Shown piece after piece: positions 1 to 64,000 of a DNA stretch of 64,000 nt. Positions within the stretch are counted from its first letter, which is position 1. Each line of letters begins with the position of its first letter. The position numbers were made by a program, and so were the translations under genes. Origin of the DNA: Pontibacter coccineus (GTDB lineage Bacteria > Bacteroidota > Bacteroidia > Cytophagales > Hymenobacteraceae); the NCBI RefSeq assembly GCF_030546575.1, contig NZ_JAUOTN010000002.1:248001-312000 (forward strand). Reading direction: 5' to 3'. The notes under the pieces are model-generated. The model was not told the DNA's origin. It saw only the letters and a program-made list of their open reading frames with translations, and searched no databases.

Positions 1-1246
1 TCGTGAACAAGTTGTTCTTCAGCGTTTTGTCGGCGGCATCAAAATCCCACTTGCCTTGCAGCAGGTCGTCTGTCGCCTTGCTTAAAGCCGCGGCTTTGAC
101 AGTAGCGTCTTCGGTAAAGTTGTTTTCTGATTTAATGCGCTTTAGGAAGGCCGCCTTGTTGAGCTCGGATCGGGAGTCCTTGGCGATCTTGTTGCGCAGG
201 TTTTGCTCCATGTCCTCGAACGAAGGGATGGGTTGCTTGCCGAGCAGCTTGATGATGTGCCAGCCATAGGGTGTCAGGACAGGAGGGGCCACTTCGCCTT
301 CTTTCTTGAGGGCAAATGCCACTTCCTCGAAAGACGGAATCATGCGGCCAGTACCGAACCAGGGCAGTTCACCGCCGTTGGCGGCAGAGTTGGCGTCTTC
401 CGAAAACTCAGCCGCCAGGCGGTCCCAGTTCTCGTTGCGCTGCACACGCTTGTAAATGGCGTCCACGCGCTGCTTGGCAGCCAGCGAGTCTGCCTTTGGA
501 ATGCCCGGCGTGGCGCGCACCATGATGTGGGCCACTTTCACTTCGCCCTGCGCGGCACGTTTGTCGTTTACTTTGATCAGGTGATAGCCAAAACGGGAGC
601 GAACCGGCTGCGAGATCTGGCCAACCGGTGTTTTGTAGGCGGCGTCTTCGAAGCGGTACACCATCTGCATGGCTGTGAAATAACCCAGGTTGCCACCGTT
701 CTCGCTGGCGGATGGGTCGTGAGAAAACTCACGGGCCAGCTTGCCGAAATCCTCACCGGCCTCGAGCCGCTTGCGCAGCTCCAGGGCCTGGTTGTAGGCA
801 GCCAGGGTGTCCTGCGGGCTCGGGTCGTTTGGCAGGCCCAGCAGTATGTGCGATGCGTTTACCTCCTGTTTCAGGCGCTCGTAAGCTTCCCGCACCAGTT
901 GGTCGGTCACGCTCTTTTCAGTGAGGTAGGGTTGTGCAAGCTGCTCTTTGTAGCCCTCCAGTTCGCGCTTAAAAGCGGCAGTGGTGTCCAGGCCACGGCC
1001 CTCGCCTTCCATCACCTTCAGTTTAAACCGGGTATAGAGGTCGAGGTACTCGCTTACACTCTGGCGGGTATAGGCGTCTTCATTGCCCCCGTTGTTCTTC
1101 TCATACACATACTGAAACTCGGATGTGTAGATAGGTTGGGATCCAATGGTCGCAATGATAGGTTCCTGCTTGTCATTCTTCTTAGTTGCGGTACAGCCGG
1201 CCATAACAAGGGCCGCTGCCGCAACAAGTAGTTGATTGCTGCGCAT
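1..1246 (-). CDS. Peptidylprolyl isomerase lipoprotein, PpiC/SurA type (3' end cut by window)
   Basis: Reading the minus strand from the ATG at 1246 gives an open frame running off the window edge. The N-terminus is a lipoprotein signal (about residues 1-18, ending LVMAGC), so the protein is predicted to be anchored by Cys18 in the cell envelope. Two parvulin-type rotamase modules follow, seen as HILLGLPNDPSPQDT..ENGGNLGYF and HIMVRATPGIPKAD..ANGGELPWF segments, each ending in GYHLIKV or GWHIIKL strings. This layout matches periplasmic SurA/PrsA-like foldases that assist outer-membrane proteins. About 415 codons are present and the C-terminus is missing. The family call is firm; the exact paralogue is not. 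Confidence 0.9.
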   Translation of the reverse strand, partial: MRSNQLLVAAAALVMAGCTATKKNDKQEPIIATIGSQPIYTSEFQYVYEKNNGGNEDAYTRQSVSEYLDLYTRFKLKVMEGEGRGLDTTAAFKRELEGYKEQLAQPYLTEKSVTDQLVREAYERLKQEVNASHILLGLPNDPSPQDTLAAYNQALELRKRLEAGEDFGKLAREFSHDPSASENGGNLGYFTAMQMVYRFEDAAYKTPVGQISQPVRSRFGYHLIKVNDKRAAQGEVKVAHIMVRATPGIPKADSLAAKQRVDAIYKRVQRNENWDRLAAEFSEDANSAANGGELPWFGTGRMIPSFEEVAFALKKEGEVAPPVLTPYGWHIIKLLGKQPIPSFEDMEQNLRNKIAKDSRSELNKAAFLKRIKSENNFTEDATVKAAALSKATDDLLQGKWDFDAADKTLKNNLFT

Positions 1247-1410
1247 AAATAGATGATAAACTAACGCTTGGTTTTGCCCTGACGAGGTCAGATCATGCAA
1301 TTTTAGTTAATTTTTCTGACAGATTAGTCAAAAAGTACCACTATAATCCTATTGCATGCGATTTCGTTCCGGATAACGGACGCGGGGCGCTAAAAGTGTG
1401 CAGTTCAGCC

Positions 1411-1827
1411 CTATTTAATTTTTTTGTACAGGAAGCAGGTGTTCTGGCTGTCGCTAGTCTCAAATTCCACACGGTCCATGATGCGGTTGACGAGGGCGAT
1501 GCCGACGCCCCCCTTTTTTCCGACCCGGATGTGCTCTTCGATGTTGGGCTCTTTATACTCAGAGCGGCGGAAGGCCACCCCGTTGTCGACGATCTCGAAT
1601 TTGAGCATGCCCGCCTTCTCCGTGATGAAGAGGGAAATGCTTTTGGACGGGTCTTCGCTGTTGGCATGGATGATGAGGTTGGCGCATATCTCATCCACGG
1701 CCAATACGATCTGGTTCATCTGGATGTCTGTCAGGGTATACGCTGCCAGATACTCCGTCACGAAGTCCCGTATTTGCTTCAGATTTTTTTTAGTACAGCT
1801 AACTGTAATTTTATTATTCATCAGCAA
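1411..1827 (-). CDS. RsbW/SpoIIAB-like anti-sigma serine kinase (HATPase_c_2)
   Basis: A 138-residue GHKL ATPase domain and nothing else, the usual size for anti-sigma factor kinases. The N-box is DEICANLIIHA, the G1 box is DNGVAF, and the glycine-rich lid KKGGVGIALV is visible near residues 103-112. In partner-switching systems such a kinase binds its target, or phosphorylates the STAS protein on serine. It overlaps the upstream STAS gene by 14 bp, and both lie downstream of a PP2C phosphatase gene on the same strand, so the three probably form one operon. The start is either the ATG at 1827 or the one at 1821. No sigma-factor gene is adjacent, so the controlled target is unknown. Confidence 0.88.
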   Translation of the reverse strand: MLMNNKITVSCTKKNLKQIRDFVTEYLAAYTLTDIQMNQIVLAVDEICANLIIHANSEDPSKSISLFITEKAGMLKFEIVDNGVAFRRSEYKEPNIEEHIRVGKKGGVGIALVNRIMDRVEFETSDSQNTCFLYKKIK

Positions 1828-2158
1828 TGGTCATGGCTTCCTCGTAATCCGAAACGATGGTCATGAGCAGGTCGAGGCCCAGGATTTCGAATACGTTGCG
1901 CACTTTGTCCTGCATGTTGTAGAAAATGAGTTTGATCTGTGCATCCTCAAAGCGCTGCAGGTGCGAGATGAACACCCCAAGGCCGGCAGACGATATGTAG
2001 TTCAGGTCTTTGCAGTCTACCAGTATCTTGCTGTAGGTCATGATCTCGGGGTCGGAAAGCGCTTCATCGAGCATTACAGATGAGCTTGCGTCCAGTTCAC
2101 CATCCAGGGTGATGATGATCGTCGTGTCTTTGATTTGGTTAGTAATTTTCATCGGCAT
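1814..2158 (-). CDS. STAS-domain anti-sigma factor antagonist (RsbV/SpoIIAA-like)
   Basis: A 114-residue single STAS domain. The diagnostic loop ISSAGLGVFISH carries Ser56/Ser57, where family members are phosphorylated by the cognate kinase. The preceding DCKDLNY strand and the helix SHLQRFEDAQIKL fit the fold. It sits between the PP2C phosphatase gene (13 bp away) and the kinase gene (overlapping), giving the order phosphatase, antagonist, kinase. From family knowledge, the dephosphorylated form sequesters the kinase and releases its target. The target is not visible here. Confidence 0.9.
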   Translation of the reverse strand: MPMKITNQIKDTTIIITLDGELDASSSVMLDEALSDPEIMTYSKILVDCKDLNYISSAGLGVFISHLQRFEDAQIKLIFYNMQDKVRNVFEILGLDLLMTIVSDYEEAMTIADE

Positions 2159-2171
2159 CCTTTACGTATAA

Positions 2172-4346
2172 CTATTCACTAGGTTGAGTCGGTTTAAATT
2201 TGATGACGAGCAGCGTCTGGTCATCGTACAGGTTTTCTGTCGGCCCGGTAAAGTCCAGCAGGTCGTTGATAATAGCGTATTTTATATCCTCGGCCTCCAG
2301 ATGGTAGGTTTGGGTGAGCATGTAGCGCAGCCTGTCCTCTCCATACTCATCATTCTGAGGGTTGCGGGCCTCCACAATGCCATCCGTGTAAATCACCATC
2401 ACGTCGGTTGGGTTGTAGTCGTAGTACATCTCCCGCACATGGTTGTTGTAGCTCTTATCACGAATGATGCCAAGCCCCAGTCCGTCCGTCTGAAAATAGA
2501 AGGTGTCGTCCATCATGGAGTTGTAGTAAAGGGTATGGCAGTGGCCCGCGCGGGCAAACATAAAGCCCTTCATGCGATAATCAATGATGTATAGCGCAGA
2601 AGTGATAAAAGAGGTTTTCTCGAGGCAGCGGCTCAGGGCGCTGTTCGCCTGTTTCATGAACTCGCTTGGCGGCATATCCTGCTGCATCAGGCCATGGAAA
2701 ATCCCCTTCATCTGGGCCATGTGGAAGGCCGCCGAAATACCCTTGCCCGACACGTCGCCGATGATGATGGCGATGCGCGACTCGCTCAGTTGCAGGAAGT
2801 CGTAAAAGTCGCCGCCCACTTCCTTGGCAGCTTTAGCGTAGGTCGAGATCTCAAACCAGCTGTCGCTCGGGAATTTCTTCGGTATCAGGCTGTCCTGCAC
2901 CACCGAGGCGATCTTAAGCTCCTCCTTATAACGTTCGTTCTGCAGCGACTCGTGTACCAGGCGCAGGTTCTCGATCGTGAGAATGGTCTGGTTGGTAAAT
3001 GTGCGCAGTACGTTCACAGTCTCCCTGTCAAAGCCCTGCTCAATGTCCTTCAGCAGGTATAGCACCCCAAACAGGTGTTTCTTGGATTTGATGGGCAGAA
3101 TGATGAGCGACTTCCAGGGCAGCGTGAGGTCACGGAAGCCGGGGTTGCGGTCGAGGTTGTTGTTGATGTAGTCGATGTGCTGGATATTGTAGGCCAGCAG
3201 CAGGTGGCGTATGCGCTTGATCTGCTCTTCTTCTATCGTGAGCTGATGGCACAGCTCTATTTCATCCTTTTTCTCGCCCTTGAAAATCTCAAGCCAGGCG
3301 GCGCTGGCATCCGATGCCTTCACGGTACTCTCAAAGAGCATGTCGTATACCTGTTTCTCGCTCTGTCCCTGCTGTATGGACTGGCTCAGGCGCTGGAAGT
3401 TGAGCAGGTCCTCGCTCTTCTGCTCAAACACGCTGGATGTAGGCAGACTGAAAAGCGCCACCAGAAAAGAGGCCAGGGTATACAGGGCCACAAAGAACAT
3501 GGCCAGCAGCAGGAAGCCCACGTCAGAGTAATCGATCACCAGCAGCGGACTATCGGCAAAGCCGTTGAAAAAGTCAGCGAAGATGTAACAGGCAAGTAAA
3601 ATAGCCACGAGCAAAATAAGCGACCTGCCTTTTTTGTTGAACGTCAGGTAGGCGACCCACTTCAGATTGGTGCACAAAAACAAGGTATAGAGCCCGATAA
3701 GGCCCAGCAATGGCAGGAAGATCAGGCTGCTGTAGTTGAAGTTGAGCAGCGTTAGGATCAGTGTAGCGAAGAGCAGAATCTCGTACCAGTCCCAGGCGAT
3801 CTGGATAAACTTGTTTTTATGGTAGAGGATCAACTGGCGCCATACATAAAAGGCCTTTGCCAGGAATAGCACCAGCAAGCCAAAGTTCACCTGGTAGACC
3901 ATGTGCAGCAGCAGCGGCGACTGCACGCTGGAGTAGTTGGTAACCATTCGGTATACCATCAGCAGGGCGATGCTCAGGTAGGCGGCTATACCTCCTTTGG
4001 CGAAGATGTTCCAAAGGTAGCCGATAAAATCTATGCCTTTGAGGTTCTCAGCGCTCAGGCGTTGAAAGCCGAACACCGATATGATGAAGACAACGATCAG
4101 GAAGTTGTTGACGAAAGGCAGATCCAGCGCAATGGAGCTCTCCCGGTGCATACTCTCAGCAGCCAACAGCACATTCGCCAGCAGGAGTGACCAGCTGATG
4201 AGGGCAGAGGTAATAAACAGAGATTTTGCGTTGGTTCTATAAAGCATAAAACGGAAAACCGTGCTTAGTTTTATTGGCGACAGAAAATGGCTTGCCCGAG
4301 ACTTTATCAGTTTGTAAGGTAAGAAAATTTTTTGCTCTTTGGCCAA
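2172..4346 (-). CDS. Membrane PP2C-family serine phosphatase with GAF-like domain (RsbU/SpoIIE type)
   Basis: A 724-residue protein in three parts. Residues about 35-300 are a run of hydrophobic segments, roughly eight membrane passes. Residues about 320-465 resemble a GAF sensor (ending EQGFDRETVNVLRTFTNQTI). The C-terminal half is a SpoIIE-type PP2C domain with metal-binding motifs EVGGDFYDF (about 508-516) and GDVSGKG (about 529-535), and DDQTLLV near the end. It should dephosphorylate the STAS protein encoded 13 bp downstream and so act as the membrane sensor of the partner-switching module. The stimulus is unknown. It is first in the probable operon, about 105 bp past the guaB terminus. 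Confidence 0.9.
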   Translation of the reverse strand: MAKEQKIFLPYKLIKSRASHFLSPIKLSTVFRFMLYRTNAKSLFITSALISWSLLLANVLLAAESMHRESSIALDLPFVNNFLIVVFIISVFGFQRLSAENLKGIDFIGYLWNIFAKGGIAAYLSIALLMVYRMVTNYSSVQSPLLLHMVYQVNFGLLVLFLAKAFYVWRQLILYHKNKFIQIAWDWYEILLFATLILTLLNFNYSSLIFLPLLGLIGLYTLFLCTNLKWVAYLTFNKKGRSLILLVAILLACYIFADFFNGFADSPLLVIDYSDVGFLLLAMFFVALYTLASFLVALFSLPTSSVFEQKSEDLLNFQRLSQSIQQGQSEKQVYDMLFESTVKASDASAAWLEIFKGEKKDEIELCHQLTIEEEQIKRIRHLLLAYNIQHIDYINNNLDRNPGFRDLTLPWKSLIILPIKSKKHLFGVLYLLKDIEQGFDRETVNVLRTFTNQTILTIENLRLVHESLQNERYKEELKIASVVQDSLIPKKFPSDSWFEISTYAKAAKEVGGDFYDFLQLSESRIAIIIGDVSGKGISAAFHMAQMKGIFHGLMQQDMPPSEFMKQANSALSRCLEKTSFITSALYIIDYRMKGFMFARAGHCHTLYYNSMMDDTFYFQTDGLGLGIIRDKSYNNHVREMYYDYNPTDVMVIYTDGIVEARNPQNDEYGEDRLRYMLTQTYHLEAEDIKYAIINDLLDFTGPTENLYDDQTLLVIKFKPTQPSE

Positions 4347-4385
4347 GTTGTCGGGGTGAGTTTTGAAAGAACAACTTGCATAACG

Positions 4386-4431
4386 TAAAAAAGAAGAAGT
4401 AGGTTAACAAAAGCCAACCTACTTCTTCTTT
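4386..4431 (-). terminator. Rho-independent terminator of guaB
   Basis: A perfect 15-bp inverted repeat (4391-4405 pairing with 4416-4430) with a 10-nt loop, followed on the minus strand by a run of T. It lies 20 bp past the guaB stop and separates it from the phosphatase operon. Confidence 0.9.
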
Positions 4432-4450
4432 TATGCTATATATGAAATGA

Positions 4451-5980
<1,530 letters not shown>

Positions 5981-6135
5981 TTAGCAAGCGGTGTGAGAAA
6001 ATTATTCGGGTAGTGCTACAGGGCTTCCGTCTTTGGTGCTTTTTAGGGTCAAATGCCCCCTAGGATTGCGCCAGGGGAAATATTACAAAAAGGGGATGAA
6101 AACAAGTAATTTAGAGAGGATCCGGTACTGCATGC

Positions 6136-6453
6136 CTAGTATACCCGCATAGTTGGATCAATCTGTGTTGCCCAGGCATGGATGCCGCCCTTCAGGTTGA
6201 GGAGGTTGTCGTAACCGAGGCGCTGGGTCAGGTAATGGATGGCCTGCGCGCTGCGGAAGCCGTGGTGGCAAACCATGACCACGGGCACATCGCGCCGGAT
6301 GCGGTTTACCTGCTTCGGCAAATCGCCCAAAGGTATAAGCTCGCCACCCAGGTTACAGATCGCAAACTCCTCAGGCTCGCGCACATCCACAATCTGCAGT
6401 TCGGCACTGCGGCCTAGTCTCTCTTTCAGTTCCTGCGCTGTAATCTCGTCCAT
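6136..6453 (-). CDS. Single-domain rhodanese-like sulfurtransferase
   Basis: A 105-residue protein, the size of a lone rhodanese domain of the GlpE/PspE class. It has the CDC25-type N-terminal strand ELQIVDVREPEEF, the active-site loop CHHGFRS with Cys62 as sulfur carrier, and the terminal LKGGIHAWATQIDP typical of the family. Likely role: transfer of sulfane sulfur from a low-molecular-weight donor to an acceptor in the cytoplasm. The physiological partner cannot be told from context, since guaB upstream is a separate unit and pnuC is divergent. No signal peptide is seen. Confidence 0.92.
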   Translation of the reverse strand: MDEITAQELKERLGRSAELQIVDVREPEEFAICNLGGELIPLGDLPKQVNRIRRDVPVVMVCHHGFRSAQAIHYLTQRLGYDNLLNLKGGIHAWATQIDPTMRVY

Positions 6454-6559
6454 AGTCGTAGGGCTCCTGCCTTTGCTATACCTTAAGCTTTGGTGTTTTG
6501 GTTTCGATTTGCAAACTTACCAACAAATTAGTCCAAAACATGGGCTTGCACAGGTATAG

Positions 6560-7183
6560 ATGACAGATTTTTACAACAGCATGACAGCGGCACTGCAGGC
6601 CATGAGCCTGGTCGAAGTAATAGGCGTGATCACAGGTATAGCCGGGGTATGGCTGGCGGCCCGCCAGCACATCTGGACCTGGCCCATCAGTGTGGTGAGT
6701 GTGACGGCCTACGTATTCGTGTTCTACGAAGCCCGCCTCTATGCCGACATGGGGCTCAATGTCTTTTACATCATCACAAGTTTTTATGGCTGGTACGAAT
6801 GGCTCTACGGCGGCAGCGGGCATACCGAAAGGAAAGTGACCAGAGTAGGGCAGCGGGAGTTATGGGTGATGATTGCGCTAGTGGTGGCGTTCACGGCTAG
6901 CCTTGGCTATTTCCTGGATAACTACACCAATGCCGACCTGTCGTACACCGACTCAGCCACGACCGCGGTGAGCCTGATGGCCTACTGGATGATGGCCAAG
7001 AAGCGCCTGGAAAACTGGCTGGTATGGCTGGCTGTGGATGTCGTGTACATCGGGGTGTTCACTTATAAAGAGCTATACCTAACGGCGCTTCTGTATTTCA
7101 TCTTCCTGATTTTGGCTACCATAGGCTACCTGGATTGGAAGCGCGACATGGAAAGGGAAGCTGCAGCTCCTGTTATAAAGTGA
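6560..7183 (+). CDS. pnuC: PnuC-family vitamin transporter (nicotinamide riboside or thiamine)
   Basis: A 207-residue membrane protein with about seven hydrophobic segments, matching the PnuC fold. Family motifs are visible: WPISVVSVTAYVFVFY, the YGWYEWLYG loop, and RLENWLVWLAVD. PnuC proteins are energy-independent facilitators for nicotinamide riboside, kept one-way by a cytosolic kinase. Close relatives (PnuT, PnuX) carry thiamine or riboflavin. Here a NadR-like kinase gene lies about 760 bp downstream and a TPP riboswitch-TonB receptor about 2.7 kb downstream on the same strand, so both substrates are possible. No riboswitch was seen immediately upstream of this gene. Confidence 0.9.
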   Translation: MTDFYNSMTAALQAMSLVEVIGVITGIAGVWLAARQHIWTWPISVVSVTAYVFVFYEARLYADMGLNVFYIITSFYGWYEWLYGGSGHTERKVTRVGQRELWVMIALVVAFTASLGYFLDNYTNADLSYTDSATTAVSLMAYWMMAKKRLENWLVWLAVDVVYIGVFTYKELYLTALLYFIFLILATIGYLDWKRDMEREAAAPVIK

Positions 7184-7329
7184 TTGTTGGAAATATCCTG
7201 TTTTATGTGTTTATCTTATGCAGTCATGGCATGGTATGTGCCGTACATGAGTGTAACTGAGGCAATCGTTGAATTTTAGTGCGCCAAAGTATGCGAGTAC
7301 CTATGTTCCACGCTACAATGACACTATGT

Positions 7330-7506
7330 ATGATGAACCACAAGATTGAATTGCCAGATGAACTGAAGTACGAGAACCGTATGAAGTGGGGCTATGAGTC
7401 CCCGGACGAAAGCCCCAAGCGCCTGCTACTCTGTCAGCATGGTGACCGGCAGCCCAAAGAGGTAGAGGTATATAATTTTTATGATTATAGCTTCACCGAG
7501 AATTAA
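7330..7506 (+). CDS. Small hypothetical protein (about 58 aa)
   Basis: The frame encodes a hydrophilic, acidic small protein starting MMNHKIELPDELKYEN and ending YNFYDYSFTEN. I do not recognise a family. The ATG pair at 7330/7333 is preferred; ATG at 7291 and GTG at 7279 are in-frame alternatives. Support comes from protein-like composition and a strong terminator about 40 bp past the stop. It lies between the PnuC transporter and the kinase on the same strand. It could still be a chance frame. Confidence 0.5.
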   Translation: MMNHKIELPDELKYENRMKWGYESPDESPKRLLLCQHGDRQPKEVEVYNFYDYSFTEN

Positions 7507-7547
7507 GAAATAACCCGTCTCATCCAACCTGACGGAGAGGAAAGTAC

Positions 7548-7588
7548 AGCGGGGACGCATTCTAAGGGATGTGTCCCCGCTTTTTTTG
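7548..7588 (+). terminator. Rho-independent terminator after the small ORF
   Basis: Stem AGCGGGGAC (7548-7556) pairs with GTCCCCGCT (7573-7581), extended inward through GCAT/ATGT with one wobble pair, followed by TTTTTTT. It closes the pnuC/small-ORF unit. Confidence 0.88.
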
Positions 7589-7845
7589 TGATGCTCCGTA
7601 CGTTTATACCTCCTGTTAGGCAGCGTTTGCCAAGTCATACTGTTCATCTGCTAGTTATCTGAAAATCCCTTAGTTATATAATAATAGGCAGGGTATACTT
7701 AATTAAAGCCGGCTCCTTTTAGAAGTGAAGTACATCCATGATGCCCAACTTAACTGATGGCTATACCCTCAGCGGAAATGGATTATTGACGGCCCATTCA
7801 GGTATTGAAATAATGCATGATATAAACAGTAGGAGGCTGTTAAAC

Positions 7846-7888
7846 AAGGCTGCCGCCGGTGGGGAAACCTGCTGGTGGCAGCTTTATT
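7846..7888 (+). terminator. Weak terminator-like hairpin upstream of the kinase
   Basis: AAGGCTGCCGCC (7846-7857) pairs with GGTGGCAGCTTT (7874-7885) apart from one wobble pair, followed by an AT-rich tail TTTATTTAT. It could insulate the kinase gene from upstream transcription. Confidence 0.45.
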
Positions 7889-7893
7889 TATGA

Positions 7894-7969
7894 CAGGCCC
7901 TGTAGTGGCGACTTTCAGCATAATTGGCCTACCTTTGCGGTATGCTGAAAGTCGCCATCACAGGGCCTG
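7894..7969. repeat. 29-bp near-perfect inverted repeat spanning the kinase start codon
   Basis: The left arm 7894-7922 and right arm 7941-7969 are reverse complements at 27 of 29 positions; the only difference is AG against GA in the middle. The 18-nt loop (7923-7940) contains TACCTTTG, a consensus Bacteroidota -7 promoter element. The right arm includes the ATG at 7942 and the first nine codons of the kinase, including part of its P-loop. No poly-T follows, so it is not a terminator. It may be a regulatory palindrome or an inverted duplication left by template switching. Confidence 0.9.
7930..7937 (+). promoter_or_regulatory. Candidate -7 element (TAnnTTTG) for the kinase gene
   Basis: TACCTTTG matches the Bacteroidota -7 consensus, but no TTG was found at the usual distance upstream. 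Any start site would lie almost at the ATG at 7942, giving a nearly leaderless message. Confidence 0.4.
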
Positions 7970-8463
7970 AGTCTACGGGCAAATCCACGCTGTCGCAGCA
8001 GTTGGCTGCGCGCTACAACACCGTGTGGGTGCCGGAATATGCCCGCACCTACGTCGAGACGCTCGACAGGCCCTATACCTTGCAGGACCTGGAACGGATC
8101 GCCAAAGGGCAGCTGGCATTGGAAGCGCAGATGCAGACCCAGGCCAACCGGATTATTTTCGCAGACACCGACCTGCTGGTGATCAAAATATGGAGTGAGC
8201 ATGCCTTCGGCGAGTGCCCCGACTGGGTGCTGCAAAAACTAAAGCAGCAGGACTACAACCTTTACCTGCTGATGGGCGTTGATTTGCCGTGGGAGCCTGA
8301 TCCGCAGCGGGAGCATCCGCACCTGCGCCAGTATTTTTATGACTGGTACAAACGGGAGCTGGAAGCGCTGCAGGTACCCTACCTGGAGATCAGCGGACAG
8401 CACGAAGACCGGTTCGATAAGGCCACTGCGTACATCGACGCTCTGCTCCGGCAACATACCTAA
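7942..8463 (+). CDS. NadR-like ATP-dependent nucleoside kinase (AAA_28)
   Basis: A 173-residue P-loop kinase starting MLKVAITGPESTGKST; Walker A spans residues 8-16. The strand-helix WVPEYARTYVE and the FADTDLLVIKIWSE segment match the ribosylnicotinamide kinase domain of NadR; the NMN adenylyltransferase and HTH parts of E. coli NadR are absent. From family knowledge it phosphorylates nicotinamide riboside entering through PnuC, trapping it. Because a thiamine receptor lies downstream, a thiamine kinase role cannot be excluded. I chose the ATG at 7942 over the in-frame TTG at 7924, since the motif starts immediately. The aldose-epimerase gene follows after 14 bp, so the two are probably co-transcribed. 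Confidence 0.87.
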   Translation: MLKVAITGPESTGKSTLSQQLAARYNTVWVPEYARTYVETLDRPYTLQDLERIAKGQLALEAQMQTQANRIIFADTDLLVIKIWSEHAFGECPDWVLQKLKQQDYNLYLLMGVDLPWEPDPQREHPHLRQYFYDWYKRELEALQVPYLEISGQHEDRFDKATAYIDALLRQHT

Positions 8464-8477
8464 AACTATACCTTGCC

Positions 8478-9353
8478 ATGCTACACTATTTACAGAACTA
8501 TAACTTTAAGGTGGGCGTCGAGAGCAAAGGCGCCGAGTTACAACACTTCATCAAGCTCGACGAGGAGCTGGAGTTTATCTGGCAGGCCGACCCGGAAATA
8601 TGGGGCAGTCATGCACCGAACCTTTTCCCGATCGTGGGAGAGTTGCCCGAAGGAACCTATACCTACGAAGACGAGATTTTCGCCCTGAAACGTCATGGTT
8701 TTGCACGGCACAAAGAGTTCAAGCTAATCGAGGAGGAAGACGACAAGCTGGTATTCGAACTCGAAGACGATGAAGAAACCTACCAGGTATACCCGTTCAA
8801 GTTCAGGCTCCTGATCGCTTACAAGCTCGAGAATAACAAGCTGTCGGTGACTTACCAGGTGCTCAACCGCGACAAGAAAGGGATGTACTTTTCTATAGGT
8901 GGCCACCCCGGATTTAACGTGCCGTTTTATGGCGGAGAGCAGTACGAAGACTACTTTATCGAGTTTGATAAAGAGGAGACCCTGCACCGCTACCTGCTCA
9001 CTGACGAGGGGCTGCAGAGCGGCGACACGGCGAAAGTGCTGGAGCACGATCGGGTGCTGCCCCTGAAGCGCAGTTATTTTGACAAGGATGCCCTCGTATT
9101 CAAGAACCTGAACTCAGACAAGCTGTCGTTGGGTAGCCGCACCAACCAGCGCCGCATCGAGATGACCTTTCCAGGTTTTCCGTTCCTGGGTATCTGGGCG
9201 AAGCCGGGGCCATCGCCTTACCTGTGCATCGAGCCTTGGTGCGGTATAGCAGGCCGCGACGGAGAGTCGGGCGAACTCGATAAAAAAGAGGGCATCAACC
9301 TGCTTGGGCCTATGCATGTGTTTGAGCGCACCTTTACCATGGAAGTGCTGTAG
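8478..9353 (+). CDS. Aldose 1-epimerase-like protein (YeaD/LacX-type galactose mutarotase fold)
   Basis: A 291-residue beta-sandwich protein. Conserved catalytic-type positions are recognisable: RHGFAR (His in the first motif), SIGGHPGFN (second His) and CIEPWCGIAGR (Glu). These match the family that interconverts alpha and beta anomers of sugars or sugar phosphates. The true substrate is unknown. It starts 14 bp after the kinase gene and ends just before a strong terminator, so the two form a small transcription unit. Confidence 0.88.
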   Translation: MLHYLQNYNFKVGVESKGAELQHFIKLDEELEFIWQADPEIWGSHAPNLFPIVGELPEGTYTYEDEIFALKRHGFARHKEFKLIEEEDDKLVFELEDDEETYQVYPFKFRLLIAYKLENNKLSVTYQVLNRDKKGMYFSIGGHPGFNVPFYGGEQYEDYFIEFDKEETLHRYLLTDEGLQSGDTAKVLEHDRVLPLKRSYFDKDALVFKNLNSDKLSLGSRTNQRRIEMTFPGFPFLGIWAKPGPSPYLCIEPWCGIAGRDGESGELDKKEGINLLGPMHVFERTFTMEVL

Positions 9354-9375
9354 CAGAACTTTAGCTCTTTAACCC

Positions 9376-9413
9376 AAAAGCCCCCTGTCGAATCATCGCG
9401 CAGGGGGCTTTTT
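9376..9413 (+). terminator. Rho-independent terminator after the epimerase gene
   Basis: AAAAGCCCCCTG (9376-9387) pairs with CAGGGGGCTTTT (9401-9412), followed by further T. On the other strand it may also serve the convergent small gene at 9433. Confidence 0.92.
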
Positions 9414-9432
9414 GGTTTCATTACGTTTCATT

Positions 9433-9684
9433 TCATTGCAGGGAAGGCTCCGGAAACTTGGGAACCTTGATGCGTCGCAGGTCATAGTGCGGTTCATAAT
9501 CATTGATAGGCAATGATATGCCGGGTGGCAGGTCCAGATCTGGCAGATCGTCGCCTAGCGGCTCGCCTCCATCGTCATCGTTATCAGTAGAGGAAGACCC
9601 TCTGAATTTTTTGCGTGGAGCGAAAGCGTAGTATGCCAGTATCGTTAGCAGTGCTAAAGTATACAGTAAGCTGATCATCATCAC
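9433..9684 (-). CDS. Small single-pass membrane protein with acidic tail
   Basis: 83 residues: one hydrophobic segment (about residues 3-22, LLYTLALLTILAYYAFA), a basic stop-transfer patch PRKKFRG, then an Asp/Gly/Pro-rich tail. The topology suggests a tail on the cytoplasmic side. I do not recognise a family. The gene stands alone, convergent with the epimerase gene and divergent from the TPP-regulated receptor. The hydrophobic-then-charged pattern makes it more credible than a chance frame. Confidence 0.65.
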   Translation of the reverse strand: MMMISLLYTLALLTILAYYAFAPRKKFRGSSSTDNDDDGGEPLGDDLPDLDLPPGISLPINDYEPHYDLRRIKVPKFPEPSLQ

Positions 9685-9888
9685 ATTTCTTCTTTAACTC
9701 TCTCTAAAATTGTTTCAGCCGGCCTGTTTTCCTGGCAAATCCTGCTTGGTTATGAGCGGACGCTCGAAAACGTGCCTTGTATTGTTTTCAACGTAGTTTG
9801 CAGGCAAGTGGTTATCGGCTTTTGTTAAAATAAAATTGTACTTAACTGACTGATACTGTGGATTGGCCATTCTTTGCGCCATAGGACT

Positions 9889-9919
9889 TTGTTTTGATCG
9901 AAAAACGGGTCTACCTTTG
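9889..9919 (+). promoter_or_regulatory. Bacteroidota-type promoter of the TPP-controlled receptor
   Basis: TTG at 9889-9891, a 20-nt spacer, then TACCTTTG at 9912-9919, a full match to TTG-N17-23-TAnnTTTG. The predicted start near 9926 falls just ahead of the riboswitch. Confidence 0.8.
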
Positions 9920-9928
9920 TATCAGTTT

Positions 9929-10002
9929 AGGGGTGCCTTATAACAACGGGCTGAGATCATACCCATTGAACCTGATCCGGGTAATGCCGGCGAAGGGAAA
10001 AA
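9929..10002 (+). promoter_or_regulatory. TPP (thiamine pyrophosphate) riboswitch, THI element
   Basis: The conserved TPP aptamer blocks occur in order: GGGGTGCC near the 5' end, CTGAGATCATACCC, GAACCTGATC, and GGTAATGCCGGCGAAGGGA at the 3' end. These are the pyrophosphate- and pyrimidine-sensing helices of the element. It lies about 80 bp upstream of the TonB-dependent receptor start, leaving room for an expression platform that lowers expression when thiamine pyrophosphate is plentiful. Confidence 0.96.
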
Positions 10003-10081
10003 CACGGGGAAACAATGTAAAGCAGGCTGCCGGCCCCAGGCAGGTCTGTATGTTTCATCTTATTCTTTTCTTACACACCAA

Positions 10082-12559
10082 ATGAAAAAATTACTGATTG
10101 TGATGGCGGCCATCGTGCTGTTGCCATTGCAGTTGCTCGCTCAGTATACGCTGGGCGGCTACGTAACCGATGCTGCCAAAAACGAGGCACTGGCGGGAGC
10201 CACCGTCGTACTGAACAGCAGCGGCCATGTTACCATGTCCGGCCCCGATGGGCGATTCCAATTCCAAAACCTGCCAGCCGGCAACTATACCTTGCAGGTG
10301 TCTTACCTGGGCTACACCCAGCTGAGCAGACAAGTGCAACTCACCGCCGACACGGAACTTCGTCTGGCCTTGCAGCCAACCAGTGTGAACACGGGTGAAG
10401 TACTGGTATCGTCTACCCGTGCCAACGAGAAGACAGGGACCACTTTTACCGATGTAAGTCGTCAGGAAATTGACGAGCGTAACTTTGGGCAGGACCTGCC
10501 ATACCTGTTGGAGCAAGTGCCATCGGTAGTAGTGAATTCTGATGCCGGCGGCGGCGTAGGCTATACCGGCATCCGCATACGGGGCTCCGACATCACGCGC
10601 ATCAACGTGACCGTGAACGGTATACCTGTCAACGACTCCGAGAGCCACGGCACCTTCTTTGTGAACATGCCGGATTTTGCCTCGTCTGTGGAAAACATAC
10701 AGGTACAGCGCGGCGTGGGCACTTCCACCAACGGTGCGGGCGCCTTCGGGGCCAGCATCAACATCCAAACGCAGCAGGTGCGCCGCGAGGCCTATGCCGA
10801 AACCGACAACAGCTACGGATCTTTCAACACCTGGAAAAACAACGTGCGCTTCGGCACGGGTCTGATCAACGGCAAGTTCGCCTTCGACGGCCGTTTGTCG
10901 CGCATCAAATCCGACGGCTACATCGACCGGGCCTTCTCTGACCTGAAATCCATGTACTTCTCGGGAGGCTACTATGGCGACAAAACCACGGTGAAGTTCG
11001 TGACCTTCTCGGGACAGGAGCAAACCTACCAGGCCTGGTACGGCACGCCGGAGGCGCTGGTTTATGGCAACGAAGCCGATCTGCAGGCCTACATCGACCG
11101 TAACGGGATAGAAGGCAGCGACCTGGAGAACCTGCGCACCGCCGGCCGCCGGTATAACTACTACACCTACGACAACGAAACCGACAACTACCAGCAGGAC
11201 CACTACCAACTGCACCTGTCACACGATTTCTCACCGGAGCTTACTTTCTCCGGCGCGCTGCACTATACCTATGGCCGCGGCTACTACGAGCAGTTCCGAA
11301 ACAACGACAAGCTCTCGAACTACGGTTTGCCGAATGTGGAGGTAGGAGAGGAGACGATCAGCCGGACCGACCTGATCCGCCGCCGCTGGCTCGACAACCA
11401 CTTTTTCGGTGCCACCTATGCCTTGCAGTACAATCCAACGCCTCGCCTGAATGCGACCCTGGGCGGTGCCTGGAACAGGTACGACGGCGATCACTTCGGG
11501 GAGGTAATCTGGGCCAGGTTCGCCTCTACGTCCAACCTGGGCGATCGCTACTACGACAACAATGCCGTGAAGACCGACTTCAATATTTTCGGTAAAGTGA
11601 CCTACAGCCTGACGGATCAGCTGAGTTTGTTTGGTGACATGCAGGTGCGGAACGTGAATTATACCTTCGAGGGCATCGACAAGAACTTCGTGAACCTGGA
11701 GCAGGAGGTGGACTTTACCTTTTATAACCCCAAGGCAGGTATAAGCTACGAGTTTATGCCGGGGCATCAGCTCTACGCTTCTTATGCCATTGGTAACCGT
11801 GAGCCGGTGCGCGACGACTTTACCGAGTCTACCGCTGCCAGCCGTCCGAAGCACGAGACGCTGCGCAACGCAGAGGCCGGCTACCGTGGTCAGCTGGCGC
11901 TGGGTGAGCTGGCAGGCCGAGAACTGGGCGCGAGCCTGGAGGCGAATTACTTCTTCATGGACTACAAAAACCAGCTGGTGCTCACGGGCGAGATCAACGA
12001 TGTGGGTGCTTATACCCGCACGAACATTGACCGCAGCTACCGCCAAGGTATAGAGTTGGCCGGCGCAGTTCGCCTGGGTAGTTTGGCCAGTTTGAGCAGC
12101 AACCTGAGCTACAGCCAGAACAAAGTGCGCAACTTTGAAGAGTTCATCGACGACTACGACAATGGCGGTCAGGCCCTGAACCGTTACAGCGAGTCGGCCA
12201 TTGCCTATTCCCCTGATTTTGTGTCGGCTACGCAGCTAGAGGTGGAGGTGTTGAAAGGGCTGAAGGCGGCTTTTATTTACAAAACGGTGAGCAAGCAGTA
12301 TCTGGATAACACCGAGAATGAGAACCGCATTATACCTGCTTACCAGGTGGGCGACCTGCGCCTGCGCTATACCACCGGTTTCACAGGTGTGTTGAAAGGC
12401 CTGGAGCTTGGCCTGTTGGTCAACAATATCTTCAACGAGCGCTATGCTGCCAATGGCTATACCTACAGCTACATAGCGGGAGGAGGTGTAACAACCGAGA
12501 ACTTCTACTACCCGCAGGCCACACGCAATTTTTTGGCCTCGGTAGGGTTAAGATTTTAA
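10082..12559 (+). CDS. TonB-dependent outer-membrane receptor, probable thiamine transporter
   Basis: 825 residues: a Sec signal peptide (about 1-20, ending LLAQ), a carboxypeptidase-regulatory-like beta domain (about 22-105, PDGRFQFQNLPAGNYTLQVS), a plug domain (about 115-230, YTGIRIRGSDITRINVTVNG) and a 22-strand-type barrel ending in the aromatic LASVGLRF needed for outer-membrane insertion. A TPP riboswitch precedes it. TPP-controlled TonB receptors are established thiamine-uptake candidates in Bacteroidota, which supports thiamine or a precursor as the ligand. The PnuC-family protein and kinase genes upstream could supply the inner-membrane and trapping steps. The gene ends at a strong terminator and appears monocistronic. 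Confidence 0.92.
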   Translation: MKKLLIVMAAIVLLPLQLLAQYTLGGYVTDAAKNEALAGATVVLNSSGHVTMSGPDGRFQFQNLPAGNYTLQVSYLGYTQLSRQVQLTADTELRLALQPTSVNTGEVLVSSTRANEKTGTTFTDVSRQEIDERNFGQDLPYLLEQVPSVVVNSDAGGGVGYTGIRIRGSDITRINVTVNGIPVNDSESHGTFFVNMPDFASSVENIQVQRGVGTSTNGAGAFGASINIQTQQVRREAYAETDNSYGSFNTWKNNVRFGTGLINGKFAFDGRLSRIKSDGYIDRAFSDLKSMYFSGGYYGDKTTVKFVTFSGQEQTYQAWYGTPEALVYGNEADLQAYIDRNGIEGSDLENLRTAGRRYNYYTYDNETDNYQQDHYQLHLSHDFSPELTFSGALHYTYGRGYYEQFRNNDKLSNYGLPNVEVGEETISRTDLIRRRWLDNHFFGATYALQYNPTPRLNATLGGAWNRYDGDHFGEVIWARFASTSNLGDRYYDNNAVKTDFNIFGKVTYSLTDQLSLFGDMQVRNVNYTFEGIDKNFVNLEQEVDFTFYNPKAGISYEFMPGHQLYASYAIGNREPVRDDFTESTAASRPKHETLRNAEAGYRGQLALGELAGRELGASLEANYFFMDYKNQLVLTGEINDVGAYTRTNIDRSYRQGIELAGAVRLGSLASLSSNLSYSQNKVRNFEEFIDDYDNGGQALNRYSESAIAYSPDFVSATQLEVEVLKGLKAAFIYKTVSKQYLDNTENENRIIPAYQVGDLRLRYTTGFTGVLKGLELGLLVNNIFNERYAANGYTYSYIAGGGVTTENFYYPQATRNFLASVGLRF

Positions 12560-12579
12560 GATTGATTGCGTTTTTTTGG

Positions 12580-12611
12580 AAAGGCCCCGCCAATTGGTGG
12601 GGCCTTTTTTT
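12580..12611 (+). terminator. Rho-independent terminator of the receptor gene
   Basis: AAAGGCCCCGCC (12580-12591) pairs with the GGTGGGGCCTTT arm from 12597 (one wobble pair), followed by a run of T. Confidence 0.92.
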
Positions 12612-12679
12612 GATGGGAGTTTGCAGGATGGTTAATTTGTTAAATGGTTGAATTGATCAGTGCACGATTGGTACAGGGT

Positions 12680-13119
12680 GCGACCCAATGCTGCTAACCT
12701 AAGAATTTAATAGAAGTTGGCTAAGGCTGATCCAGTTATGTTCATTTGAGTCTGAAAGAGGGCCCTGCCGCAACTTTTGTAAGTCTCCAGAGAAACGGGA
12801 ATTGAAAAATCCCAAGCAGTCACTGAGCGCTCTTTCGAGTGCTCTTTCGGACATCCATGTCCGAAAGCCATCTGCTGGGGATGTCCACATCCCCGTATGC
12901 TGATCTAGTTTTTCAGGTATAGGGGACAAGGATGTCCCCGGCAGAACTACTTTCGGACACGGATGTCCGAAAGGGCGCTAAAACCGACACACGGGGATTA
13001 GGAAATCCCCGGCAGTTTGCTTCGGGATTGATAAATCCCGAAGAGCCTTGTAGAAAAGCCTTTTAAGAAAATGTGATCGTCTGTAGGGACAGTGACCTGT
13101 CCGAATTGTGCACCGGCAA
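12680..13119. repeat. Dispersed hairpin-array repeat, copy 1
   Basis: A roughly 440-bp non-coding stretch holding six short palindromes in a row: 12844-12867, 12877-12894, 12922-12939, 12951-12972, 12993-13010 and 13020-13043. They are built from two unit types, CTTTCGGACA/TGTCCGAAAG and GGGGATGT/ACATCCCC. Its ends (GCGACCCA...; ...GCACCGGCAA) and inner blocks such as GGCTGATCC and AGAGGGCCC recur at 51415-51910. No credible gene is present. It is a related repeat family, perhaps a MITE-like element or structured RNA. Confidence 0.8.
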
Positions 13120-13265
13120 TCCTGCACCGTTATACCTGCCTGAATCATGCTACGGTATACCTGTCTGCATCATTTAACAGCAAGCATGCACCTGTATACC
13201 TGCCCGAATCTTGCTCCTCTATACCTGTCCAAGTACAGCACCAGCGCACCTGCCAGAATCTTACA
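13095..13265 (+). repeat. Degenerate tandem repeat with TATACCTG core
   Basis: Six blocks starting ACCTG at 13095, 13134, 13159, 13198, 13223 and 13248 (spacings 39, 25, 39, 25, 25). Units resemble ACCTGYCYGAATCWTGCWCC and most are preceded by TAT, so the array carries the same octamer that is over-represented across the window. Confidence 0.65.
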
Positions 13266-13410
13266 GGAAAATTCCCCAATCGGAGTGACAGGGATGGGTT
13301 AATGATGCCCTGAACGTTTCAACTATTCAATAATTTAACCAATCAACCGGCTAACAATTCAACCATTTAGCAATTTAACCCTTCAACAAACCCTGATTCA
13401 GAAATCTTGT

Positions 13411-13418
13411 TATATTTG
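13411..13418 (+). promoter_or_regulatory. Candidate -7 element for the acyl-CoA dehydrogenase gene
   Basis: TATATTTG matches TAnnTTTG, 35 bp before the ATG at 13454. No clear TTG at the right distance was found. The preceding 80 bases are AT-rich AACAATTCAACC-type short repeats. Confidence 0.5.
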
Positions 13419-13453
13419 CGTATTACCCTTTCCTTAAAACAACGAAATAAGCT

Positions 13454-14632
13454 ATGGCCTACGAATCATCAGGAGCCCCAGACTACTATAACATTGACGA
13501 CTTGCTGACCGAGGAGCATATCCTCATACGCCAGTCCCTGCGCGAATTTGTGAAGCGCGAGATTTCTCCGAACATCGAAAAATGGGCGCAGGACGCGCAC
13601 TTCCCTTCCGAAATCGTGAAGAAGTTCGGTGATGTGGGCGCTTTCGGCCCGACTATACCTGCCGAGTACGGCGGTGGCGGTCTGGACTACATCAGCTACG
13701 GCATCATCATGCAGGAGATCGAGCGTGGTGACTCCGGTATGCGCTCTACCGCGTCGGTGCAGGGCTCGCTGGTGATGTACCCGATCTATGCGTATGGCTC
13801 CGAGGAGCAGCGCAATAAGTACCTGCCCAAGCTGGCAAGCGGCGAGTGGCTGGGCTGCTTCGGCCTGACAGAGCCAGACCACGGTTCTAACCCAGGTGGT
13901 ATGACGACCAATATCAAGGACATGGGCGACCATTACCTGCTCAACGGCGCTAAGATGTGGATCTCTAACTCACCGGAGTGTCAGGTGGCTGTGGTGTGGG
14001 CCAAGAACGAAGAAGGCCGCATCAAAGGCTTGATCGTGGAGCGTGGTATGGAAGGCTTCTCTACGCCGGAAATTCACAACAAATGGAGCCTGCGCGCCAG
14101 CTGCACCGGCGAGCTGGTGTTCGACAACGTGAAAGTGCCGAAAGAAAACCTGCTGCCGAACATAGAAGGTCTTCGCGGTCCGCTCGGCTGCCTCGACTCT
14201 GCGCGCTACGGCATCGCCTGGGGCGCCATCGGCGTGGCCATCGACTGCTACGAGTCGGCACGCAAGTATGCCATGGAGCGCATCCAGTTCGACAAGCCGA
14301 TCGGAGCTTTCCAGCTCACGCAGAAGAAACTGGCTGAGATGCTCACTGAAATTACCAAAGCGCAACTACTGGCCTGGAGACTGGGCACCTTGAAAAACGA
14401 AGGCAAAGCCACTACGCAGCAAATCTCGATGGCCAAGCGCAACAACGTGGACATGGCCCTGCACATCGCCCGCGAGGCGCGGCAGATCCACGGCGGTATG
14501 GGCATTACGGGCGAGTACCCGATCATGCGCCACATGATGAACCTCGAGTCGGTGATCACCTACGAAGGCACCCACGATATTCACCTGCTCATCACAGGGG
14601 CTGATATCACAGGTATACCGGCGTTTAAATAG
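13454..14632 (+). CDS. gcdH: Acyl-CoA dehydrogenase, glutaryl-CoA dehydrogenase type
   Basis: A 392-residue flavoprotein. The SVQGSLVMYPIYAYGSEEQR block, the FAD-contacting LGCFGLTEPDHGSNPGGM and the C-terminal YEGTHDIHLLITGADITG are typical of glutaryl-CoA dehydrogenase rather than short-chain acyl-CoA dehydrogenases; the catalytic base would be Glu371. It oxidatively decarboxylates glutaryl-CoA to crotonyl-CoA in lysine and tryptophan breakdown. It is single, bounded upstream by the repeat region and downstream by a terminator. No electron-transfer flavoprotein gene is nearby. The family is certain; the exact substrate is inferred from motif likeness. Confidence 0.88.
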   Translation: MAYESSGAPDYYNIDDLLTEEHILIRQSLREFVKREISPNIEKWAQDAHFPSEIVKKFGDVGAFGPTIPAEYGGGGLDYISYGIIMQEIERGDSGMRSTASVQGSLVMYPIYAYGSEEQRNKYLPKLASGEWLGCFGLTEPDHGSNPGGMTTNIKDMGDHYLLNGAKMWISNSPECQVAVVWAKNEEGRIKGLIVERGMEGFSTPEIHNKWSLRASCTGELVFDNVKVPKENLLPNIEGLRGPLGCLDSARYGIAWGAIGVAIDCYESARKYAMERIQFDKPIGAFQLTQKKLAEMLTEITKAQLLAWRLGTLKNEGKATTQQISMAKRNNVDMALHIAREARQIHGGMGITGEYPIMRHMMNLESVITYEGTHDIHLLITGADITGIPAFK

Positions 14633-14674
14633 ACCCCACCAAGTCCTCTAAAAAACGGGAGGACATGTAAATAT

Positions 14675-14708
14675 AAAAAAGGCAGCTACGGAAGTGGCTG
14701 CCTTTTTT
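14675..14708 (+). terminator. Rho-independent terminator of gcdH
   Basis: AAAAAAGGCAGC (14675-14686) pairs with GCTGCCTTTTTT (14697-14708). The inverted-repeat element begins at the very next base. Confidence 0.9.
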
Positions 14709-15156
14709 ATTCCCCTCCTCGGAGGGGTTAGGGGTGGGTTTTACTTTTTCTGGTTCGCTATTATCCATGCTTCAATTGTTCGAAGCACATTGCTTAACTC
14801 TTGTTTTACTTCTCTATCATTGAATCGCAGGAATTTAATTCCTAATTTTTCTAAGGTTGCCTGCCGTTTAGCATCTTCTTCAAAACTATAATCATGGCAA
14901 TCACCATCTACTTCAATGGCTAACTGTAGCTCTTTGCAATAAAAATCGACTATAAAGCTATCCAGCGGTTTTTGTCTGTCAAAGTCGTAACCTAGAAGTT
15001 GGCGGTTCTTCAGTTCATTCCAAAGTAGGACTTCAGATAGTGTACTGTTTTGTCGCAGTTGTTTTGCCAGCGATCTTAGGTAAGGCTTATAAGGTATGAT
15101 TTGCCGTTTCATATATGCACGATTAACCCACCCCTAACCCCTCCGAGGAGGGGAAT
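14709..15156 (-). mobile_element. Putative 448-bp single-gene element with perfect 32-bp terminal inverted repeats
   Basis: Bases 14709-14740 and 15125-15156 are exact reverse complements over 32 bp. Each arm also contains its own palindrome (CCCCTCC/GGAGGGG). Between them is one gene, for a DUF559 nuclease, whose stop codon touches the inner edge of the left repeat and whose start is 12 bp from the right repeat. The interior is AT-rich compared with gcdH and ruvB. No target-site duplication is visible and no transposase is present. It looks like a minimal selfish or REP-like element. Confidence 0.7.
14741..15112 (-). CDS. DUF559 endonuclease-domain protein (Vsr-like PD-(D/E)XK fold)
   Basis: A 123-residue protein matching the compact DUF559 family. 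Seen are the N-terminal LRSLAKQLRQNSTLSEVLLW, the KPLDSFIVDFYCKELQLAIEVDGD core, whose Asp/Glu/Asp residues fit a metal-dependent nuclease centre, and KLGIKFLRFNDREV. It is related to very-short-patch repair endonucleases, though the function of DUF559 proteins is generally not established. It is the sole gene within the 32-bp inverted repeats and has low GC compared with its neighbours. Confidence 0.88.
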   Translation of the reverse strand: MKRQIIPYKPYLRSLAKQLRQNSTLSEVLLWNELKNRQLLGYDFDRQKPLDSFIVDFYCKELQLAIEVDGDCHDYSFEEDAKRQATLEKLGIKFLRFNDREVKQELSNVLRTIEAWIIANQKK

Positions 15157-15237
15157 TGTTCCTAAACCATTATTCTAAGCTAATATTCGTCAATGCCCTG
15201 ATCCTGTAGAGTGGGAAAATTTTGCGGCTTAATCACT

Positions 15238-15741
15238 TTAAAGCCCGTCCCAAAACGCATCCCTGCTTCGGCCGCCGGGGTTGTACTTCATCATCTCCTG
15301 CCAAAGCCGGTCAAACTCTTCGCTGAAATCCTGCACGATGCTGGGGTTGTCGGTGATCAGGATGTTCTCGTGGTTGTACAAAGCGGCACTGCGGGTCCAG
15401 TTATAACTGCCGGTCAGCACTTGCACCTCATCAAAAATGGCGAACTTGTGGTGCATGTGGTTGCGCGTTTTGTCAATCCGCACCTCCAGCCCTCTGGCGG
15501 CTAGTTCCTGTATGTCTGACCCTGCATCGTGCAGCTTGTGGTTGTCCGTCATGATTTTGATGGCAATGCCTCGTTTATACGCCCGCACAATGGCGTCAGA
15601 AATACGGTTGTCGCTGATCGTGAACACGCATATTTTCACGCTTTCTTCTGCCGCGTCCATGCAGGCGATGATGGCGTTGAGACAGTCGTCGCCGGGGCTG
15701 AAGAAGGCATGGCTGGTGATTTTTTGCTGATGAGTATGCAT
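15238..15741 (-). CDS. Phospholipase D-like nuclease, single HKD motif
   Basis: A 167-residue protein of the Nuc/MitoPLD class, which dimerise to complete one active site. The HKD motif is HHKFAIFD (His97, Lys99, Asp104), followed by GSYNWTRSA, a hallmark of the group. N-terminal SPGDDCLNAIIACMDAAEESVKI fits the substrate-binding half. Members hydrolyse phosphodiesters in nucleic acids or lipids. There is no signal peptide, so it is probably cytoplasmic. It sits between the DUF559 element and ruvB but shares no evident operon with either. Confidence 0.88.
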   Translation of the reverse strand: MHTHQQKITSHAFFSPGDDCLNAIIACMDAAEESVKICVFTISDNRISDAIVRAYKRGIAIKIMTDNHKLHDAGSDIQELAARGLEVRIDKTRNHMHHKFAIFDEVQVLTGSYNWTRSAALYNHENILITDNPSIVQDFSEEFDRLWQEMMKYNPGGRSRDAFWDGL

Positions 15742-15951
15742 ACGGAGGTTGTTTTGGCGCTCGTAAGGTACTACAGGCCCATCAGATTTCTAAAATAATC
15801 CTTTGGTTTGCTAACCTAATTAGATTTTTGGTGAACAACTATAAAATAGTTAGCAAAATTTAGTAAATTCGTAGGCAGAAATGGAGCGAAAGCAACGCTT
15901 AAACTGTTACCTTTAGGTATAGCAGAAAGCGCTAAATCACATAGCATTTTT

Positions 15952-16995
15952 ATGAGAGAAGATTACCTGACTGGCAGTAACGACTACATGTCGCCGGTCG
16001 AAAAAGACATAGACAAGGCGCTTCGTCCGCTGAGCTTTGCCGACTTTACGGGGCAGGCCAAAGTGGTGGAGAACCTCAAGATATTTGTGCTGGCGGCCAA
16101 GAACCGTGGCGAGGCGTTGGACCACGTGCTGCTGCACGGACCTCCCGGCCTGGGCAAAACTACGCTGTCGCACATCATTGCCTCGGAGCTGGACGCAGGT
16201 ATAAAAATGACCTCCGGACCAGTGCTGGACAAGCCCAGCGATCTGGCAGGTCTGCTCACCAACCTCGACCCGAACGACGTGCTCTTCATCGATGAGATAC
16301 ACCGCCTCAACCCGATTGTGGAGGAGTACCTGTACTCGGCGATGGAGGACTACAAGATCGACATCATGCTCGATTCGGGTCCGAACGCCCGCTCTGTGCA
16401 GATCAGCCTGAATCCGTTTACGCTGATCGGTGCCACGACCCGCTCTGGCTTGCTGACAGCGCCGCTGCGCGCGCGTTTCAGTATCAACAGCCGCTTGGAG
16501 TACTATGATGCCGAGTTGCTGACTTCGATTGTGAAGCGCTCTTCAGCTTTACTGGGAGCTCCTATACATGCCGATGCTGCTTTCGAGATTGCCCGCCGTA
16601 GCCGAGGAACGCCGCGTATCGCCAACAACCTGCTGCGCCGTACCCGCGACTTTGCGCAGGTAAAGGGCGATGGTACCATCGATGTGGAGATAGCCAAGTT
16701 TGCCTTGCATGCCCTGGACGTAGACCACAACGGTCTCGACGATATGGACAAGCGTATCCTGTCCTGCATCATAGACAAATACAAAGGCGGGCCGGTAGGT
16801 ATATCTACCATCGCGACGGCTTGCGGCGAAGAGGCAGAGACGATTGAGGAGGTATACGAGCCTTTCCTGATCCAGGAAGGCTACATCAAGCGCACCGCCC
16901 GCGGACGTGAAGCAACAGAAGCTGCCTACCGCCATTTAGGCAAAATTCCACCGCAGCAGGTTGTAGCTGGTGGTTTGTTTGATCAGGCTGAGTAA
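15952..16995 (+). CDS. ruvB: Holliday junction branch-migration ATPase RuvB
   Basis: 347 residues, the standard length. Walker A GPPGLGKT is at residues 63-70, Walker [10 protein letters not shown] has Asp114/Glu115, sensor I is GATTRSG, and the C-terminal winged helix contains [16 protein letters not shown] and [17 protein letters not shown]. With RuvA and RuvC it drives branch migration during recombination repair. It stands alone here, as is common when ruvA and ruvC are unlinked. The ATG at 15952 gives the expected N-terminus ([12 protein letters not shown]). Confidence 0.98.
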
Positions 16996-17015
16996 TAATT
17001 TGTTTGTGATATATG

Positions 17016-17045
17016 AAAAAAGCAGGCTGTAGGCCTGCTTTTTTT
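17016..17045 (+). terminator. Rho-independent terminator of ruvB
   Basis: AAAAAGCAGGC pairs with GCCTGCTTTTT around a short loop and is followed by T. Confidence 0.9.
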
Positions 17046-17087
17046 GTTTAGTATATGATGAAATGATCGTCTGCTATAACAAGAATG

Positions 17088-18008
17088 TTAATTATACTTT
17101 GAATCTTCTATAGTGTCCCAAAAGTCAAATTCATGAATCAAGGAAATTTTGAGTCCTTGTTTACGCAAGCCGATAGCTTTCTCTACCTTCCTGCCATAGC
17201 AAGCGAAAGCGTAGCAGGGGTTCCCACTGTCACCAACAATAAGGAAATTAGTCTTTTTAGTGACATCGCTGTTAATTATGCCTCCTAAATTTCGAATCTC
17301 AAGTTCCAGTTCTTTTCTAGTTCCTCTGCTGAATAGTCCGGTCAGGCAAAATTGACTTCCATCGAATATTACTTGAGGATTTGCGGTGCAGATGCCATCG
17401 ATCTTGATATCCGAAATCTCTGTTGTTATTTTCTGCGTAAGGGCCTCATCAGTTAACTTCACAAATTCTGCAAAATAAGCCATTAGGCGCTTGCGTTCCA
17501 CATCATCTATCTTGCCATCTGCAAGTACACTTGTAATGAGTGTATATATCTCATCATAAGGGTAATAGGTGTTTAGATGCTCGTGTTGCTCTAACCATTG
17601 ATCAAGTTTCTTTATCTCAGTGTCTTTGATTTGGCCATCAGATAATATGCCATGGCAAAGTCCCTGTAATGTTTGAAGATCAGCTGTAGCCAGGTCATAA
17701 AAGGCTATGTTTTGATCAGTAGCATATCTCTCGCATAACCAGTAGATATCCTCCATCAGTTCTAGCCGGTTTTCTCTGGTGCTTACAGCCTCATATATGG
17801 TTTGTATTAGATTCTTGAAAGGGTTTCGTTTTATCAGATCTTTATGTTTGTCACACCAGAGGAGTAGCTCATTCAATTCCGCATCATTCACCTCGTTATC
17901 CATTGATATACCCAATAGAATTCCTTTTAGTGAATTGATGGCCTTATCCATTTCACTTAGGCTGGTATATTGTCTATAACCCAGGCTCTCATAATTATCT
18001 GTTTTCAT
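17088..18008 (-). CDS. BRCT-domain protein with TerB-like helical repeats
   Basis: 306 residues. The C-terminal third (about 215-300) is a BRCT domain of the DNA-ligase type: FCLTGLFSRGTRKELELEIRNLGG, then a TKKTNFLIVGD strand and an AIGLRKQGLKISLIHEFDF end. The N-terminal 200 residues hold two or three acidic helical units (GILLGISMDNEVNDAELNEL, GILSDGQIKDTEIKKL, SVLADGKIDDVERKRL) that resemble TerB/EF-hand-like repeats. BRCT modules bind DNA ends or phosphopeptides, so a DNA-damage role is possible. The gene is markedly AT-rich compared with ruvB, hinting at acquisition by transfer. Confidence 0.82.
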   Translation of the reverse strand: MKTDNYESLGYRQYTSLSEMDKAINSLKGILLGISMDNEVNDAELNELLLWCDKHKDLIKRNPFKNLIQTIYEAVSTRENRLELMEDIYWLCERYATDQNIAFYDLATADLQTLQGLCHGILSDGQIKDTEIKKLDQWLEQHEHLNTYYPYDEIYTLITSVLADGKIDDVERKRLMAYFAEFVKLTDEALTQKITTEISDIKIDGICTANPQVIFDGSQFCLTGLFSRGTRKELELEIRNLGGIINSDVTKKTNFLIVGDSGNPCYAFACYGRKVEKAIGLRKQGLKISLIHEFDFWDTIEDSKYN

Positions 18009-18286
18009 AAAATTTTGTATTTAGGTGGGGATTATGTGACTAATATATTAAATATTAATATTATTTAATAGTTTTCTGCATGAGTCAACAAGCTTTTAGA
18101 AATAACTTAAAGTGTAACTCTATCTATCTAAGACGTAGTTGCGATTTAGATTGCTCCAACATGCAAATGCCCTAACTCTTCTACCCCATTGTAGTGCCTT
18201 ATTAAACATTGTAATTCGAATCGGACTTATTTCTCACTAAATTTGTTCTCCTCAAGGTATAGCTATACCTGAGCGGCACGCATATT

Positions 18287-19234
18287 TTGAACAAAGCACA
18301 CAACACATACCTTATCAAGCAGAAAGCGCAGGAGCTGGGCTTTATGTTCTGTGGCATTTCCAAGGCCGATTTTCTGGAAGAGGAGGCGCCGCGGTTGGAG
18401 AACTGGCTGAAGCAGAACATGCACGGGCAGATGCGCTACATGGAAAACCACTTCGACAAGCGGCTGGACCCACGGCTGCTGGTGGAGGGGGCCAAATCGG
18501 TGGTGTCGCTGCTGCTCAACTACTACCCCGAGAAGGAGAACCAGCAGTCTGGAGAGGATACCTACAACGTGTCGAAGTACGCCTACGGTACCGACTACCA
18601 TTTCGTGATCAAAGACAAGCTAAAGACGCTGCTGAACTACATCAATGAGGAAATAGGCGAAGTCGGCGGCCGCTGCTTCGTGGACTCGGCCCCGGTGCTC
18701 GACAAGGCCTGGGCCTCGAAAAGCGGATTGGGCTGGGTTGGTAAACATACCCTCCTGATCACGCCGCAGGCAGGGAGTTTTCATTTTGTTGCTGAGCTGA
18801 TCATCGATCTGGACCTGGAGTACGACGGGCCGATCAAAGACTACTGTGGCTCCTGTACCCGCTGTCTGGATGCCTGCCCGACAGATGCGATCGTGGCGCC
18901 CTATGTGGTAGACGGCAGCAAGTGTATCTCCTACTTCACCATCGAGCTGAAAGACCAGCTGCCGCAGGAAATGAACGGGAAGTTTGGCAACTGGATTTTC
19001 GGTTGCGACATCTGCCAGGATGTGTGCCCCTGGAACCGCTTTAGCAAAACGCACCAGGAGCCTGCCTTTGAGCCGCACCCTCAGCTGAAGGAAATGAAGA
19101 AGTCGGACTGGGAGGAAATCACACAGGAGGTCTTTGCGCAGCTGTTCAAGAAATCAGCTGTGAAACGAACAGGTTACAATGGCCTAGTGCGCAATATCCG
19201 TTTCGTGGAGCAAAGCCCCGACGCTCAGACCTGA
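18287..19234 (+). CDS. queG: Epoxyqueuosine reductase
   Basis: 315 residues. The enzyme reduces epoxyqueuosine to queuosine in tRNA anticodons using cobalamin and two [4Fe-4S] clusters. Cluster motifs [13 protein letters not shown] and [13 protein letters not shown] are present, and [22 protein letters not shown] is the family's DUF1730 signature. The apparent start is TTG at 18287, because no ATG precedes the conserved [11 protein letters not shown] block in frame and a stop lies at 18260. The small gene on the other strand overlaps its end by 10 bp. No other queuosine genes are in the window. Confidence 0.96.
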
Positions 19235-19416
19235 GCTCTGGAGAATACCTTGTTCAGCACGTAAAGGTACATCTCCGAAAATTTTTCATAGCACCACTGT
19301 TTCAACTGCTTGAGTTCTTCGGGAATCAGCACTTTAAAGGCCTTTCTCAGTTCTTTCTCAAACAGCATTTTGTCAAAGCTCACCTTCAACAAGATCGTTT
19401 TAACGTACTCCAGCAT
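19225..19416 (-). CDS. Small conserved-looking hypothetical protein (63 aa)
   Basis: 63 residues, Lys/Glu/Leu-rich and probably helical: [21 protein letters not shown], then [21 protein letters not shown]. Regular amphipathic spacing and balanced charges suggest a real small protein. I do not recognise a family. It is convergent with queG and overlaps its 3' end by 10 bp. The upstream region is AT-rich and could hold a promoter. Confidence 0.7.
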
Positions 19417-19707
19417 TATTGTTTATTGGTATTTCGGTATCTTAATCTGATATACGAAATTAGTCTAAAAAGTTCATTCAGAGTTGATTAATTTGTAAAA
19501 TTCTATGTTAATCAACTGATTCTGAATGACTACAACAAGCCGATCTCTGAGGCTCGGCTAGTACCAGAACGCTCAAAACAGGCCTGTATTTTACAGAAAC
19601 AGCCTATTAGACCATGGCATAGAGAAAGGGCAAACTTTTGAAAATTGGACTATAATATTCCGGTGTATAGCGGCAAGAATTTGTAAATTTGCTATTATAC
19701 CTGAATT

Positions 19708-21147
19708 ATGCGCCTGACTTTTCTACTCATGCTGTTATACCTGTCGGTATTGGTGCCCGCTTTTGGGCAGCAGGCCCGCATTGAGTTAGGCAAAAGTCCG
19801 CTGCCCATCAACACCTACTTCACGGTCTCTATCCGGCTGCAGGATCAGCAACTCAAGGATTATTCTCCTTTTCCGGAGATAGAGGGCTTCAAAAAAAGCA
19901 ACCGTTTTTCGTCTACCAAAACGGTTATAGCAGGAGGTAAGACCACCACCGTACTCACCATCACACAGAACTACGCTGCCCTGGCCGAAGGAGACTATGA
20001 ACTCAAGCCATTCAGCATGACCGTGAATGGACAGCCCCTGAAGTCGGCCGGTATGAAGATCAAGGTGGGGCCGATGGCTGCCGTCAGTCCAAAGGAACCG
20101 GAGCTGGTTATACCTGAGCAGCCCGAGCAGGGCGAGGCGAAGCCCCAGGAGTATGTGGATCAGGAGGATAATGCTTTCCTGACGCTCTACACCGATAAGA
20201 AGGAGGTATACGTAGGTGAGGGCCTGAACATTGTGCTGTACTTTTACCTGGCCGAAGCAGACCAGCGGCTGCTGGATTTTCATGACTTTGGCAACCAGAT
20301 AACAGGTATACTGCGTCAGCTGAAACAACCCAACGCCTGGGAGGAAGTATTCGAGATAGACGAAGTAACGCCTGAGCAGGTGCTGGTGCAGGGTGAGCCA
20401 TACCTGCGATTCAGGCTCTATGAAGCCGTGCTATACCCGCTCACAACCGAACCGCTGCACTTCCCGAAGCTGTCGCTGCGCATGCTCAAATACAAAGTGG
20501 CCGTAGACCCGACACTGCTCGAAGATAGGATGGAAGGCTATAAGACCTTCTTTGCCCGGGAGCACCTTATACCTGTCAAAGAGCTGCCGCCGCACCCACT
20601 GCGCGATATGGTACCGGTCGGTGAGTATACCTTGCGGGAGGGGCTGTCGAGCCAGTCGGTGCCGCTGAACAAAAGTTTCAGGTACATGTTTGAGCTGGAA
20701 GGAGAGGGGAACCTGGCCGCCATCATGCCTCCCAGCCCAACGACCACAGGCACACTAGACTTTTACCCGCCCGATCTGCAGCAGGACATTACACTGCGCG
20801 CCGGCCGTGTGCAGGGCGTAAAGCGCTTTACCTACTCGGTGCTTGGCCGCGTGCCGGGCACCTACAACCTGGCCAACGACTTTCAGTGGATCTACTTCAA
20901 TCCGGTTACCGCCACCTATGACACGCTTCGGTCTGAGCTGAGCGTTACGGTGACAGGTATAGCCGAAGCGGGTACCATGGTGCTGGCCCGCGATCTGGGG
21001 CCTTTTTACAAGATCATCGAAAACGAAGACCATACGCTGGTCAGCCTCTACGAAGAAAAAGTCATTAAACGCTATACAAACATCATCCTGTTGGTGCTCC
21101 TGGCGCTGTCAGGATTCATCTTCATAAAGTATCGGAACATCAAATGA
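19708..21147 (+). CDS. BatD-like protein (Bacteroides aerotolerance family)
   Basis: 479 residues with a Sec signal peptide (about 1-20, VPAFGQ), an extended beta-rich periplasmic part and a C-terminal membrane anchor ([16 protein letters not shown]) with a short tail. The opening pattern, [22 protein letters not shown] followed by [21 protein letters not shown], is the BatD/oxygen-tolerance signature. BatD usually accompanies MoxR and BatA/B/C; none are here, so this is a stand-alone paralogue. Its stop overlaps the aroC start by 4 bp (ATGA), implying translational coupling. Confidence 0.85.
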
Positions 21148-22229
21148 GCAACTCATACGGTAAGATTTTCAAAATAACCACCTTTGGCGAGTCACACGGC
21201 GTGGCTGTGGGCGTGATAGTAGACGGCTGCCCTGCGGGCCTAGAGATAACAGCAGAGGAGATCCAACTGGCCCTGGACCGTCGCCGGCCGGGTCAGTCCG
21301 ACATCACGACTCCCCGCAAGGAAGAAGACAAGGTGACCATACTTTCCGGGTTGTTCGATGACAAGACCACCGGCACCCCGATTGCGCTGGTGGTGGGCAA
21401 CAAAGACCAGGCGAGCCACGACTACTCGCACGTGGCGCAGGCTTTCCGCCCTTCGCACGCCGACTATACCTATACCGTTAAATACGGTTTGCGCGACCAC
21501 CGTGGCGGTGGCCGCAGCTCTGCCCGCGAAACAGTGGCGCGTGTGGCAGCAGGTGCTTTGGCCGCCAAGCTGTTGCAGCACTATGGCATTACGGTGCGCT
21601 CCTATGTGTCGCAGGTGGGAGGTATAAAAGTGCGCAAGCATTACTCCAAACTCGACCTGACGCAGATCGACAGCAACAAGGTGCGCTGCCCCGACGGCAA
21701 AACAGCCGCCCGCATGATCAGCCTGATAGAAGATGCCCGTGACAGTCTGGATACCATTGGCGGCGTGGTCAGCTGCGTGGTACAAGGTGTTCCGGCTGGC
21801 CTGGGAGAGCCTGTTTTCGACAAGCTGCACGCAGAGTTGGGCAAAGCCATGCTGAGCATCAACGCCGTGAAGGGCTTTGAGTATGGCAGTGGTTTTGAGG
21901 GGGTGAAGCTGCGTGGCTCCGAGCACAACGATCAGTTCTATACCGATGAGGAAGGCAACGTGCGCACCCGCACGAACCACTCAGGCGGCATACAGGGCGG
22001 CATCAGCAACGGCCAGGACATTTACTTTAATGTTGCCTTCAAGCCGGTAGCCACTATCCTGCAGCCGCAGCAAACCATCAACGATGCCGGCGAGGCGATT
22101 ACGCTGCAAGGCAAAGGCCGCCACGACCCTTGTGTGCTGCCACGCGCCGTTCCGATCGTGGATGCCATGGCTGCGCTCGTGCTAGCTGACTTTCTGCTAC
22201 GGCAGCGCGGTAACAAGCTGGTCAACTGA
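21144..22229 (+). CDS. aroC: Chorismate synthase
   Basis: 361 residues. It converts EPSP to chorismate with reduced FMN, the last common step of aromatic amino-acid synthesis. Signatures: [18 protein letters not shown] near the start, [37 protein letters not shown] and the C-terminal [16 protein letters not shown]. The ATG overlaps the stop of the BatD-like gene, so the two are co-transcribed although functionally unrelated. All other shikimate genes are elsewhere. Confidence 0.98.
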
Positions 22230-22236
22230 AAGGATG

Positions 22237-22267
22237 TTGCCGCTTTAGCTTAAAATGACTATATTTG
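22237..22267 (+). promoter_or_regulatory. Bacteroidota-type promoter of the small secreted protein
   Basis: TTG at 22237-22239, 20-nt spacer, TATATTTG at 22260-22267. The next ATG in frame is at 22277, so the transcript would have a leader of only a few bases. Confidence 0.7.
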
Positions 22268-22276
22268 TTAGTAGTG

Positions 22277-22654
22277 ATGATAAGCGGCATTAACATATCC
22301 ACCTATGTCAGGCCTTTGATGATGGCCTTCGTGTTGCTCGTGCTCTTTACGAGCAACGGGCATGCGGCATCTGGCTGTGGCGCTGTATCTTCCTTCTCCG
22401 CCCCACCCGAATCCGTTACGCTCACACTGGACGAAACGGGCTCTATCCTTTCGCAGGGGATGCAGCGCCCTTCTCAGGATGCTACGTTATCTTCGGGGCT
22501 TCTCTACGGTCTGCAAAAGGCCGGAGCACCACTCAAAAGCGTTGTCTTTATCGTTCCTACTGATGAGGTTACTCCTCATGATGCTCCCAGAATTTACCGT
22601 AGGGGCTGCTTTATCAAGTACTTCTACCGGTCCATCCAGCCCCAGGCTCCATAG
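22277..22654 (+). CDS. Small exported protein with C-terminal SIQPQAP motif
   Basis: About 125 residues with an N-terminal hydrophobic export signal (PLMMAFVLLVLFTSNGHAAS) and a Ser/Thr-rich middle. It ends in YRSIQPQAP. The unlinked minus-strand protein at 31036-31407 has the same size and architecture and ends FPISIQPNAP, so the two are probably paralogues. Function unknown. ATG at 22277 is preferred; an in-frame TTG at 22265 is partly covered by the predicted promoter. Confidence 0.68.
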   Translation: MISGINISTYVRPLMMAFVLLVLFTSNGHAASGCGAVSSFSAPPESVTLTLDETGSILSQGMQRPSQDATLSSGLLYGLQKAGAPLKSVVFIVPTDEVTPHDAPRIYRRGCFIKYFYRSIQPQAP

Positions 22655-22899
22655 CCAGCTTTTCCTGCAATCCGCAGCCATTCTCCTATCGAAGCACGTG
22701 TACCTGATCAACAGGTATAGTGCCTCGCTTTAAATTGCGTCCTCTGCAGGACCGCAATCACGTCTCCACTGCGCGCTGTGTAAGTGGCTTCCTGAGATTA
22801 TCCAATTTCGAGGAGTGTTCGTCTACAGCCACAACCTGACCTGTTCAGCTGTTGTCATACAGCTACATTATCTCCACAAACCCAAATTCTCTTGATGAA

Positions 22900-23655
22900 A
22901 TGCGTAATCATTCAACTTTGATCCTATTAGAAGATATAACTACCTGGCCACAGGAAATCCTTGACTATATAAGCCCGAACATTATCCGTATCAGCCAGGA
23001 GCGTGAACTGGAGCTAGCCAATAACCTGCAGGGGAAAAGCTGGCTTTCGAATATACCCGACTCCATGTATGTAAAGGCCCAAAAGGAGCTCGCAGGCATG
23101 CTGCGTAGTTACGCTATCAAGGCCTATCACTGTACCAGGCTGCTTTCTCCTGCAAAAGCGCTTCAGACAGGCTTATTGCCGCTCAATCTAAAGATACTCA
23201 AGACAGGGCTGAAAAATATGTCCGCTCTCCTTGCATCGCCGGATGATCGTGTTGAAGCAGAATTGGAGTTGATACATTTTGTAAAAAGCGATGCCTTCAA
23301 AAACCAGCAGGGACTTGTGTGGCTATACCTGACGGAAGCGCAGGCGGAGCAATACGATTGCCAGGACCTGATGGAATTTTACGGAGGGCGCGCATTGCGT
23401 GCTGCTCTGTATGAAAAGCGCTTTAAATATTATCCGCTTCTCAAGCGCCTGGGAACTCCGGCCCTAATTGCCTGCCGCGTACAGATAGCAGACGCCACTG
23501 ACAGTCAGGTAGAGGCACTGGCCAAACTGATGCTGGACTACCTGCTGGACGATGCCAACGGATATGATGTCCGCCCGGCTACGGGGGAACTGTCCGTTAA
23601 CACGGCGGTGCCTGCAGCAAATATTCTTGAACTGAAAGAGCTGCAGTATACCTGA
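22900..23655 (+). CDS. Hypothetical protein, possibly with an ADP-ribosyltransferase-like fold
   Basis: About 252 residues (267 if the TTG at 22852 is used). Recognisable blocks are AYHCTRLLSPAKALQTGLLPL (about 90-110) and CQDLMEFYGGRALRAALYEKRF (about 170-190). The pattern of His, Thr/Arg, Gly-Leu and a later Gly-Gly is reminiscent of ART/PARP-like folds, but no full catalytic triad can be claimed. The 5' part is more AT-rich than neighbouring genes. It has no operon partner: a small exported protein precedes it and an antiporter gene converges from downstream. Confidence 0.65.
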   Translation: MRNHSTLILLEDITTWPQEILDYISPNIIRISQERELELANNLQGKSWLSNIPDSMYVKAQKELAGMLRSYAIKAYHCTRLLSPAKALQTGLLPLNLKILKTGLKNMSALLASPDDRVEAELELIHFVKSDAFKNQQGLVWLYLTEAQAEQYDCQDLMEFYGGRALRAALYEKRFKYYPLLKRLGTPALIACRVQIADATDSQVEALAKLMLDYLLDDANGYDVRPATGELSVNTAVPAANILELKELQYT

Positions 23656-23681
23656 TCGTGCGCGTTCCGCATTTCGGTGTT

Positions 23682-25184
23682 TTACGACTTGCTTGGACTT
23701 CCCATGCTTTGCATGTTCTGCATCAGGGCTTCCAGGTCGTCTGTGATGATGAGCAACTTGTCATCTTCCTGCAGTGCCGTTTTGCCTTTTGGCACAAAGT
23801 ATTTGCCGTCTCGTTTCACCATTACGGCGAGCGTCTTGTCCGGGAGCGGCAGGTCCATCAGGTAGCTGCCGTTTGCCAGCATCTGTTCCGTAATGTTGAT
23901 TTCAGTTGTAATGGACTTGATCTCATCGGAAAACTCGATATCGAAATCCTTCAGTTTGTGCTGCTCGCGTGGCTTCTCGGCCAGTCCCAGCCAGACTGCC
24001 ACCTGTGAAAGGGTCGTTCCCTGCACAATGAGGGAAATAAGCGTACAGAAGAAAACAATGTTGAATATCAGGCGGGCATGCGGGACATCAGCGGCCAGGG
24101 GCAAAATGGCAAAGATGATAGGCACAGCACCCCGCAACCCCACCCACGAGACGTAGGTTTTGTCTTTGGTACTCATGTGACGGAAAGGCAGCAGGCACAG
24201 GAACACGCTCAGCGGACGGGTGATGAAGATCATCAGGAAGCTGATGATCAGGCCGGGTACGATGAGAGGCACCAGTTCATGCGGATTAACAAGCAGCCCC
24301 AAGGTAAGGAACAAAAGCAGCTGGCTCATCCAGGCCATGCCATCGAAGAAGTTGAGCGAAGAGCGCTTGTGTACGAATTTAGAATTGCCGATCACAAGAC
24401 CACCGATGTATACTGCCAGGAAACCGTTGCCCTTGATAAAGTAGGTGGCCGAGAAAATGAAGATACAGACAGTGAAAACCAGGATCGGGTAGAGCGAGCT
24501 GTTGTCTATGTCAACATAGTTGATCAGCCGCACAGCCAGCCTGCCAAAAACGTAGCCGGCCACTGCCCCAATAATCAGCTGCATCAGCAGCATGCCGCCC
24601 GCCGCCCAGTAATTCACACCACTTTCCATGAGTATAATCTCAATGAGCGTGATGGTCAGGATGTAGGCCATCGGGTCGTTACTGCCGCTTTCCAACTCAA
24701 GCATGGGGCGGAGGTTGTTTTTGAGGTGTAGGCTCTTGGAGCGGAGAATCGAGAAAACAGAGGCAGAGTCGGTAGAGGACATAGTAGCCGCCAGCAGCAG
24801 CGAGGTGGTCAGGCCTATACCTGCAGACTCCATCGTCATGCCCAGGATCCACCAAATGGCAAAGCCCGTCAATAGAGCAGTAAGAAATACGCCGATAGTG
24901 GCCAGTACGACACCCTGCGCTATGACCGGACGTATGTCGGCAATTTTGGTGTCCATACCACCCGAGAACAAAATGATACACAGCGCCACTGTGCCAATAA
25001 TCTGAGCAATCTGGATGTTTTGGAACTGTATGCCCAGGCCATCGCTACCGGAGATCATACCAATGGACAGGAACAGCAATAAAGCGGGGACGCCGAATTT
25101 GTGGCCTGCCTTACCGGCCATGATGCTTACGAAAAAGAGGATAGCAATAGCAAATAGAATCAGTTCAACATTTATGTTCTCCAT
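23682..25184 (-). CDS. K+(Na+)/H+ antiporter, CPA1 family with TrkA-C domain
   Basis: 500 residues: about twelve membrane segments (1-390) of the NhaP/CvrA type, including ATMSSTDSASVFSILRSK and the substrate-site-like ELESGSNDPMAYILT. The C-terminal cytosolic part (about 405-490) is an RCK_C/TrkA-C regulatory domain ending VPKGKTALQEDDKLLIITDD, which in relatives binds ligands that gate transport. It likely exports K+ or Na+ in exchange for H+ for pH and volume control. It is transcribed alone; a Na+/H+ antiporter gene lies upstream on the same strand beyond a terminator. Confidence 0.9.
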   Translation of the reverse strand: MENINVELILFAIAILFFVSIMAGKAGHKFGVPALLLFLSIGMISGSDGLGIQFQNIQIAQIIGTVALCIILFSGGMDTKIADIRPVIAQGVVLATIGVFLTALLTGFAIWWILGMTMESAGIGLTTSLLLAATMSSTDSASVFSILRSKSLHLKNNLRPMLELESGSNDPMAYILTITLIEIILMESGVNYWAAGGMLLMQLIIGAVAGYVFGRLAVRLINYVDIDNSSLYPILVFTVCIFIFSATYFIKGNGFLAVYIGGLVIGNSKFVHKRSSLNFFDGMAWMSQLLLFLTLGLLVNPHELVPLIVPGLIISFLMIFITRPLSVFLCLLPFRHMSTKDKTYVSWVGLRGAVPIIFAILPLAADVPHARLIFNIVFFCTLISLIVQGTTLSQVAVWLGLAEKPREQHKLKDFDIEFSDEIKSITTEINITEQMLANGSYLMDLPLPDKTLAVMVKRDGKYFVPKGKTALQEDDKLLIITDDLEALMQNMQSMGSPSKS

Positions 25185-25359
25185 GCGGTAGGGTTATCGG
25201 TTAATGAGTTTCAGCCTTCTGCGAGGCCATACAAATATAACGATAAAAACCTAATGAAGCGGCTCTGAAAGTGCCCAGGCGCAAAGTTAGATGCATTTTT
25301 TACCATTGGTGTTCGGCTATATTTCACTCCGTGAGGGGCAGAGAAGGATTGTTTGTAAA

Positions 25360-25395
25360 GAAAAAGAGCCGCTCCCTGGTCCAGGGAGCGGCTCT
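25360..25395 (-). terminator. Rho-independent terminator after the NhaD-like gene
   Basis: GAGCCGCTCCCTGG pairs with CCAGGGAGCGGCTC (25366-25395), followed on the minus strand by five T. It lies about 35 bp past the stop at 25429. Confidence 0.92.
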
Positions 25396-25428
25396 CGTAT
25401 GTTCGTGGCTATACCTTGTTTGTCGGGC

Positions 25429-26820
25429 TTAGAAGACTCTCAGGTGCACGACAAAGAACCAGATCAGTATAAGGATTGGCAGCAGGAACGGGATAGAGTA
25501 GCGCAGTACGTAGCCGAAGAAAGAAGGCATTTTCACGCCGGCGCTCTCAGCGATCGCTTTCACCATAAAGTTCGGCCCGTTGCCGATGTAGGTAAAGGCG
25601 CCGAACAGGACGGATGCCAAAGAGATGGCTTCGAGTTGAATAAGCGTTTCCATACCTGCGGCAGAGGTACCGGCGGCAAATTGTCTGACGTCTTCCACGC
25701 TGCTCTGAGACAGATCAAACTTGGCCATGGCCAGCGACAGGAAGTTGGCATAGGTAGGGGCATTGTCCAGGAAGCCCGAGAGAGAGCCCGTGGCCCAGTA
25801 CAGGAAGTTCGACGTGATGTAGCTGGAGTAGGCTGGCGAAGAAGCAATTTCGGCAGACAGCTGCAGGGCCGGCATCATGGTAAAGAAGATACCGAAGAAC
25901 AGGAAAACCACTTCCAGAATAGGGTGGAAGTTGAATTGGTTACCCGCCAGGGCCTCCTTGTTAGAGTTGCGATAGCACATGAAGGCGGCACTCAGCTGAA
26001 TGATCTCGCGCACGAAAGAGAACTTACTGCCGTCGTAGTAAATGTGCGGCAGCGCATCGATCACGTTCGGGTCGAGGAACACGGCACCAATGATGACAGC
26101 CAGCCAAAGCAGGTTGCGGCGGCCCTTGAAGCTGAATTCCGTTTTGCCAGAGTCTGGCTCCGCCAAATCGAGGTCAGCGATAATTTGGTCACCTTTGTTG
26201 CGTCTGTCTACAAAGTAGAACATGATGCAAAGCAGTACGATCGCCATGAACCACGGCATGAACAGGTGCTGTAGTGTCCAGAAGAACGGCACACCCTTGA
26301 TGAAGCCGATAAAGAGCGGCGGGTCACCAAGCGGCGTTAACAGACCGCCTGCGTTACTCACGATAAAGATAAAGAATATGATCTGGTAAGGCTGCAGGCG
26401 ATGTGCGTTGAGGCGCATGAACGGGCGAATCAAAAGCAGGGAAGCACCTGTTGTCCCGATAAAGTTGGCCAGAACGGCACCTATGGCTACCATCGCGACA
26501 TTTATCAGTGGGGTTGCCTTGGCATTCACGTTGATGTATATACCGCCAGCCGCAATGTAGAGGGAACTCAGCAGCACGGCAAAGGTGAAGTACTCTGCCA
26601 GCGTGTGTATCGGCATGTGCACATCGCCTAACACAAACAGGTAGTAGGCCAGTACGGCAAGTCCGAGGGTAACAGCTATTTTTTTATAATTGTGTTCCCA
26701 GAAGTGTCCGAAGAAAATGGGGCCACTGGCGATTAGACTGATTAGGAGCAGGAAGGGGATAATCATGAAACCGGGAACGGCTTGCTGCGCTTGCGCCAGC
26801 AGAATGTAGTTGTAAAGCAT
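25429..26820 (-). CDS. Na+/H+ antiporter of the ion-transporter superfamily (NhaD/CitMHS-like)
   Basis: 463 residues with about twelve hydrophobic segments. The segment NFIGTTGASLLLIRPFMRLN and the re-entrant-loop motif SNAGGLLTPLGDPPLFIGFIKG are typical of NhaD-like members of the ArsB/NhaD superfamily. A late FLDNAPTYANFLSLA block provides the second half of the transport core. Function: sodium extrusion in exchange for protons at the inner membrane. The start at 26820 (MLYNYILLAQAQQAVPGF) gives a short periplasmic N-terminus. It forms a separate transcript with its own terminator. Confidence 0.88.
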   Translation of the reverse strand: MLYNYILLAQAQQAVPGFMIIPFLLLISLIASGPIFFGHFWEHNYKKIAVTLGLAVLAYYLFVLGDVHMPIHTLAEYFTFAVLLSSLYIAAGGIYINVNAKATPLINVAMVAIGAVLANFIGTTGASLLLIRPFMRLNAHRLQPYQIIFFIFIVSNAGGLLTPLGDPPLFIGFIKGVPFFWTLQHLFMPWFMAIVLLCIMFYFVDRRNKGDQIIADLDLAEPDSGKTEFSFKGRRNLLWLAVIIGAVFLDPNVIDALPHIYYDGSKFSFVREIIQLSAAFMCYRNSNKEALAGNQFNFHPILEVVFLFFGIFFTMMPALQLSAEIASSPAYSSYITSNFLYWATGSLSGFLDNAPTYANFLSLAMAKFDLSQSSVEDVRQFAAGTSAAGMETLIQLEAISLASVLFGAFTYIGNGPNFMVKAIAESAGVKMPSFFGYVLRYSIPFLLPILILIWFFVVHLRVF

Positions 26821-27083
26821 GTTAAACGTGCGGAGTGTTTTTCAGGTCAAAAATTTCACTGCGTCACAAATATACATTTTCTACACTAATTAGCTTACCA
26901 AATTGCTGTATACACACTGCTCAGGTGGCACTTTCCCAACCCGGGTTGAATAAAGATAAACCTGGTGCAGATGCTTTACTAAAGTAAGACAGCAGGCAGG
27001 GTGCTACTACTTGTCAGAATAATTGAGTAATTTTGGAAACTTTAAGGCGAAGGCCTAGGTTTTAATTTAAAACGCTGATATCC

Positions 27084-27698
27084 ATGTTAGAAAATAGAGA
27101 AAAGACGGTTTCGGTATATGCCGAGGCCAACCCAAACCCCGAGTCAATGAAGTTTGTGATGAACGTAGGCCTTCTGCCAGATGGCCAGAGCGTGGACTAC
27201 CCGAACTTAGAGAGCGCTGCCGACTCACCGTTGGCGCAGGAGCTCTTCAATTTCGACTACGTGACGCGCGTGTTCATTGCCAGCAACTTTGTTACTGTAA
27301 CGAAAGCCGCCAACATCGAGTGGGTGAAGCTTATACCTGAACTGCGTACTTTCCTGAAGTCGTATGTAGAGGCAGGCGGCCCTATCTTTGTGGAAGGTTT
27401 CCAGGCAAACAAGCCTGCAGCAGGCAGCGAGACACATGTAGATGCGACAGAAGAAGATGCCGCTATCTCTAAAAAAGTAACCGACCTGCTGGAAAATTAC
27501 GTGCGCCCAGCCGTAGAGCAGGATGGCGGTAACATCTCTTTTAAGTCTTACAAAGACGGTGTGGTAACAGTGCACCTGCAAGGTTCCTGCAGTGGCTGCC
27601 CATCAGCTACTGTAACGCTCAAGGCGGGTATCGAAAACCTGTTGAAGCGCATGGTGCCTGAAGTGACAGAAGTAGTAGCAGACGGTGTGACCATCTAA
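27084..27698 (+). CDS. Nfu-type Fe-S cluster carrier (Nfu_N plus NifU C-terminal domain)
   Basis: 204 residues in two domains: an Nfu N-terminal domain (about 8-90, YAEANPNPESMKFVMNVGLL) and a NifU-like scaffold domain (about 125-200). The latter carries VEQDGGNISFKSYKDGVV and the cluster-binding CxxC, Cys169 and Cys172, in GSCSGCPSATVTLKAGIE. Such proteins pass [4Fe-4S] clusters to apo-enzymes; QueG and other Fe-S enzymes would be natural clients, though this is inference. Single gene with terminator. TAATTTTG at 27028-27035 may be its -7 element. Confidence 0.93.
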   Translation: MLENREKTVSVYAEANPNPESMKFVMNVGLLPDGQSVDYPNLESAADSPLAQELFNFDYVTRVFIASNFVTVTKAANIEWVKLIPELRTFLKSYVEAGGPIFVEGFQANKPAAGSETHVDATEEDAAISKKVTDLLENYVRPAVEQDGGNISFKSYKDGVVTVHLQGSCSGCPSATVTLKAGIENLLKRMVPEVTEVVADGVTI

Positions 27699-27722
27699 GG
27701 TATACCTAAAAGGAAACGATAT

Positions 27723-27758
27723 AAAAAAGGCCAGCCCTAAACAGGGCTGGCCTTTTTT
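27723..27758 (+). terminator. Rho-independent terminator of the Nfu gene
   Basis: AAAAAAGGCCAGCCCT (27723-27738) pairs with AGGGCTGGCCTTTTTT (27743-27758). The symmetry would let it work in both directions. Confidence 0.93.
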
Positions 27759-27777
27759 GTTGCTATAAAGAAAGAGA

Positions 27778-27815
27778 GAAACACCCGGAGCAGGCTAATC
27801 CGCCCCGGGTGTTTC
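27778..27815 (-). terminator. Terminator hairpin of secDF
   Basis: GAAACACCCGG (27778-27788) pairs with CCGGGTGTTTC (27805-27815), with a T-rich tail (TCTCTCTTTCTTT) on the minus strand, only 5 bp past the secDF stop. Confidence 0.8.
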
Positions 27816-27819
27816 TGCT

Positions 27820-30800
27820 TTAGGCTTTCTGTGCCTGCGTTGCAGGTTTGGCTGGAGTAGGTGTAGGCTCCGGCTTTTTCTTCATGGTGTCCACCACGAT
27901 CGGTGATGCGATGAACAGCGTAGAGTATACACCGAACAGGACACCGATCATCATGGCAAGGGAGAAGCCACGCAGGATCTCACCGCCGAAGATGAAGAGT
28001 ATCAGCACCACCATAAACACTGTGAACGAAGTGATAATGGTACGGCTGAACGTGTGTACGAGCGCCGGGTTGATGATCTCACTCACATGCAGGCGTGGGT
28101 TATCGTTCAGGTACTCCCGCACGCGGTCAAAGATTACCACGGTATCGTTGATGGAGAAACCAACGATGGTCAGTACCGCCGCGATGAAGATCTGGTCCAT
28201 CTCGTAGGAGATGCCAAACAGGTCAAGGATGGCAAAGATGGCGATGATCATGATGGCGTCATGGAGCAAGGCGATCACACCTCCCAAGCTGAACTGCCAG
28301 TTGCTGAAACGGAACATCACATAGATGAAGATACCCGCCAGTGCCAATATCAGGGATAGTACAGCCGTCTTCTGGATGTCATCCGCCATGGTGGCACCTA
28401 CCTTGGATGAGCTCAGAATCTCAGGATTAAGGTTCTTGTACTCGTCCAGGCCCTGCAGCAAGGCTGCTTTCACCTGCTCATCCGCTGTCGTGCTCTCGTC
28501 ATCTGCCAGGTAACTGGTGATCACTTTCAGGCGGTTAGAGGCGCCGAAGGTTTTCACTTCCGTACCTTCCTCCTCGAAGTTGTCGAGCAAAGCGCCGCGT
28601 ACGTCAGAGGCCGGAACGGCGTCATCAAACTGCACAACGTAAGAACGGCCACCTTTGAAGTCCACGCCCAGGTTCGGGCCTTTAATGGCCATGGCTACGA
28701 AACCGAAGGCGATAATGGTCAACGAGAAAGCATAGGCAGGCTTCTTCCACTTCATCACATCAAATTTCACGTCTGCGAAAAGTCTGTCAGTGAAAGAGCT
28801 AGAGAAGGACAGCTTGCCTGCTTTTCTGAAGCTACGCTCGATCAACAGCCTGGAAATGAATACCGAGGTGAAGAAAGAGGTCACGATACCGAGCATCATG
28901 GTGATGGCAAAGCCTTTCACCGGACCAGAGCCGAAGAAATACAGGATAAAGCCGGCCAGGAACGTGGTGGCGTTCGCATCCAGAATCGTCAGGAATGCCT
29001 TGTCGTAGCCTTTGTTGATGACTTCGCGCAGGCTCAGGCCTTTGGCGGCCTCTTCACGCATACGCTCAAATATCAGTACGTTCGCATCCACGGCCATACC
29101 CAGGGTAAGCACGATACCGGCGATACCAGGGAGTGTAAGGGCTGCGTTGAACTGGGCCAGAATGCCCAGGATAAAGAACACGTTGAAAACCAGGGCCAGG
29201 TTGGCGATAAAACCACCTGTTCTATAGTAAGCGATCATGAATACCACTACTACCAGCAAACCGGCCAGTGTTGACAATAAACCTTGGTTGATAGCCTCCT
29301 GGCCCAGCGAAGGACCTACGATGGCTTCTTCCACGATACGGGTAGGAGCTGGCATTTTACCGGCTTTCAGGATGTTGGCAAGGTCTTTTGCCTCTTCAAT
29401 CGAAAAGTTACCTGTGATAGAAGAGTTACCACCCGTGATCTCGCCCTGCACCACTGGCGCAGAGTATACATAGTTGTCAAGCACGATGGCTACCTGACGG
29501 CCCACGTTGTCGCCTGTCAGTTTGGCCCAACGCTTAGCACCGGCTGGCGTCATGGTCATGTTGATCTCAGGGCGTCCGTTCTGGTCAAAGTCCTGGCGGG
29601 CATCGTTCACAGCCTCACCGGTCATCGGCGCTTTGCCGTCACGACCTTTCTTGATAGCGTAGAACTCCACAAACTCCTGGCGGTTGTCACCTTTTATCGG
29701 CTTCACACCCCACAGGAACTTCATGTTTGGAGGGAAGATGGCGCGTACGTCCGATCTCTGGAAAATGTCGTTGATTCTGGCTGTGTCGCGCACGTTGGCA
29801 CCGATACCGCCCGGCATCATGGTAAACAGGCGGCTCATGACGCCCGTCTGCTCTTCCTGCAGCGACTGAAGCGCATCAGCAGTGTCCGTCTTTGCCTGGT
29901 CGGCAGCAGCTAGTGCTGTTGTATCGTTTGAAGCGGCAGCTGTATCGTTAGAAGTAGCGGCAGCCTTTGCCAGCACATCGTCAGCGGCGGCATCTTGCAC
30001 GGCAGATGGTGTAGAGTCACCTGCTGTTGGAGCAGCTTGTGCAGAGGTACGGCCAATGTTCAGACGACCAGCTTTTTCTTCTTTGTCAAGGTGCTCGCTC
30101 AGTTGCGAGAAATAAGGAGAGAATTCTTCCGGCGTCCATACTTCCCAGAACTCCAGGTTCGCCATACCTTGCAGCAACTTGCGCACACGGTCCGGGTTGT
30201 CTATACCTGGAAGCTCAATCTGGATACGGCCACTGCCCTTAAGGCGCTGGATGTTTGGCTGGTTCACGCCAAACTTGTCGATACGCGTGCGTAGGATGTT
30301 GAAAGAGCGCTCGATGGCGTCCTCTACCTCCTGATCAATCACGTTGATCACTTCTGCGTTGCTGGACTCGAAGCTAATCTTGCCACGGTTGGCTGTGTTG
30401 GAGAAGATGCGGCTCAGGCGTCCGTCCGGCTCCACCTCGCGGTAAGCCTCTGCAAACAGGGTGGTGAACTTCTCCTGGCTGTTCTTCTGCATCTCCTGGG
30501 CGCGGGCGAGCGCCTTCAGGAAGTTAGGGTCTTTGCTGTTGCCAGACAGGGACCGGATGATTTCAACCGGAGAAACCTCCAGCACCACGTGCATACCGCC
30601 ACGAAGGTCAAGGCCAAGGCCCAGTTCGTTTTCTTTTACCTCCTGGTAGGTATACTCAGCGCCCAGAAAGTTGTAAACAGGCTCCTTCCAGATAGAGTCG
30701 AGGTAGGTTTGCTGTTTGTCGTGGTTTACGTTGCCTTGTGCATCTGTGGCGTAGGCCTCAGCATCTTTCTGCACACTGCGGGCAACAAACGAGAATGACA

Positions 30801-30864
30801 GATAGTAGAGGCAGAGTGCCGATACTATCACGGTCATAATGATGATGAAATTCTTATTCCGCAT
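27820..30864 (-). CDS. secDF: SecDF fusion, protein translocase accessory subunit
   Basis: 1014 residues uniting SecD (about 1-640) and SecF (about 690-1000), as usual in Bacteroidota. SecD motifs LGLGLDLRGGMHVVLEVSP and IELPGIDNPDRVRKLL, and SecF motif PNLGVDFKGGRSYVVQF, are clear, with about twelve membrane segments of the RND fold. The complex uses the proton gradient to pull exported proteins through SecYEG. Between the two periplasmic parts of SecD is an Ala/Ser/Thr/Asp-rich linker of roughly 70 residues that looks disordered. The C-terminal tail is Pro/Lys-rich. Single gene with its own terminator. Confidence 0.96.
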   Translation of the reverse strand: MRNKNFIIIMTVIVSALCLYYLSFSFVARSVQKDAEAYATDAQGNVNHDKQQTYLDSIWKEPVYNFLGAEYTYQEVKENELGLGLDLRGGMHVVLEVSPVEIIRSLSGNSKDPNFLKALARAQEMQKNSQEKFTTLFAEAYREVEPDGRLSRIFSNTANRGKISFESSNAEVINVIDQEVEDAIERSFNILRTRIDKFGVNQPNIQRLKGSGRIQIELPGIDNPDRVRKLLQGMANLEFWEVWTPEEFSPYFSQLSEHLDKEEKAGRLNIGRTSAQAAPTAGDSTPSAVQDAAADDVLAKAAATSNDTAAASNDTTALAAADQAKTDTADALQSLQEEQTGVMSRLFTMMPGGIGANVRDTARINDIFQRSDVRAIFPPNMKFLWGVKPIKGDNRQEFVEFYAIKKGRDGKAPMTGEAVNDARQDFDQNGRPEINMTMTPAGAKRWAKLTGDNVGRQVAIVLDNYVYSAPVVQGEITGGNSSITGNFSIEEAKDLANILKAGKMPAPTRIVEEAIVGPSLGQEAINQGLLSTLAGLLVVVVFMIAYYRTGGFIANLALVFNVFFILGILAQFNAALTLPGIAGIVLTLGMAVDANVLIFERMREEAAKGLSLREVINKGYDKAFLTILDANATTFLAGFILYFFGSGPVKGFAITMMLGIVTSFFTSVFISRLLIERSFRKAGKLSFSSSFTDRLFADVKFDVMKWKKPAYAFSLTIIAFGFVAMAIKGPNLGVDFKGGRSYVVQFDDAVPASDVRGALLDNFEEEGTEVKTFGASNRLKVITSYLADDESTTADEQVKAALLQGLDEYKNLNPEILSSSKVGATMADDIQKTAVLSLILALAGIFIYVMFRFSNWQFSLGGVIALLHDAIMIIAIFAILDLFGISYEMDQIFIAAVLTIVGFSINDTVVIFDRVREYLNDNPRLHVSEIINPALVHTFSRTIITSFTVFMVVLILFIFGGEILRGFSLAMMIGVLFGVYSTLFIASPIVVDTMKKKPEPTPTPAKPATQAQKA

Positions 30865-31035
30865 GGGTTGGTTGATAAAAAAGGTATAGTTGATAGAATG
30901 TTAATGCTTTGGAAATCACAGCGGCGCTATCTTACATAAACCAAGAAATGCTGTGAAGCCGTTCCGCTATACCTTAAATTTCGGGTATGCGCAACGGGGC
31001 AGGACCGTAGAGGGGGCCTGCGGGAAAGGGTTCGC

Positions 31036-31407
31036 TTAGGGAGCGTTGGGTTGAATGGAAATAGGAAAGAAGCGGGCCACGAAGCCAGCTCCGGGCGCCC
31101 TGGCCGCATAGGCAGGCAAGGCCTCATCAGTAGGTATAGCAAAAGCAGGTATAGGAGTCGGCTCCAGTGCATTCTGCTCCAGGTTGAGCACCACAAAGGA
31201 GGTCGTCGCCTCCAGCGTCACCTTTTGCTTGACAACTGTTTTTTCCTGCGGGGCCGACGCCAGCTGGGAGGCTGACTTAACAGGAGTGCCCTGCGCCGGG
31301 TAAGTATACGCCACTACTTCCTGCCCATTGAGCATAAGCGCCCAGAGCAGGGTTACGGTCATCAGAAGATGACGGAAGTGTGGCAATATGTTGGCAGCGT
31401 GTGGCAT
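31036..31407 (-). CDS. Small exported protein with C-terminal SIQPNAP motif
   Basis: 123 residues: a hydrophobic export signal (about 13-34, LLMTVTLLWALMLNGQEVVAY), an Ala/Pro/Thr-rich middle and an end FFPISIQPNAP. The C-terminus and architecture match the protein at 22277-22654. Function unknown. It lies between secDF and a TrkA-like gene on the same strand with spacers of about 40-170 bp. A later start at MTVTLLWAL is also possible. Confidence 0.68.
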   Translation of the reverse strand: MPHAANILPHFRHLLMTVTLLWALMLNGQEVVAYTYPAQGTPVKSASQLASAPQEKTVVKQKVTLEATTSFVVLNLEQNALEPTPIPAFAIPTDEALPAYAARAPGAGFVARFFPISIQPNAP

Positions 31408-31450
31408 ACAGAAAGCAAATGTAAGGCTTTCTTTGAAAAATTAAAACCTG

Positions 31451-32143
31451 TTAGCGGTTTATATCAATAAATCGCTTAATGTCGTGTTTTTTTCCGATAA
31501 GAATCAGAATGTCAGAAGGATAGATAATGGTGTCGGCCTTGGGAACACCGATGATGTGCTCCACCTGCGTGGGTTTGCCGTCCTGTATCTCTTCAAAAAA
31601 GCGCTTGATCGTAATCAGGTTGAGGTTGTACTTCTCGCGCAGCGATATCTTGGCGAGGCTTTTATTGGAAATACCACGCGGGGTGTTGATCTCCACGATC
31701 TCGTAGTTGTCGGGCAGCGACAGGAAGGTGCGGATACTCGGCTGCAGCAGGCGCTCGGCCACTGTTTTGCCAACTTCCCCCTCCGGCGACAGGATTTCCT
31801 GCACCCCCATCTTCTCCAGGATGCGGCGCTGCTGCTTGTTGGCGGCACGCGTGATGATTCGCTTGATGTTGAGCTCCTGCAGGTTGGCCGTTGTGATGAG
31901 CAGGGCCTCGAAGTCCTCGCCGATGGACACGATGGCCGCGTCCATGTCCTGCACGTTCTGCGCCTCCAGTGCCCGGATATCCGTCGCATCCAGGGCCACG
32001 GCGTAGGCCACGTCGTCCTTTATGTCCTCCACGTGGTCCTCATTGTTGTCGATGGCGAGCACCTCTGCGCCTCGCTCGGCGAGCGTGCGGGCGATGGAGT
32101 TGCCGAATCTACCCAGTCCTATTACTGCAAACTTGTGTCGCAT
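31451..32143 (-). CDS. TrkA/KtrA-type potassium-uptake regulatory protein (RCK)
   Basis: 230 residues, one RCK_N (about 1-125) and one RCK_C (about 140-228). The Rossmann motif GLGRFGNSIA (Gly9-Gly14) and the acidic end of strand two (LAIDNNED) predict nucleotide binding. RCK_C carries NTPRGISNKSLAKISL. Single-module length matches KtrA, which forms an octameric ring on a KtrB channel, or a stand-alone gating subunit. No Ktr/Trk membrane partner is adjacent: the next genes are udk (2 bp away, probably co-transcribed) and a small exported protein. Confidence 0.9.
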   Translation of the reverse strand: MRHKFAVIGLGRFGNSIARTLAERGAEVLAIDNNEDHVEDIKDDVAYAVALDATDIRALEAQNVQDMDAAIVSIGEDFEALLITTANLQELNIKRIITRAANKQQRRILEKMGVQEILSPEGEVGKTVAERLLQPSIRTFLSLPDNYEIVEINTPRGISNKSLAKISLREKYNLNLITIKRFFEEIQDGKPTQVEHIIGVPKADTIIYPSDILILIGKKHDIKRFIDINR

Positions 32144-32145
32144 CC

Positions 32146-32760
32146 TTATATTTTGGAATTAAGAAATGTGGTCAGAACCTCCAGGCCGCGGTCGAACTTC
32201 TCGTTGTTCGGGATGATGATGTCGGCGTCGTTTTTGTATGGCTTGATGTACTTCTCGTAGGTTGGCGCCACATGGTGGGTGTAGCGGTACAGCACATCGT
32301 CCAGGTCGTAGCCGCGCTCCACTTTATCGCGTACAATGCGGCGCTGCAGCTTAATGTATTCCTTGGCGTCGATGTATACCTTCAGGTCCAGCAGTTTGGC
32401 GATTTCCTCGAAGTAAAAAACGAAGATACCTTCTACCACCACTATAGGCGCCGGCTTGAACTCCAGCTGCTTTGGCACCACGTTGGGGTTGTTGTAGGTA
32501 TACTCTTTGCGGAAAACGCTCTCGCCCCGGCTCAGTTTCAGGATGTCCTGTGCATAAGCTTCGTCGTCGATGCAGGAAGGAAGGTCGAAGTTGACGACCC
32601 CGTTGAGGTCGCGGGTCTGGTGCTCGCGGTCTTTGTAATAGTTGTCCTGAGAGATGAGACAGATGTTCTCAGGGGAGAAGGATGCAAGCAGTCTGTTCAA
32701 AAAAGTGGTTTTCCCTGAAGCGCTACCTCCTGTAATTCCGACGATAAATGGCTTTTGCAT
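32146..32760 (-). CDS. udk: Uridine kinase
   Basis: 204 residues. P-loop GGSASGKTTF (residues 11-20), the LISQDNYYKD block that begins the acceptor site, the NFDLPSCIDDEAYAQDI segment and RRIVRDKVERGYDLDDVL are diagnostic. It phosphorylates uridine (and cytidine) in pyrimidine salvage. It ends 2 bp before the TrkA-like gene on the same strand, so the two are presumably one transcript. The phosphoribosyltransferase and rdgB upstream on the same strand share a nucleotide theme. Confidence 0.95.
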   Translation of the reverse strand: MQKPFIVGITGGSASGKTTFLNRLLASFSPENICLISQDNYYKDREHQTRDLNGVVNFDLPSCIDDEAYAQDILKLSRGESVFRKEYTYNNPNVVPKQLEFKPAPIVVVEGIFVFYFEEIAKLLDLKVYIDAKEYIKLQRRIVRDKVERGYDLDDVLYRYTHHVAPTYEKYIKPYKNDADIIIPNNEKFDRGLEVLTTFLNSKI

Positions 32761-32845
32761 TGGAGATTATAGTTTCAGGCTACAAAATTAGTCTTTTAAG
32801 GCCAATGTGGCTACAGCCTGCCCTAAATTATTTACCTCCGAAACG

Positions 32846-33424
32846 CTACTGTGCCTTCAAAAATTCCACGAGCCTGCGGATGGCCTCCCCGCGGTGACTG
32901 ATGGCGTTTTTCTCCTCCGGCGTCATCTCGGCAAAAGTGCGGTCGTAGCCCTCCGGTACGAACACGGGGTCGTAGCCGAAGCCTTTGTCGCCCTTCCATT
33001 CGGTGGTGATGTGGCCGTTCACAATCCCCTCGAACTGGTGCTCCTGCCCAGCCAGGTATAGCGTGATGGACGTGCGAAAGCGGGCGCGGCGAACGGCATG
33101 GCCTTCGAGGTTTTTGAGCAGGTGGCGTATGTTGTCGGCGTCGTTGCGCTGCGGGCCGGCATAGCGGGCAGAGTACACGCCCGGCTCACCGCAAATGGCG
33201 TCCACTTCCAGCCCGGTGTCGTCAGCAAAGCAGTCGACCTTATACTTCTCCCACACGTACTGCGCCTTCTGCCGGGAGTTGCCCTCCAGCGTATCCTGGT
33301 CCTCGGCCAGCTCTTCATGGCAGCCAATGTCCTCGAGGGTGAGCAGCTTATACTTGCCTTCGAGCATGCGGCTCACCTCGGCTACTTTGTTTTTATTGTT
33401 GGTGGCGAAGCAGAGTTCTTTCAT
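32846..33424 (-). CDS. rdgB: Non-canonical purine NTP pyrophosphatase (RdgB/HAM1)
   Basis: 192 residues, the standard length. FATNNKNKVAEV at the N-terminus, FADDTGLEVDAICGEPGVYSAR, GFGYDPVFVPEG and the terminal SHRGEAIRRL are all present. It hydrolyses ITP, dITP and XTP to monophosphates and keeps damaged purines out of nucleic acids. It is 17 bp downstream of a phosphoribosyltransferase gene and probably co-transcribed. Confidence 0.96.
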   Translation of the reverse strand: MKELCFATNNKNKVAEVSRMLEGKYKLLTLEDIGCHEELAEDQDTLEGNSRQKAQYVWEKYKVDCFADDTGLEVDAICGEPGVYSARYAGPQRNDADNIRHLLKNLEGHAVRRARFRTSITLYLAGQEHQFEGIVNGHITTEWKGDKGFGYDPVFVPEGYDRTFAEMTPEEKNAISHRGEAIRRLVEFLKAQ

Positions 33425-33441
33425 AGTGTATAGTATTAATC

Positions 33442-33951
33442 TTAATGTAGGTAAGCCGCTACTTCATCATCTTGCAGCACCACATCTACCCGCTCGCGCA
33501 AAGTGGTGGCCAGCGAGTAGCCGGTATAGGTGGAGGAAACCGGGAACAAGGTATGGTGGCGGTTCACCAGCGTCGCAATCTCGACTTTCTTGGGGTTCTG
33601 CGGCAGCAGGGCGTTCAAGGTATAGGCCAGCGTTTTGCCGGTGTTCAGCACGTCGTCCACAATAATCACCACGGTTTTCTCAATAGATGCAGTCTCAGGC
33701 GTGATAGCGACAGGCGACTGCAATGGGGCGGTTTTGTCTATCGTTACCTTCAGCAGCGTAACTTTGATGGGGGAAATTTTCTCCAGTTCCTGTGCCAGCA
33801 TGCCTGCCAGGGTATAGCCGTTGCGGTGTATGCCTGCCAGCACAAGTGCCTGTTCCTCAAAGTTCTGTTCGTATACCTCGTAGGCCATGCGGGTGATCTT
33901 CTGCTGGATCTGCCCCTGGTCGAGTATCAGGTTTTGCTGTGGGTGTGTCAT
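33442..33951 (-). CDS. Type I phosphoribosyltransferase (PyrR-like)
   Basis: 169 residues. The PRPP-binding signature VVIIVDDVLNTGKTL and the earlier LAGIHRNGYTLAGMLAQEL fit PyrR or hypoxanthine/uracil phosphoribosyltransferases. PyrR proteins regulate pyrimidine operons and have weak uracil transferase activity. No pyr operon is adjacent, so a direct regulatory role is not shown. Its neighbour is rdgB (17 bp), and it is divergent from rpmE2. Specificity is uncertain, so no symbol is given. Confidence 0.86.
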   Translation of the reverse strand: MTHPQQNLILDQGQIQQKITRMAYEVYEQNFEEQALVLAGIHRNGYTLAGMLAQELEKISPIKVTLLKVTIDKTAPLQSPVAITPETASIEKTVVIIVDDVLNTGKTLAYTLNALLPQNPKKVEIATLVNRHHTLFPVSSTYTGYSLATTLRERVDVVLQDDEVAAYLH

Positions 33952-34078
33952 GTGGGTATCAGTATAAGGTATGGCGCTGTGCCAGAGACAAATTTAAATA
34001 AATATCGCTACCAACAGTGCCCTGTGGCGAATGTTAAAATAATTTGGTTAGTAACATTTTAAATTCGAAAATACTTCT

Positions 34079-34086
34079 TAAATTTG
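34079..34086 (+). promoter_or_regulatory. Candidate -7 element for rpmE2
   Basis: TAAATTTG matches TAnnTTTG, about 40 bp before the ATG at 34128. The -33 region is not clear. Confidence 0.5.
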
Positions 34087-34127
34087 CAGTCCGATTCAGA
34101 AATTAAGGTTAATTAACGTTTATAATA

Positions 34128-34373
34128 ATGAAAAAAGGCATTCACCCAGAATACAGAGAGGTGGTTTTCCAGGATATGACGAGTGATTTCAAATTCATCA
34201 CACGTTCTACGATGAACTCTGACGAGAAAATCACAATGGAAGACGGCAAAGAATACCCAGTAATCAAAGTGGAAGTTTCTTCTGCGTCACACCCTTTCTA
34301 CACTGGTAAAAACATCTTCGTGGATACTGCGGGTCGTGTGGAGCGCTTCAACACACGTTACAAGAAAAAATAG
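34128..34373 (+). CDS. rpmE2: 50S ribosomal protein L31, type B
   Basis: 81 residues: [19 protein letters not shown] at the start, [24 protein letters not shown] near the end and a basic tail. It lacks the CxxC zinc motif, so it is the zinc-independent type B form typical of Bacteroidota. Single gene with an AT-rich leader and a strong terminator. Confidence 0.97.
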
Positions 34374-34405
34374 TCAAGTTTAAAGCTTGGTTAAAACGTT
34401 TGAAT

Positions 34406-34442
34406 AAAAAGTCTTTCTGTTACCATACGGAAAGACTTTTTT
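34406..34442 (+). terminator. Rho-independent terminator of rpmE2
   Basis: AAAAAGTCTTTC (34406-34417) pairs with GAAAGACTTTTT, followed by T. Confidence 0.92.
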
Positions 34443-34547
34443 GCTTTTAACAACTATCTGAAGGCCTGGGTCGGCGAAGGTGCGGCCTCCGTTTTTTTGA
34501 TTCGGGGACTGCCTCAAATTTCGGCAAGACTTTTTATTTTTACAGCT

Positions 34548-35753
34548 ATGAACATCATTCTCTTCGATGACCCCGTTATCCGGCAGGCGCTGTTGCCGCT
34601 GACTTTCACCAGGCCAGTGGCCGATATCCGCATTGGCATCATGACCATTGCCGAAAAGTGGCAGCTACAGGCAGGTGCGACCGTGTCGTATCTGACGCAG
34701 CCATACCTGCAGCGCAAGTTTCCGGCGCACTACGACACGCACAATGTGTTCGTGAACGGGGCAGTGTGCCCGGATGAGGCCTTGGTAGAGCAGGTCAGAT
34801 CCCTGAAAGAAGGGGAAGGGTTGTACTGTGAAGGTACGCTGGTGGCGTTCCATGCCGATAGCCTCGACCTGCGCGATGCCACTGAGCTGGCCAGGTATTC
34901 CCCCACCAGGGAGATCGAATGCCAGCCTGAAAACATCGTTCGGGAGGTATGGGAGATTTTCGTGCAGAACGGCAGCCAGATCCGAAGCGACTTTAAAGTG
35001 ATGACGGCAGGTCGCCAGAGCCAGCCCATCGACGATAAGTATACCATGGTGTACGCTGAGGAGAATATCTTCATCGAAGAGGGAGTCAAAATACGTGCGG
35101 CCATCCTCAATGCCGAAAACGGGCCGATCTACATCGGTAAGAACGCCCAGATACACGAAGGCGCTATCATCAAAGGCCCGTTTGCGATCTGCGAGGGCAG
35201 TAACGTGAATGTCGGCGGCAAAATGCGCGGCGATGTGACCATCGGGCCATTCTGCAAAGTAGGTGGCGAGGTGGCGGCTTCGGTAATCTTTGGCCACACC
35301 AACAAAGGCCACGAAGGCTACCTGGGCAATTCGGTGCTGGGCGAGTGGTGCAACCTGGGCGCCGACACCAATACCTCGAACCTGAAGAACAATTACGCCG
35401 AAGTGAAGATCTGGAGTTACGCCAAAGGCGGCTTCAGGAGCACGGGCCAGCAGTTCTGCGGCCTGATCATGGGCGACCACAGCAAAAGTGGCATCAACAC
35501 CATGTTCAACACGGGCACGGTGGTGGGCGTGAGCGCCAACATTTTTGGGGCCGGCTACCCGCGCAACTTCATCCCTTCTTTTGCCTGGGGAGGCGCCTCG
35601 GGCTTCGAAACCTTCCAACTGCGCAAAGCGGCTGAAGTGGCCGAAAAGGTTATGGGACGACGCAACCTGCCTTACGACGAAACCGAGCACGCTATTATGT
35701 CCGAGATCTTCGACCAGACCCAGCAGTATCGGGTATGGGACAGGAAAGGGTAA
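34548..35753 (+). CDS. GlmU-like sugar-phosphate nucleotidylyl/acetyltransferase (Bacteroidota type)
   Basis: 401 residues. The N-terminal domain (about 1-190) opens MNIILFDDPVIRQALLPLTFTRPVADIRIG, a reduced nucleotidyltransferase. The C-terminal half is a left-handed beta helix with hexapeptide runs (IYIGKNAQIHEGAIIKGPFA, GTVVGVSANIFG). This is the alternative bacterial GlmU family, thought to make UDP-GlcNAc where classical GlmU is absent. The ATG at 34548 is chosen over an upstream frame extension because the conserved motif starts there. It lies between rpmE2 and the polymerase subunit. Confidence 0.9.
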   Translation: MNIILFDDPVIRQALLPLTFTRPVADIRIGIMTIAEKWQLQAGATVSYLTQPYLQRKFPAHYDTHNVFVNGAVCPDEALVEQVRSLKEGEGLYCEGTLVAFHADSLDLRDATELARYSPTREIECQPENIVREVWEIFVQNGSQIRSDFKVMTAGRQSQPIDDKYTMVYAEENIFIEEGVKIRAAILNAENGPIYIGKNAQIHEGAIIKGPFAICEGSNVNVGGKMRGDVTIGPFCKVGGEVAASVIFGHTNKGHEGYLGNSVLGEWCNLGADTNTSNLKNNYAEVKIWSYAKGGFRSTGQQFCGLIMGDHSKSGINTMFNTGTVVGVSANIFGAGYPRNFIPSFAWGGASGFETFQLRKAAEVAEKVMGRRNLPYDETEHAIMSEIFDQTQQYRVWDRKG

Positions 35754-35811
35754 TGGCTAGCGGGTTTAATGGTTAAATTGTTAACTTCGTGGAATGTTAA
35801 TCCTGCGTGTG

Positions 35812-35856
35812 TTATCCAGCAGTTTAACAATTTAACAATCCAAAAATTTAGCAATT
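35812..35856. repeat. AT-rich TTTAACAATTTAACAATCC-type short repeat
   Basis: Tandem TTTAACAA-like units immediately upstream of the polymerase-subunit gene. Similar strings occur before the genes at 13454 and 51963, so this is a recurring pre-gene spacer motif. Confidence 0.5.
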
Positions 35857-35861
35857 AAAAC

Positions 35862-36989
35862 GTGCATTTCTCTCAAATAATAGGGCATCAGGAAACGAAA
35901 ACCTTACTGGTTAACTCGGTGCGACAGAACCATGTGGCGCATGCGCAGCTGTTTCTGGGGCAGGAGGGAAGTGCCAATCTGGCCCTGGCGCTGGCCTATG
36001 CCACCTACATCAACTGCGAAGACAGGCAGGCCAATGATTCATGTGGAACGTGCAATAGCTGCGTGAAAATGAACAAGCTGGTGCACCCCGACTTCAACTT
36101 CGTGATGCCGGTGACGAGCACCAAGTCCATCACCAAAGATGTGCTGAGCCAGAAGTTCCTGACCGAGTGGCGTGAGTTTGTGCTGAGTAACCCCTATCAG
36201 GGCCTTAACGAGTGGATGCAGCACATCGGCGCCGAGAACAAACAAGGCAACATCTCCAAAGAAGAAAGCCGCCAGCTAGTGAAGCTGGTGTCGCTCAAGG
36301 CCTTTGAGGGCGACTACAAGATCGTGCTCATCTGGCTACCGGAGCTGATGCACCCTTTCGCGGCCAATGCCCTGCTCAAACTACTCGAAGAGCCACCCGT
36401 TAAAACGCTCTTCCTGTTGGTGTCGCAATCGGCCGAGAAGCTGCTGGCGACCATTACCTCGCGTACCCAGATCGTGCAGGTGCGGGCTTTTACCGAAGAA
36501 GAGGTGATCGGCTACCTGAAGGAAAAGCACGGCCTCGACGACACGGCCGCCTACCAGGTGGCGCAGTTGGCAGAGGGCAGCCTAAATGCCGCGACCAAAC
36601 TCACGAGCGAGGTCAGCAGCGACTACTTCACCTTCTTCACCGACTGGATGCGCAACTGCTACAGCTATAAATTTGAGAAGGTGGTGGATGCCAGCGAGGA
36701 GTTTCAGAAGCTGGGCCGCGAGAACCAGAAGAACTTTTTGCTCTACGCGCTCAACCTCTTCCGCAAGGTGATGCTCTACGGTGTGGATGAAGCGCTGATT
36801 GCCTACCTGCCCCCCAACGAACTCGACTTTGTGCAGAAGTTCTCGAAGCTGATCACAGAAAACAATGCCGGAAAACTGGCGCAGGAACTGAACGAGGCGC
36901 ACTATCACATAGAGCGAAACGCCAACCCGAAAATGGTGTTCGTGGACAGCTCTATCCAGATTGCCCAGTACCTGCGCAATGCTAGTTAA
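35862..36989 (+). CDS. holB: DNA polymerase III delta-prime-like clamp-loader subunit
   Basis: 375 residues of AAA+ clamp-loader type. FSQIIGHQETKTLLVNSVRQN at the start, the zinc-module cysteines (CEDRQANDSCGTCNSC), HPDFNFVMP and the sensor region LLKLLEEPPVKTLFLLVSQSA are characteristic. Walker A is degenerate (GQEGSANLALAL), as in delta-prime, which does not hydrolyse ATP. The start is GTG at 35862. hemC follows 12 bp after the stop, so the two may be co-transcribed. Confidence 0.9.
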   Translation: MHFSQIIGHQETKTLLVNSVRQNHVAHAQLFLGQEGSANLALALAYATYINCEDRQANDSCGTCNSCVKMNKLVHPDFNFVMPVTSTKSITKDVLSQKFLTEWREFVLSNPYQGLNEWMQHIGAENKQGNISKEESRQLVKLVSLKAFEGDYKIVLIWLPELMHPFAANALLKLLEEPPVKTLFLLVSQSAEKLLATITSRTQIVQVRAFTEEEVIGYLKEKHGLDDTAAYQVAQLAEGSLNAATKLTSEVSSDYFTFFTDWMRNCYSYKFEKVVDASEEFQKLGRENQKNFLLYALNLFRKVMLYGVDEALIAYLPPNELDFVQKFSKLITENNAGKLAQELNEAHYHIERNANPKMVFVDSSIQIAQYLRNAS

Positions 36990-37001
36990 GAAGAAGATAT
37001 C

Positions 37002-37955
37002 ATGGAAAATAATACAACAGTAAAAACCATTCGAATCGGTACGCGCGGCAGCAAGCTGGCCCTTTGGCAGGCAAACGCCGTGGCCGATAAGCTACAGGCC
37101 GCCGGTCTCGATACCGAGATCGTCATTATCAGTACCAAAGGCGACCAGATACTCGACCGCTCCCTTGTTAAGCTGGGCTCAAAAGGTGTGTTTACCGAAG
37201 AGCTGGAAGTAGGGCTGCGCGAAGGCACCATCGAGGTTGCTGTGCACAGCGCCAAAGATGTGCAGTCGTCTATACCTGACGAACTGGAGCTAGTAGCCTT
37301 TATGGAGCGCGAGGTTGTGAATGACGTGCTTCTGTCCTTCAATCCGGATTTCAAGCTGGAGCGCGACAGCCAGGTGATGCTCGGTACGTCCTCCACTCGC
37401 CGCAGGGCTTTGCTCCGGAAGTACTACCCGAACGTGACCACCGCCGAATCGCGCGGCAACCTGCAGACCCGCCTGCAGAAGCTCAAAGAAGGTCCTTTTG
37501 AAGCGCTCATTCTGGCCTACGCCGGTGTGGTGCGGATGGGCTATGACGACATGATCGTGCATACCTTCCCGGACGATGAGTTCGTGCCTGCCGCCGGCCA
37601 GGGCAGCGTGGCCGTGGAGTGCGCCCGCGACCTCGACCCGGAGGTAAGACAACTGATAAAAGACGCCGTTGACCACCCGGATACCCACGTGTGCCTGCTG
37701 GCGGAGCGTGCTTTCCTGCGTACGATGGAGGGCGGTTGCAGCATCCCTTCTTTTGCGTTGGCCAAACTGACGGCGGAAGGAAACCTGCGCATACACGGCG
37801 GCATTGTAAGCCTCGACGGGCAACAGCACCTTTCAGAAGTGTTTGAAGGAAGCCAGGAGGAGGCCGAAGCGCTGGGCACCAGGCTGGCTGAAACGATCCT
37901 GAGCCGGGGCGGCGACAAGATCCTCAAGGAGATCAGGTCAGAAAGAGAAGAATAA
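37002..37955 (+). CDS. hemC: Hydroxymethylbilane synthase (porphobilinogen deaminase)
   Basis: 317 residues. It joins four porphobilinogens to hydroxymethylbilane in haem synthesis. IRIGTRGSKLALWQAN at the N-terminus, the catalytic-site HSAKDV, the substrate loop GTSSTRRRALL and the dipyrromethane-cofactor cysteine Cys246 in MEGGCSIP are present. It follows the polymerase-subunit gene by 12 bp and ends before a 24-bp hairpin. No other haem genes are here. Confidence 0.97.
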   Translation: MENNTTVKTIRIGTRGSKLALWQANAVADKLQAAGLDTEIVIISTKGDQILDRSLVKLGSKGVFTEELEVGLREGTIEVAVHSAKDVQSSIPDELELVAFMEREVVNDVLLSFNPDFKLERDSQVMLGTSSTRRRALLRKYYPNVTTAESRGNLQTRLQKLKEGPFEALILAYAGVVRMGYDDMIVHTFPDDEFVPAAGQGSVAVECARDLDPEVRQLIKDAVDHPDTHVCLLAERAFLRTMEGGCSIPSFALAKLTAEGNLRIHGGIVSLDGQQHLSEVFEGSQEEAEALGTRLAETILSRGGDKILKEIRSEREE

Positions 37956-37977
37956 GCGAGACAAGATTTAATTTATA

Positions 37978-38030
37978 CCTATACCTAAACGGGCCACCTG
38001 CTTTGCGCAGGTGGCCCGTTTAGGTATAGG
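37978..38030. terminator. Perfect 24-bp hairpin between convergent hemC and symporter genes
   Basis: Arms 37978-38001 and 38007-38030 are exact reverse complements around a 5-nt loop. There is little poly-T, but the position between two convergent stops suggests bidirectional termination. The base of the stem is CCTATACCT, the word over-represented across the window. Confidence 0.75.
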
Positions 38031-38048
38031 CCTTTGTATTGACTTTAC

Positions 38049-39611
38049 CTATACCTCGGTTTCCAGCTGTGCAGCTTCTACTGACTTCTGCGTGAGCGGT
38101 CGTTTTGTGCTGGATCGTGCGTACGTCAGGAAAGCCTGCATCTCGCTTTTGACTACCGGAGCCAGAATAAACAAACCGATCAGATTAGGTATACTCATGG
38201 CAAACAGCATGGCATCAGAAAAGGCAACCACGCTGATGAGCTGTATCGGTGCACCCAGCACCACGAAAGCGCAGAACAGTACTTTGAAAGAATTTTTGGA
38301 TGATCTGGAGTTGCCAAACAGATAGGTCCAGGACTTCAGCCCATAGTAAGACCAGGTGATCATGGTGGAGAACGCGAAGAGGATAACGGCTGCTGCCAGC
38401 ACAAGCGGGAACCAGTCAATTACCGTAGCAAAAGCCGAAGAGGTGAGCGCTATCCCGTCGCCTGTATCCTGGGTATAGGCGCCCGTCACCACAATTACCA
38501 GCGCTGTCATCGTGCATACAATCACGGTATCGATGAAAGGCTCGAGTGAGGCCACAAAACCTTCTGTCACGGGCATGTTGGTTTTTACGGCGGAGTGAGC
38601 AATGGAAGCAGAGCCGATGCCTGCCTCGTTTGAGAAAATACCGCGGCGCAAACCCTGTATCATTACCCCAACCAAACCGCCACCAATGGCAGTCGTGCTG
38701 AAGGCCCCTTCAATAATGGCTACAAAAGCGGCGGGTATCTGAGAGAAGTTAACTGCCAGTACCACCAAGCCAGCCAGAATGTAGATGCCGCACATCAGCG
38801 GAACTATTTTTTCAGTTACCCGGGCAATGCTCTTCACGCCACCCAGGATAACCAGCGCCACCAACACGGCCATGATCAAGCCAAATAGCCAGGCATTGCC
38901 GCCGCCAAAAAAAGAAGCCTCCGCACCGCCTGTCACGGTAATAAACTGCTGCGTCGCCTGGTTGATCTGGAACATATTGCCGGCTCCCAAGGCTCCACCA
39001 ATACACATTACCGCAAAAAATGCCGCCAGAAACTTGCCCAGGCCCGTCATGCCGCGCTCCGCCAGCCCTTTTTTCAGGTAGTGCATGGGGCCGCCTGAAA
39101 CAGTGCCGTCAGCATGCACATCGCGGTACTTCACCCCCAGAGTGCACGATACAAACTTGGTCGACATACCCAGCAGGCCTGCCATGATCATCCAGAAGGT
39201 GGCGCCTGGCCCGCCGAGCGAGATGGCGATGGCCACGCCCGCAATATTTCCGAGGCCCACCGTGCCCGACACGGCCGCGGTCAGCGCCTGGAAGTGAGAC
39301 AGCTCGCCGGAAGCATCAGGTTGGTTGTATTTGCCGCGCACGATGTCAAGCGCATACTTAAAGCCCCTGACATTGATAAAGCCCAGGTATACGGTAAAGA
39401 AAAGTGCGCCTGCCAGTAGCCAGACCAGGATAAGTGGTATACCTGCGCCGGCTACCTGTACTTCGTAAAAGATGATATCGGAAATAAACCGGGCAGTGGG
39501 TGCCACAGCTGCCTCAATTTTTTCATCAATGGTAGGTTCCGGCATTTGTGCCTGGGCGCTGCCCAAAGCAGCGAGGCCAAGGCCGGTCATAAGTAGTACT
39601 TTTTTCATCAA
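38049..39611 (-). CDS. Alanine/glycine:Na+ symporter (AGCS family)
   Basis: 520 residues with about eleven membrane segments. Family signatures are [36 protein letters not shown] and [18 protein letters not shown]. It takes up alanine or glycine with sodium. An extra N-terminal stretch ([22 protein letters not shown]) resembles a cleavable signal peptide, followed by a short polar region before the first transport helix. Single gene, convergent with hemC. Confidence 0.93.
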
Positions 39612-39852
39612 ATAAGGGTAGGTGAGGTTAGTTAGTGAGTTTTAATATAACTTTATTTGACGGAAGTAGGAAATTAACCTTTAAATTGCTTCTACAGGTA
39701 CAGTATAAAGTTCTTAAAGTGCAAGCTATACCTGGTATACGAAAGGGCTGTCTCCATAGAGTGCCATACCTGCGGACTTTATCTTGCAATAGGAGAATTC
39801 GTATGAACCTACAGAAAATGCAGGCAATACGTGGAAAGGAACCAAAAAGGCT

Positions 39853-39860
39853 TAAATTTG
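39853..39860 (+). promoter_or_regulatory. Candidate -7 element for the cyclophilin gene
   Basis: TAAATTTG matches TAnnTTTG, 43 bp before the ATG at 39903. No clear -33 TTG was found. Confidence 0.45.
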
Positions 39861-39902
39861 GAATTTAGACCTGATTTTTAACTGAAAACTTACCCCTTTA
39901 AC

Positions 39903-40544
39903 ATGAATCTGCTTAGAAAGATAACTGCTTTCGTTGTAGTGCTGGCATTATGCCCGCTGGCTGTGCTGGCCCAAAAGGCACCCAAAGGCAAAGACCAACT
40001 GGTAACGATCTCCACCCCACACGGAGACATGAAACTGGTGCTCTTCGATGACACGCCACTGCACAAAGAGAACTTCCTGAAACTCGCCCGCCAGGGCTTT
40101 TACGACGGCACCACCTTCCACCGCGTGATCGATGGGTTCATGATACAGGGCGGCGATCCGAACACCAAGGATGATGATCCGCGCAATGACGGTGCTGGCA
40201 ACCCGGGCTATACCGTGCCTGCCGAGATCAAGCCGAAATACAAGCATGTGCGTGGCGCTTTGGCCGCAGCCCGCATGGGTGACCAGGTAAACCCCAAAAA
40301 AGAGTCGAGCGGCTCGCAGTTCTACATCGTGGAGAACCACCAGGGCACACCTCAGCTCGACGAGGCCTATACGGTGTATGGGCAGGTAATCGATGGTCTG
40401 GATGTAATCGACAAGATAGCGGCCCAACCTGTAGACGGGCGTAACCGACCACTTTCGGACGTAAAGATGACGGTGAAGGTAGAAGTAGTGAAGAAGAAAA
40501 AAATCGCCAAGAAGTACCGCTATACCTACCCGCAGGCGGAGTAA
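39903..40544 (+). CDS. Exported cyclophilin-type peptidylprolyl isomerase
   Basis: 213 residues: signal peptide (about 1-23, VVVLALCPLAVLAQ), then a cyclophilin domain with KENFLKLARQGFYDGTTFHRV, GFMIQGGDPN, GALAAARMGDQVNP and SGSQFYIV. The catalytic arginine is in FHRV. Predicted periplasmic, assisting proline isomerisation of exported proteins. The Lys-rich end (KKKKIAKKYRY) is unusual. Single gene. Confidence 0.93.
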   Translation: MNLLRKITAFVVVLALCPLAVLAQKAPKGKDQLVTISTPHGDMKLVLFDDTPLHKENFLKLARQGFYDGTTFHRVIDGFMIQGGDPNTKDDDPRNDGAGNPGYTVPAEIKPKYKHVRGALAAARMGDQVNPKKESSGSQFYIVENHQGTPQLDEAYTVYGQVIDGLDVIDKIAAQPVDGRNRPLSDVKMTVKVEVVKKKKIAKKYRYTYPQAE

Positions 40545-40718
40545 CTATACCTGAAAAACATTGCTTCTTCAGTCAATTGCTATACCTGAAAGTAAGGCCG
40601 TGTCGATAGGTAAACGCACACGTGCCTTTATAAGAAGGGCATGATGTCGCTGCTTCTCGAACGGACGAAGCGGTGATCTTCTTCAATGAGAATTAATTAT
40701 ACAACAGAAACTGAGAAC

Positions 40719-41627
40719 ATGAAAAAAATACTGATCACAGGCTCGAACGGCCTGCTGGGCCAGAAACTGGCTGCTTTGCTGCTTCCCCGCACCGATGTGG
40801 AACTGCTGGCAACGAGCCGCGGCGAGAACAAACTGGCCGAGATCTTCCCGACGCTGGCCTTTACCTCCATGGACGTGACCAACCGCGATGAAGTAGAAAA
40901 GGTAGTCGCCGAATTTAAACCAACGCACCTGATCCATACCGCCGCCATGACCAACGTGGACCAGTGCGAATCGGACCGGGAGGGCGCGCTAAAGCTCAAT
41001 CGCGATGCAGTGGCCTACGTGGTAGAGGCCTGCGAAAAGCACAACGTGCACCTGATCCACCTGTCCACCGACTTTATTTTTGATGGCGAGGATGGCCCTT
41101 ATGATGAAGAGGCAGCAGGTAACCCGATCAGCTTTTATGGCGAAACCAAGCTAATGGCCGAGGAAATTGTGAAGCAGGCCAGTTGCAAATGGGCTATCCT
41201 CCGCACAGTGCTCGTGTATGGCGTGGTGCACGACTACGGCCGTACCAACATTGTGCTGTGGGTGCGCGACAGTTTGCAGGCCGGCAAAGTGATCAAGGTC
41301 GTGACCGACCAGTTCCGTACCCCAACGCTGGCCGAGGACCTGGCCATGGGCTGCTGGCTGGCTGTGCAGCACGATGCGGAGGGCATCTACAACATCTCGG
41401 GCAAGGAGATGTACACCCCCTACGACATGGCCCTGCTGGTAGCCGACTACTTTCAGCTGGACAAATCGCTGATCGACAAAGCCGACGGCAGCACCTTCTC
41501 GCAGCCGGCCAGGCGCCCGGCCCGCACCGGTTTCATCATCACCAAAGCCGAAAGAGAATTGGGTTACAAGCCGCATACCTTTGAGGAGGGCATTGCTATG
41601 GTGGCAGAGCAAGCCGATATGTATTAA
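40719..41627 (+). CDS. RmlD-like SDR reductase (dTDP-4-dehydrorhamnose reductase family)
   Basis: 302 residues. N-terminal ILITGSNGLLGQKLA is the NADPH-binding motif; HLIHTAAMTNVDQCE, the catalytic-type STDFIFDG followed by YGETKLMAEE (Tyr and Lys of the YxxxK motif), and a substrate domain follow. The closest pattern is RmlD/YfjP-like reductases, but no rhamnose genes are adjacent, so the sugar is unknown. The ATG at 40719 is chosen because the Rossmann motif starts there. Confidence 0.88.
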   Translation: MKKILITGSNGLLGQKLAALLLPRTDVELLATSRGENKLAEIFPTLAFTSMDVTNRDEVEKVVAEFKPTHLIHTAAMTNVDQCESDREGALKLNRDAVAYVVEACEKHNVHLIHLSTDFIFDGEDGPYDEEAAGNPISFYGETKLMAEEIVKQASCKWAILRTVLVYGVVHDYGRTNIVLWVRDSLQAGKVIKVVTDQFRTPTLAEDLAMGCWLAVQHDAEGIYNISGKEMYTPYDMALLVADYFQLDKSLIDKADGSTFSQPARRPARTGFIITKAERELGYKPHTFEEGIAMVAEQADMY

Positions 41628-41802
41628 AAATATCGGATATAATATGGTTCAATCAGATACATTACTTAAATTGGAAGCTTTAAATGCTGATTATGCGGTT
41701 TTTAACCTGGCTGCATAACTGGTTTTTGACAATTGCTGACGAAACGCGACCTGTACAAACCTTAACCTACTAATCTATACTAACCAACCTTTACCCTTAT
41801 TT

Positions 41803-43455
41803 ATGAGTGCTAACAAAGAATCATGGGGCTCCAGGGTGGGCCTCATTCTGGCGATGGCCGGCAACGCGGTGGGCCTGGGGAATTTTCTCCGTTTCCCGGT
41901 GCAAGCGGTGCAGAACGGTGGTGGTGCCTTCATTATCCCTTATCTTGTCTGCTTCTTGGTGATGGGAATTCCGCTCCTTTGGATTGAATGGTCGATGGGC
42001 CGCTTCGGCGGAAAATTCGGACACCACTCCACTCCCTTCATTCTGGATACCATGCACAAGAACCGCCTGTGGAAATACATTGGCGTGTTCGGCATCTGGA
42101 CCAACATCGCGGTAGCCTCTTACTACTGCTACATCGAGTCCTGGACGCTTTCTTACGTGCTGCATTCCGTTCTGGGCACCTTCAATGGTATGGACCAGGA
42201 AGCTGTAGCCGCGTTCTTCAACACCTATGTAAGCATCGGCGAGTCCACGCTTGGTATTCCGCTGGAGGCCATCGTGTTTTACGTGCTGTGCCTGCTGCTC
42301 AATACCTGGATCCTGTCCAAAGGACTGGCTGGCGGTGTGGAGCGCGTGGCCAAAATAGGCATGCCACTCCTGATCCTTTTCGGTATTTTCCTGGCCTACA
42401 AAGGCTTTACCATTACAGCCGGTGAGGCTGGCGCCATCAACGACAGCTCCGTGGGCCTCAACTTCCTGTGGACGCCGGACTATACGCAACTGTGGTCGCC
42501 AACGGTATGGCTTGCAGCTGCCGGACAGATCTTCTTCACCCTGTCGGTAGGTATGGGCACGATCCATTGCTATGCATCCTACGTGCGTTCCAAAGATGAT
42601 ATTGCCCTGAGTGCGATGTCAGCCGGCTGGATGAACGAATTTGTGGAGGTAGTGCTGGGTGCCTCTATCCTGATCCCGATCTCGATCGGTTACCTGGGTA
42701 TTGAGCGTGTGTCAGAGCTGGTTGCTTCCGGTGGTCTGGGACTTGCCTTTAAAACGTTGCCATTCCTGTTCACGCAATGGGGCCCGATACTGGGAGCCGT
42801 AGCCGGCGTGATGTGGTTTGGCCTGCTGTTCTTTGCCGGTATCACTTCTTCATTGGCCATGGGTACGCCGTGGATGGGCTTCCTGCAGGACGAGTTCAAC
42901 TGGGGACGCAAATCAGCTGCCTGGTCTTTTGGCCTGGTTGTGTTCCTGCTGGGTATGCCGACTGTGCTGTTCTTCCACTACGGCGTGTTTGACGAGTACG
43001 ACTACTGGGCGGGTACCGTGTCGCTGGTAGTATTCGCCTTGCTTGAATCGATTCTGTTTGCCTGGGTGTTTGGTATGAAAAAGGGCTGGCGTGAGATCAT
43101 GTCCGGCTCAGACATACAGGTGCCGAAGATTTACAAGTTCATCATCAAATTCGTTACCCCGCTACTTCTGCTGTGGGTTTTCATCGGGTCGCTTATTACG
43201 CCGAAAGGTGGCGACTGGGGAGCGGCTTTCAGCGGTGAGTGGATTCTGGACGATAGCTCTATCATCAACAAGCTCAAGAACACGAGCCTGAAACGCCAGC
43301 TGGCCGAGGCCACCGACCCGGCTTTGATCACGCAACTGCAGGACACACTGTTCTTTGTGAATGCCTCCCGTATACTATTAGTGGTGGTATTCCTGAGCAT
43401 CGCAGCGATGGTATACATGGCGTATAAAAAAAGAGTTAGAGAAGGAAGAATTTAG
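41803..43455 (+). CDS. Sodium-dependent amino-acid transporter (NSS/SNF family)
   Basis: 550 residues with about twelve membrane segments. The first helix GLILAMAGNAVGLGNFLRFPV is the hallmark Na+/substrate site of the LeuT fold, and LSVGMGTIHCYASY and NEFVEVVLGASILIPI are further signatures. It is longer than LeuT and has a C-terminal helix (VVVFLSIAAMVYMAYKK). Seven bases downstream begins a 53-residue membrane peptide, a pairing known for the methionine/alanine importer MetPS. That makes methionine or alanine plausible substrates. Confidence 0.92.
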   Translation: MSANKESWGSRVGLILAMAGNAVGLGNFLRFPVQAVQNGGGAFIIPYLVCFLVMGIPLLWIEWSMGRFGGKFGHHSTPFILDTMHKNRLWKYIGVFGIWTNIAVASYYCYIESWTLSYVLHSVLGTFNGMDQEAVAAFFNTYVSIGESTLGIPLEAIVFYVLCLLLNTWILSKGLAGGVERVAKIGMPLLILFGIFLAYKGFTITAGEAGAINDSSVGLNFLWTPDYTQLWSPTVWLAAAGQIFFTLSVGMGTIHCYASYVRSKDDIALSAMSAGWMNEFVEVVLGASILIPISIGYLGIERVSELVASGGLGLAFKTLPFLFTQWGPILGAVAGVMWFGLLFFAGITSSLAMGTPWMGFLQDEFNWGRKSAAWSFGLVVFLLGMPTVLFFHYGVFDEYDYWAGTVSLVVFALLESILFAWVFGMKKGWREIMSGSDIQVPKIYKFIIKFVTPLLLLWVFIGSLITPKGGDWGAAFSGEWILDDSSIINKLKNTSLKRQLAEATDPALITQLQDTLFFVNASRILLVVVFLSIAAMVYMAYKKRVREGRI

Positions 43456-43461
43456 GAAACT

Positions 43462-43623
43462 ATGAATACATCTGCACTTGTTATCATGCTCACTACCATG
43501 TCCCTGGTGACTGGACTGACGATTTACTTTTTTTACAGGGTGTTGAACGCCCCTCCAAGGCCAGAGCCGGACTCCTACCTCGACAACGACGATGAGGTAG
43601 AGCGGCAGGCCCCGCGGGCTTAG
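43462..43623 (+). CDS. 53-residue membrane peptide, MetS-like transporter partner
   Basis: ATG at 43462 opens a 53-codon frame ending TAG at 43623. It reads MNTSALVIMLTTMSLVTG and continues through one hydrophobic helix to YRVLNAP and an acidic/charged tail. It sits 7 bp after the NSS transporter stop and 9 bp before the HhH gene start. This geometry and topology match MetS, the small subunit required by MetP in Corynebacterium. The functional pairing is inferred. Confidence 0.78.
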   Translation: MNTSALVIMLTTMSLVTGLTIYFFYRVLNAPPRPEPDSYLDNDDEVERQAPRA

Positions 43624-43631
43624 ACTTTCAT

Positions 43632-44591
43632 ATGAGAAAACTCAGGTACTGGATTCGACGCAACTTTGGCTTTTCGCAGCGCGAGGTAAACGGGTTTCTG
43701 GTACTGATAGGAGCAATGGTGCTGCTGACGGCAGCACCATTGCTGTTTAAATGGTTTTCGAAACCGGAGATGGGCGTGGTTGAGAGCAGCCCAGCCGATA
43801 AGCAACTGCTCGACAGCCTGGTAGCGCAGCTGGAGGCCCGGCAGCCAGAGCGAACGGACAGAAAACAGGTATACCAAATGCCGGTGGCGTTGCAGCCCTT
43901 CAACCCCAACCACCTGACAGAAGCGCAGTGGCAGGAGCTAGGCATACCCAAATACATGGCGAAGCGCATCCTCAACTACCGCAACAAAGTCGGCGACTTC
44001 ACTTACAAAGCCCAGCTTAGCACCATCTACGGCCTGTCCGATTCTGTTTTCCAGAACCTATACCCTTACATCCAGTTACCCGAAACCAAACCTGACAGGT
44101 ATGGTCGCAAGCAAGGTATAGCCGCCAACTCCCGGACAGCGCCTAACCCCAACTGGGCCAGCAACCCACGACCACGCGAGCGCTTCATCCTCGCACCTTT
44201 CAACATCAACACCGCCGACACAACCGCCTTGAAACAGATCAGGGGGATTGGCAGCAAACTATCGGCAAGAATTGTGAAGTACAGAGATGGCCTGGGCGGG
44301 TTCCATAGCATGGCGCAGGTGCAGGAGGTATACGCCCTGCCGCCGGCCGTGGTAGACAGCCTGCACAAGTATACCTTCGTGCCAAAGGTAAACACACTGC
44401 AACAGCTTTCACTTAACCAGGCCGATGCCAATCAGCTGAAGGCGCACCCATACATCAGCTCCAATGTGGCGCGTGCCATCGTGGCCTACCGGGAGCAGCA
44501 CGGCGAATTCAAAAAAGTGGAGGATATCCGGCAGATCAAGATCGTGACGGCAGAGTTGTTTGAAAAAATCAGTCCCTACCTGGCGCTGTAG
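43632..44591 (+). CDS. Helix-hairpin-helix protein with membrane anchor (ComEA-like repeats)
   Basis: 319 residues: a basic N-terminus and one membrane segment (about 19-40), then three helix-hairpin-helix units: KYMAKRILNYRNKVGDF, KLSARIVKYRDGLGGF and NVARAIVAYREQHGEF. These bind DNA non-specifically, as in ComEA. An anchored HhH protein is often annotated as competence-related in Bacteroidota, but the role is not proven. It begins 9 bp after the MetS-like gene, so it may be co-transcribed with the transporter. Confidence 0.88.
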   Translation: MRKLRYWIRRNFGFSQREVNGFLVLIGAMVLLTAAPLLFKWFSKPEMGVVESSPADKQLLDSLVAQLEARQPERTDRKQVYQMPVALQPFNPNHLTEAQWQELGIPKYMAKRILNYRNKVGDFTYKAQLSTIYGLSDSVFQNLYPYIQLPETKPDRYGRKQGIAANSRTAPNPNWASNPRPRERFILAPFNINTADTTALKQIRGIGSKLSARIVKYRDGLGGFHSMAQVQEVYALPPAVVDSLHKYTFVPKVNTLQQLSLNQADANQLKAHPYISSNVARAIVAYREQHGEFKKVEDIRQIKIVTAELFEKISPYLAL

Positions 44592-44601
44592 GTATAGCGG
44601 G

Positions 44602-45084
44602 TTACTTTTTGAGGGCTTCGATGAGTCGCTCCGCCTTTTCCAGCGCCTGCCGTTCGCTTTTAAACGATAGCAGCGCTTTGGCCGCCTGCAAATCCACCCA
44701 GCGTGCTTCGTTCACTTCCCAGTCGTGCTGGCCAATGTCTCCTGACTGGTAAGCAAGCAAAAAGAAATGCACAAACTTGTGAAAACGGACTCGCTGCCCT
44801 GCCTTGTCGCCCACATACCAGTACTCAATGGTATCTATTTTCTCAACCAGCGTAGCCGTTACACCGGTTTCTTCCCGCACTTCTCGTACTGCCGTTACCT
44901 CAGGTGTTTCGCCGGGGTCTACTATACCTTTCGGCAGCTGCCAGCGCTCCGGCTTGCCGACCGATATCAACGCTACTTCCATACCTGACACTCCCTGCCG
45001 GAACACCACGCCGCCGGAAGAAACCTGCTCCAGCGTAGGTATAGCGGGTTTGGCGTGCTCGTCGTTTCCGGAAACTGCAGGCAT
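44602..45084 (-). CDS. NUDIX hydrolase
   Basis: 160 residues. The Nudix box reads as GIVDPGETPEVTAVREVREETGV with Glu residues arranged as GX5EX7REUXEEXGU. Preceding ERWQLPKG is the usual lead-in. It cleaves a nucleoside diphosphate linked to another moiety; the substrate cannot be told from sequence. Single gene, convergent with the HhH gene and downstream of the peptidase-like gene by 26 bp on the same strand. Confidence 0.93.
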   Translation of the reverse strand: MPAVSGNDEHAKPAIPTLEQVSSGGVVFRQGVSGMEVALISVGKPERWQLPKGIVDPGETPEVTAVREVREETGVTATLVEKIDTIEYWYVGDKAGQRVRFHKFVHFFLLAYQSGDIGQHDWEVNEARWVDLQAAKALLSFKSERQALEKAERLIEALKK

Positions 45085-45110
45085 AGGCTCAGGCTAAAAC
45101 GGAAGATTAT

Positions 45111-46202
45111 TTACTGCCCGGCCACGGGCTCAGGAGTAGGAGTTGCGATTTTCTTCCGCTGTTCGTTCAGCCACAACAGGCCGGGGTTGTAGGCCATGTC
45201 ATGCTGCCCCACAAACAACACCAGGCGCACATTGTCGGACTGCCGCACAAACACCACCTCCGGATCCGAAGCACTGAAGTACTTGCTCTCCTCGGTTGTC
45301 CTGGCCAGTTCCTCGGGCAGCACCTGTTCTTTCAGAAGGTAGTCGATGTCCTGCTGCGAAATGGTATCGGCTGGGTTGGCCAGTATGTTGTAGGCCCGGA
45401 TGGAGTGGTCCGGCGGAACCAGCACGTCTATGGTGCCGTGTGCCAGGAAAATAGGGACGTCTTTGGCATTTTGGATGTAAGTACTGGGGCTGCGGCGTTT
45501 GCATTCTTCGGCGGCGGGAGTGCCCGGCAGGGGCTCGCCCCCACAGGCAGCCACCACGTGGCGGTTGTAGTCGCGGTGCGGGTAGTTCTGGCTGAAGGCG
45601 TACCAGTCCACCAGGTCAAAAACGGGTACCCAGGCCACTACGCCCGCCCAAATTTCCGGATGCCGGCCGGCCGCCACCAGCGCCGTCATCGCGCCGCCGG
45701 AAGAGCCGAGGATATAGATGCGGTTCGTGTCGATCTCGGTGTGCTGCTTGGCGTAATTCACAGCATCCACAATGTCCTGTATAGCCAGGTCAGAGGCCAT
45801 GGCGTCCGGGTTATCGAACTTGCCGCGGTAGTTGGGGTGGATGAAAGCCCAATCGTATTCCTTGCTCCAGAGTGCGTAGGGGATGCTCTTGACCTGCAGG
45901 TACTCGCTGCTCCAGCTGTGCAGCATCACCAGCAGCGGCCGTGGCCCGGTTGTTTTAGAGGTATAGAACAGGGACGGCTGCTCGGCGCCGTCAACCGTGG
46001 ACTTAATGCTGACTTTCTGTATCTCGGGAACCTGCTCCTTCCATTTCTGCAGGCTCTCGTCTGTGAACTTAAAAGGGTATTTCTTGGAGGTGGTGAACTC
46101 ATTCATGCGGGCTACTTCTTTCTCCACGCGCTCTTTGCGGCAGGAAGACAGCAGCACGAGCATCAGCCCAAAGAAAAGGAGCAGATTGATAGGCTTTTTC
46201 AT
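45111..46202 (-). CDS. Alpha/beta-hydrolase lipoprotein (prolyl-oligopeptidase-like)
   Basis: 363 residues. Lipobox LLSSC near residue 21 predicts an envelope-anchored protein. The hydrolase core shows the nucleophile elbow GSSGGA, an acidic residue in HGTIDVLVPPDHS and a histidine in FVGQHDMAYNP, a plausible Ser-Asp-His triad. LLVMLHSWSSEYLQ forms the oxyanion strand. It resembles S9-type peptidases or acetyl esterases. Substrate unknown. It is probably co-transcribed with the NUDIX gene 26 bp downstream. Confidence 0.86.
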   Translation of the reverse strand: MKKPINLLLFFGLMLVLLSSCRKERVEKEVARMNEFTTSKKYPFKFTDESLQKWKEQVPEIQKVSIKSTVDGAEQPSLFYTSKTTGPRPLLVMLHSWSSEYLQVKSIPYALWSKEYDWAFIHPNYRGKFDNPDAMASDLAIQDIVDAVNYAKQHTEIDTNRIYILGSSGGAMTALVAAGRHPEIWAGVVAWVPVFDLVDWYAFSQNYPHRDYNRHVVAACGGEPLPGTPAAEECKRRSPSTYIQNAKDVPIFLAHGTIDVLVPPDHSIRAYNILANPADTISQQDIDYLLKEQVLPEELARTTEESKYFSASDPEVVFVRQSDNVRLVLFVGQHDMAYNPGLLWLNEQRKKIATPTPEPVAGQ

Positions 46203-46410
46203 AGTAAACGTCGGTGCAAACAGAATGCAAGCTACAGCATGTGCGCGATTCTACAACTGCTGTTCGGCGGAAAATGTTGTAGGGAATAGCGGAGCACAAA
46301 ATAGCTTGGCAGGAAATTCTTACTCCATACGGGTAAACGGGCCCGCTAGGTTGAAAAGCCGTCCTGCCTTTTGGATTTAGGCAGCTTTCAATAAGTAAGG
46401 TGAGCCATGC

Positions 46411-47142
46411 CTATACCGGGGGTGAGGCGCTCTTGTTGAAAGGCATCAGGAAGGCGTAAAAAACAAAGCTGACGAGCACAAATTCCTGGAGCTCCCACTT
46501 TTTCCCGTCATCGATGAGCAGCAGGCTGCAAAAGAGCAGCGTATAGAACAGCGCCTGCAAAGGGGTTGGCAACGGAAGCCCGATCTTATCCACCAACTGC
46601 CTGAACCACCGCTTGTGCCGGTAGAGGACCGGAAAGATTAAAAAGTAGACGAACACCCCCAGGTATAATATCTTGCCGAAAATAAGCTTGTTCAGGTTCA
46701 CGCCGTTCAGGTGGATGTTGTGGAGGTTGAACTCACTTTGCGGGTTGATCCTTTCCAGGTCTTCCGGCACTTCAAAGCCCAGGAGGCGCTGCCCCCAGGA
46801 GATCTCCTCGCCAAAGCCAAAGAAAAAAACAGCCGCCGCTACGTAATAGAAAGCCTTGGCCCATTTCCTGTCCATCCGGGGCGCCTTGTAAAGGCAGTAC
46901 AGCGAAGTGGCCAGCAGGAAAAAGGAGGTGAAGTACTCGATATAGCCGTCTTCTGTGAGATAGCTGTAAAAGTGCCCTGTGTCCTGGAAATATAACCCGA
47001 TGCCGACCAACACATGCACCACGGTCAGGGTATAGAGAAAAGCAGCCAGCAAGGCAGTCTTACTGATGGCAACATGTCCCAGGCTCTCTCCGGCAGCAGT
47101 AATAAATAAGCTGGATGATCTAAATTTTCTGATCGGATTCAT
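46411..47142 (-). CDS. Membrane protein with EEISWGQR motif
   Basis: About 243 residues with six or so membrane segments and the conspicuous motif FGFGEEISWGQRLLGFE near residue 115, with paired acidic residues next to a Trp-Gly. A later NLHNIHLNGVNLNKL suggests another conserved loop. I recognise the motif as recurring in environmental bacteria but know no function. The ATG at 47142 is preferred; a frame extension to 47277 has unlikely N-terminal sequence. Confidence 0.75.
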   Translation of the reverse strand: MNPIRKFRSSSLFITAAGESLGHVAISKTALLAAFLYTLTVVHVLVGIGLYFQDTGHFYSYLTEDGYIEYFTSFFLLATSLYCLYKAPRMDRKWAKAFYYVAAAVFFFGFGEEISWGQRLLGFEVPEDLERINPQSEFNLHNIHLNGVNLNKLIFGKILYLGVFVYFLIFPVLYRHKRWFRQLVDKIGLPLPTPLQALFYTLLFCSLLLIDDGKKWELQEFVLVSFVFYAFLMPFNKSASPPV

Positions 47143-47360
47143 AGGTATAGGAGCTGTGCGCAGGTATAGGTCTTGCGGATGCTGTATATGGTTAACAAGC
47201 AAGGCTTTATGAATATTTTTACGGATATAATACAAGAATGATAACCGTTTGGCCGTTTCCAAGTCCACTAAATTCATGTTAACTTGCCGTATTGCTACCG
47301 ACTTGCCGTATAGCTACAGACTATTCTGCCAATCCATCCGTTTTCGGAGCAATACACTTT

Positions 47361-50300
47361 ATGAAATCCATTCTCAAAAGCTATCGCCATCGTCTGCTTA
47401 ACCTGAGCGCCGGCAACAGGGCCCTGTTGCTGTTGCGGCTTTCGCGTGAGCTGCACCTGGATGTAAACGAGCTGGATTTCATCAATAACAAGCCTGCTTT
47501 CCATGTGCTGGAGAAAGTGATCAGTGGCAAAACCGCTGTGCTGGCTCCTTTCGCCGACAGCCGCTATGCCCCGGTAACGCCCGTCAGCCAGCGACTGCGC
47601 TTCATCCGCCGCAAAGCCGGCATGATTTTGGAGGAGCGCGGCAGCCGGGAGCTATACCTGGGCTGGCCCTTTGTACATGGCCAGTTCGCCGATGGCACCA
47701 CAGTGCGTTGCCCGCTGCTGTTTTTTCCGGTGCAGCTGCAGGTAAATAGCAAGCAGGAGTGGGAGCTTCTGCCTGACCCGTCGCAGCCAGCGCAGTTCAA
47801 CCAGAGTTTTGTGCTCGCCTACGCCCACTACATGGGCACCCCGCTGGCCGAAGCCTTGCTGGAGCTCGATCTGGGCACACTGCCCCCGCACCCGCTGGAG
47901 TTCCGAACGCAGGTATACGAACTGCTGAAAGAGAACCAACTGACCGTGCACGCCGGCCGAGAGTTCTTTACCGATAAGCTCAAGCCGTTCCACGATTTCC
48001 GCAAAGCCGACTACGAAGCCGACCTGAAGTCCGGGCAGCTATACCTGGAGCAGGAAGCCGTGCTGGGCCTGTACCCGCAGGCCGCCTCTTATATGTTGGG
48101 CGACTACGACGAACTGCTGCAACGCAGCGGCTTGCAGGAGATGGAGGACCTGTTTACGGGACCCGACACAGGTATAACCCAGGCCGCGACGCAAGCACAG
48201 CATACCTTCACCGCTTTTGCCATGGACGCATCGCAGGAGGCCGCTCTGCAGCAGGTAAAGCAGGGACGTTCGCTGGTGGTGCAGGGGCCTCCGGGCACGG
48301 GCAAGTCGCAACTGATCTGTAACCTCGTGTCGGACTTTACGGCCCGTGGCAAACGAGTGCTGGTGGTGAGTCAGAAACGCGCCGCCCTCGACGTGGTGCA
48401 CCAACGCCTGTCATCGGCCGGACTCGGTCCGTTTGCTGCCCTGGTGCACGACATCAACGCCGACCGCAAAAACATCTACCAGCAACTGCTCCTGCAGATA
48501 GACCAGATTGAGGAATACAAGAAACAGAATCTCGCCCTCAACAGCATCTACACCGACCGGACTTTCCTGGAAGTGAGCCGTGGCATCAACCAGTGCCTGC
48601 AAAAGCTGGAGGGTTTCCGTACCGCCCTCTTCGACAGCAGCCGATGCGGCTGGTCACCCAAGGAGCTATACCTGCGCAGCAGCCTGCAGCAGCCCCACGT
48701 GCAGCTATCCGAAGTGTTTAGGCAGTTTACAGCGACAACCGTAACAGATTTTCTGCCTCGTTTGCGGGCCTGTTTGCAGCAGGGCATTGTGCTGGAGCAA
48801 CCCGGTTTTATCTGGAAGGAGCGCCACAGCATGCGGGGCTTCGGCTGGCCGCAGCAGCAGGAAATGGAACGCACGATCGAAGCGCTGCCCGAGCAGTATC
48901 GCGCCATGCAGCAAGGCATCAGCCAATTGAGCGGCGCCGAATTCGAGCTGAGCAGCCTGGAACGTTTCCGCACCGCTTACGATACCCTGGACGAACTGCA
49001 GCACCTGCTCGAGCGGGAGGGGGTACCTGAGGTGTTGCGGCCACTGCTGCAAAAAGAGGCCAAGGCATCGGAGTTGAAAAAACTGGTGCGCCAACTCAAA
49101 GGGTTATACCTGGTGTGCCCCGCTCCGGATGCCGCTATACCTATCGAGCAACTGACGCTGGTCAAATCGGCGATCACGGTCTTTGAGGCCAAGAAAAAGG
49201 ACTTCCTGAAAGGTATAGGCTGGTACTTTTCGCAGGACAAGAAAGTGCTGCAGCAGGCGCTGGCCAAGTACAGGCTGGAGCTGACCCCCAAGGGAGTAGG
49301 CGAACTGCAGCGGCGTATCGAACTGCGGGAACAGGCGCAGGAACTGATCAAAGCAATTAACAAGAGCATCCGCTATACCTTGCGCCTGGAAGACAACCCA
49401 ACCCCGATGCTGCAAAAGCTGGAGGTGGTGGAGCGGGCCCTGGAGGCGCACCAACTCCTGAAACAGCTGCACCGCGAGCGGGTACTGCACGAAAAGATGT
49501 GGCTGGAAACCAATCTGCCAAGTCATCTGCAAGCCCTGGCGCAGGCCCTGCAAGTGTTTGAGCAGCGCTACGGCGAGTGGGAGCAATGGCTTCCGAAAAC
49601 GCACATCGGAAAACTGGCAGAGCAGGAAGGCTACAGCACCAAGTTATTGGAAAGCCTGCAGCAGTATTTTGAGCAACTGGTGGCTTACGACGAGCTGCGC
49701 AGTACGCTCACGGTTGCCGAACAGGAGGTATGCAAGCAAGTGCTACGTGAAGGTATAGCCACCGCTCAGCTAGGCGAATCACTTTTTATGAACAGCCTAT
49801 ACCTGGCCTGGCTGCACGAACTCGAAGGCCAGTGGCCCGAACTGCGCATGCCCGATAGCGGCGAACTGGAGCGGGTGGAAACAGACCTCCAGAACCTGCT
49901 GCAGCAAAAGCAGGACCTGAGTCAGGAAATCGTACTATCACGGTTGCGCGAGCAGACCTACCGCAACATGGAGTTCAACCGCCTGGGCAACGCTGTAACC
50001 TATCGCCGATTGCATGCCCAGGTGAGTAAGAAGCGCAGTCTGTACCCGATCCGCAAATTATTCGAGCTTTTCAGTGAAGAGATTCTGAACCTGGCTCCCT
50101 GCTGGCTGGCTTCGCCGGAAACGGTGTCGGCGGTGTTTCCGCTGGAGCGTTGCTTTGATCTGGTGATCTTTGACGAGGCCAGCCAGTGTTTCGCTGAGAC
50201 AGGTATACCAGCCATGCTGCGCGGTCAGCAGGCGGTGGTGGCAGGCGACGAGCAGCAGCTGCGCCCCTCGGACCTGTACCGTTCCCGCTGGGGCGGCAAC

Positions 50301-51317
50301 GGCAACGAAGAACCGGAAGAGTTGACAGCGGAATCGCTGCTGCAGCTTTGCGGGCTATACCTGCCGCAGACCATGCTCACACAGCACTACCGCAGCCGCT
50401 TCCCGGAGTTGATCGATTTCTCTAACCGTAATTTTTACCGTAACCGCCTGGAGCTTATACCGGAGCTGCAGGACGTGAACGCCCGCCAACCCGCCATCCA
50501 GTTTGTAAAAGTACAAGGCCTGTGGCAGCAAAACAGCAACCTTCCCGAAGCCGAGAAAGTGGTGGAACAAGTGTGGCAGCTTGTGCAGAGTGGGGTAGAA
50601 GACGTGGGCGTGATCACTTTCAACTACAGCCAGCAAATGCTGGTGCAAGACCTGCTAGAGGATAAGGCACAGCTGCAAGGTATAGCGTTGCCACCAACTG
50701 TAACGGTCAAAAACATCGAGAACATGCAGGGCGACGAGAAGGAAGTGGTGATCTTATCAGTCGGCTATGCGCCGGATGCGAAAGGCAAAATGGTCATGCA
50801 GTTTGGTAGCCTGAACCAGTCGGGTGGCGAAAACCGGCTGAATGTGGCCATCTCCCGTGCCCGGCAAATGGTGATTGTGGTGAGCAGTATCCGGAGCGAG
50901 CAGTTGCAAGTAGACAACGCACAGCATGCCGGCCCGAAGCTGCTGCGCGATTACCTGCACTACGCCCAGCAAGTCAGTCGTCGGTATTTCAAATACGAGC
51001 CGCAGGCACTGCCCATGCCCGCGCAGGTGCCCATGTTGAAGGAACAGCTGGCCCTGGCTATACCTGCCCTGCAGGCCGCTGTGCCTTTTGCTGACCTGAC
51101 TGTGGTGGAGGATGGAAACTTCAGCAGCGTTGTGCTGACTGATGATGACCTGTACTTCAACAACCTTTCCGTACGCCACGCCCACGCCGACATCCCCAAA
51201 CTGCTCCGGCAGCGGAACTGGCCTTTCCAAAGAGTCTACAGCCGACAGTATTGGGCAAATAAAGAAGCGCTGTTCAGAAAGTTAAAGGGGATAGGAGTTA
51301 GAGAGATGAAGGGTTGA
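47361..51317 (+). CDS. Large SF1 helicase/AAA protein (DUF4011-like) with degenerate nuclease-like C-terminus
   Basis: 1318 residues. N-terminal RHRLLNLSAGNRALLLLRL resembles the DUF4011 entry. Helicase motifs: Walker A GPPGTGKSQ (about 309-317), motif II DEASQC (about 938), motif III GDEQQLRPS, QHYRSRFPEL, MQGDEKEVVILS and SRAR (about 1165). Residues 370-900 form a long helical insertion. The final 90 residues (ADLTVVEDGNFSSVVL ... NWPFQRVYSRQYWANKEAL) look like a Vsr/REase domain that has lost the usual acidic residues. A role in nucleic-acid remodelling or defence is inferred. Start at 47361 rather than 47292. Confidence 0.87.
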   Translation: MKSILKSYRHRLLNLSAGNRALLLLRLSRELHLDVNELDFINNKPAFHVLEKVISGKTAVLAPFADSRYAPVTPVSQRLRFIRRKAGMILEERGSRELYLGWPFVHGQFADGTTVRCPLLFFPVQLQVNSKQEWELLPDPSQPAQFNQSFVLAYAHYMGTPLAEALLELDLGTLPPHPLEFRTQVYELLKENQLTVHAGREFFTDKLKPFHDFRKADYEADLKSGQLYLEQEAVLGLYPQAASYMLGDYDELLQRSGLQEMEDLFTGPDTGITQAATQAQHTFTAFAMDASQEAALQQVKQGRSLVVQGPPGTGKSQLICNLVSDFTARGKRVLVVSQKRAALDVVHQRLSSAGLGPFAALVHDINADRKNIYQQLLLQIDQIEEYKKQNLALNSIYTDRTFLEVSRGINQCLQKLEGFRTALFDSSRCGWSPKELYLRSSLQQPHVQLSEVFRQFTATTVTDFLPRLRACLQQGIVLEQPGFIWKERHSMRGFGWPQQQEMERTIEALPEQYRAMQQGISQLSGAEFELSSLERFRTAYDTLDELQHLLEREGVPEVLRPLLQKEAKASELKKLVRQLKGLYLVCPAPDAAIPIEQLTLVKSAITVFEAKKKDFLKGIGWYFSQDKKVLQQALAKYRLELTPKGVGELQRRIELREQAQELIKAINKSIRYTLRLEDNPTPMLQKLEVVERALEAHQLLKQLHRERVLHEKMWLETNLPSHLQALAQALQVFEQRYGEWEQWLPKTHIGKLAEQEGYSTKLLESLQQYFEQLVAYDELRSTLTVAEQEVCKQVLREGIATAQLGESLFMNSLYLAWLHELEGQWPELRMPDSGELERVETDLQNLLQQKQDLSQEIVLSRLREQTYRNMEFNRLGNAVTYRRLHAQVSKKRSLYPIRKLFELFSEEILNLAPCWLASPETVSAVFPLERCFDLVIFDEASQCFAETGIPAMLRGQQAVVAGDEQQLRPSDLYRSRWGGNGNEEPEELTAESLLQLCGLYLPQTMLTQHYRSRFPELIDFSNRNFYRNRLELIPELQDVNARQPAIQFVKVQGLWQQNSNLPEAEKVVEQVWQLVQSGVEDVGVITFNYSQQMLVQDLLEDKAQLQGIALPPTVTVKNIENMQGDEKEVVILSVGYAPDAKGKMVMQFGSLNQSGGENRLNVAISRARQMVIVVSSIRSEQLQVDNAQHAGPKLLRDYLHYAQQVSRRYFKYEPQALPMPAQVPMLKEQLALAIPALQAAVPFADLTVVEDGNFSSVVLTDDDLYFNNLSVRHAHADIPKLLRQRNWPFQRVYSRQYWANKEALFRKLKGIGVREMKG

Positions 51318-51414
51318 GGAGTTTGAGAGTTTAGCAAGGTATAGAGTTGGGAATTGTAGCGACGCTATACCGTAACGTCGTTTCGCTAGCACGCAATTTC
51401 TGTCAGCGAAGTTA

Positions 51415-51910
51415 GCGACCCAGTGCCGTCAACTTAAGAATTAAAAGAGGCTGATCCGGCTATTGTTTATCCGAAGAGGGCCCCCAACCTCCAACTGCTG
51501 CGGGACTCCAATCCTGCGCACGCCGGCAGACAGGGATGCGGGCATCCCTGTGCAATGGGGGTTGGGGCCCTCGATAAAGCTTCCGGACAGGGACGTTCGA
51601 AAGGCCATTAAGATTTCAGAAAGAGATTAACACACGGGGATGTGGACATCCCCAACAGTTTGCTTTCGGACAGGGATGTCCGAAAGAGCATTAAATATCT
51701 GAAAGAGCATTAAGAGGTGGACATCCTCAGCAGAAAATTTCTGGACATGGATGTCTAGAAGAGCACTTAGAAAGCACTTGGAGAAATTTGAAACATGACC
51801 ATTGCGGTAGAATAATCCAGATCTCTCATTATGTTCGAGATGACAGTTTAGCCCCTTATCACTTACGTTGCAGGCACTGGGTGACAACCTGCCCAATCGC
51901 GCACCGGCAA
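51415..51910. repeat. Dispersed hairpin-array repeat, copy 2
   Basis: A second, diverged copy of the element at 12680-13119. Shared ends (GCGACCCA-like; GCACCGGCAA) and inner blocks GGCTGATCC and AGAGGGCCC recur. It contains palindromes such as 51532-51549, 51580-51603, 51637-51654 and 51663-51686 of the same two unit types (TTTCGGACA/TGTCCGAAA and GGGGATGT/ACATCCCC). No gene can be supported in 51318-51962. Confidence 0.78.
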
Positions 51911-51962
51911 CAATTAACTAGCAACAATTAACAATCCAACCATTCAACAATTCAACCCATAA

Positions 51963-52817
51963 ATGCTCATCAAACTCTTCACCCTGTATGTATACCTACA
52001 AACGGCGTTGTGTGGCTGCGGGCCAGACAGGCGCAACAGCGACTTTGAGCGACTGAGGAAAGATTACAAGGTGAAGGTAGAACGCATCGGCCGCCTGGAC
52101 ACACGCATCAGGGAAAGCTCCGGCCTAGCGCATGCTACCGACAGCACGTTCTGGACGCACCCTGACAGTGGTCTGCCGGCTGAGCTATACCTGTTCAACC
52201 TGCAGGGCGAACTGTTGCAAACCGTACCACTGCCTATACCCAACCGTGACTGGGAAGAACTGGCACAGGATGACAAGGGTAATCTCTACATCGGAGACTT
52301 CGGCAACAACGCCAATGCCCGTCGCGACTTGCGGGTGTTTAAGGTGCAGGAAGGGATGACCGTGCAGGATACAATACTTTTCAATTTTGCCGACCAGCAG
52401 GATTTTCCACCACCGGCGCAGCAGCGCCACTTCGATCTGGAGGCTTTCTTTTACCGTGCTGACAGCCTGCACCTTTTCACCAAGAGCCGCGCCCGCAAAG
52501 GCATCACCCGCCGCTATACCTTGCCTGCCACAGCGGGTAACTATACCTTGCCGCCACAGGAAGAACTGCGGGTGAGCTCCGCCATCACAGCCGCCGACAG
52601 CAACCCGAACGGAAAAGACTTTGCTCTGTTGGGGTATGGGCGACTATACCTGTTCGAGCCCGAAAATGAGCAGGTGCAGTTTGCCGGCAAGCGCTATTGC
52701 CTGCCGCTGGCCCGCACGGGTCAGGCGGAGGCGGTGCTATACCTGTCGCCAACGGAACTGCTCATCAGCAACGAAAAAGGCCAGCTATACCTGGTTAGCC
52801 TTGAATTGAAACGGTAA
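51963..52817 (+). CDS. Lipoprotein with beta-propeller-like repeats, function unknown
   Basis: 284 residues with a probable lipobox (TALCGC near residue 18). The body has beta-strand-like segments: GLAHATDSTFWTHPDSGLPAELYLFNLQGELLQT, DWEELAQDDKGNLYIGDFGNN and LLGYGRLYLFEPENEQ, like SdiA-regulated or phytase-type propellers. I do not assign a function. It is preceded by AACAATTCAACC-like repeats and followed after about 115 bp by the NmrA gene. Confidence 0.72.
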   Translation: MLIKLFTLYVYLQTALCGCGPDRRNSDFERLRKDYKVKVERIGRLDTRIRESSGLAHATDSTFWTHPDSGLPAELYLFNLQGELLQTVPLPIPNRDWEELAQDDKGNLYIGDFGNNANARRDLRVFKVQEGMTVQDTILFNFADQQDFPPPAQQRHFDLEAFFYRADSLHLFTKSRARKGITRRYTLPATAGNYTLPPQEELRVSSAITAADSNPNGKDFALLGYGRLYLFEPENEQVQFAGKRYCLPLARTGQAEAVLYLSPTELLISNEKGQLYLVSLELKR

Positions 52818-52931
52818 ACACGGCATCGCTTTAACCTATCGCCCGGCAGATCAGTTTATAGGTATGGCTGCAGAACGACACGGCAGCGGTGCCGTGCACG
52901 TATAGCTAACATACCTTAAAATGAAAAGACG

Positions 52932-53798
52932 ATGCGACAAACGATATTGGTAACAGGCGCTACAGGTACGGTAGGCCATGAAATTGTAAAACAGCTTGCC
53001 ATGCAGGACGTCACGGTGCGGGCAGGCGTGCACTCTGTCATCAAAGGAGAAAACCTGAAGCGATTGCCCGGTGTGGAGATCGTGGAGATCGACTTCACCG
53101 ACCCTGCTTCGCTGCATGCCGCCTTCACGAACGCAGACCAGCTGGTACTCATTACACCACTCTCCGAAAGTCAACTGGAGATGGTCCGCAACCTGGTAGA
53201 AGAGGCGAAGAGAAGAGGTGTAAAATATATTGTCAGGCTGTCGGCGCTGGGAGCCGGAGCGGAGCCAGGTATACAGTTGGGCCGCTGGCACCGGGAGATG
53301 GAAAAGTATGTGGAGGAGAGCGGCATCCCTTACACCATTCTCCGGCCTGCGGGCTTTATGCAGAATCTTGTAAACTATAGTGCTGAATCTATTAAGCGGG
53401 AAGGCAAGTTCTACATGCCCGTAGGAGAGGGCAGGGTCAGCTACATCGATACCCGTGATATTGCGGCAGTGGCCGTGGAGGTGCTGCTGTCAGACGAGCA
53501 TCATTGGAAGGTATACGAACTGACCGGTCCGGAAGCACTTTCGCATCAGGAAATGGCGGCGCACCTGGGGGAGGTAACCGGCAAGAAAATAGACTTTGTG
53601 GATGTGCCTGAGCAAGCAGTCCGGGAATCCATGCTGGCGCATCACACGCCAGCGCCAATAGCAGACGCTATCTTAGAATTGTATGCTGCTTACAGAGCTG
53701 GAAAATCTGCCATGGTAACGGATACAGTACAGGGGTTGACAGGCCGTGCTCCCCACAGTTTCCGGCAGTTTGCCAACGATTACCAGGAGTGCTTTTAA
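52932..53798 (+). CDS. NmrA-family NAD(P)-binding reductase
   Basis: 288 residues. VTGATGTVGHEIVKQL is the Rossmann motif; DFTDPASLHAAFTNADQLVLITP and RPAGFMQNLVNYS are typical of NmrA/QorB-like atypical SDRs. It lacks the YxxxK catalytic pair, so it may be a redox sensor or reductase of quinone-like substrates. Single gene with a strong palindrome downstream. Confidence 0.86.
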   Translation: MRQTILVTGATGTVGHEIVKQLAMQDVTVRAGVHSVIKGENLKRLPGVEIVEIDFTDPASLHAAFTNADQLVLITPLSESQLEMVRNLVEEAKRRGVKYIVRLSALGAGAEPGIQLGRWHREMEKYVEESGIPYTILRPAGFMQNLVNYSAESIKREGKFYMPVGEGRVSYIDTRDIAAVAVEVLLSDEHHWKVYELTGPEALSHQEMAAHLGEVTGKKIDFVDVPEQAVRESMLAHHTPAPIADAILELYAAYRAGKSAMVTDTVQGLTGRAPHSFRQFANDYQECF

Positions 53799-53830
53799 TG
53801 CCCCCAGATAACTGTTAAGATGAAACAAAA

Positions 53831-53865
53831 AAGAGGGCCCTTCCTGTTTCAGGAAGGGCCCTCTT
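53831..53865 (-). terminator. Terminator of the low-complexity protein gene
   Basis: AAGAGGGCCCTTCCTG (53831-53846) pairs exactly with CAGGAAGGGCCCTCTT (53850-53865). On the minus strand six T follow, so it mainly serves the gene at 53884; it could also end the convergent NmrA transcript. Confidence 0.9.
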
Positions 53866-53883
53866 GCTTTAGATCAATTCAGA

Positions 53884-55923
53884 TTAGTCAAGGTCGCGGT
53901 AACGGTCGCTTCTTCTTGTCTCGAAGTCGCTGCTGTCATCGTCGTAGCTGGAGCGTCCGCGCTGCGAAGAGCTCTGGCCGCCCATGCCACTGCGATAATT
54001 TTCGCGTGAAGACGAACCCTGGTTATCGCTGTAGTAAGAGGTGCCGCTGTCCATAGAGCCGTAACGGCTCTGGTCGCCGCCTCGTCCGCCCTGACCGTAG
54101 CCACCTTCGCGGTAACCACTCTGGCCATAGCCGCTCATGCCGCCGCTTCTTTCAGAGCCACCGTAGCCGCCACTGCTCATAGAGCCGTAGCCACCCTGGG
54201 AGCTGCCCATAGAGCCAGAGCCGCCCTGCGAAGAAGAACCGTAGCCTCCTTGCGAGCCACTGCGGCTGCCCATTGAACCGTAACCACCCTGTGAAGACGA
54301 GCCGTAGCCGCCTTGTGAGCCCTGGCGGGAAGAACCACCGTAGCTGCTCTGTGAACCGTAGTTGTCACCGTAAGAGCTTCCACCACGGCCGCCCTGAGAC
54401 GAACGGTACTCATCGTTGTAAGAGCCACCGCGTGAGCCGTAGCCGCCCTGCGATCCATAGCCACCTTGCATAGAGCTCTGTGAGCTGTACCCTCTTTGTG
54501 ATCCATAGTCATCTCGATCATACTCACTCATGCCTCTGGATGAACCGTAGCCCATGGAGCCGTAACGATCACGATCGCCGTAGCCACCCTGGGAGCTGCC
54601 CATAGAGCCAGAGCCGCCCTGCGAAGAAGAACCGTAGCCTCCTTGCGAGCCACTGCGGCCGCTCATAGAGCCAGATCCGCCTTGTGAGGATGAGCTGTAG
54701 CCGCTGCTGTCGCCGTAGCCACGCTGCATGCCACTGCCCTGCGACGAACTGTAACCACTCTGGGAACCACGCTGGCCATAATCGCCTTGTCCGTAGCCCT
54801 GCTGATAGCTACCTTGGCTACCATAGCCACCATGCATGTTTGATCTGGATGAACCAGAGCCACTCATGCTGGAACCGTAACCTTCCTGTCCACTGCCCTG
54901 CGAACCATAACCGCCTTGAGACGAGCCGCCATAATTGCCCTGGTTGCTGCTGCGGTAGCCGCCGCCTTGTTCGTATCCGCCACGGCCACTGTCGTAGCTG
55001 CCGTAGCCACCCTGGTTAGAGCTGCTGCCCTGCATGCCAAAAGAGCCTTGCGAACCACCGTAGCTCTGGCCACCGATGTTATCGCCTTCTCTGTCCTGCA
55101 TGCCGCCCTGCATACCACCTCTCGAGGCACCGTAGTCCTGATCCTGGTAGCGGGTGCGGTTGCCTTCCATGCCTCCCTGGTTGCCATAGTTAAAGCCGCC
55201 CTGCGAGCCACCGTAGTTGCCTTGTGAGGACGAGCCGTGGCCACCTTGAGAAGATGAGCTGTAGCCGCTGCTGTCGCCGTAGCCACGCTGCATGCCACCG
55301 CCCTGCTGCGAAGAGCCATAGTCGCCCTGGTAACCATAACCACTCTGGCCACCGTAGCCGCCGCTGTTCTGCGAGCCATAACCGTAGCCGCCCTGCGAGC
55401 CATAGCCCTGCTGGCTGTCACCGTAGTTTTGGCCGCCCTGCTGCGAGCCGTAGCCGCCCATGCCGCCTTGCTGCTGGCTGCCATAGCCTTGCTGTGAGCC
55501 GCTCTGGCTGCCGTAGCTCTGGTCGCTGCTGCCCATGGAGCTGCTGCTATCAGAATCTTTGCTGCCTCTGGAAGAGGTAGAAGATTTTCCTGATTTTGAA
55601 TCAGAAGTTTTGGAAGAGGTTTTAGTGCCTGACTTGGCTTTTGTACCTGTTGACTTGCTGTCTGAAGAAGTGGATTTGCTGCTGCTCTTCGATGATGGAC
55701 TAGAGCTGGAAGATGACGATCCCATGCCGGAACTTCCCTGGCTCATGGAGCCCATACCAGAACCGCTTTGACTAGAACCACTTTGGCTGGAACTGCCTAA
55801 GCTGGAGCCACTTTGACTAGAGCCGCTTAGGTTAGATCCGCTTTGGTTAGAGCTACCCGATGACGAGCTGCCCGACATACTTCCAGACTGGCTGGATGAC
55901 TGATTTTTTTCGTTTTCTTTCAT
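53884..55923 (-). CDS. 679-residue Ser/Gly/Tyr/Gln low-complexity protein (FUS/EWS-like prion-like composition)
   Basis: The whole product is low complexity. Residues about 1-75 are Ser/Gly/Gln repeats (SQSGS), about 76-135 are Ser/Lys/Thr-rich and basic, and about 136-650 are G/S-Y-G/S-Q repeats with about thirty GYG triplets plus scattered RG and RD. The end is charged (RRSDRYRDLD). No folded domain, signal peptide or membrane segment is visible. The pattern mimics the SYGQ-rich domains of human FUS, EWSR1 and TAF15, which form condensates. The cold-shock gene lies divergently about 400 bp away. The start is preceded by GAGGAG about 9 bases away, a Shine-Dalgarno-like site that is uncommon in Bacteroidota. 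Confidence 0.85.
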   Translation of the reverse strand: MKENEKNQSSSQSGSMSGSSSSGSSNQSGSNLSGSSQSGSSLGSSSQSGSSQSGSGMGSMSQGSSGMGSSSSSSSPSSKSSSKSTSSDSKSTGTKAKSGTKTSSKTSDSKSGKSSTSSRGSKDSDSSSSMGSSDQSYGSQSGSQQGYGSQQQGGMGGYGSQQGGQNYGDSQQGYGSQGGYGYGSQNSGGYGGQSGYGYQGDYGSSQQGGGMQRGYGDSSGYSSSSQGGHGSSSQGNYGGSQGGFNYGNQGGMEGNRTRYQDQDYGASRGGMQGGMQDREGDNIGGQSYGGSQGSFGMQGSSSNQGGYGSYDSGRGGYEQGGGYRSSNQGNYGGSSQGGYGSQGSGQEGYGSSMSGSGSSRSNMHGGYGSQGSYQQGYGQGDYGQRGSQSGYSSSQGSGMQRGYGDSSGYSSSSQGGSGSMSGRSGSQGGYGSSSQGGSGSMGSSQGGYGDRDRYGSMGYGSSRGMSEYDRDDYGSQRGYSSQSSMQGGYGSQGGYGSRGGSYNDEYRSSQGGRGGSSYGDNYGSQSSYGGSSRQGSQGGYGSSSQGGYGSMGSRSGSQGGYGSSSQGGSGSMGSSQGGYGSMSSGGYGGSERSGGMSGYGQSGYREGGYGQGGRGGDQSRYGSMDSGTSYYSDNQGSSSRENYRSGMGGQSSSQRGRSSYDDDSSDFETRRSDRYRDLD
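54185..54265 (-). repeat. 81-bp exact internal duplication, copy A
   Basis: Identical over 81 bases to 54578-54658 in the same reading frame of the low-complexity gene, implying recent in-frame duplication. Confidence 0.85.
54578..54658 (-). repeat. 81-bp exact internal duplication, copy B
   Basis: Second copy of the block at 54185-54265. A separate 46-base identity (54689-54734 and 55253-55298) also occurs in the same gene. Confidence 0.85.
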
Positions 55924-56269
55924 AGTTCTGATCTCCTCAGTTTATAGTTATAGATTAAATGGAATAGTAAAGGCTTGAATGAATTTGACTTCGCCATTGC
56001 GCAGCACAAGGTGCCGGAACAGAAGCAAAGCCTTGTTCACGCTACATCAAAAAAATGGTGATTATACCTATTTAGTTAGTGTAACTGAACGTTTTAGCTA
56101 TACGAACCTTACGGAGGAGGGTTATTAGGCGAACATCAGGAAATGGCGTGATTGTGGCTGGCGGAACTGCCCGCGGCACGATGCTTTGGGGTGATGCGGA
56201 ACCAAGGCTATGTCTCTGATTTAGATGACCTTTTTCTGATTCAAAAGGTCACATTATATTTTTATGAAT

Positions 56270-56303
56270 TTGGTTATTTATAAGAACTTATTTTTTACCT
56301 TTG
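56270..56303 (+). promoter_or_regulatory. Bacteroidota-type promoter of cspA
   Basis: TTG at 56270-56272, 23-nt spacer, TACCTTTG at 56296-56303. The leader to the ATG at 56329 is short and AT-rich. The rest of 55924-56269 shows no further gene. Confidence 0.72.
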
Positions 56304-56328
56304 CTTCTATTATTAACAATTATTTATC

Positions 56329-56520
56329 ATGCAAACAGGTAAAGTAAAATTCTACAACGTATCTAAGGGCTTCGGCTTCATCGTAGCTGACGATACAAAC
56401 CAAGACATCTTCGTTCACCAGACTGGTCTAGTTCACGAAATCCGTGAGAACGACCGTGTTTCTTTCGAAGTGAAAGATGGCAAAAAAGGATTGAATGCAA
56501 TTAACGTAGAGCGTATCTAA
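56329..56520 (+). CDS. cspA: Cold-shock domain protein
   Basis: 63 residues, a single cold-shock domain. RNP1 is KGFGFIVAD and RNP2 is DIFVHQTGL; the aromatic residues stack on single-stranded RNA or DNA. Such proteins melt RNA secondary structure at low temperature or during growth. Single gene with a good promoter and terminator, divergent from the low-complexity protein gene. Confidence 0.96.
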   Translation: MQTGKVKFYNVSKGFGFIVADDTNQDIFVHQTGLVHEIRENDRVSFEVKDGKKGLNAINVERI

Positions 56521-56565
56521 GTTAAAGAACATATAGCCCTTTAGGCAGGGCATTCATCTATTTTG

Positions 56566-56594
56566 ACCCGCTCAGTTTACTGAGCGGGTTTTTT
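56566..56594 (+). terminator. Rho-independent terminator of cspA
   Basis: ACCCGCTCAGT (56566-56576) pairs with ACTGAGCGGGT (56579-56589), followed by TTTTT. The convergent EEP gene ends at 56593, within the T run. Confidence 0.92.
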
Positions 56595-57693
56595 ATTTAA
56601 TACCGTTTTTAGTTTCTTTTTCTCCGTTGCGTTCCTCTCCTTTTTCCAGCCCTTCCTCTATCAACTCATTAGCCTCCTCATGGTCTTCCGCATCGGCCTT
56701 GGGGGGCTGCTGTTCTTCCTGGTGCTTTGGTTCATAGTTCAGTGTGATCAGGATAGGGAAGTGATCGGATCCGAACTTCGGCAGTCGTTGCATGTGCACC
56801 AATCGGAATGAAGGATCATAAAAGACATGGTCCAGGGGGTAGCGGAAAAGTGGTACGTAGGCATTGTACGTATTGTAGAAGCCGCGGCCAACCCGCGGGT
56901 CCAGCATACCGCTTATCTGCTTGAAGAGTTTAGTAGTGCTCGACCAGGCCACATCGTTCAGGTCTCCGGCTACAATGGAGGGGTGCGGCGATTTTTTTAC
57001 AGCCTTTGCCGCAATCAGGAGTTCCGCCTCGCGGGTTTCGGTGTTTTGCATCAGCCGGGGTGGCTGCGGGTGCACCGTATACAAGTCAAACAGCAGGCCG
57101 CTCGGCAGCTCGATGATGGTGAAGAAAGAGGGAATATCGTCTTCTACCATAAAGCGTATCTCACTATCCAGAAGCTTGAACTTACTGTAGAGGAGCATGC
57201 CGTAGGTATTCTCCAGTGGCTTTTTGATGGCATAGGGGAAGCGCTTGTCGAGTTCAGGCTGCAGGTGTTCGTGCCATGCCTGGTTGGGTTCGTTGATCAG
57301 CAAGATGTCAGGATCGGTGCGCAGGACGAGCTGCAAAAAGTTCTCGTACTTCTTGTTGGTCATGCGCACATTCGACACCATCAGGGTGATAGCGTTGGCT
57401 GGCCTTTCCACTTCCGTACGCAGGGCTTCGATGGGGGCGAGTGGTGTAAAGTAATACACGTAGCGCAACTCATTCACTATAGCCAGCACCCAAAGCACAA
57501 GCATAGCGATCTCGCCCGTGCTACCTGTCATACCAAAAAGCACCACGTATGCCACCAGTACGCCTGTAAGCAGTATGGCCACATGCAAGCGGGGGAAATC
57601 AAGCACCCTGATCCACCATAAGGGGGATTTAATGAGTGGGAGAAAAGAAAATAGCGTCAGAACGGATCCGGCTATCTGGAGGGTGAGCTTCAT
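56593..57693 (-). CDS. Membrane-anchored endonuclease/exonuclease/phosphatase (EEP) family protein
   Basis: 366 residues: three hydrophobic segments (about 5-85), then an EEP domain. Motifs are VSNVRMTNKKYENF, ILLINEPN, TVHPQPP, GDLNDVAWS and the terminal GSDHFPILI with catalytic His. The C-terminus is a 45-residue Glu/Lys-rich tail. Members hydrolyse phosphodiesters in nucleic acids or lipids; with this topology the domain may face the periplasm. Substrate unknown. Its stop is in the cspA terminator region. Confidence 0.87.
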   Translation of the reverse strand: MKLTLQIAGSVLTLFSFLPLIKSPLWWIRVLDFPRLHVAILLTGVLVAYVVLFGMTGSTGEIAMLVLWVLAIVNELRYVYYFTPLAPIEALRTEVERPANAITLMVSNVRMTNKKYENFLQLVLRTDPDILLINEPNQAWHEHLQPELDKRFPYAIKKPLENTYGMLLYSKFKLLDSEIRFMVEDDIPSFFTIIELPSGLLFDLYTVHPQPPRLMQNTETREAELLIAAKAVKKSPHPSIVAGDLNDVAWSSTTKLFKQISGMLDPRVGRGFYNTYNAYVPLFRYPLDHVFYDPSFRLVHMQRLPKFGSDHFPILITLNYEPKHQEEQQPPKADAEDHEEANELIEEGLEKGEERNGEKETKNGIK

Positions 57694-57830
57694 ATGACTG
57701 CAAGCAAATAGGTATAGGACTTAAGATATACAGCATACTTTCAATGGTAATTTTTTGTTGTAATAGCTTGCTGTTTCTTGTTAGGGTATAAAGCGTTCGC
57801 TGCAAAGTATAGAGCGTAGGTATGCACAAA

Positions 57831-57873
57831 AGCAAAAGGGCCGAAGCTAGATTTTAGCTTCGGCCCTTTTGCT
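57831..57873 (-). terminator. Terminator of gldH
   Basis: A perfect 19-bp inverted repeat (57831-57849 with 57855-57873) with a 5-nt loop, and a T-rich tail on the minus strand. Confidence 0.9.
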
Positions 57874-57891
57874 TCCTAATTACGTTCGGTA

Positions 57892-58368
57892 CTAATCGGC
57901 GGCTTCTTCCACACGCACCCCCACTGCCAGAATGTTCGGAAGCGGATCGCGGCGCATGTACTGCGTGAGCTGGAGGCGGTAAGTACCCACTTGCGGGAAC
58001 GTAACACCCTCGAGCGCAAGCGACTGCATGTCGTAAATGTCGCTCGATCCTTTGCCTTCAGGCTTCCCTGTTTTGGCATCCATCAGGTGCAGTTCGTGTA
58101 GCGACGACGACAACTGGCTGCTGTCCGGAGCCGTGAGGCGGTGCTGCAGGTATAGGTTATAGTAGTCGTAAGCCAAAGAGTAGCGCACATTGAAGTATAC
58201 GTTGTACCGCTTGGTGGTATCCTCAATGGCAAACTCAAACACGGGCGCATTGTCTACTGTCCAGTTCTTATCAGGCAGTTCTACGTTCTGCTCATATACC
58301 CGCGAGGGGTCGCAAGCCGACAGTAGAAAGGTGCCTGCTACTGCCAGCATTAGCATTATTTTACGCAT
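57892..58368 (-). CDS. gldH: Gliding-motility lipoprotein GldH
   Basis: 158 residues. Signal and lipobox MLAVAGTFLLSAC (Cys near 18), then DPSRVYEQNVELPDKNW, typical of GldH, and a beta-rich domain ending GVRVEEAAD. GldH is needed for gliding in Flavobacterium and is associated with the type IX secretion/gliding machinery. The ATG at 58368 overlaps the stop of the RicT gene by 8 bp, suggesting translational coupling. Confidence 0.93.
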   Translation of the reverse strand: MRKIMLMLAVAGTFLLSACDPSRVYEQNVELPDKNWTVDNAPVFEFAIEDTTKRYNVYFNVRYSLAYDYYNLYLQHRLTAPDSSQLSSSLHELHLMDAKTGKPEGKGSSDIYDMQSLALEGVTFPQVGTYRLQLTQYMRRDPLPNILAVGVRVEEAAD

Positions 58369-60013
58369 CTGGTGAAGGTGATTTAGGTTGGTCTGGTTTC
58401 GGCCCACGGTTCGGTCTGCGTGACCGCTGACGCCTGGGCTGCTGCGGTGCGCCATCGCCCTGCGGCGGCTGACCTTCCGGTCTGCCTTCACCACGAGGCT
58501 GTCTGGGCGCTCCGCCTTCCCGTGCCGGTCTCGGCTCACGCGGCTGCTTCTCGCCTTCCCTTGGCTGTCTATCCTCCCTGTTTTCACGTCCTTCACGATT
58601 GCCACGGTTGCGTGGCGGGCGCTGCTTTTTAGGGCGCTGGCCCTGTTCTGCCGGTGCTCCATCAACTCCTGCATCAGGCATTGCCGCTTTCGGCTGCTGC
58701 TGATCAGTAGGTTTTGCTTCGCGTGGGCCTCTGTCACGGCCACGGCCGTCCCGCTGGCCTCTGCTGTCGCGGGGTCCTCTGTCTTCACGTGGACCGCGGT
58801 CTTCCCGAGGAGCACGCGGCTCCCTGGGCTCACGGGTTTCGGTTTCCTGCACGCGATTTCCCGGTGCGCCTTCTACCTTATCGCCAACTGACTTTTTCTT
58901 CTTTTTCTTCTTCTTTTTGTTTTTGAACTTGTCGTCAAGGCGTTCGAGGCTGCCCTCTACCTGTGCTACAAATTCATTCTGCTTCGACTCTTGTACAGGC
59001 TCCTCCACCAGCGTTTCAGGTACAACGCCCTGGCTGTTCATTTTCAGGATTTCGTGCACGCGCTCCACCGGTACCGGGTACCAGTTATTGTCGCCCCGGT
59101 AGCCGAACCACATCATCTTTTTAAAGATGTCTGTTTTCTGCAGCATGGCGTCACCCTGCTTAGTCTGCAGCGGACGCGACACGGTAGGTATGTCCTTGAG
59201 CGCCTCCATGTAGGTTTCCAGTTCGTAGTTGAGGCAGCACTTCAGGCGTCCGCACTGGCCCGACAGTTTGCTCGGGTTAAGCGACAGGTTCTGGTAACGG
59301 GCAGCCGTAGTCGACACACTCTTGAAATCGGTGAGCCAGGTAGAGCAGCACAGTTCACGTCCGCAGGACCCTATACCTCCCAGGCGGCCGGCCTCGTGAC
59401 GCAGACTGATCTGGCGCATCTCGATGCGTACCTTAAACTCCTCGGCCAGCTTTTTGATCAGGTCACGGAAGTCGACGCGGTCGTCGGCTGAGTAGTAGAA
59501 AGTTGCCTTGGAGCGGTCGGCCTGAAATTCCACATCCGAGAGTTTCATGCGAAGTCCCGTCTGCTGGATGATTTCGCGGGAACGGTACATGGTTGTGGCT
59601 TCCTGCTCCTGCACTTCGCGCAGCTTCTCCAGATCGCGCTCATTGGCGATGCGGTAGATGGTGCGTATCTCCTCGTTGTTGTCTACCTTCTTCTTGAGCA
59701 TCTGCAGGCGCACGAGCTCGCCTTTCAGCGATACATTGCCTATGTGATGCCCATTGGGAACGTCTACGACCACCGGGTCGCCGGTGGTCAGGTCGAGTCT
59801 GTTTATGTTTCGGAAGAAATCTTTGCGTCCTCCCTTGAATCTTATTTCTACGATGTCAAACTCCTCAAACGCGGTTGGAATCTCCATATCGCTGAGCCAG
59901 TCGAACACATTTAAACGGTTGCAGCCTCCTGTGCTACAGCCGCCGTTGCTTTTGCAGCCGCCTGGTTTTTCGCCGGTGCTGCATCCGCCACTAGAACATG
60001 AACTACATCCCAC
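58361..60013 (-). CDS. ricT: PSP1/RicT (YaaT)-like protein with long Lys- and Arg-rich tail
   Basis: 550 residues. A Cys-rich start (GCSSCSSGGCSTGEKPGGC) precedes the PSP1 core (about 45-340), with GGIGSCGRELCCSTWL and SGQCGRLKCCLNYE, cysteines that in RicT ligate Fe-S clusters of the RicAFT complex, a specificity factor for RNase Y. From about 370 the protein becomes a nine-Lys run and then a roughly 170-residue Arg/Pro/Gly/Glu-rich disordered tail, absent from B. subtilis RicT. Upstream of gldH and overlapping it, as commonly found in Bacteroidota. Confidence 0.9.
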   Translation of the reverse strand: MGCSSCSSGGCSTGEKPGGCKSNGGCSTGGCNRLNVFDWLSDMEIPTAFEEFDIVEIRFKGGRKDFFRNINRLDLTTGDPVVVDVPNGHHIGNVSLKGELVRLQMLKKKVDNNEEIRTIYRIANERDLEKLREVQEQEATTMYRSREIIQQTGLRMKLSDVEFQADRSKATFYYSADDRVDFRDLIKKLAEEFKVRIEMRQISLRHEAGRLGGIGSCGRELCCSTWLTDFKSVSTTAARYQNLSLNPSKLSGQCGRLKCCLNYELETYMEALKDIPTVSRPLQTKQGDAMLQKTDIFKKMMWFGYRGDNNWYPVPVERVHEILKMNSQGVVPETLVEEPVQESKQNEFVAQVEGSLERLDDKFKNKKKKKKKKKSVGDKVEGAPGNRVQETETREPREPRAPREDRGPREDRGPRDSRGQRDGRGRDRGPREAKPTDQQQPKAAMPDAGVDGAPAEQGQRPKKQRPPRNRGNREGRENREDRQPREGEKQPREPRPAREGGAPRQPRGEGRPEGQPPQGDGAPQQPRRQRSRRPNRGPKPDQPKSPSPDA

Positions 60014-60249
60014 TATTTATATCTCCTATATAGCCGTGAGGCTTCTTGTTTTCTTATTGTCTGAATTAACAAATATACTAATTTTTTGAGCTTATGCTCA
60101 ACATGCCAACTTTTGTGCCTGCGGTTTCTAACAGACAGGAACATAAATTAGTGCTTTTACGGGAGATTAAGCAGCGTGGGACAAAGCGAATTCTGAAAAT
60201 GCTCTCAGACAGGTATGGCTGTGAAGGGATTATCGCCTAATTTTAGAGG

Positions 60250-61665
60250 ATGCTTCGAAAACTCCTGTCACACGCTGCGATCTATGGCTTGTCTGCACAG
60301 ATACCCCGTTTGGCGGGTGTGCTGGCTCTGCCGCTGATCACCCAGCACCTGACCCCGATCGATTATGGGGTGGCGGGGGTCGTGACGGCTTATTACAGCG
60401 CGCTGATCATGCTGCAGTCGCTGGGCTTTACGGTGGTGATGGAAAACAGCTTCGCGCGGCACCCCACCCGTTTCCAATGGATCTGGCGCCAACTCTATGG
60501 TTTTCTGACCAGCTGGTCAGTGCTTTATGGGTTGCTTTCGATGGGCATACTCTATTGGGTGGTGCCTGCGGATGCGCATGATAACCGCTTGCTCATTGCG
60601 CTGCTTGTCGGGATCCCCATGGTCTTTTTTGTAGTCACCGATCTGTTTGGGGGGATGTATTGCCTGCATACGCAGCGGCCTTTGCCCATTGCGCTGCGAT
60701 CTTTCCTGATGGGAGGCGTGAACGTCATCCTGACCATTTATTTTATCGCAGGACTTAAGATGGGGTATATGGGTTGGTTTTATGCCAGCACCATTTCGAC
60801 GGCGGCAGGCTTTGTGGTAAGTCTCTACATTATCGCCAAACAGAAACTCTGGCCTATCTTTCATTTTAAATGGCACCGCATCCGGCATAGCCTTAAAGTC
60901 TCGTTACCAGCCGTGCCGCACGGGCTTTCCTTTTTTATGCTCGACACGTCTGACCGCCTGGTACTGGATGTGCTCGGCACCCCTGTCGGGCGGATTGGCC
61001 TTTACAACGTGGCATCGAATTTCGGGATTTATTTCGCATCGGCCAGCTTTGCGGTGGTGCAGGCGGCAACACCACTTTACATGAAACTTTATGCCCAGAC
61101 AAAGAGCATAGAAGCCGCCCTGCAGGCCCGCTACATGACCTATACCTTGCAACTGCTCTTTTTCATCGGCACGTTTACCGCAAGCCTTTGGATGAAGGAA
61201 ATATTCGGTTTTCTGATCCGCAACGAGGAGCTGCAACAAGCCTATCCGCTGGCTATCGTCATTCTGATGGGGTATAACTTCCGACCCATGTACATGGCTG
61301 TGATTAACCTGCTCACCTTCCATGAAAAAACAAACAAACTCTGGCGCATCTCCACGGTGGCAGGTATAGGCAACATCGTGCTCAACCTGATACTCGTGCC
61401 GCTCTTTGGTTTTCAGATGGCAGCCTGGACAACTTTTGCCGCGCTGATGTATATGGGCTATGCAGGTTTTTTCCTGCAGGTATACAAAGAGTTGGCCTTG
61501 GTGCGCTACCATGCCATTTGGTGGTTACTGGCAACGGTTGCCTTGCTGGTGTTGGCCTATCAAATGCGGGAAGTAGCGGTGTGGCAAAAAACGTTGGTCA
61601 CACTCCTGAGTTTGAGTGCAGGTATAGCGGCATTTTGGAAGTATAGGAGCAAGGCGCAGTTCTAA
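60250..61665 (+). CDS. Oligosaccharide flippase / polysaccharide export protein (Wzx/MATE-like)
   Basis: 471 residues with about fourteen hydrophobic segments. IPRLAGVLALPLITQHLTPIDYG at the start and LPAVPHGLSFFMLDTSDRLVL in the middle are typical of polysaccharide-flippase members of the MOP superfamily. It probably moves lipid-linked glycans across the inner membrane. No glycosyltransferase genes are adjacent. Confidence 0.9.
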   Translation: MLRKLLSHAAIYGLSAQIPRLAGVLALPLITQHLTPIDYGVAGVVTAYYSALIMLQSLGFTVVMENSFARHPTRFQWIWRQLYGFLTSWSVLYGLLSMGILYWVVPADAHDNRLLIALLVGIPMVFFVVTDLFGGMYCLHTQRPLPIALRSFLMGGVNVILTIYFIAGLKMGYMGWFYASTISTAAGFVVSLYIIAKQKLWPIFHFKWHRIRHSLKVSLPAVPHGLSFFMLDTSDRLVLDVLGTPVGRIGLYNVASNFGIYFASASFAVVQAATPLYMKLYAQTKSIEAALQARYMTYTLQLLFFIGTFTASLWMKEIFGFLIRNEELQQAYPLAIVILMGYNFRPMYMAVINLLTFHEKTNKLWRISTVAGIGNIVLNLILVPLFGFQMAAWTTFAALMYMGYAGFFLQVYKELALVRYHAIWWLLATVALLVLAYQMREVAVWQKTLVTLLSLSAGIAAFWKYRSKAQF

Positions 61666-61710
61666 GGAAACCGCGGCAATAGCTTATACCTGAAAATCTT
61701 TTTTAGAACA

Positions 61711-61746
61711 AAAAAACCGGCAGCAAGGTATAGGCCTGCTGCCGGT
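61711..61746 (-). terminator. Terminator of the alcohol dehydrogenase gene
   Basis: ACCGGCAGCA pairs with TGCTGCCGGT (61716-61746), with a T run on the minus strand. It lies 24 bp past the stop at 61770. The loop carries AAGGTATAGG, the over-represented word. Confidence 0.87.
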
Positions 61747-61769
61747 CTTCTAATTGAGTGGTCTCCAGT

Positions 61770-62933
61770 TTATGGTTTTAGTACCACCTTCAGGCAGTTG
61801 TCTTCTTTTTTGTTGAAGATGTCGTACATGCGCGACGCTTCTGCCAGGGGCACGGTGTGGGTAATGATGTCGTCGAGTTTTACTTTGCCTTCCTGAACCA
61901 GCGAGATGAGGTGATCGATGTAGCGGTGCACCCAGGCTTGGCCACCACGCAGGGTCAGCCCCTTGTCGAACCACTTGTACAGCGGGAAGTTGTTGTAGGG
62001 CGAGCCGTAAACACCCACCACCGTCACAGTACCCGCGCGTCGTACGGCGTCCATGCATTTCTCGAGTACCTTCATAGTGCCTTTTTCCATCTGCACAACG
62101 TTCATGGCTTTTTCCAGCACGGTGCGGTCGGCCTCCATACCTACGGCATCCACGCACACATCAGCCCCGTAGCCCCCGGTCATATCGCGTATCACCTGCA
62201 CGGCATCCACTTCTGAAGCATTGATCACCTCCACATTGGCTGATTTGCGGGCTATCTCCAGACGGTAGTGCTCTATATCCACGCCAATCACCCGTTTGGC
62301 TCCTTGCAGCCAAGCCGATTTCATGGCCATGATGCCTACCGGTCCGCATCCCCACACCACCACTGTCTCACCTCCTTTCAGCTGCGCCCAGTCAATAGCG
62401 GCCCAACCGGTCGGGAAGATGTCTGTCAGGAAAAGCACCTGCTCGTCTGTCAGGTTATCTTGTACTTTGCGTGGACCGTAGTCAGCGTAAGGCACGCGCA
62501 CGTACTCTGCCTGCCCGCCATTGTAGCCGCCGTAAATATCGGTATAGCCAAACAAAGCGGCGCCGACGCCCTTCATCATCGGGACTTCCCCTTCAGGTCC
62601 GTAGTTATCCGGGTTGGAATTTTCGCAGTGCGTGGGAAGTTGCATGTTGCAGTAATGGCAGGTGCCGCAGGAAATAGGGAAGGGCACTACCACACGGTCG
62701 CCTTTCTTAAGGTTTTTCACGCCTGTGCCCACTTCCTCGACAATGCCCATGAACTCGTGGCCCATCACCATGTCGCGGCCCTGGGGCACCATGCCGTTGT
62801 AGATGTGCAGGTCGGAGCCGCAAATGGCCGTGGAGGTTACCCGAAGTATACAGTCGCGCGCGTCCTCTATGCTGGGGTCATCGATGGTCTCCACCTGTAT
62901 GTCTTTCATTTTGTGGAATACTGCTGCTTTCAT
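61770..62933 (-). CDS. Zinc-dependent alcohol/formaldehyde-type dehydrogenase
   Basis: 387 residues of the medium-chain family. Catalytic zinc ligand Cys38 in AICGSD and GHE at 58-60; structural zinc cysteines 89, 92, 95 and 103; NAD motif GCGPVGIMAM. The insertion around 105-140 and the PTGWAAIDWAQLKGG block resemble glutathione-independent formaldehyde dehydrogenase relatives. Substrate inferred only to class level. Single gene with its own terminator. Confidence 0.9.
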   Translation of the reverse strand: MKAAVFHKMKDIQVETIDDPSIEDARDCILRVTSTAICGSDLHIYNGMVPQGRDMVMGHEFMGIVEEVGTGVKNLKKGDRVVVPFPISCGTCHYCNMQLPTHCENSNPDNYGPEGEVPMMKGVGAALFGYTDIYGGYNGGQAEYVRVPYADYGPRKVQDNLTDEQVLFLTDIFPTGWAAIDWAQLKGGETVVVWGCGPVGIMAMKSAWLQGAKRVIGVDIEHYRLEIARKSANVEVINASEVDAVQVIRDMTGGYGADVCVDAVGMEADRTVLEKAMNVVQMEKGTMKVLEKCMDAVRRAGTVTVVGVYGSPYNNFPLYKWFDKGLTLRGGQAWVHRYIDHLISLVQEGKVKLDDIITHTVPLAEASRMYDIFNKKEDNCLKVVLKP

Positions 62934-63089
62934 AGTTTATTTTTTAGGTTTCCGTATTAGCTTCTATAAGCTTTTGTATTTTTCAGTACTTCAGTTTAAC
63001 GTAAGCAGTGAAGGCGGGTTATTGCGGGAACCGTGTTATTGGCCCTGGTGCTGGCTGCGTTTAGTTCTTGTGTTTCAAATATTTACATC

Positions 63090-63965
63090 ATGCAAACTCA
63101 GGCTTCTTATACTTTCTCCTTTTTGCGTGAACACGATGTTCCCGCGCTCTACGATACCTATGTGGCGGCTTTTGCCGACTACATCATCCCCATCAAAGTA
63201 AGCAGGGAGGAATTTTCCATGAAGTTCAAGCGGGAAGGAGTAGAACCTACCTTCTGTGTGGGCGCCTTCTACGGCGGGCAATTGGTGGGCTTCATAATGA
63301 CTGGGCTGGGGGAGTGGCAGGGCGTACCCACCGCTTACAACGCGGGCACAGGTGTGATGCCTGAGCATCGGGGGCATCAGTTAACCCAACGGCTCTATAC
63401 GTTCCTGCTACCCAAGCTGCGCGAAAGTGGCATTGAACAATGTTTGCTGGAGGTTATCGAGGGCAATGTGGCCGCCTTTAAGGTATACCGCTCCCTTGGC
63501 TTCGAGGTAAGCCGTTCGCTGGATTGCTACCGGAGCCCCGTTGGCGAATTGCTGCTTTCAGACGAAGAGTCTGAGCCTGTGGCGGAAATCAGGCAGGCTG
63601 GCAAGCCAGACTGGAAAACCTATGATAATTTTTGTGATATAAGGCCGAGCTGGCAAAACACCAAAGAGGCTTTTTGCAAAAACCCCGATCAGAAACTGGT
63701 GCTAGAGGCCTATGCAGAAGAACAACCGGTAGGCTACCTGGCTTTACTCCCGCGTACAGGCGTTATTGCCCAATTGGGGGTGCATCCGGCTAACCGTAAC
63801 CAGGGTATAGCGAAGGCGCTGCTGAAAGAAGCGATAAAACAAACCCCGGCCTCGGCCCTGTTGCTGCTCAACATAGATCATACAAGCACCACCCTGGCTG
63901 CTTTTTTAGAGCGTATGCATCTCAACCGCTTTCTCACACAGCACGAAATGCTCCTGCGCCTGTAG
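63090..63965 (+). CDS. Tandem GNAT acetyltransferase
   Basis: 291 residues with two GNAT modules. The first (about 1-150) has GTGVMPEHRGHQLTQRLYTF as the acetyl-CoA loop; the second (about 170-290) has LGVHPANRNQGIAKALLKEA. Tandem GNATs may use one active and one structural domain. Substrate unknown. The ATG at 63090 is preferred over a GTG at 63033, whose added residues resemble no conserved lead. The 35 bases after the stop reach the window end. Confidence 0.88.
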   Translation: MQTQASYTFSFLREHDVPALYDTYVAAFADYIIPIKVSREEFSMKFKREGVEPTFCVGAFYGGQLVGFIMTGLGEWQGVPTAYNAGTGVMPEHRGHQLTQRLYTFLLPKLRESGIEQCLLEVIEGNVAAFKVYRSLGFEVSRSLDCYRSPVGELLLSDEESEPVAEIRQAGKPDWKTYDNFCDIRPSWQNTKEAFCKNPDQKLVLEAYAEEQPVGYLALLPRTGVIAQLGVHPANRNQGIAKALLKEAIKQTPASALLLLNIDHTSTTLAAFLERMHLNRFLTQHEMLLRL

Positions 63966-64000
63966 CAGGTATGGCAATCCCCTTTAATCTGCCTAATTTG

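Follow-up and report, generated by a model that had tools for sequence, protein, structure and literature searches.

The window, which is the whole 64,000-nt stretch of Pontibacter coccineus DNA analysed here, carries on its minus strand a gene for a wholly disordered protein rich in Ser, Gly, Gln, Tyr, and Arg, with a convergent neighbour on one side and a divergent cold-shock-domain gene (csp) on the other. The features of the locus are:

51963–52817, plus strand: weak phytase-like and SdiA-regulated matches (below Pfam cut-offs), a syntenic marker (Pfam; synteny)
52932–53798, plus strand: NmrA-like NAD(P)-binding protein gene, convergent neighbour (PF05368; synteny)
53831–53865, minus strand: intrinsic-terminator-like hairpin with a 16-bp stem, downstream of the disordered-protein gene
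53884–55923, minus strand: gene encoding the wholly disordered, 679-aa S/G/Q/Y/R protein, ATG start (orthologs, dN/dS, AlphaFold)
53995–54105, minus strand: conserved block 4, residues 607–643, GGYGQGGRGGDQSRYGSMDSGTSYYSDNQGSSSRENY
54397–54570, minus strand: conserved block 3, residues 452–509, carrying the family signature GSRGGSYNDEYRSS
55081–55200, minus strand: conserved block 2, residues 242–281, GGFNYGNQGGMEGNR..RGGMQGGMQDREGD
55312–55407, minus strand: conserved block 1, residues 173–204, GYGSQGGYGYGSQ..YGGQSGYGYQGDYGS
55519–55923, minus strand: Ser-rich N-terminal tail, residues 1–135, with all 12 Lys, no Tyr, and a basic stretch at residues 79–122
56099–56125, minus strand: ECF-sigma-type promoter-like element, ATAAC (56121–56125), a 16-nt spacer, and CGTATA (56099–56104) (sequence pattern)
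56296–56303, plus strand: TACCTTTG, a −7 element 25 nt before the csp ATG
56329–56520, plus strand: csp, divergent cold-shock-domain protein gene, 63 aa (PF00313, 1.4e-18; synteny)

The reading frame, its ATG start, and its 679-residue product are exactly as the original prediction described them. The protein consists of 29.2% Ser, 28.1% Gly, 10.8% Gln, 8.8% Tyr, 5.0% Arg, and 4.7% Asp, so that Ser, Gly, Gln, and Tyr make up 77% of residues, a low-complexity composition of the kind seen in FET-type prion-like domains. GYG triplets are abundant, as predicted, but number 26 (overlapping) rather than about thirty, alongside 41 YG, 12 RG, and 5 RGG motifs, and the expected charged end is present (YDDDSSDFETRRSDRYRDLD). 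Searches of Pfam and NCBIfam returned no family at E ≤ 1, and an AlphaFold2 model built on a 29-row alignment had a mean pLDDT of 36.3 and a pTM of 0.18, with no residue at pLDDT ≥ 70 and no ordered segment, in agreement with the predicted absence of a folded domain. The N-terminus, MKENEKNQ, likewise shows by eye no hydrophobic export signal. The product had also been described as consisting entirely of Ser/Gly/Tyr/Gln repeats; it is of low complexity throughout but not uniform, with residues 1–135 being Ser-rich and containing 12 Lys, a single Arg, and no Tyr, and all 60 Tyr falling within residues 136–679 (hereafter the body), where the aromatic share is 11.6%. The protein is hydrophilic (GRAVY −1.36; −1.56 to −1.29 in 33 Pontibacter orthologs). 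Its sequence includes short tandem repeats, and a second frame of 206 aa lies inside the ORF on the same strand.

An ortholog with no internal stop is found in all 50 Pontibacter genomes, own genome included, and dN/dS across eight Pontibacter pairs is 0.08–0.22; because of these two results, the ORF is taken beyond chance and is a real gene under purifying selection. Four near-invariant blocks stand out among the Pontibacter orthologs. Conservation of the frame in Hymenobacteraceae had been set beforehand as the check, and its absence as the refuting outcome; the latter is excluded by the orthologs and dN/dS values, and a sequence profile (A2) matched 181 of 200 genomes drawn from the family. 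This draw is uneven (50 Pontibacter, or g1, and 2, 8, 8, 116, and 16 genomes of genera g2 to g6), and A2 was built from 22 chosen long-form rows of five genera, none of them short g5 forms, whose source genomes match it by construction. Profile matches were absent from all 16 g6 genomes and from all 246 other genomes of the same order. The DNA pattern encoding GGSYNDEY, which bears on block 3, occurred in 103 of the 200 family genomes, its reversed control in none, and across the retrieved loci, where certain genomes are represented twice, 137 matches used 62 different codings.

Recovery depended on the search. Single-sequence BLAST missed g2, g4, half of the g3, and nearly all g5 genomes, and a Pontibacter-only profile (A1) reached Pontibacter plus 11 g5 genomes, the latter weakly; genomes that both had missed were recovered by A2, the mixed profile, and by the GGSYNDEY pattern. 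Three g5 genomes lack an A2 match, two of which (G169 and G175) carry the pattern, and a profile miss is therefore no proof of absence. We dropped the notion of a single-copy gene throughout the family, as genome G086 combines a long-frame match with a short form located on a different contig. Short forms in g5 keep the signature motif and the promoter at 3.2–4.5% Tyr and a GRAVY of −0.99 to −1.47; a Tyr-rich body is therefore not needed in every member. A literature search found no description of the protein.

We analyzed residue numbers in 33 distinct Pontibacter proteins, obtained from 51 loci after dropping identical sequences; this set differs from the 50 orthologs in comprising loci from the best 30 genomes and three distinct ones from named contigs, with L014 and L051 trimmed to an inner ATG to match the orthologs. 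The variance-to-mean ratio of counts is low for Tyr (0.22), Arg (0.17), and Lys (0.19) and higher for Gln (0.82), Ser (1.95), Gly (1.99), Thr (2.48), and Asn (4.57). Mean positional identity among Pontibacter orthologs is highest of all residue types for Tyr (0.78). Tyr was also more evenly spaced than in shuffled sequences in all five proteins tested, its window variance lying below that of at least 97% of 1000 shuffles (fraction of shuffles as even, 0.000–0.026); short tandem repeats may account for part of this evenness. Of the 411 Lys residues in the 33 proteins, 409 fall within the first 30% of the chain, with a similar placement in four other genera, and Arg in Pontibacter lies mostly in the body. 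Judged from these counts, selection in Pontibacter keeps the numbers of the candidate stickers (Tyr, Arg, and Lys) nearly fixed and leaves Ser, Gly, Asn, and Thr free to drift. Between genera it is less strict: mean Arg content varies between 4.3 and 9.4%, Gln (CV 0.08) equals Tyr (CV 0.11) in constancy, and of the 47 Arg in g2 only 35 fall in the last 70% of the chain.

Upstream of the gene, the pattern AAC-N16/17-CGTAT[A/G] is present in 77 of the 79 loci with a testable CGTAT[A/G], giving the −35 AAC, −10 CGT, and fixed 16–17-nt spacer expected of an ECF-sigma regulon; two further loci (L102 and L114) carry CGTATA with fewer than 32 bases available before it and were left out of the 79. For each listed frame we scanned 450 bases upstream of the start and 150 downstream of it, since some listed starts are too far upstream. 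We rejected the conserved intergenic block as a csp leader and assign it to the disordered-protein gene as its promoter, because the AAC/CGTAT spacing runs in the sense of that gene and is also found in g4 loci that lack csp. A sigma-70 scan gave only chance-level sites. General stress response promoters of Alphaproteobacteria, recognised by EcfG, read GGAAC-N16/17-CGTT. The element shares their AAC-N16/17-CGT layout, and several g5 sites read GGAAC-N16-CGTATG, but here the −10 continues with AT(A/G).

Genome-wide, the promoter pattern is not enriched, either in the own genome (22 matches versus 31 in reversed controls) or in five others (87 versus 192), and many single matches are chance. The case for a stress regulon lies instead in the recurrence of the pattern before related genes. 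In six Pontibacter genomes, AAC-N16-CGTATA precedes a DUF892-type gene (6/6), the gene of a hydrophilic 121–124-aa protein (5/6), and DUF4142-type lipoprotein genes (5/6), as well as SDR (2), DUF4136 (2), Hsp20 (1), and SPW (1) genes; the Pfam search used a single member per named cluster, and the others were assigned by BLAST. Among the hydrophilic-protein sites three of five (L164, L239, and L263), and among the DUF892 sites one of six (L194), fall inside open frames of at least 150 aa, outside the list of 67 sites in no long frame; we kept the former because their distance to the start is constant (26–29 nt) and the latter because the gene recurs. A cluster of 91–94-aa proteins in five genomes, whose one member run had no Pfam match, is weaker, with four of five sites inside open frames of 118–132 aa. 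An MlaD-like cluster (6/6 genomes) was set aside, its own-genome site being probably conserved as coding sequence because it lies inside a 260-aa upstream frame, and the small clusters L163/L188 and L180/L213 look like spurious frames. The target types of EcfG resemble the genes that carry the AAC/CGTAT pattern. From this pattern we read the disordered protein as a general-stress protein with a putative ECF-sigma promoter.

The neighbour across the divergent region, predicted to be a cold-shock gene some 400 bp away, is indeed csp, at 405 bp. It adjoins the disordered-protein gene at every Pontibacter locus whose flank is long enough (31/31), at 2/2 loci in g2, 3/4 in g3, and 9/9 for the g5 short form (long g5 forms had too short a flank and are excluded), but at none of seven g4 loci. 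An element of its own, TANNTTTG, lies near the csp start in 27 of 33 Pontibacter loci; here it reads TACCTTTG, which we take to be a −7 element of the Bacteroidota type. The original prediction had drawn from this neighbour a link of the protein to cold or RNA biology; adjacency in four of five genera favours such a link, which stays only suggestive because csp is absent in one genus and usually has its own promoter. Genomes of the family outside Pontibacter (30 searched) hold 4–7 csp-like matches each. We did not build on a thermosensor RNA at csp, as the Rfam RF01766 (cspA thermoregulator) match at 56165–56594 (38.5 bits, E 1.1e-7) is below the gathering score of 78 and spans leader and coding region undivided.

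FET-type proteins carry a linked RNA-recognition motif or zinc finger. Neither was found in the 679-aa protein (Pfam at E ≤ 1; AlphaFold without a fold). It resembles FUS, EWS, and TAF15 in SYGQ composition, even aromatic spacing, Tyr and Arg as potential stickers, and disorder, but differs in being of low complexity throughout, in its Lys-rich N-terminal tail, and in its lower aromatic share; within the sampled order, only a single bacterial family has it. Excerpts of PMC9748015 and PMC5927716 give aromatic spacing and Tyr plus Arg as sticker-type features of FET prion-like domains, and the former puts the aromatic share of animal prion-like domains at 15–20%, above the 11.6% of residues 136–679. 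The predicted FET-likeness is thus supported at the level of sequence grammar (composition, Tyr spacing, and Tyr/Arg constraint in Pontibacter), and not in aromatic content. Searches of PDB chains with phmmer, which test low-complexity sequence poorly, returned just two weak matches, PRY1 (E 0.0074) and an antibody chain; we take these as compositional and not as relatives.

The protein also falls within the hydrophilin range, with Gly above 6% and GRAVY below −1, criteria that their source itself calls insufficient (PMC4190154, in part). According to the same excerpt, hydrophilins reach at most 16.8% Gly, LEA proteins favour Lys over Arg, and true LEAs favour Ala; the present protein shares high Gly and low hydropathy with this class but exceeds that maximum and is rich in Tyr and Arg. 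Acinetobacter DtpA and DtpB are hydrophilins of a desiccation-tolerance cluster that also holds catalase, as described in parts of PMC13232832; compared by description, the protein studied here differs in its length, its Tyr/Arg and Gly/Ser richness, and its conserved blocks.

We consider it evenly balanced whether the gene encodes a cytoplasmic, fully disordered, condensing hydrophilin that belongs to a general-stress regulon. In such a scheme, an ECF sigma factor would drive the gene from the promoter-like element as part of that regulon, the Lys/Ser tail would contact polyanions (RNA, ribosomes, or DNA), and the body would offer stickers, some 60 Tyr at even spacing and some 35 Arg, separated by hydrophilic Gly/Ser/Gln/Asn spacers. 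Under drying, salt, or cold, the protein would then condense reversibly into droplets or a gel and so protect the contents of the cell.

A stress-induced soluble shield that holds water and separates enzymes without condensing, like DtpA/DtpB or plant LEA proteins, is a rather unlikely alternative; it would agree with the Gly content and GRAVY, with a promoter pattern common to genes of other hydrophilic proteins, and with g5 short forms that stay hydrophilic with few Tyr. However, a shield needs no fixed number of Tyr and Arg, no even Tyr spacing, and no Lys tail, and no other features of the Pontibacter form are as constrained as these. We regard as improbable that the protein is the partner of csp, a two-gene counterpart of proteins joining a cold-shock part to a glycine-rich tail that gathers Csp–RNA complexes in the cold. 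The conserved adjacency points that way, as does Arabidopsis AtGRP2 of the cold-shock-domain family, whose glycine-rich disordered region is implicated in phase separation (PMC13261584, in part), but g4 keeps the gene without an adjoining csp, csp mostly has a separate housekeeping-type element, and with several csp-like genes per genome the adjacency may be passive. Still less probable is that the protein is exported to serve at the cell surface, in a biofilm, or as a silk-like fibre: condensation has been reported for spider silk and tick cement proteins, in which such residues abound (excerpts of PMC12772222 and PMC11794139), yet no signal peptide is visible, no sorting domain was found in Pfam or NCBIfam, and the four neighbours searched include no secretion genes. 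Long open frames can arise by chance in low-complexity repeats, as the second 206-aa frame might suggest, but for this gene that reading is refuted by dN/dS, the 50/50 open frames, the many codings of GGSYNDEY, and the promoter-like element and terminator in place.

Building on the condensing, stress-controlled hydrophilin, we tentatively propose that a “FUS-like” condensate scaffold spanning a whole protein and under general-stress control may have arisen in Hymenobacteraceae separately from animals, with selection acting on the number and layout of its Tyr, Arg, and Lys residues while spacers drift. The compartment that it builds would be protective and reversible, amounting to a bacterial stress granule, and might include the RNA chaperone encoded by the adjoining csp. 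Bacteria may thus have their own version of a FUS-like clumping protein, and, if so, the sticker-and-spacer rules derived from human proteins would also describe a selected bacterial protein, whose many natural variants in the different genera could serve directly to test these rules. It would also add a long disordered protein without a Pfam or NCBIfam model to the stress-type genes of Bacteroidota, and offer in Pontibacter a single gene whose deletion could show whether bacteria survive stress better with a dedicated condensate scaffold.

The open frame at 53884-55923 (−) encodes a protein of 679 residues composed of 29% Ser, 28% Gly, 11% Gln, 9% Tyr, 5% Arg and 5% Asp, with 26 GYG and 12 RG motifs. 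Pfam and NCBIfam searches with this protein matched no model, and AlphaFold2, given a 29-row alignment, returned a mean pLDDT of 36 with no residue at 70 or higher. The chain is as described in the original prediction of a protein made entirely of Ser/Gly/Tyr/Gln repeats, but GYG triplets are fewer than the roughly thirty claimed, and the protein is bipartite rather than uniform, consisting of two unlike parts, listed here with features of the gene and its surroundings:

53884-55923 (−): disordered-protein gene, with an RBS-like AGGAG nine bases 5' of its ATG
53831-53865: terminator-like hairpin with a 16-bp stem, 3' of the gene
Residues 1-135: N-terminal part, Ser-rich, with 12 Lys, one Arg and no Tyr
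Residues 136-679: body, with all 60 Tyr, 33 of the 34 Arg and no Lys
56329-56520 (+): divergent cold-shock-domain gene (csp)

Elsewhere in the window, the product of 58361-60013 (−), which we take to be a PSP1-like protein, has a Cys-rich N-terminus (MGCSSCSSGGCSTGEK...); past a run of Lys, its C-terminus continues as a long tail of PRED/RG repeats that looks disordered.

The gene is real and under selection. Whole-genome searches recovered it in all 50 Pontibacter genomes (its own included) as frames of 571-729 aa free of internal stops, so the frame conservation in relatives that had been proposed as a check holds in every one of them. Values of dN/dS between the 679-aa protein and eight others, calculated over ungapped aligned codons with a custom Nei-Gojobori-type script, were 0.08-0.22. 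Among 33 distinct Pontibacter orthologs, four blocks are near-invariant, including RYGSMGYGSSRGMSEYDRDDYGSQRG, SQSSMQGGYGSQGGYGSRGGSYNDEY and GGDQSRYGSMDSGTSYYSDNQGSSSRENY, and RRSDRYR near the C-terminus; composition alone thus does not describe the protein.

We traced the family through Hymenobacteraceae genera labelled g1-g6, g1 being Pontibacter by protein identity with named Pontibacter contigs. GGSYNDEY, sought as a degenerate DNA pattern, occurred in 103 of 200 family genomes, once per matching genome, and its reversed control in 0/200; across the order, 16 of 291 genomes carried it, every one a member of Hymenobacteraceae. A profile built from 22 long forms of five genera matched 181 of the 200 family genomes. 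Across the order it matched 42 of the 45 genomes that belong to the family and none of the 246 that do not. Synteny agrees with this reach. The 16 g6 genomes (G054-G099) were blank by both pattern and profile, with loss or extreme divergence as candidate explanations. Two forms occur in g5 (loci L080-L087 and L096-L121), one long and Tyr/Arg-rich, the other short and Ala/Pro-rich with few Tyr; the short form is divergent to csp wherever flank sufficed, and one genome (G086) carries a long-frame match plus a short form.

Distribution by genus. Motif and profile are counted in genomes. The promoter-like AAC-N16/17-CGTAT(A/G) is counted at loci with a testable CGTAT(A/G), leaving out two further g5 loci whose CGTATA has too little sequence 5'. 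csp is counted when divergent and within 1.2 kb, at loci with enough flank (g5 long forms are outside this count), and NmrA and SdiA-like genes when they follow the gene, at loci whose downstream flank is 1.3 kb or longer.
Genus; GGSYNDEY; profile; promoter-like element; csp; NmrA; SdiA-like
Pontibacter; 46/50; 50/50; 33/33; 31/31; 28/28; 25/28
g2; 0/2; 2/2; 2/2; 2/2; 2/2; 2/2
g3; 8/8; 8/8; 8/8; 3/4; 1/4; 1/4
g4; 5/8; 8/8; 8/8; 0/7; 8/8; 8/8
g5; 44/116; 113/116; 26/28; short 9/9; long 2/10, short 1/20; long 7/10, short 16/20
g6; 0/16; 0/16

Selection appears in which residues are held. Across 33 Pontibacter proteins, counts of Tyr (59.5 ± 3.6), Arg (35.9 ± 2.5) and Lys (12.5 ± 1.5) have variance-to-mean ratios of 0.22, 0.17 and 0.19, against 0.82 for Gln, 1.95 for Ser, 1.99 for Gly, 2.48 for Thr and 4.57 for Asn; because relatedness depresses the ratio of every residue alike, what counts is the contrast between residues. 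Of all residue types, Tyr is also the best conserved in position among Pontibacter orthologs. In long forms of five genera, mean Tyr is 6.8-9.3%, Gln is as steady, and Arg ranges over 4.3-9.4%, Ser over 11-26% and Asn over 5-14%. Lys falls within the first 30% of the chain (409/411 in Pontibacter, 19/19 in g2, 163/171 in g3, 84/86 in g4 and 135/136 in g5) and Arg within the last 70% (1136/1185 in Pontibacter, 288/293 in g3, 336/352 in g4 and 467/505 in g5), with g2 the exception at 35/47. Tyr spacing was more even than in shuffles in all five proteins tested, to which short tandem repeats may contribute. For prion-like domains, evenly spaced aromatics are quoted together with conservation of composition and patterning (PMC9748015), and FUS condensation is described as driven by Tyr-Arg contacts (PMC5927716); speaking against the likeness, aromatics in the body here (11.6%) fall short of the 15-20% quoted for the animal domains.

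The 405-bp region between the gene and csp is mostly drifting, with a block at ~56078-56125 near-invariant in 33 Pontibacter loci; in the orientation of the disordered-protein gene, this block contains ATAAC-N16-CGTATA. By spacer length, AAC occurs 56 times at 16 and 22 times at 17, and 0-4 times at each other spacing from 3 to 28. Judged from sequence, this putative promoter has the form of ECF-sigma promoters, quoted as GGAACA and GTT with an optimum spacer of 17 bp (PMC6411747). Directly 3' of the −10, about 20 bases (GCTAAAACGTTCAGTTACACT, 56078-56098 (−)) are conserved in Pontibacter almost like the promoter, which makes them a candidate operator or leader element; a mostly unconserved leader of roughly 150 nt follows. 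On the other side, TANNTTTG, the usual Bacteroidota −7 element, starts 32-34 nt 5' of the csp ATG in 27 of 33 Pontibacter loci, and csp with its leader (56165-56594 (+)) matched the Rfam cspA thermoregulator at 38.5 bits (E 1.1e-7), below the gathering value of 78.

Exact AAC-N16-CGTATA occurs 22 times in the genome itself (reversed control, 31), and five other Pontibacter genomes together have 87 occurrences (control, 192). Since both counts fall below the control, little weight attaches to any single match. We examined 104 of these 109 sites; the remaining five precede the orthologs of the disordered-protein gene in the five other genomes. In 67 of the 104, no open frame spanning the site reaches 150 aa, and some sites before recurrent genes lie inside longer open frames. 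The disordered-protein gene is itself preceded by the pattern in 6/6 genomes. With Pfam names taken from one member of each, recurrent genes behind it include a DUF892-type gene (6/6; the family of YciF), DUF4142-type lipoprotein genes (5/6), DUF4136 and an SDR enzyme (two genomes each), and Hsp20 and SPW (one each). A His/Glu-rich hydrophilic protein recurs in three genomes and a very hydrophilic 121-124-aa protein in 5/6, the latter with the ECF-type pattern 26-29 nt 5' of its start (L164, L183, L196, L239 and L263); the two closest members read carry RKGQTMGNxPDPSAKRNxG, and L164 had no Pfam match. DUF892, DUF4142, Hsp20 and small hydrophilic proteins are expected members of a general stress regulon.

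The protein is most likely a stress-induced condensing hydrophilin: made under stress, the hydrophilic disordered chain would self-associate through its Tyr/Arg body, and its Lys tail may contact nucleic acid. Its Gly content (28%) and GRAVY (−1.36) fall within hydrophilin criteria quoted in PMC4190154. The Acinetobacter hydrophilins DtpA and DtpB are reported to support desiccation tolerance (PMC13232832), and bacterial protective aggregates with a link to desiccation have been described (PMC10534466). Chief among the alternatives is a soluble shield, for which the Tyr-poor short forms of g5 speak. A partnership with Csp, in line with the cold or RNA link originally proposed, is possible, csp being divergent in Pontibacter, g2, most g3 loci and the g5 short forms, but it is not needed, because g4 retains the gene without csp beside it.

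In titles and abstract openings of the literature searched, we found neither this protein nor any bacterial protein wholly of SYGQ repeats described. A survey of bacterial prion-like proteins gives Bacteroidetes as one of the phyla richest in predictions, and neither Pontibacter nor Hymenobacter turned up when its main text was searched for these names (PMC6400439). The family is new to the literature searched; its kind, a disordered stress protein of prion-like composition, is already known. Within the family, the short forms of g5 amount to a natural experiment in few stickers.
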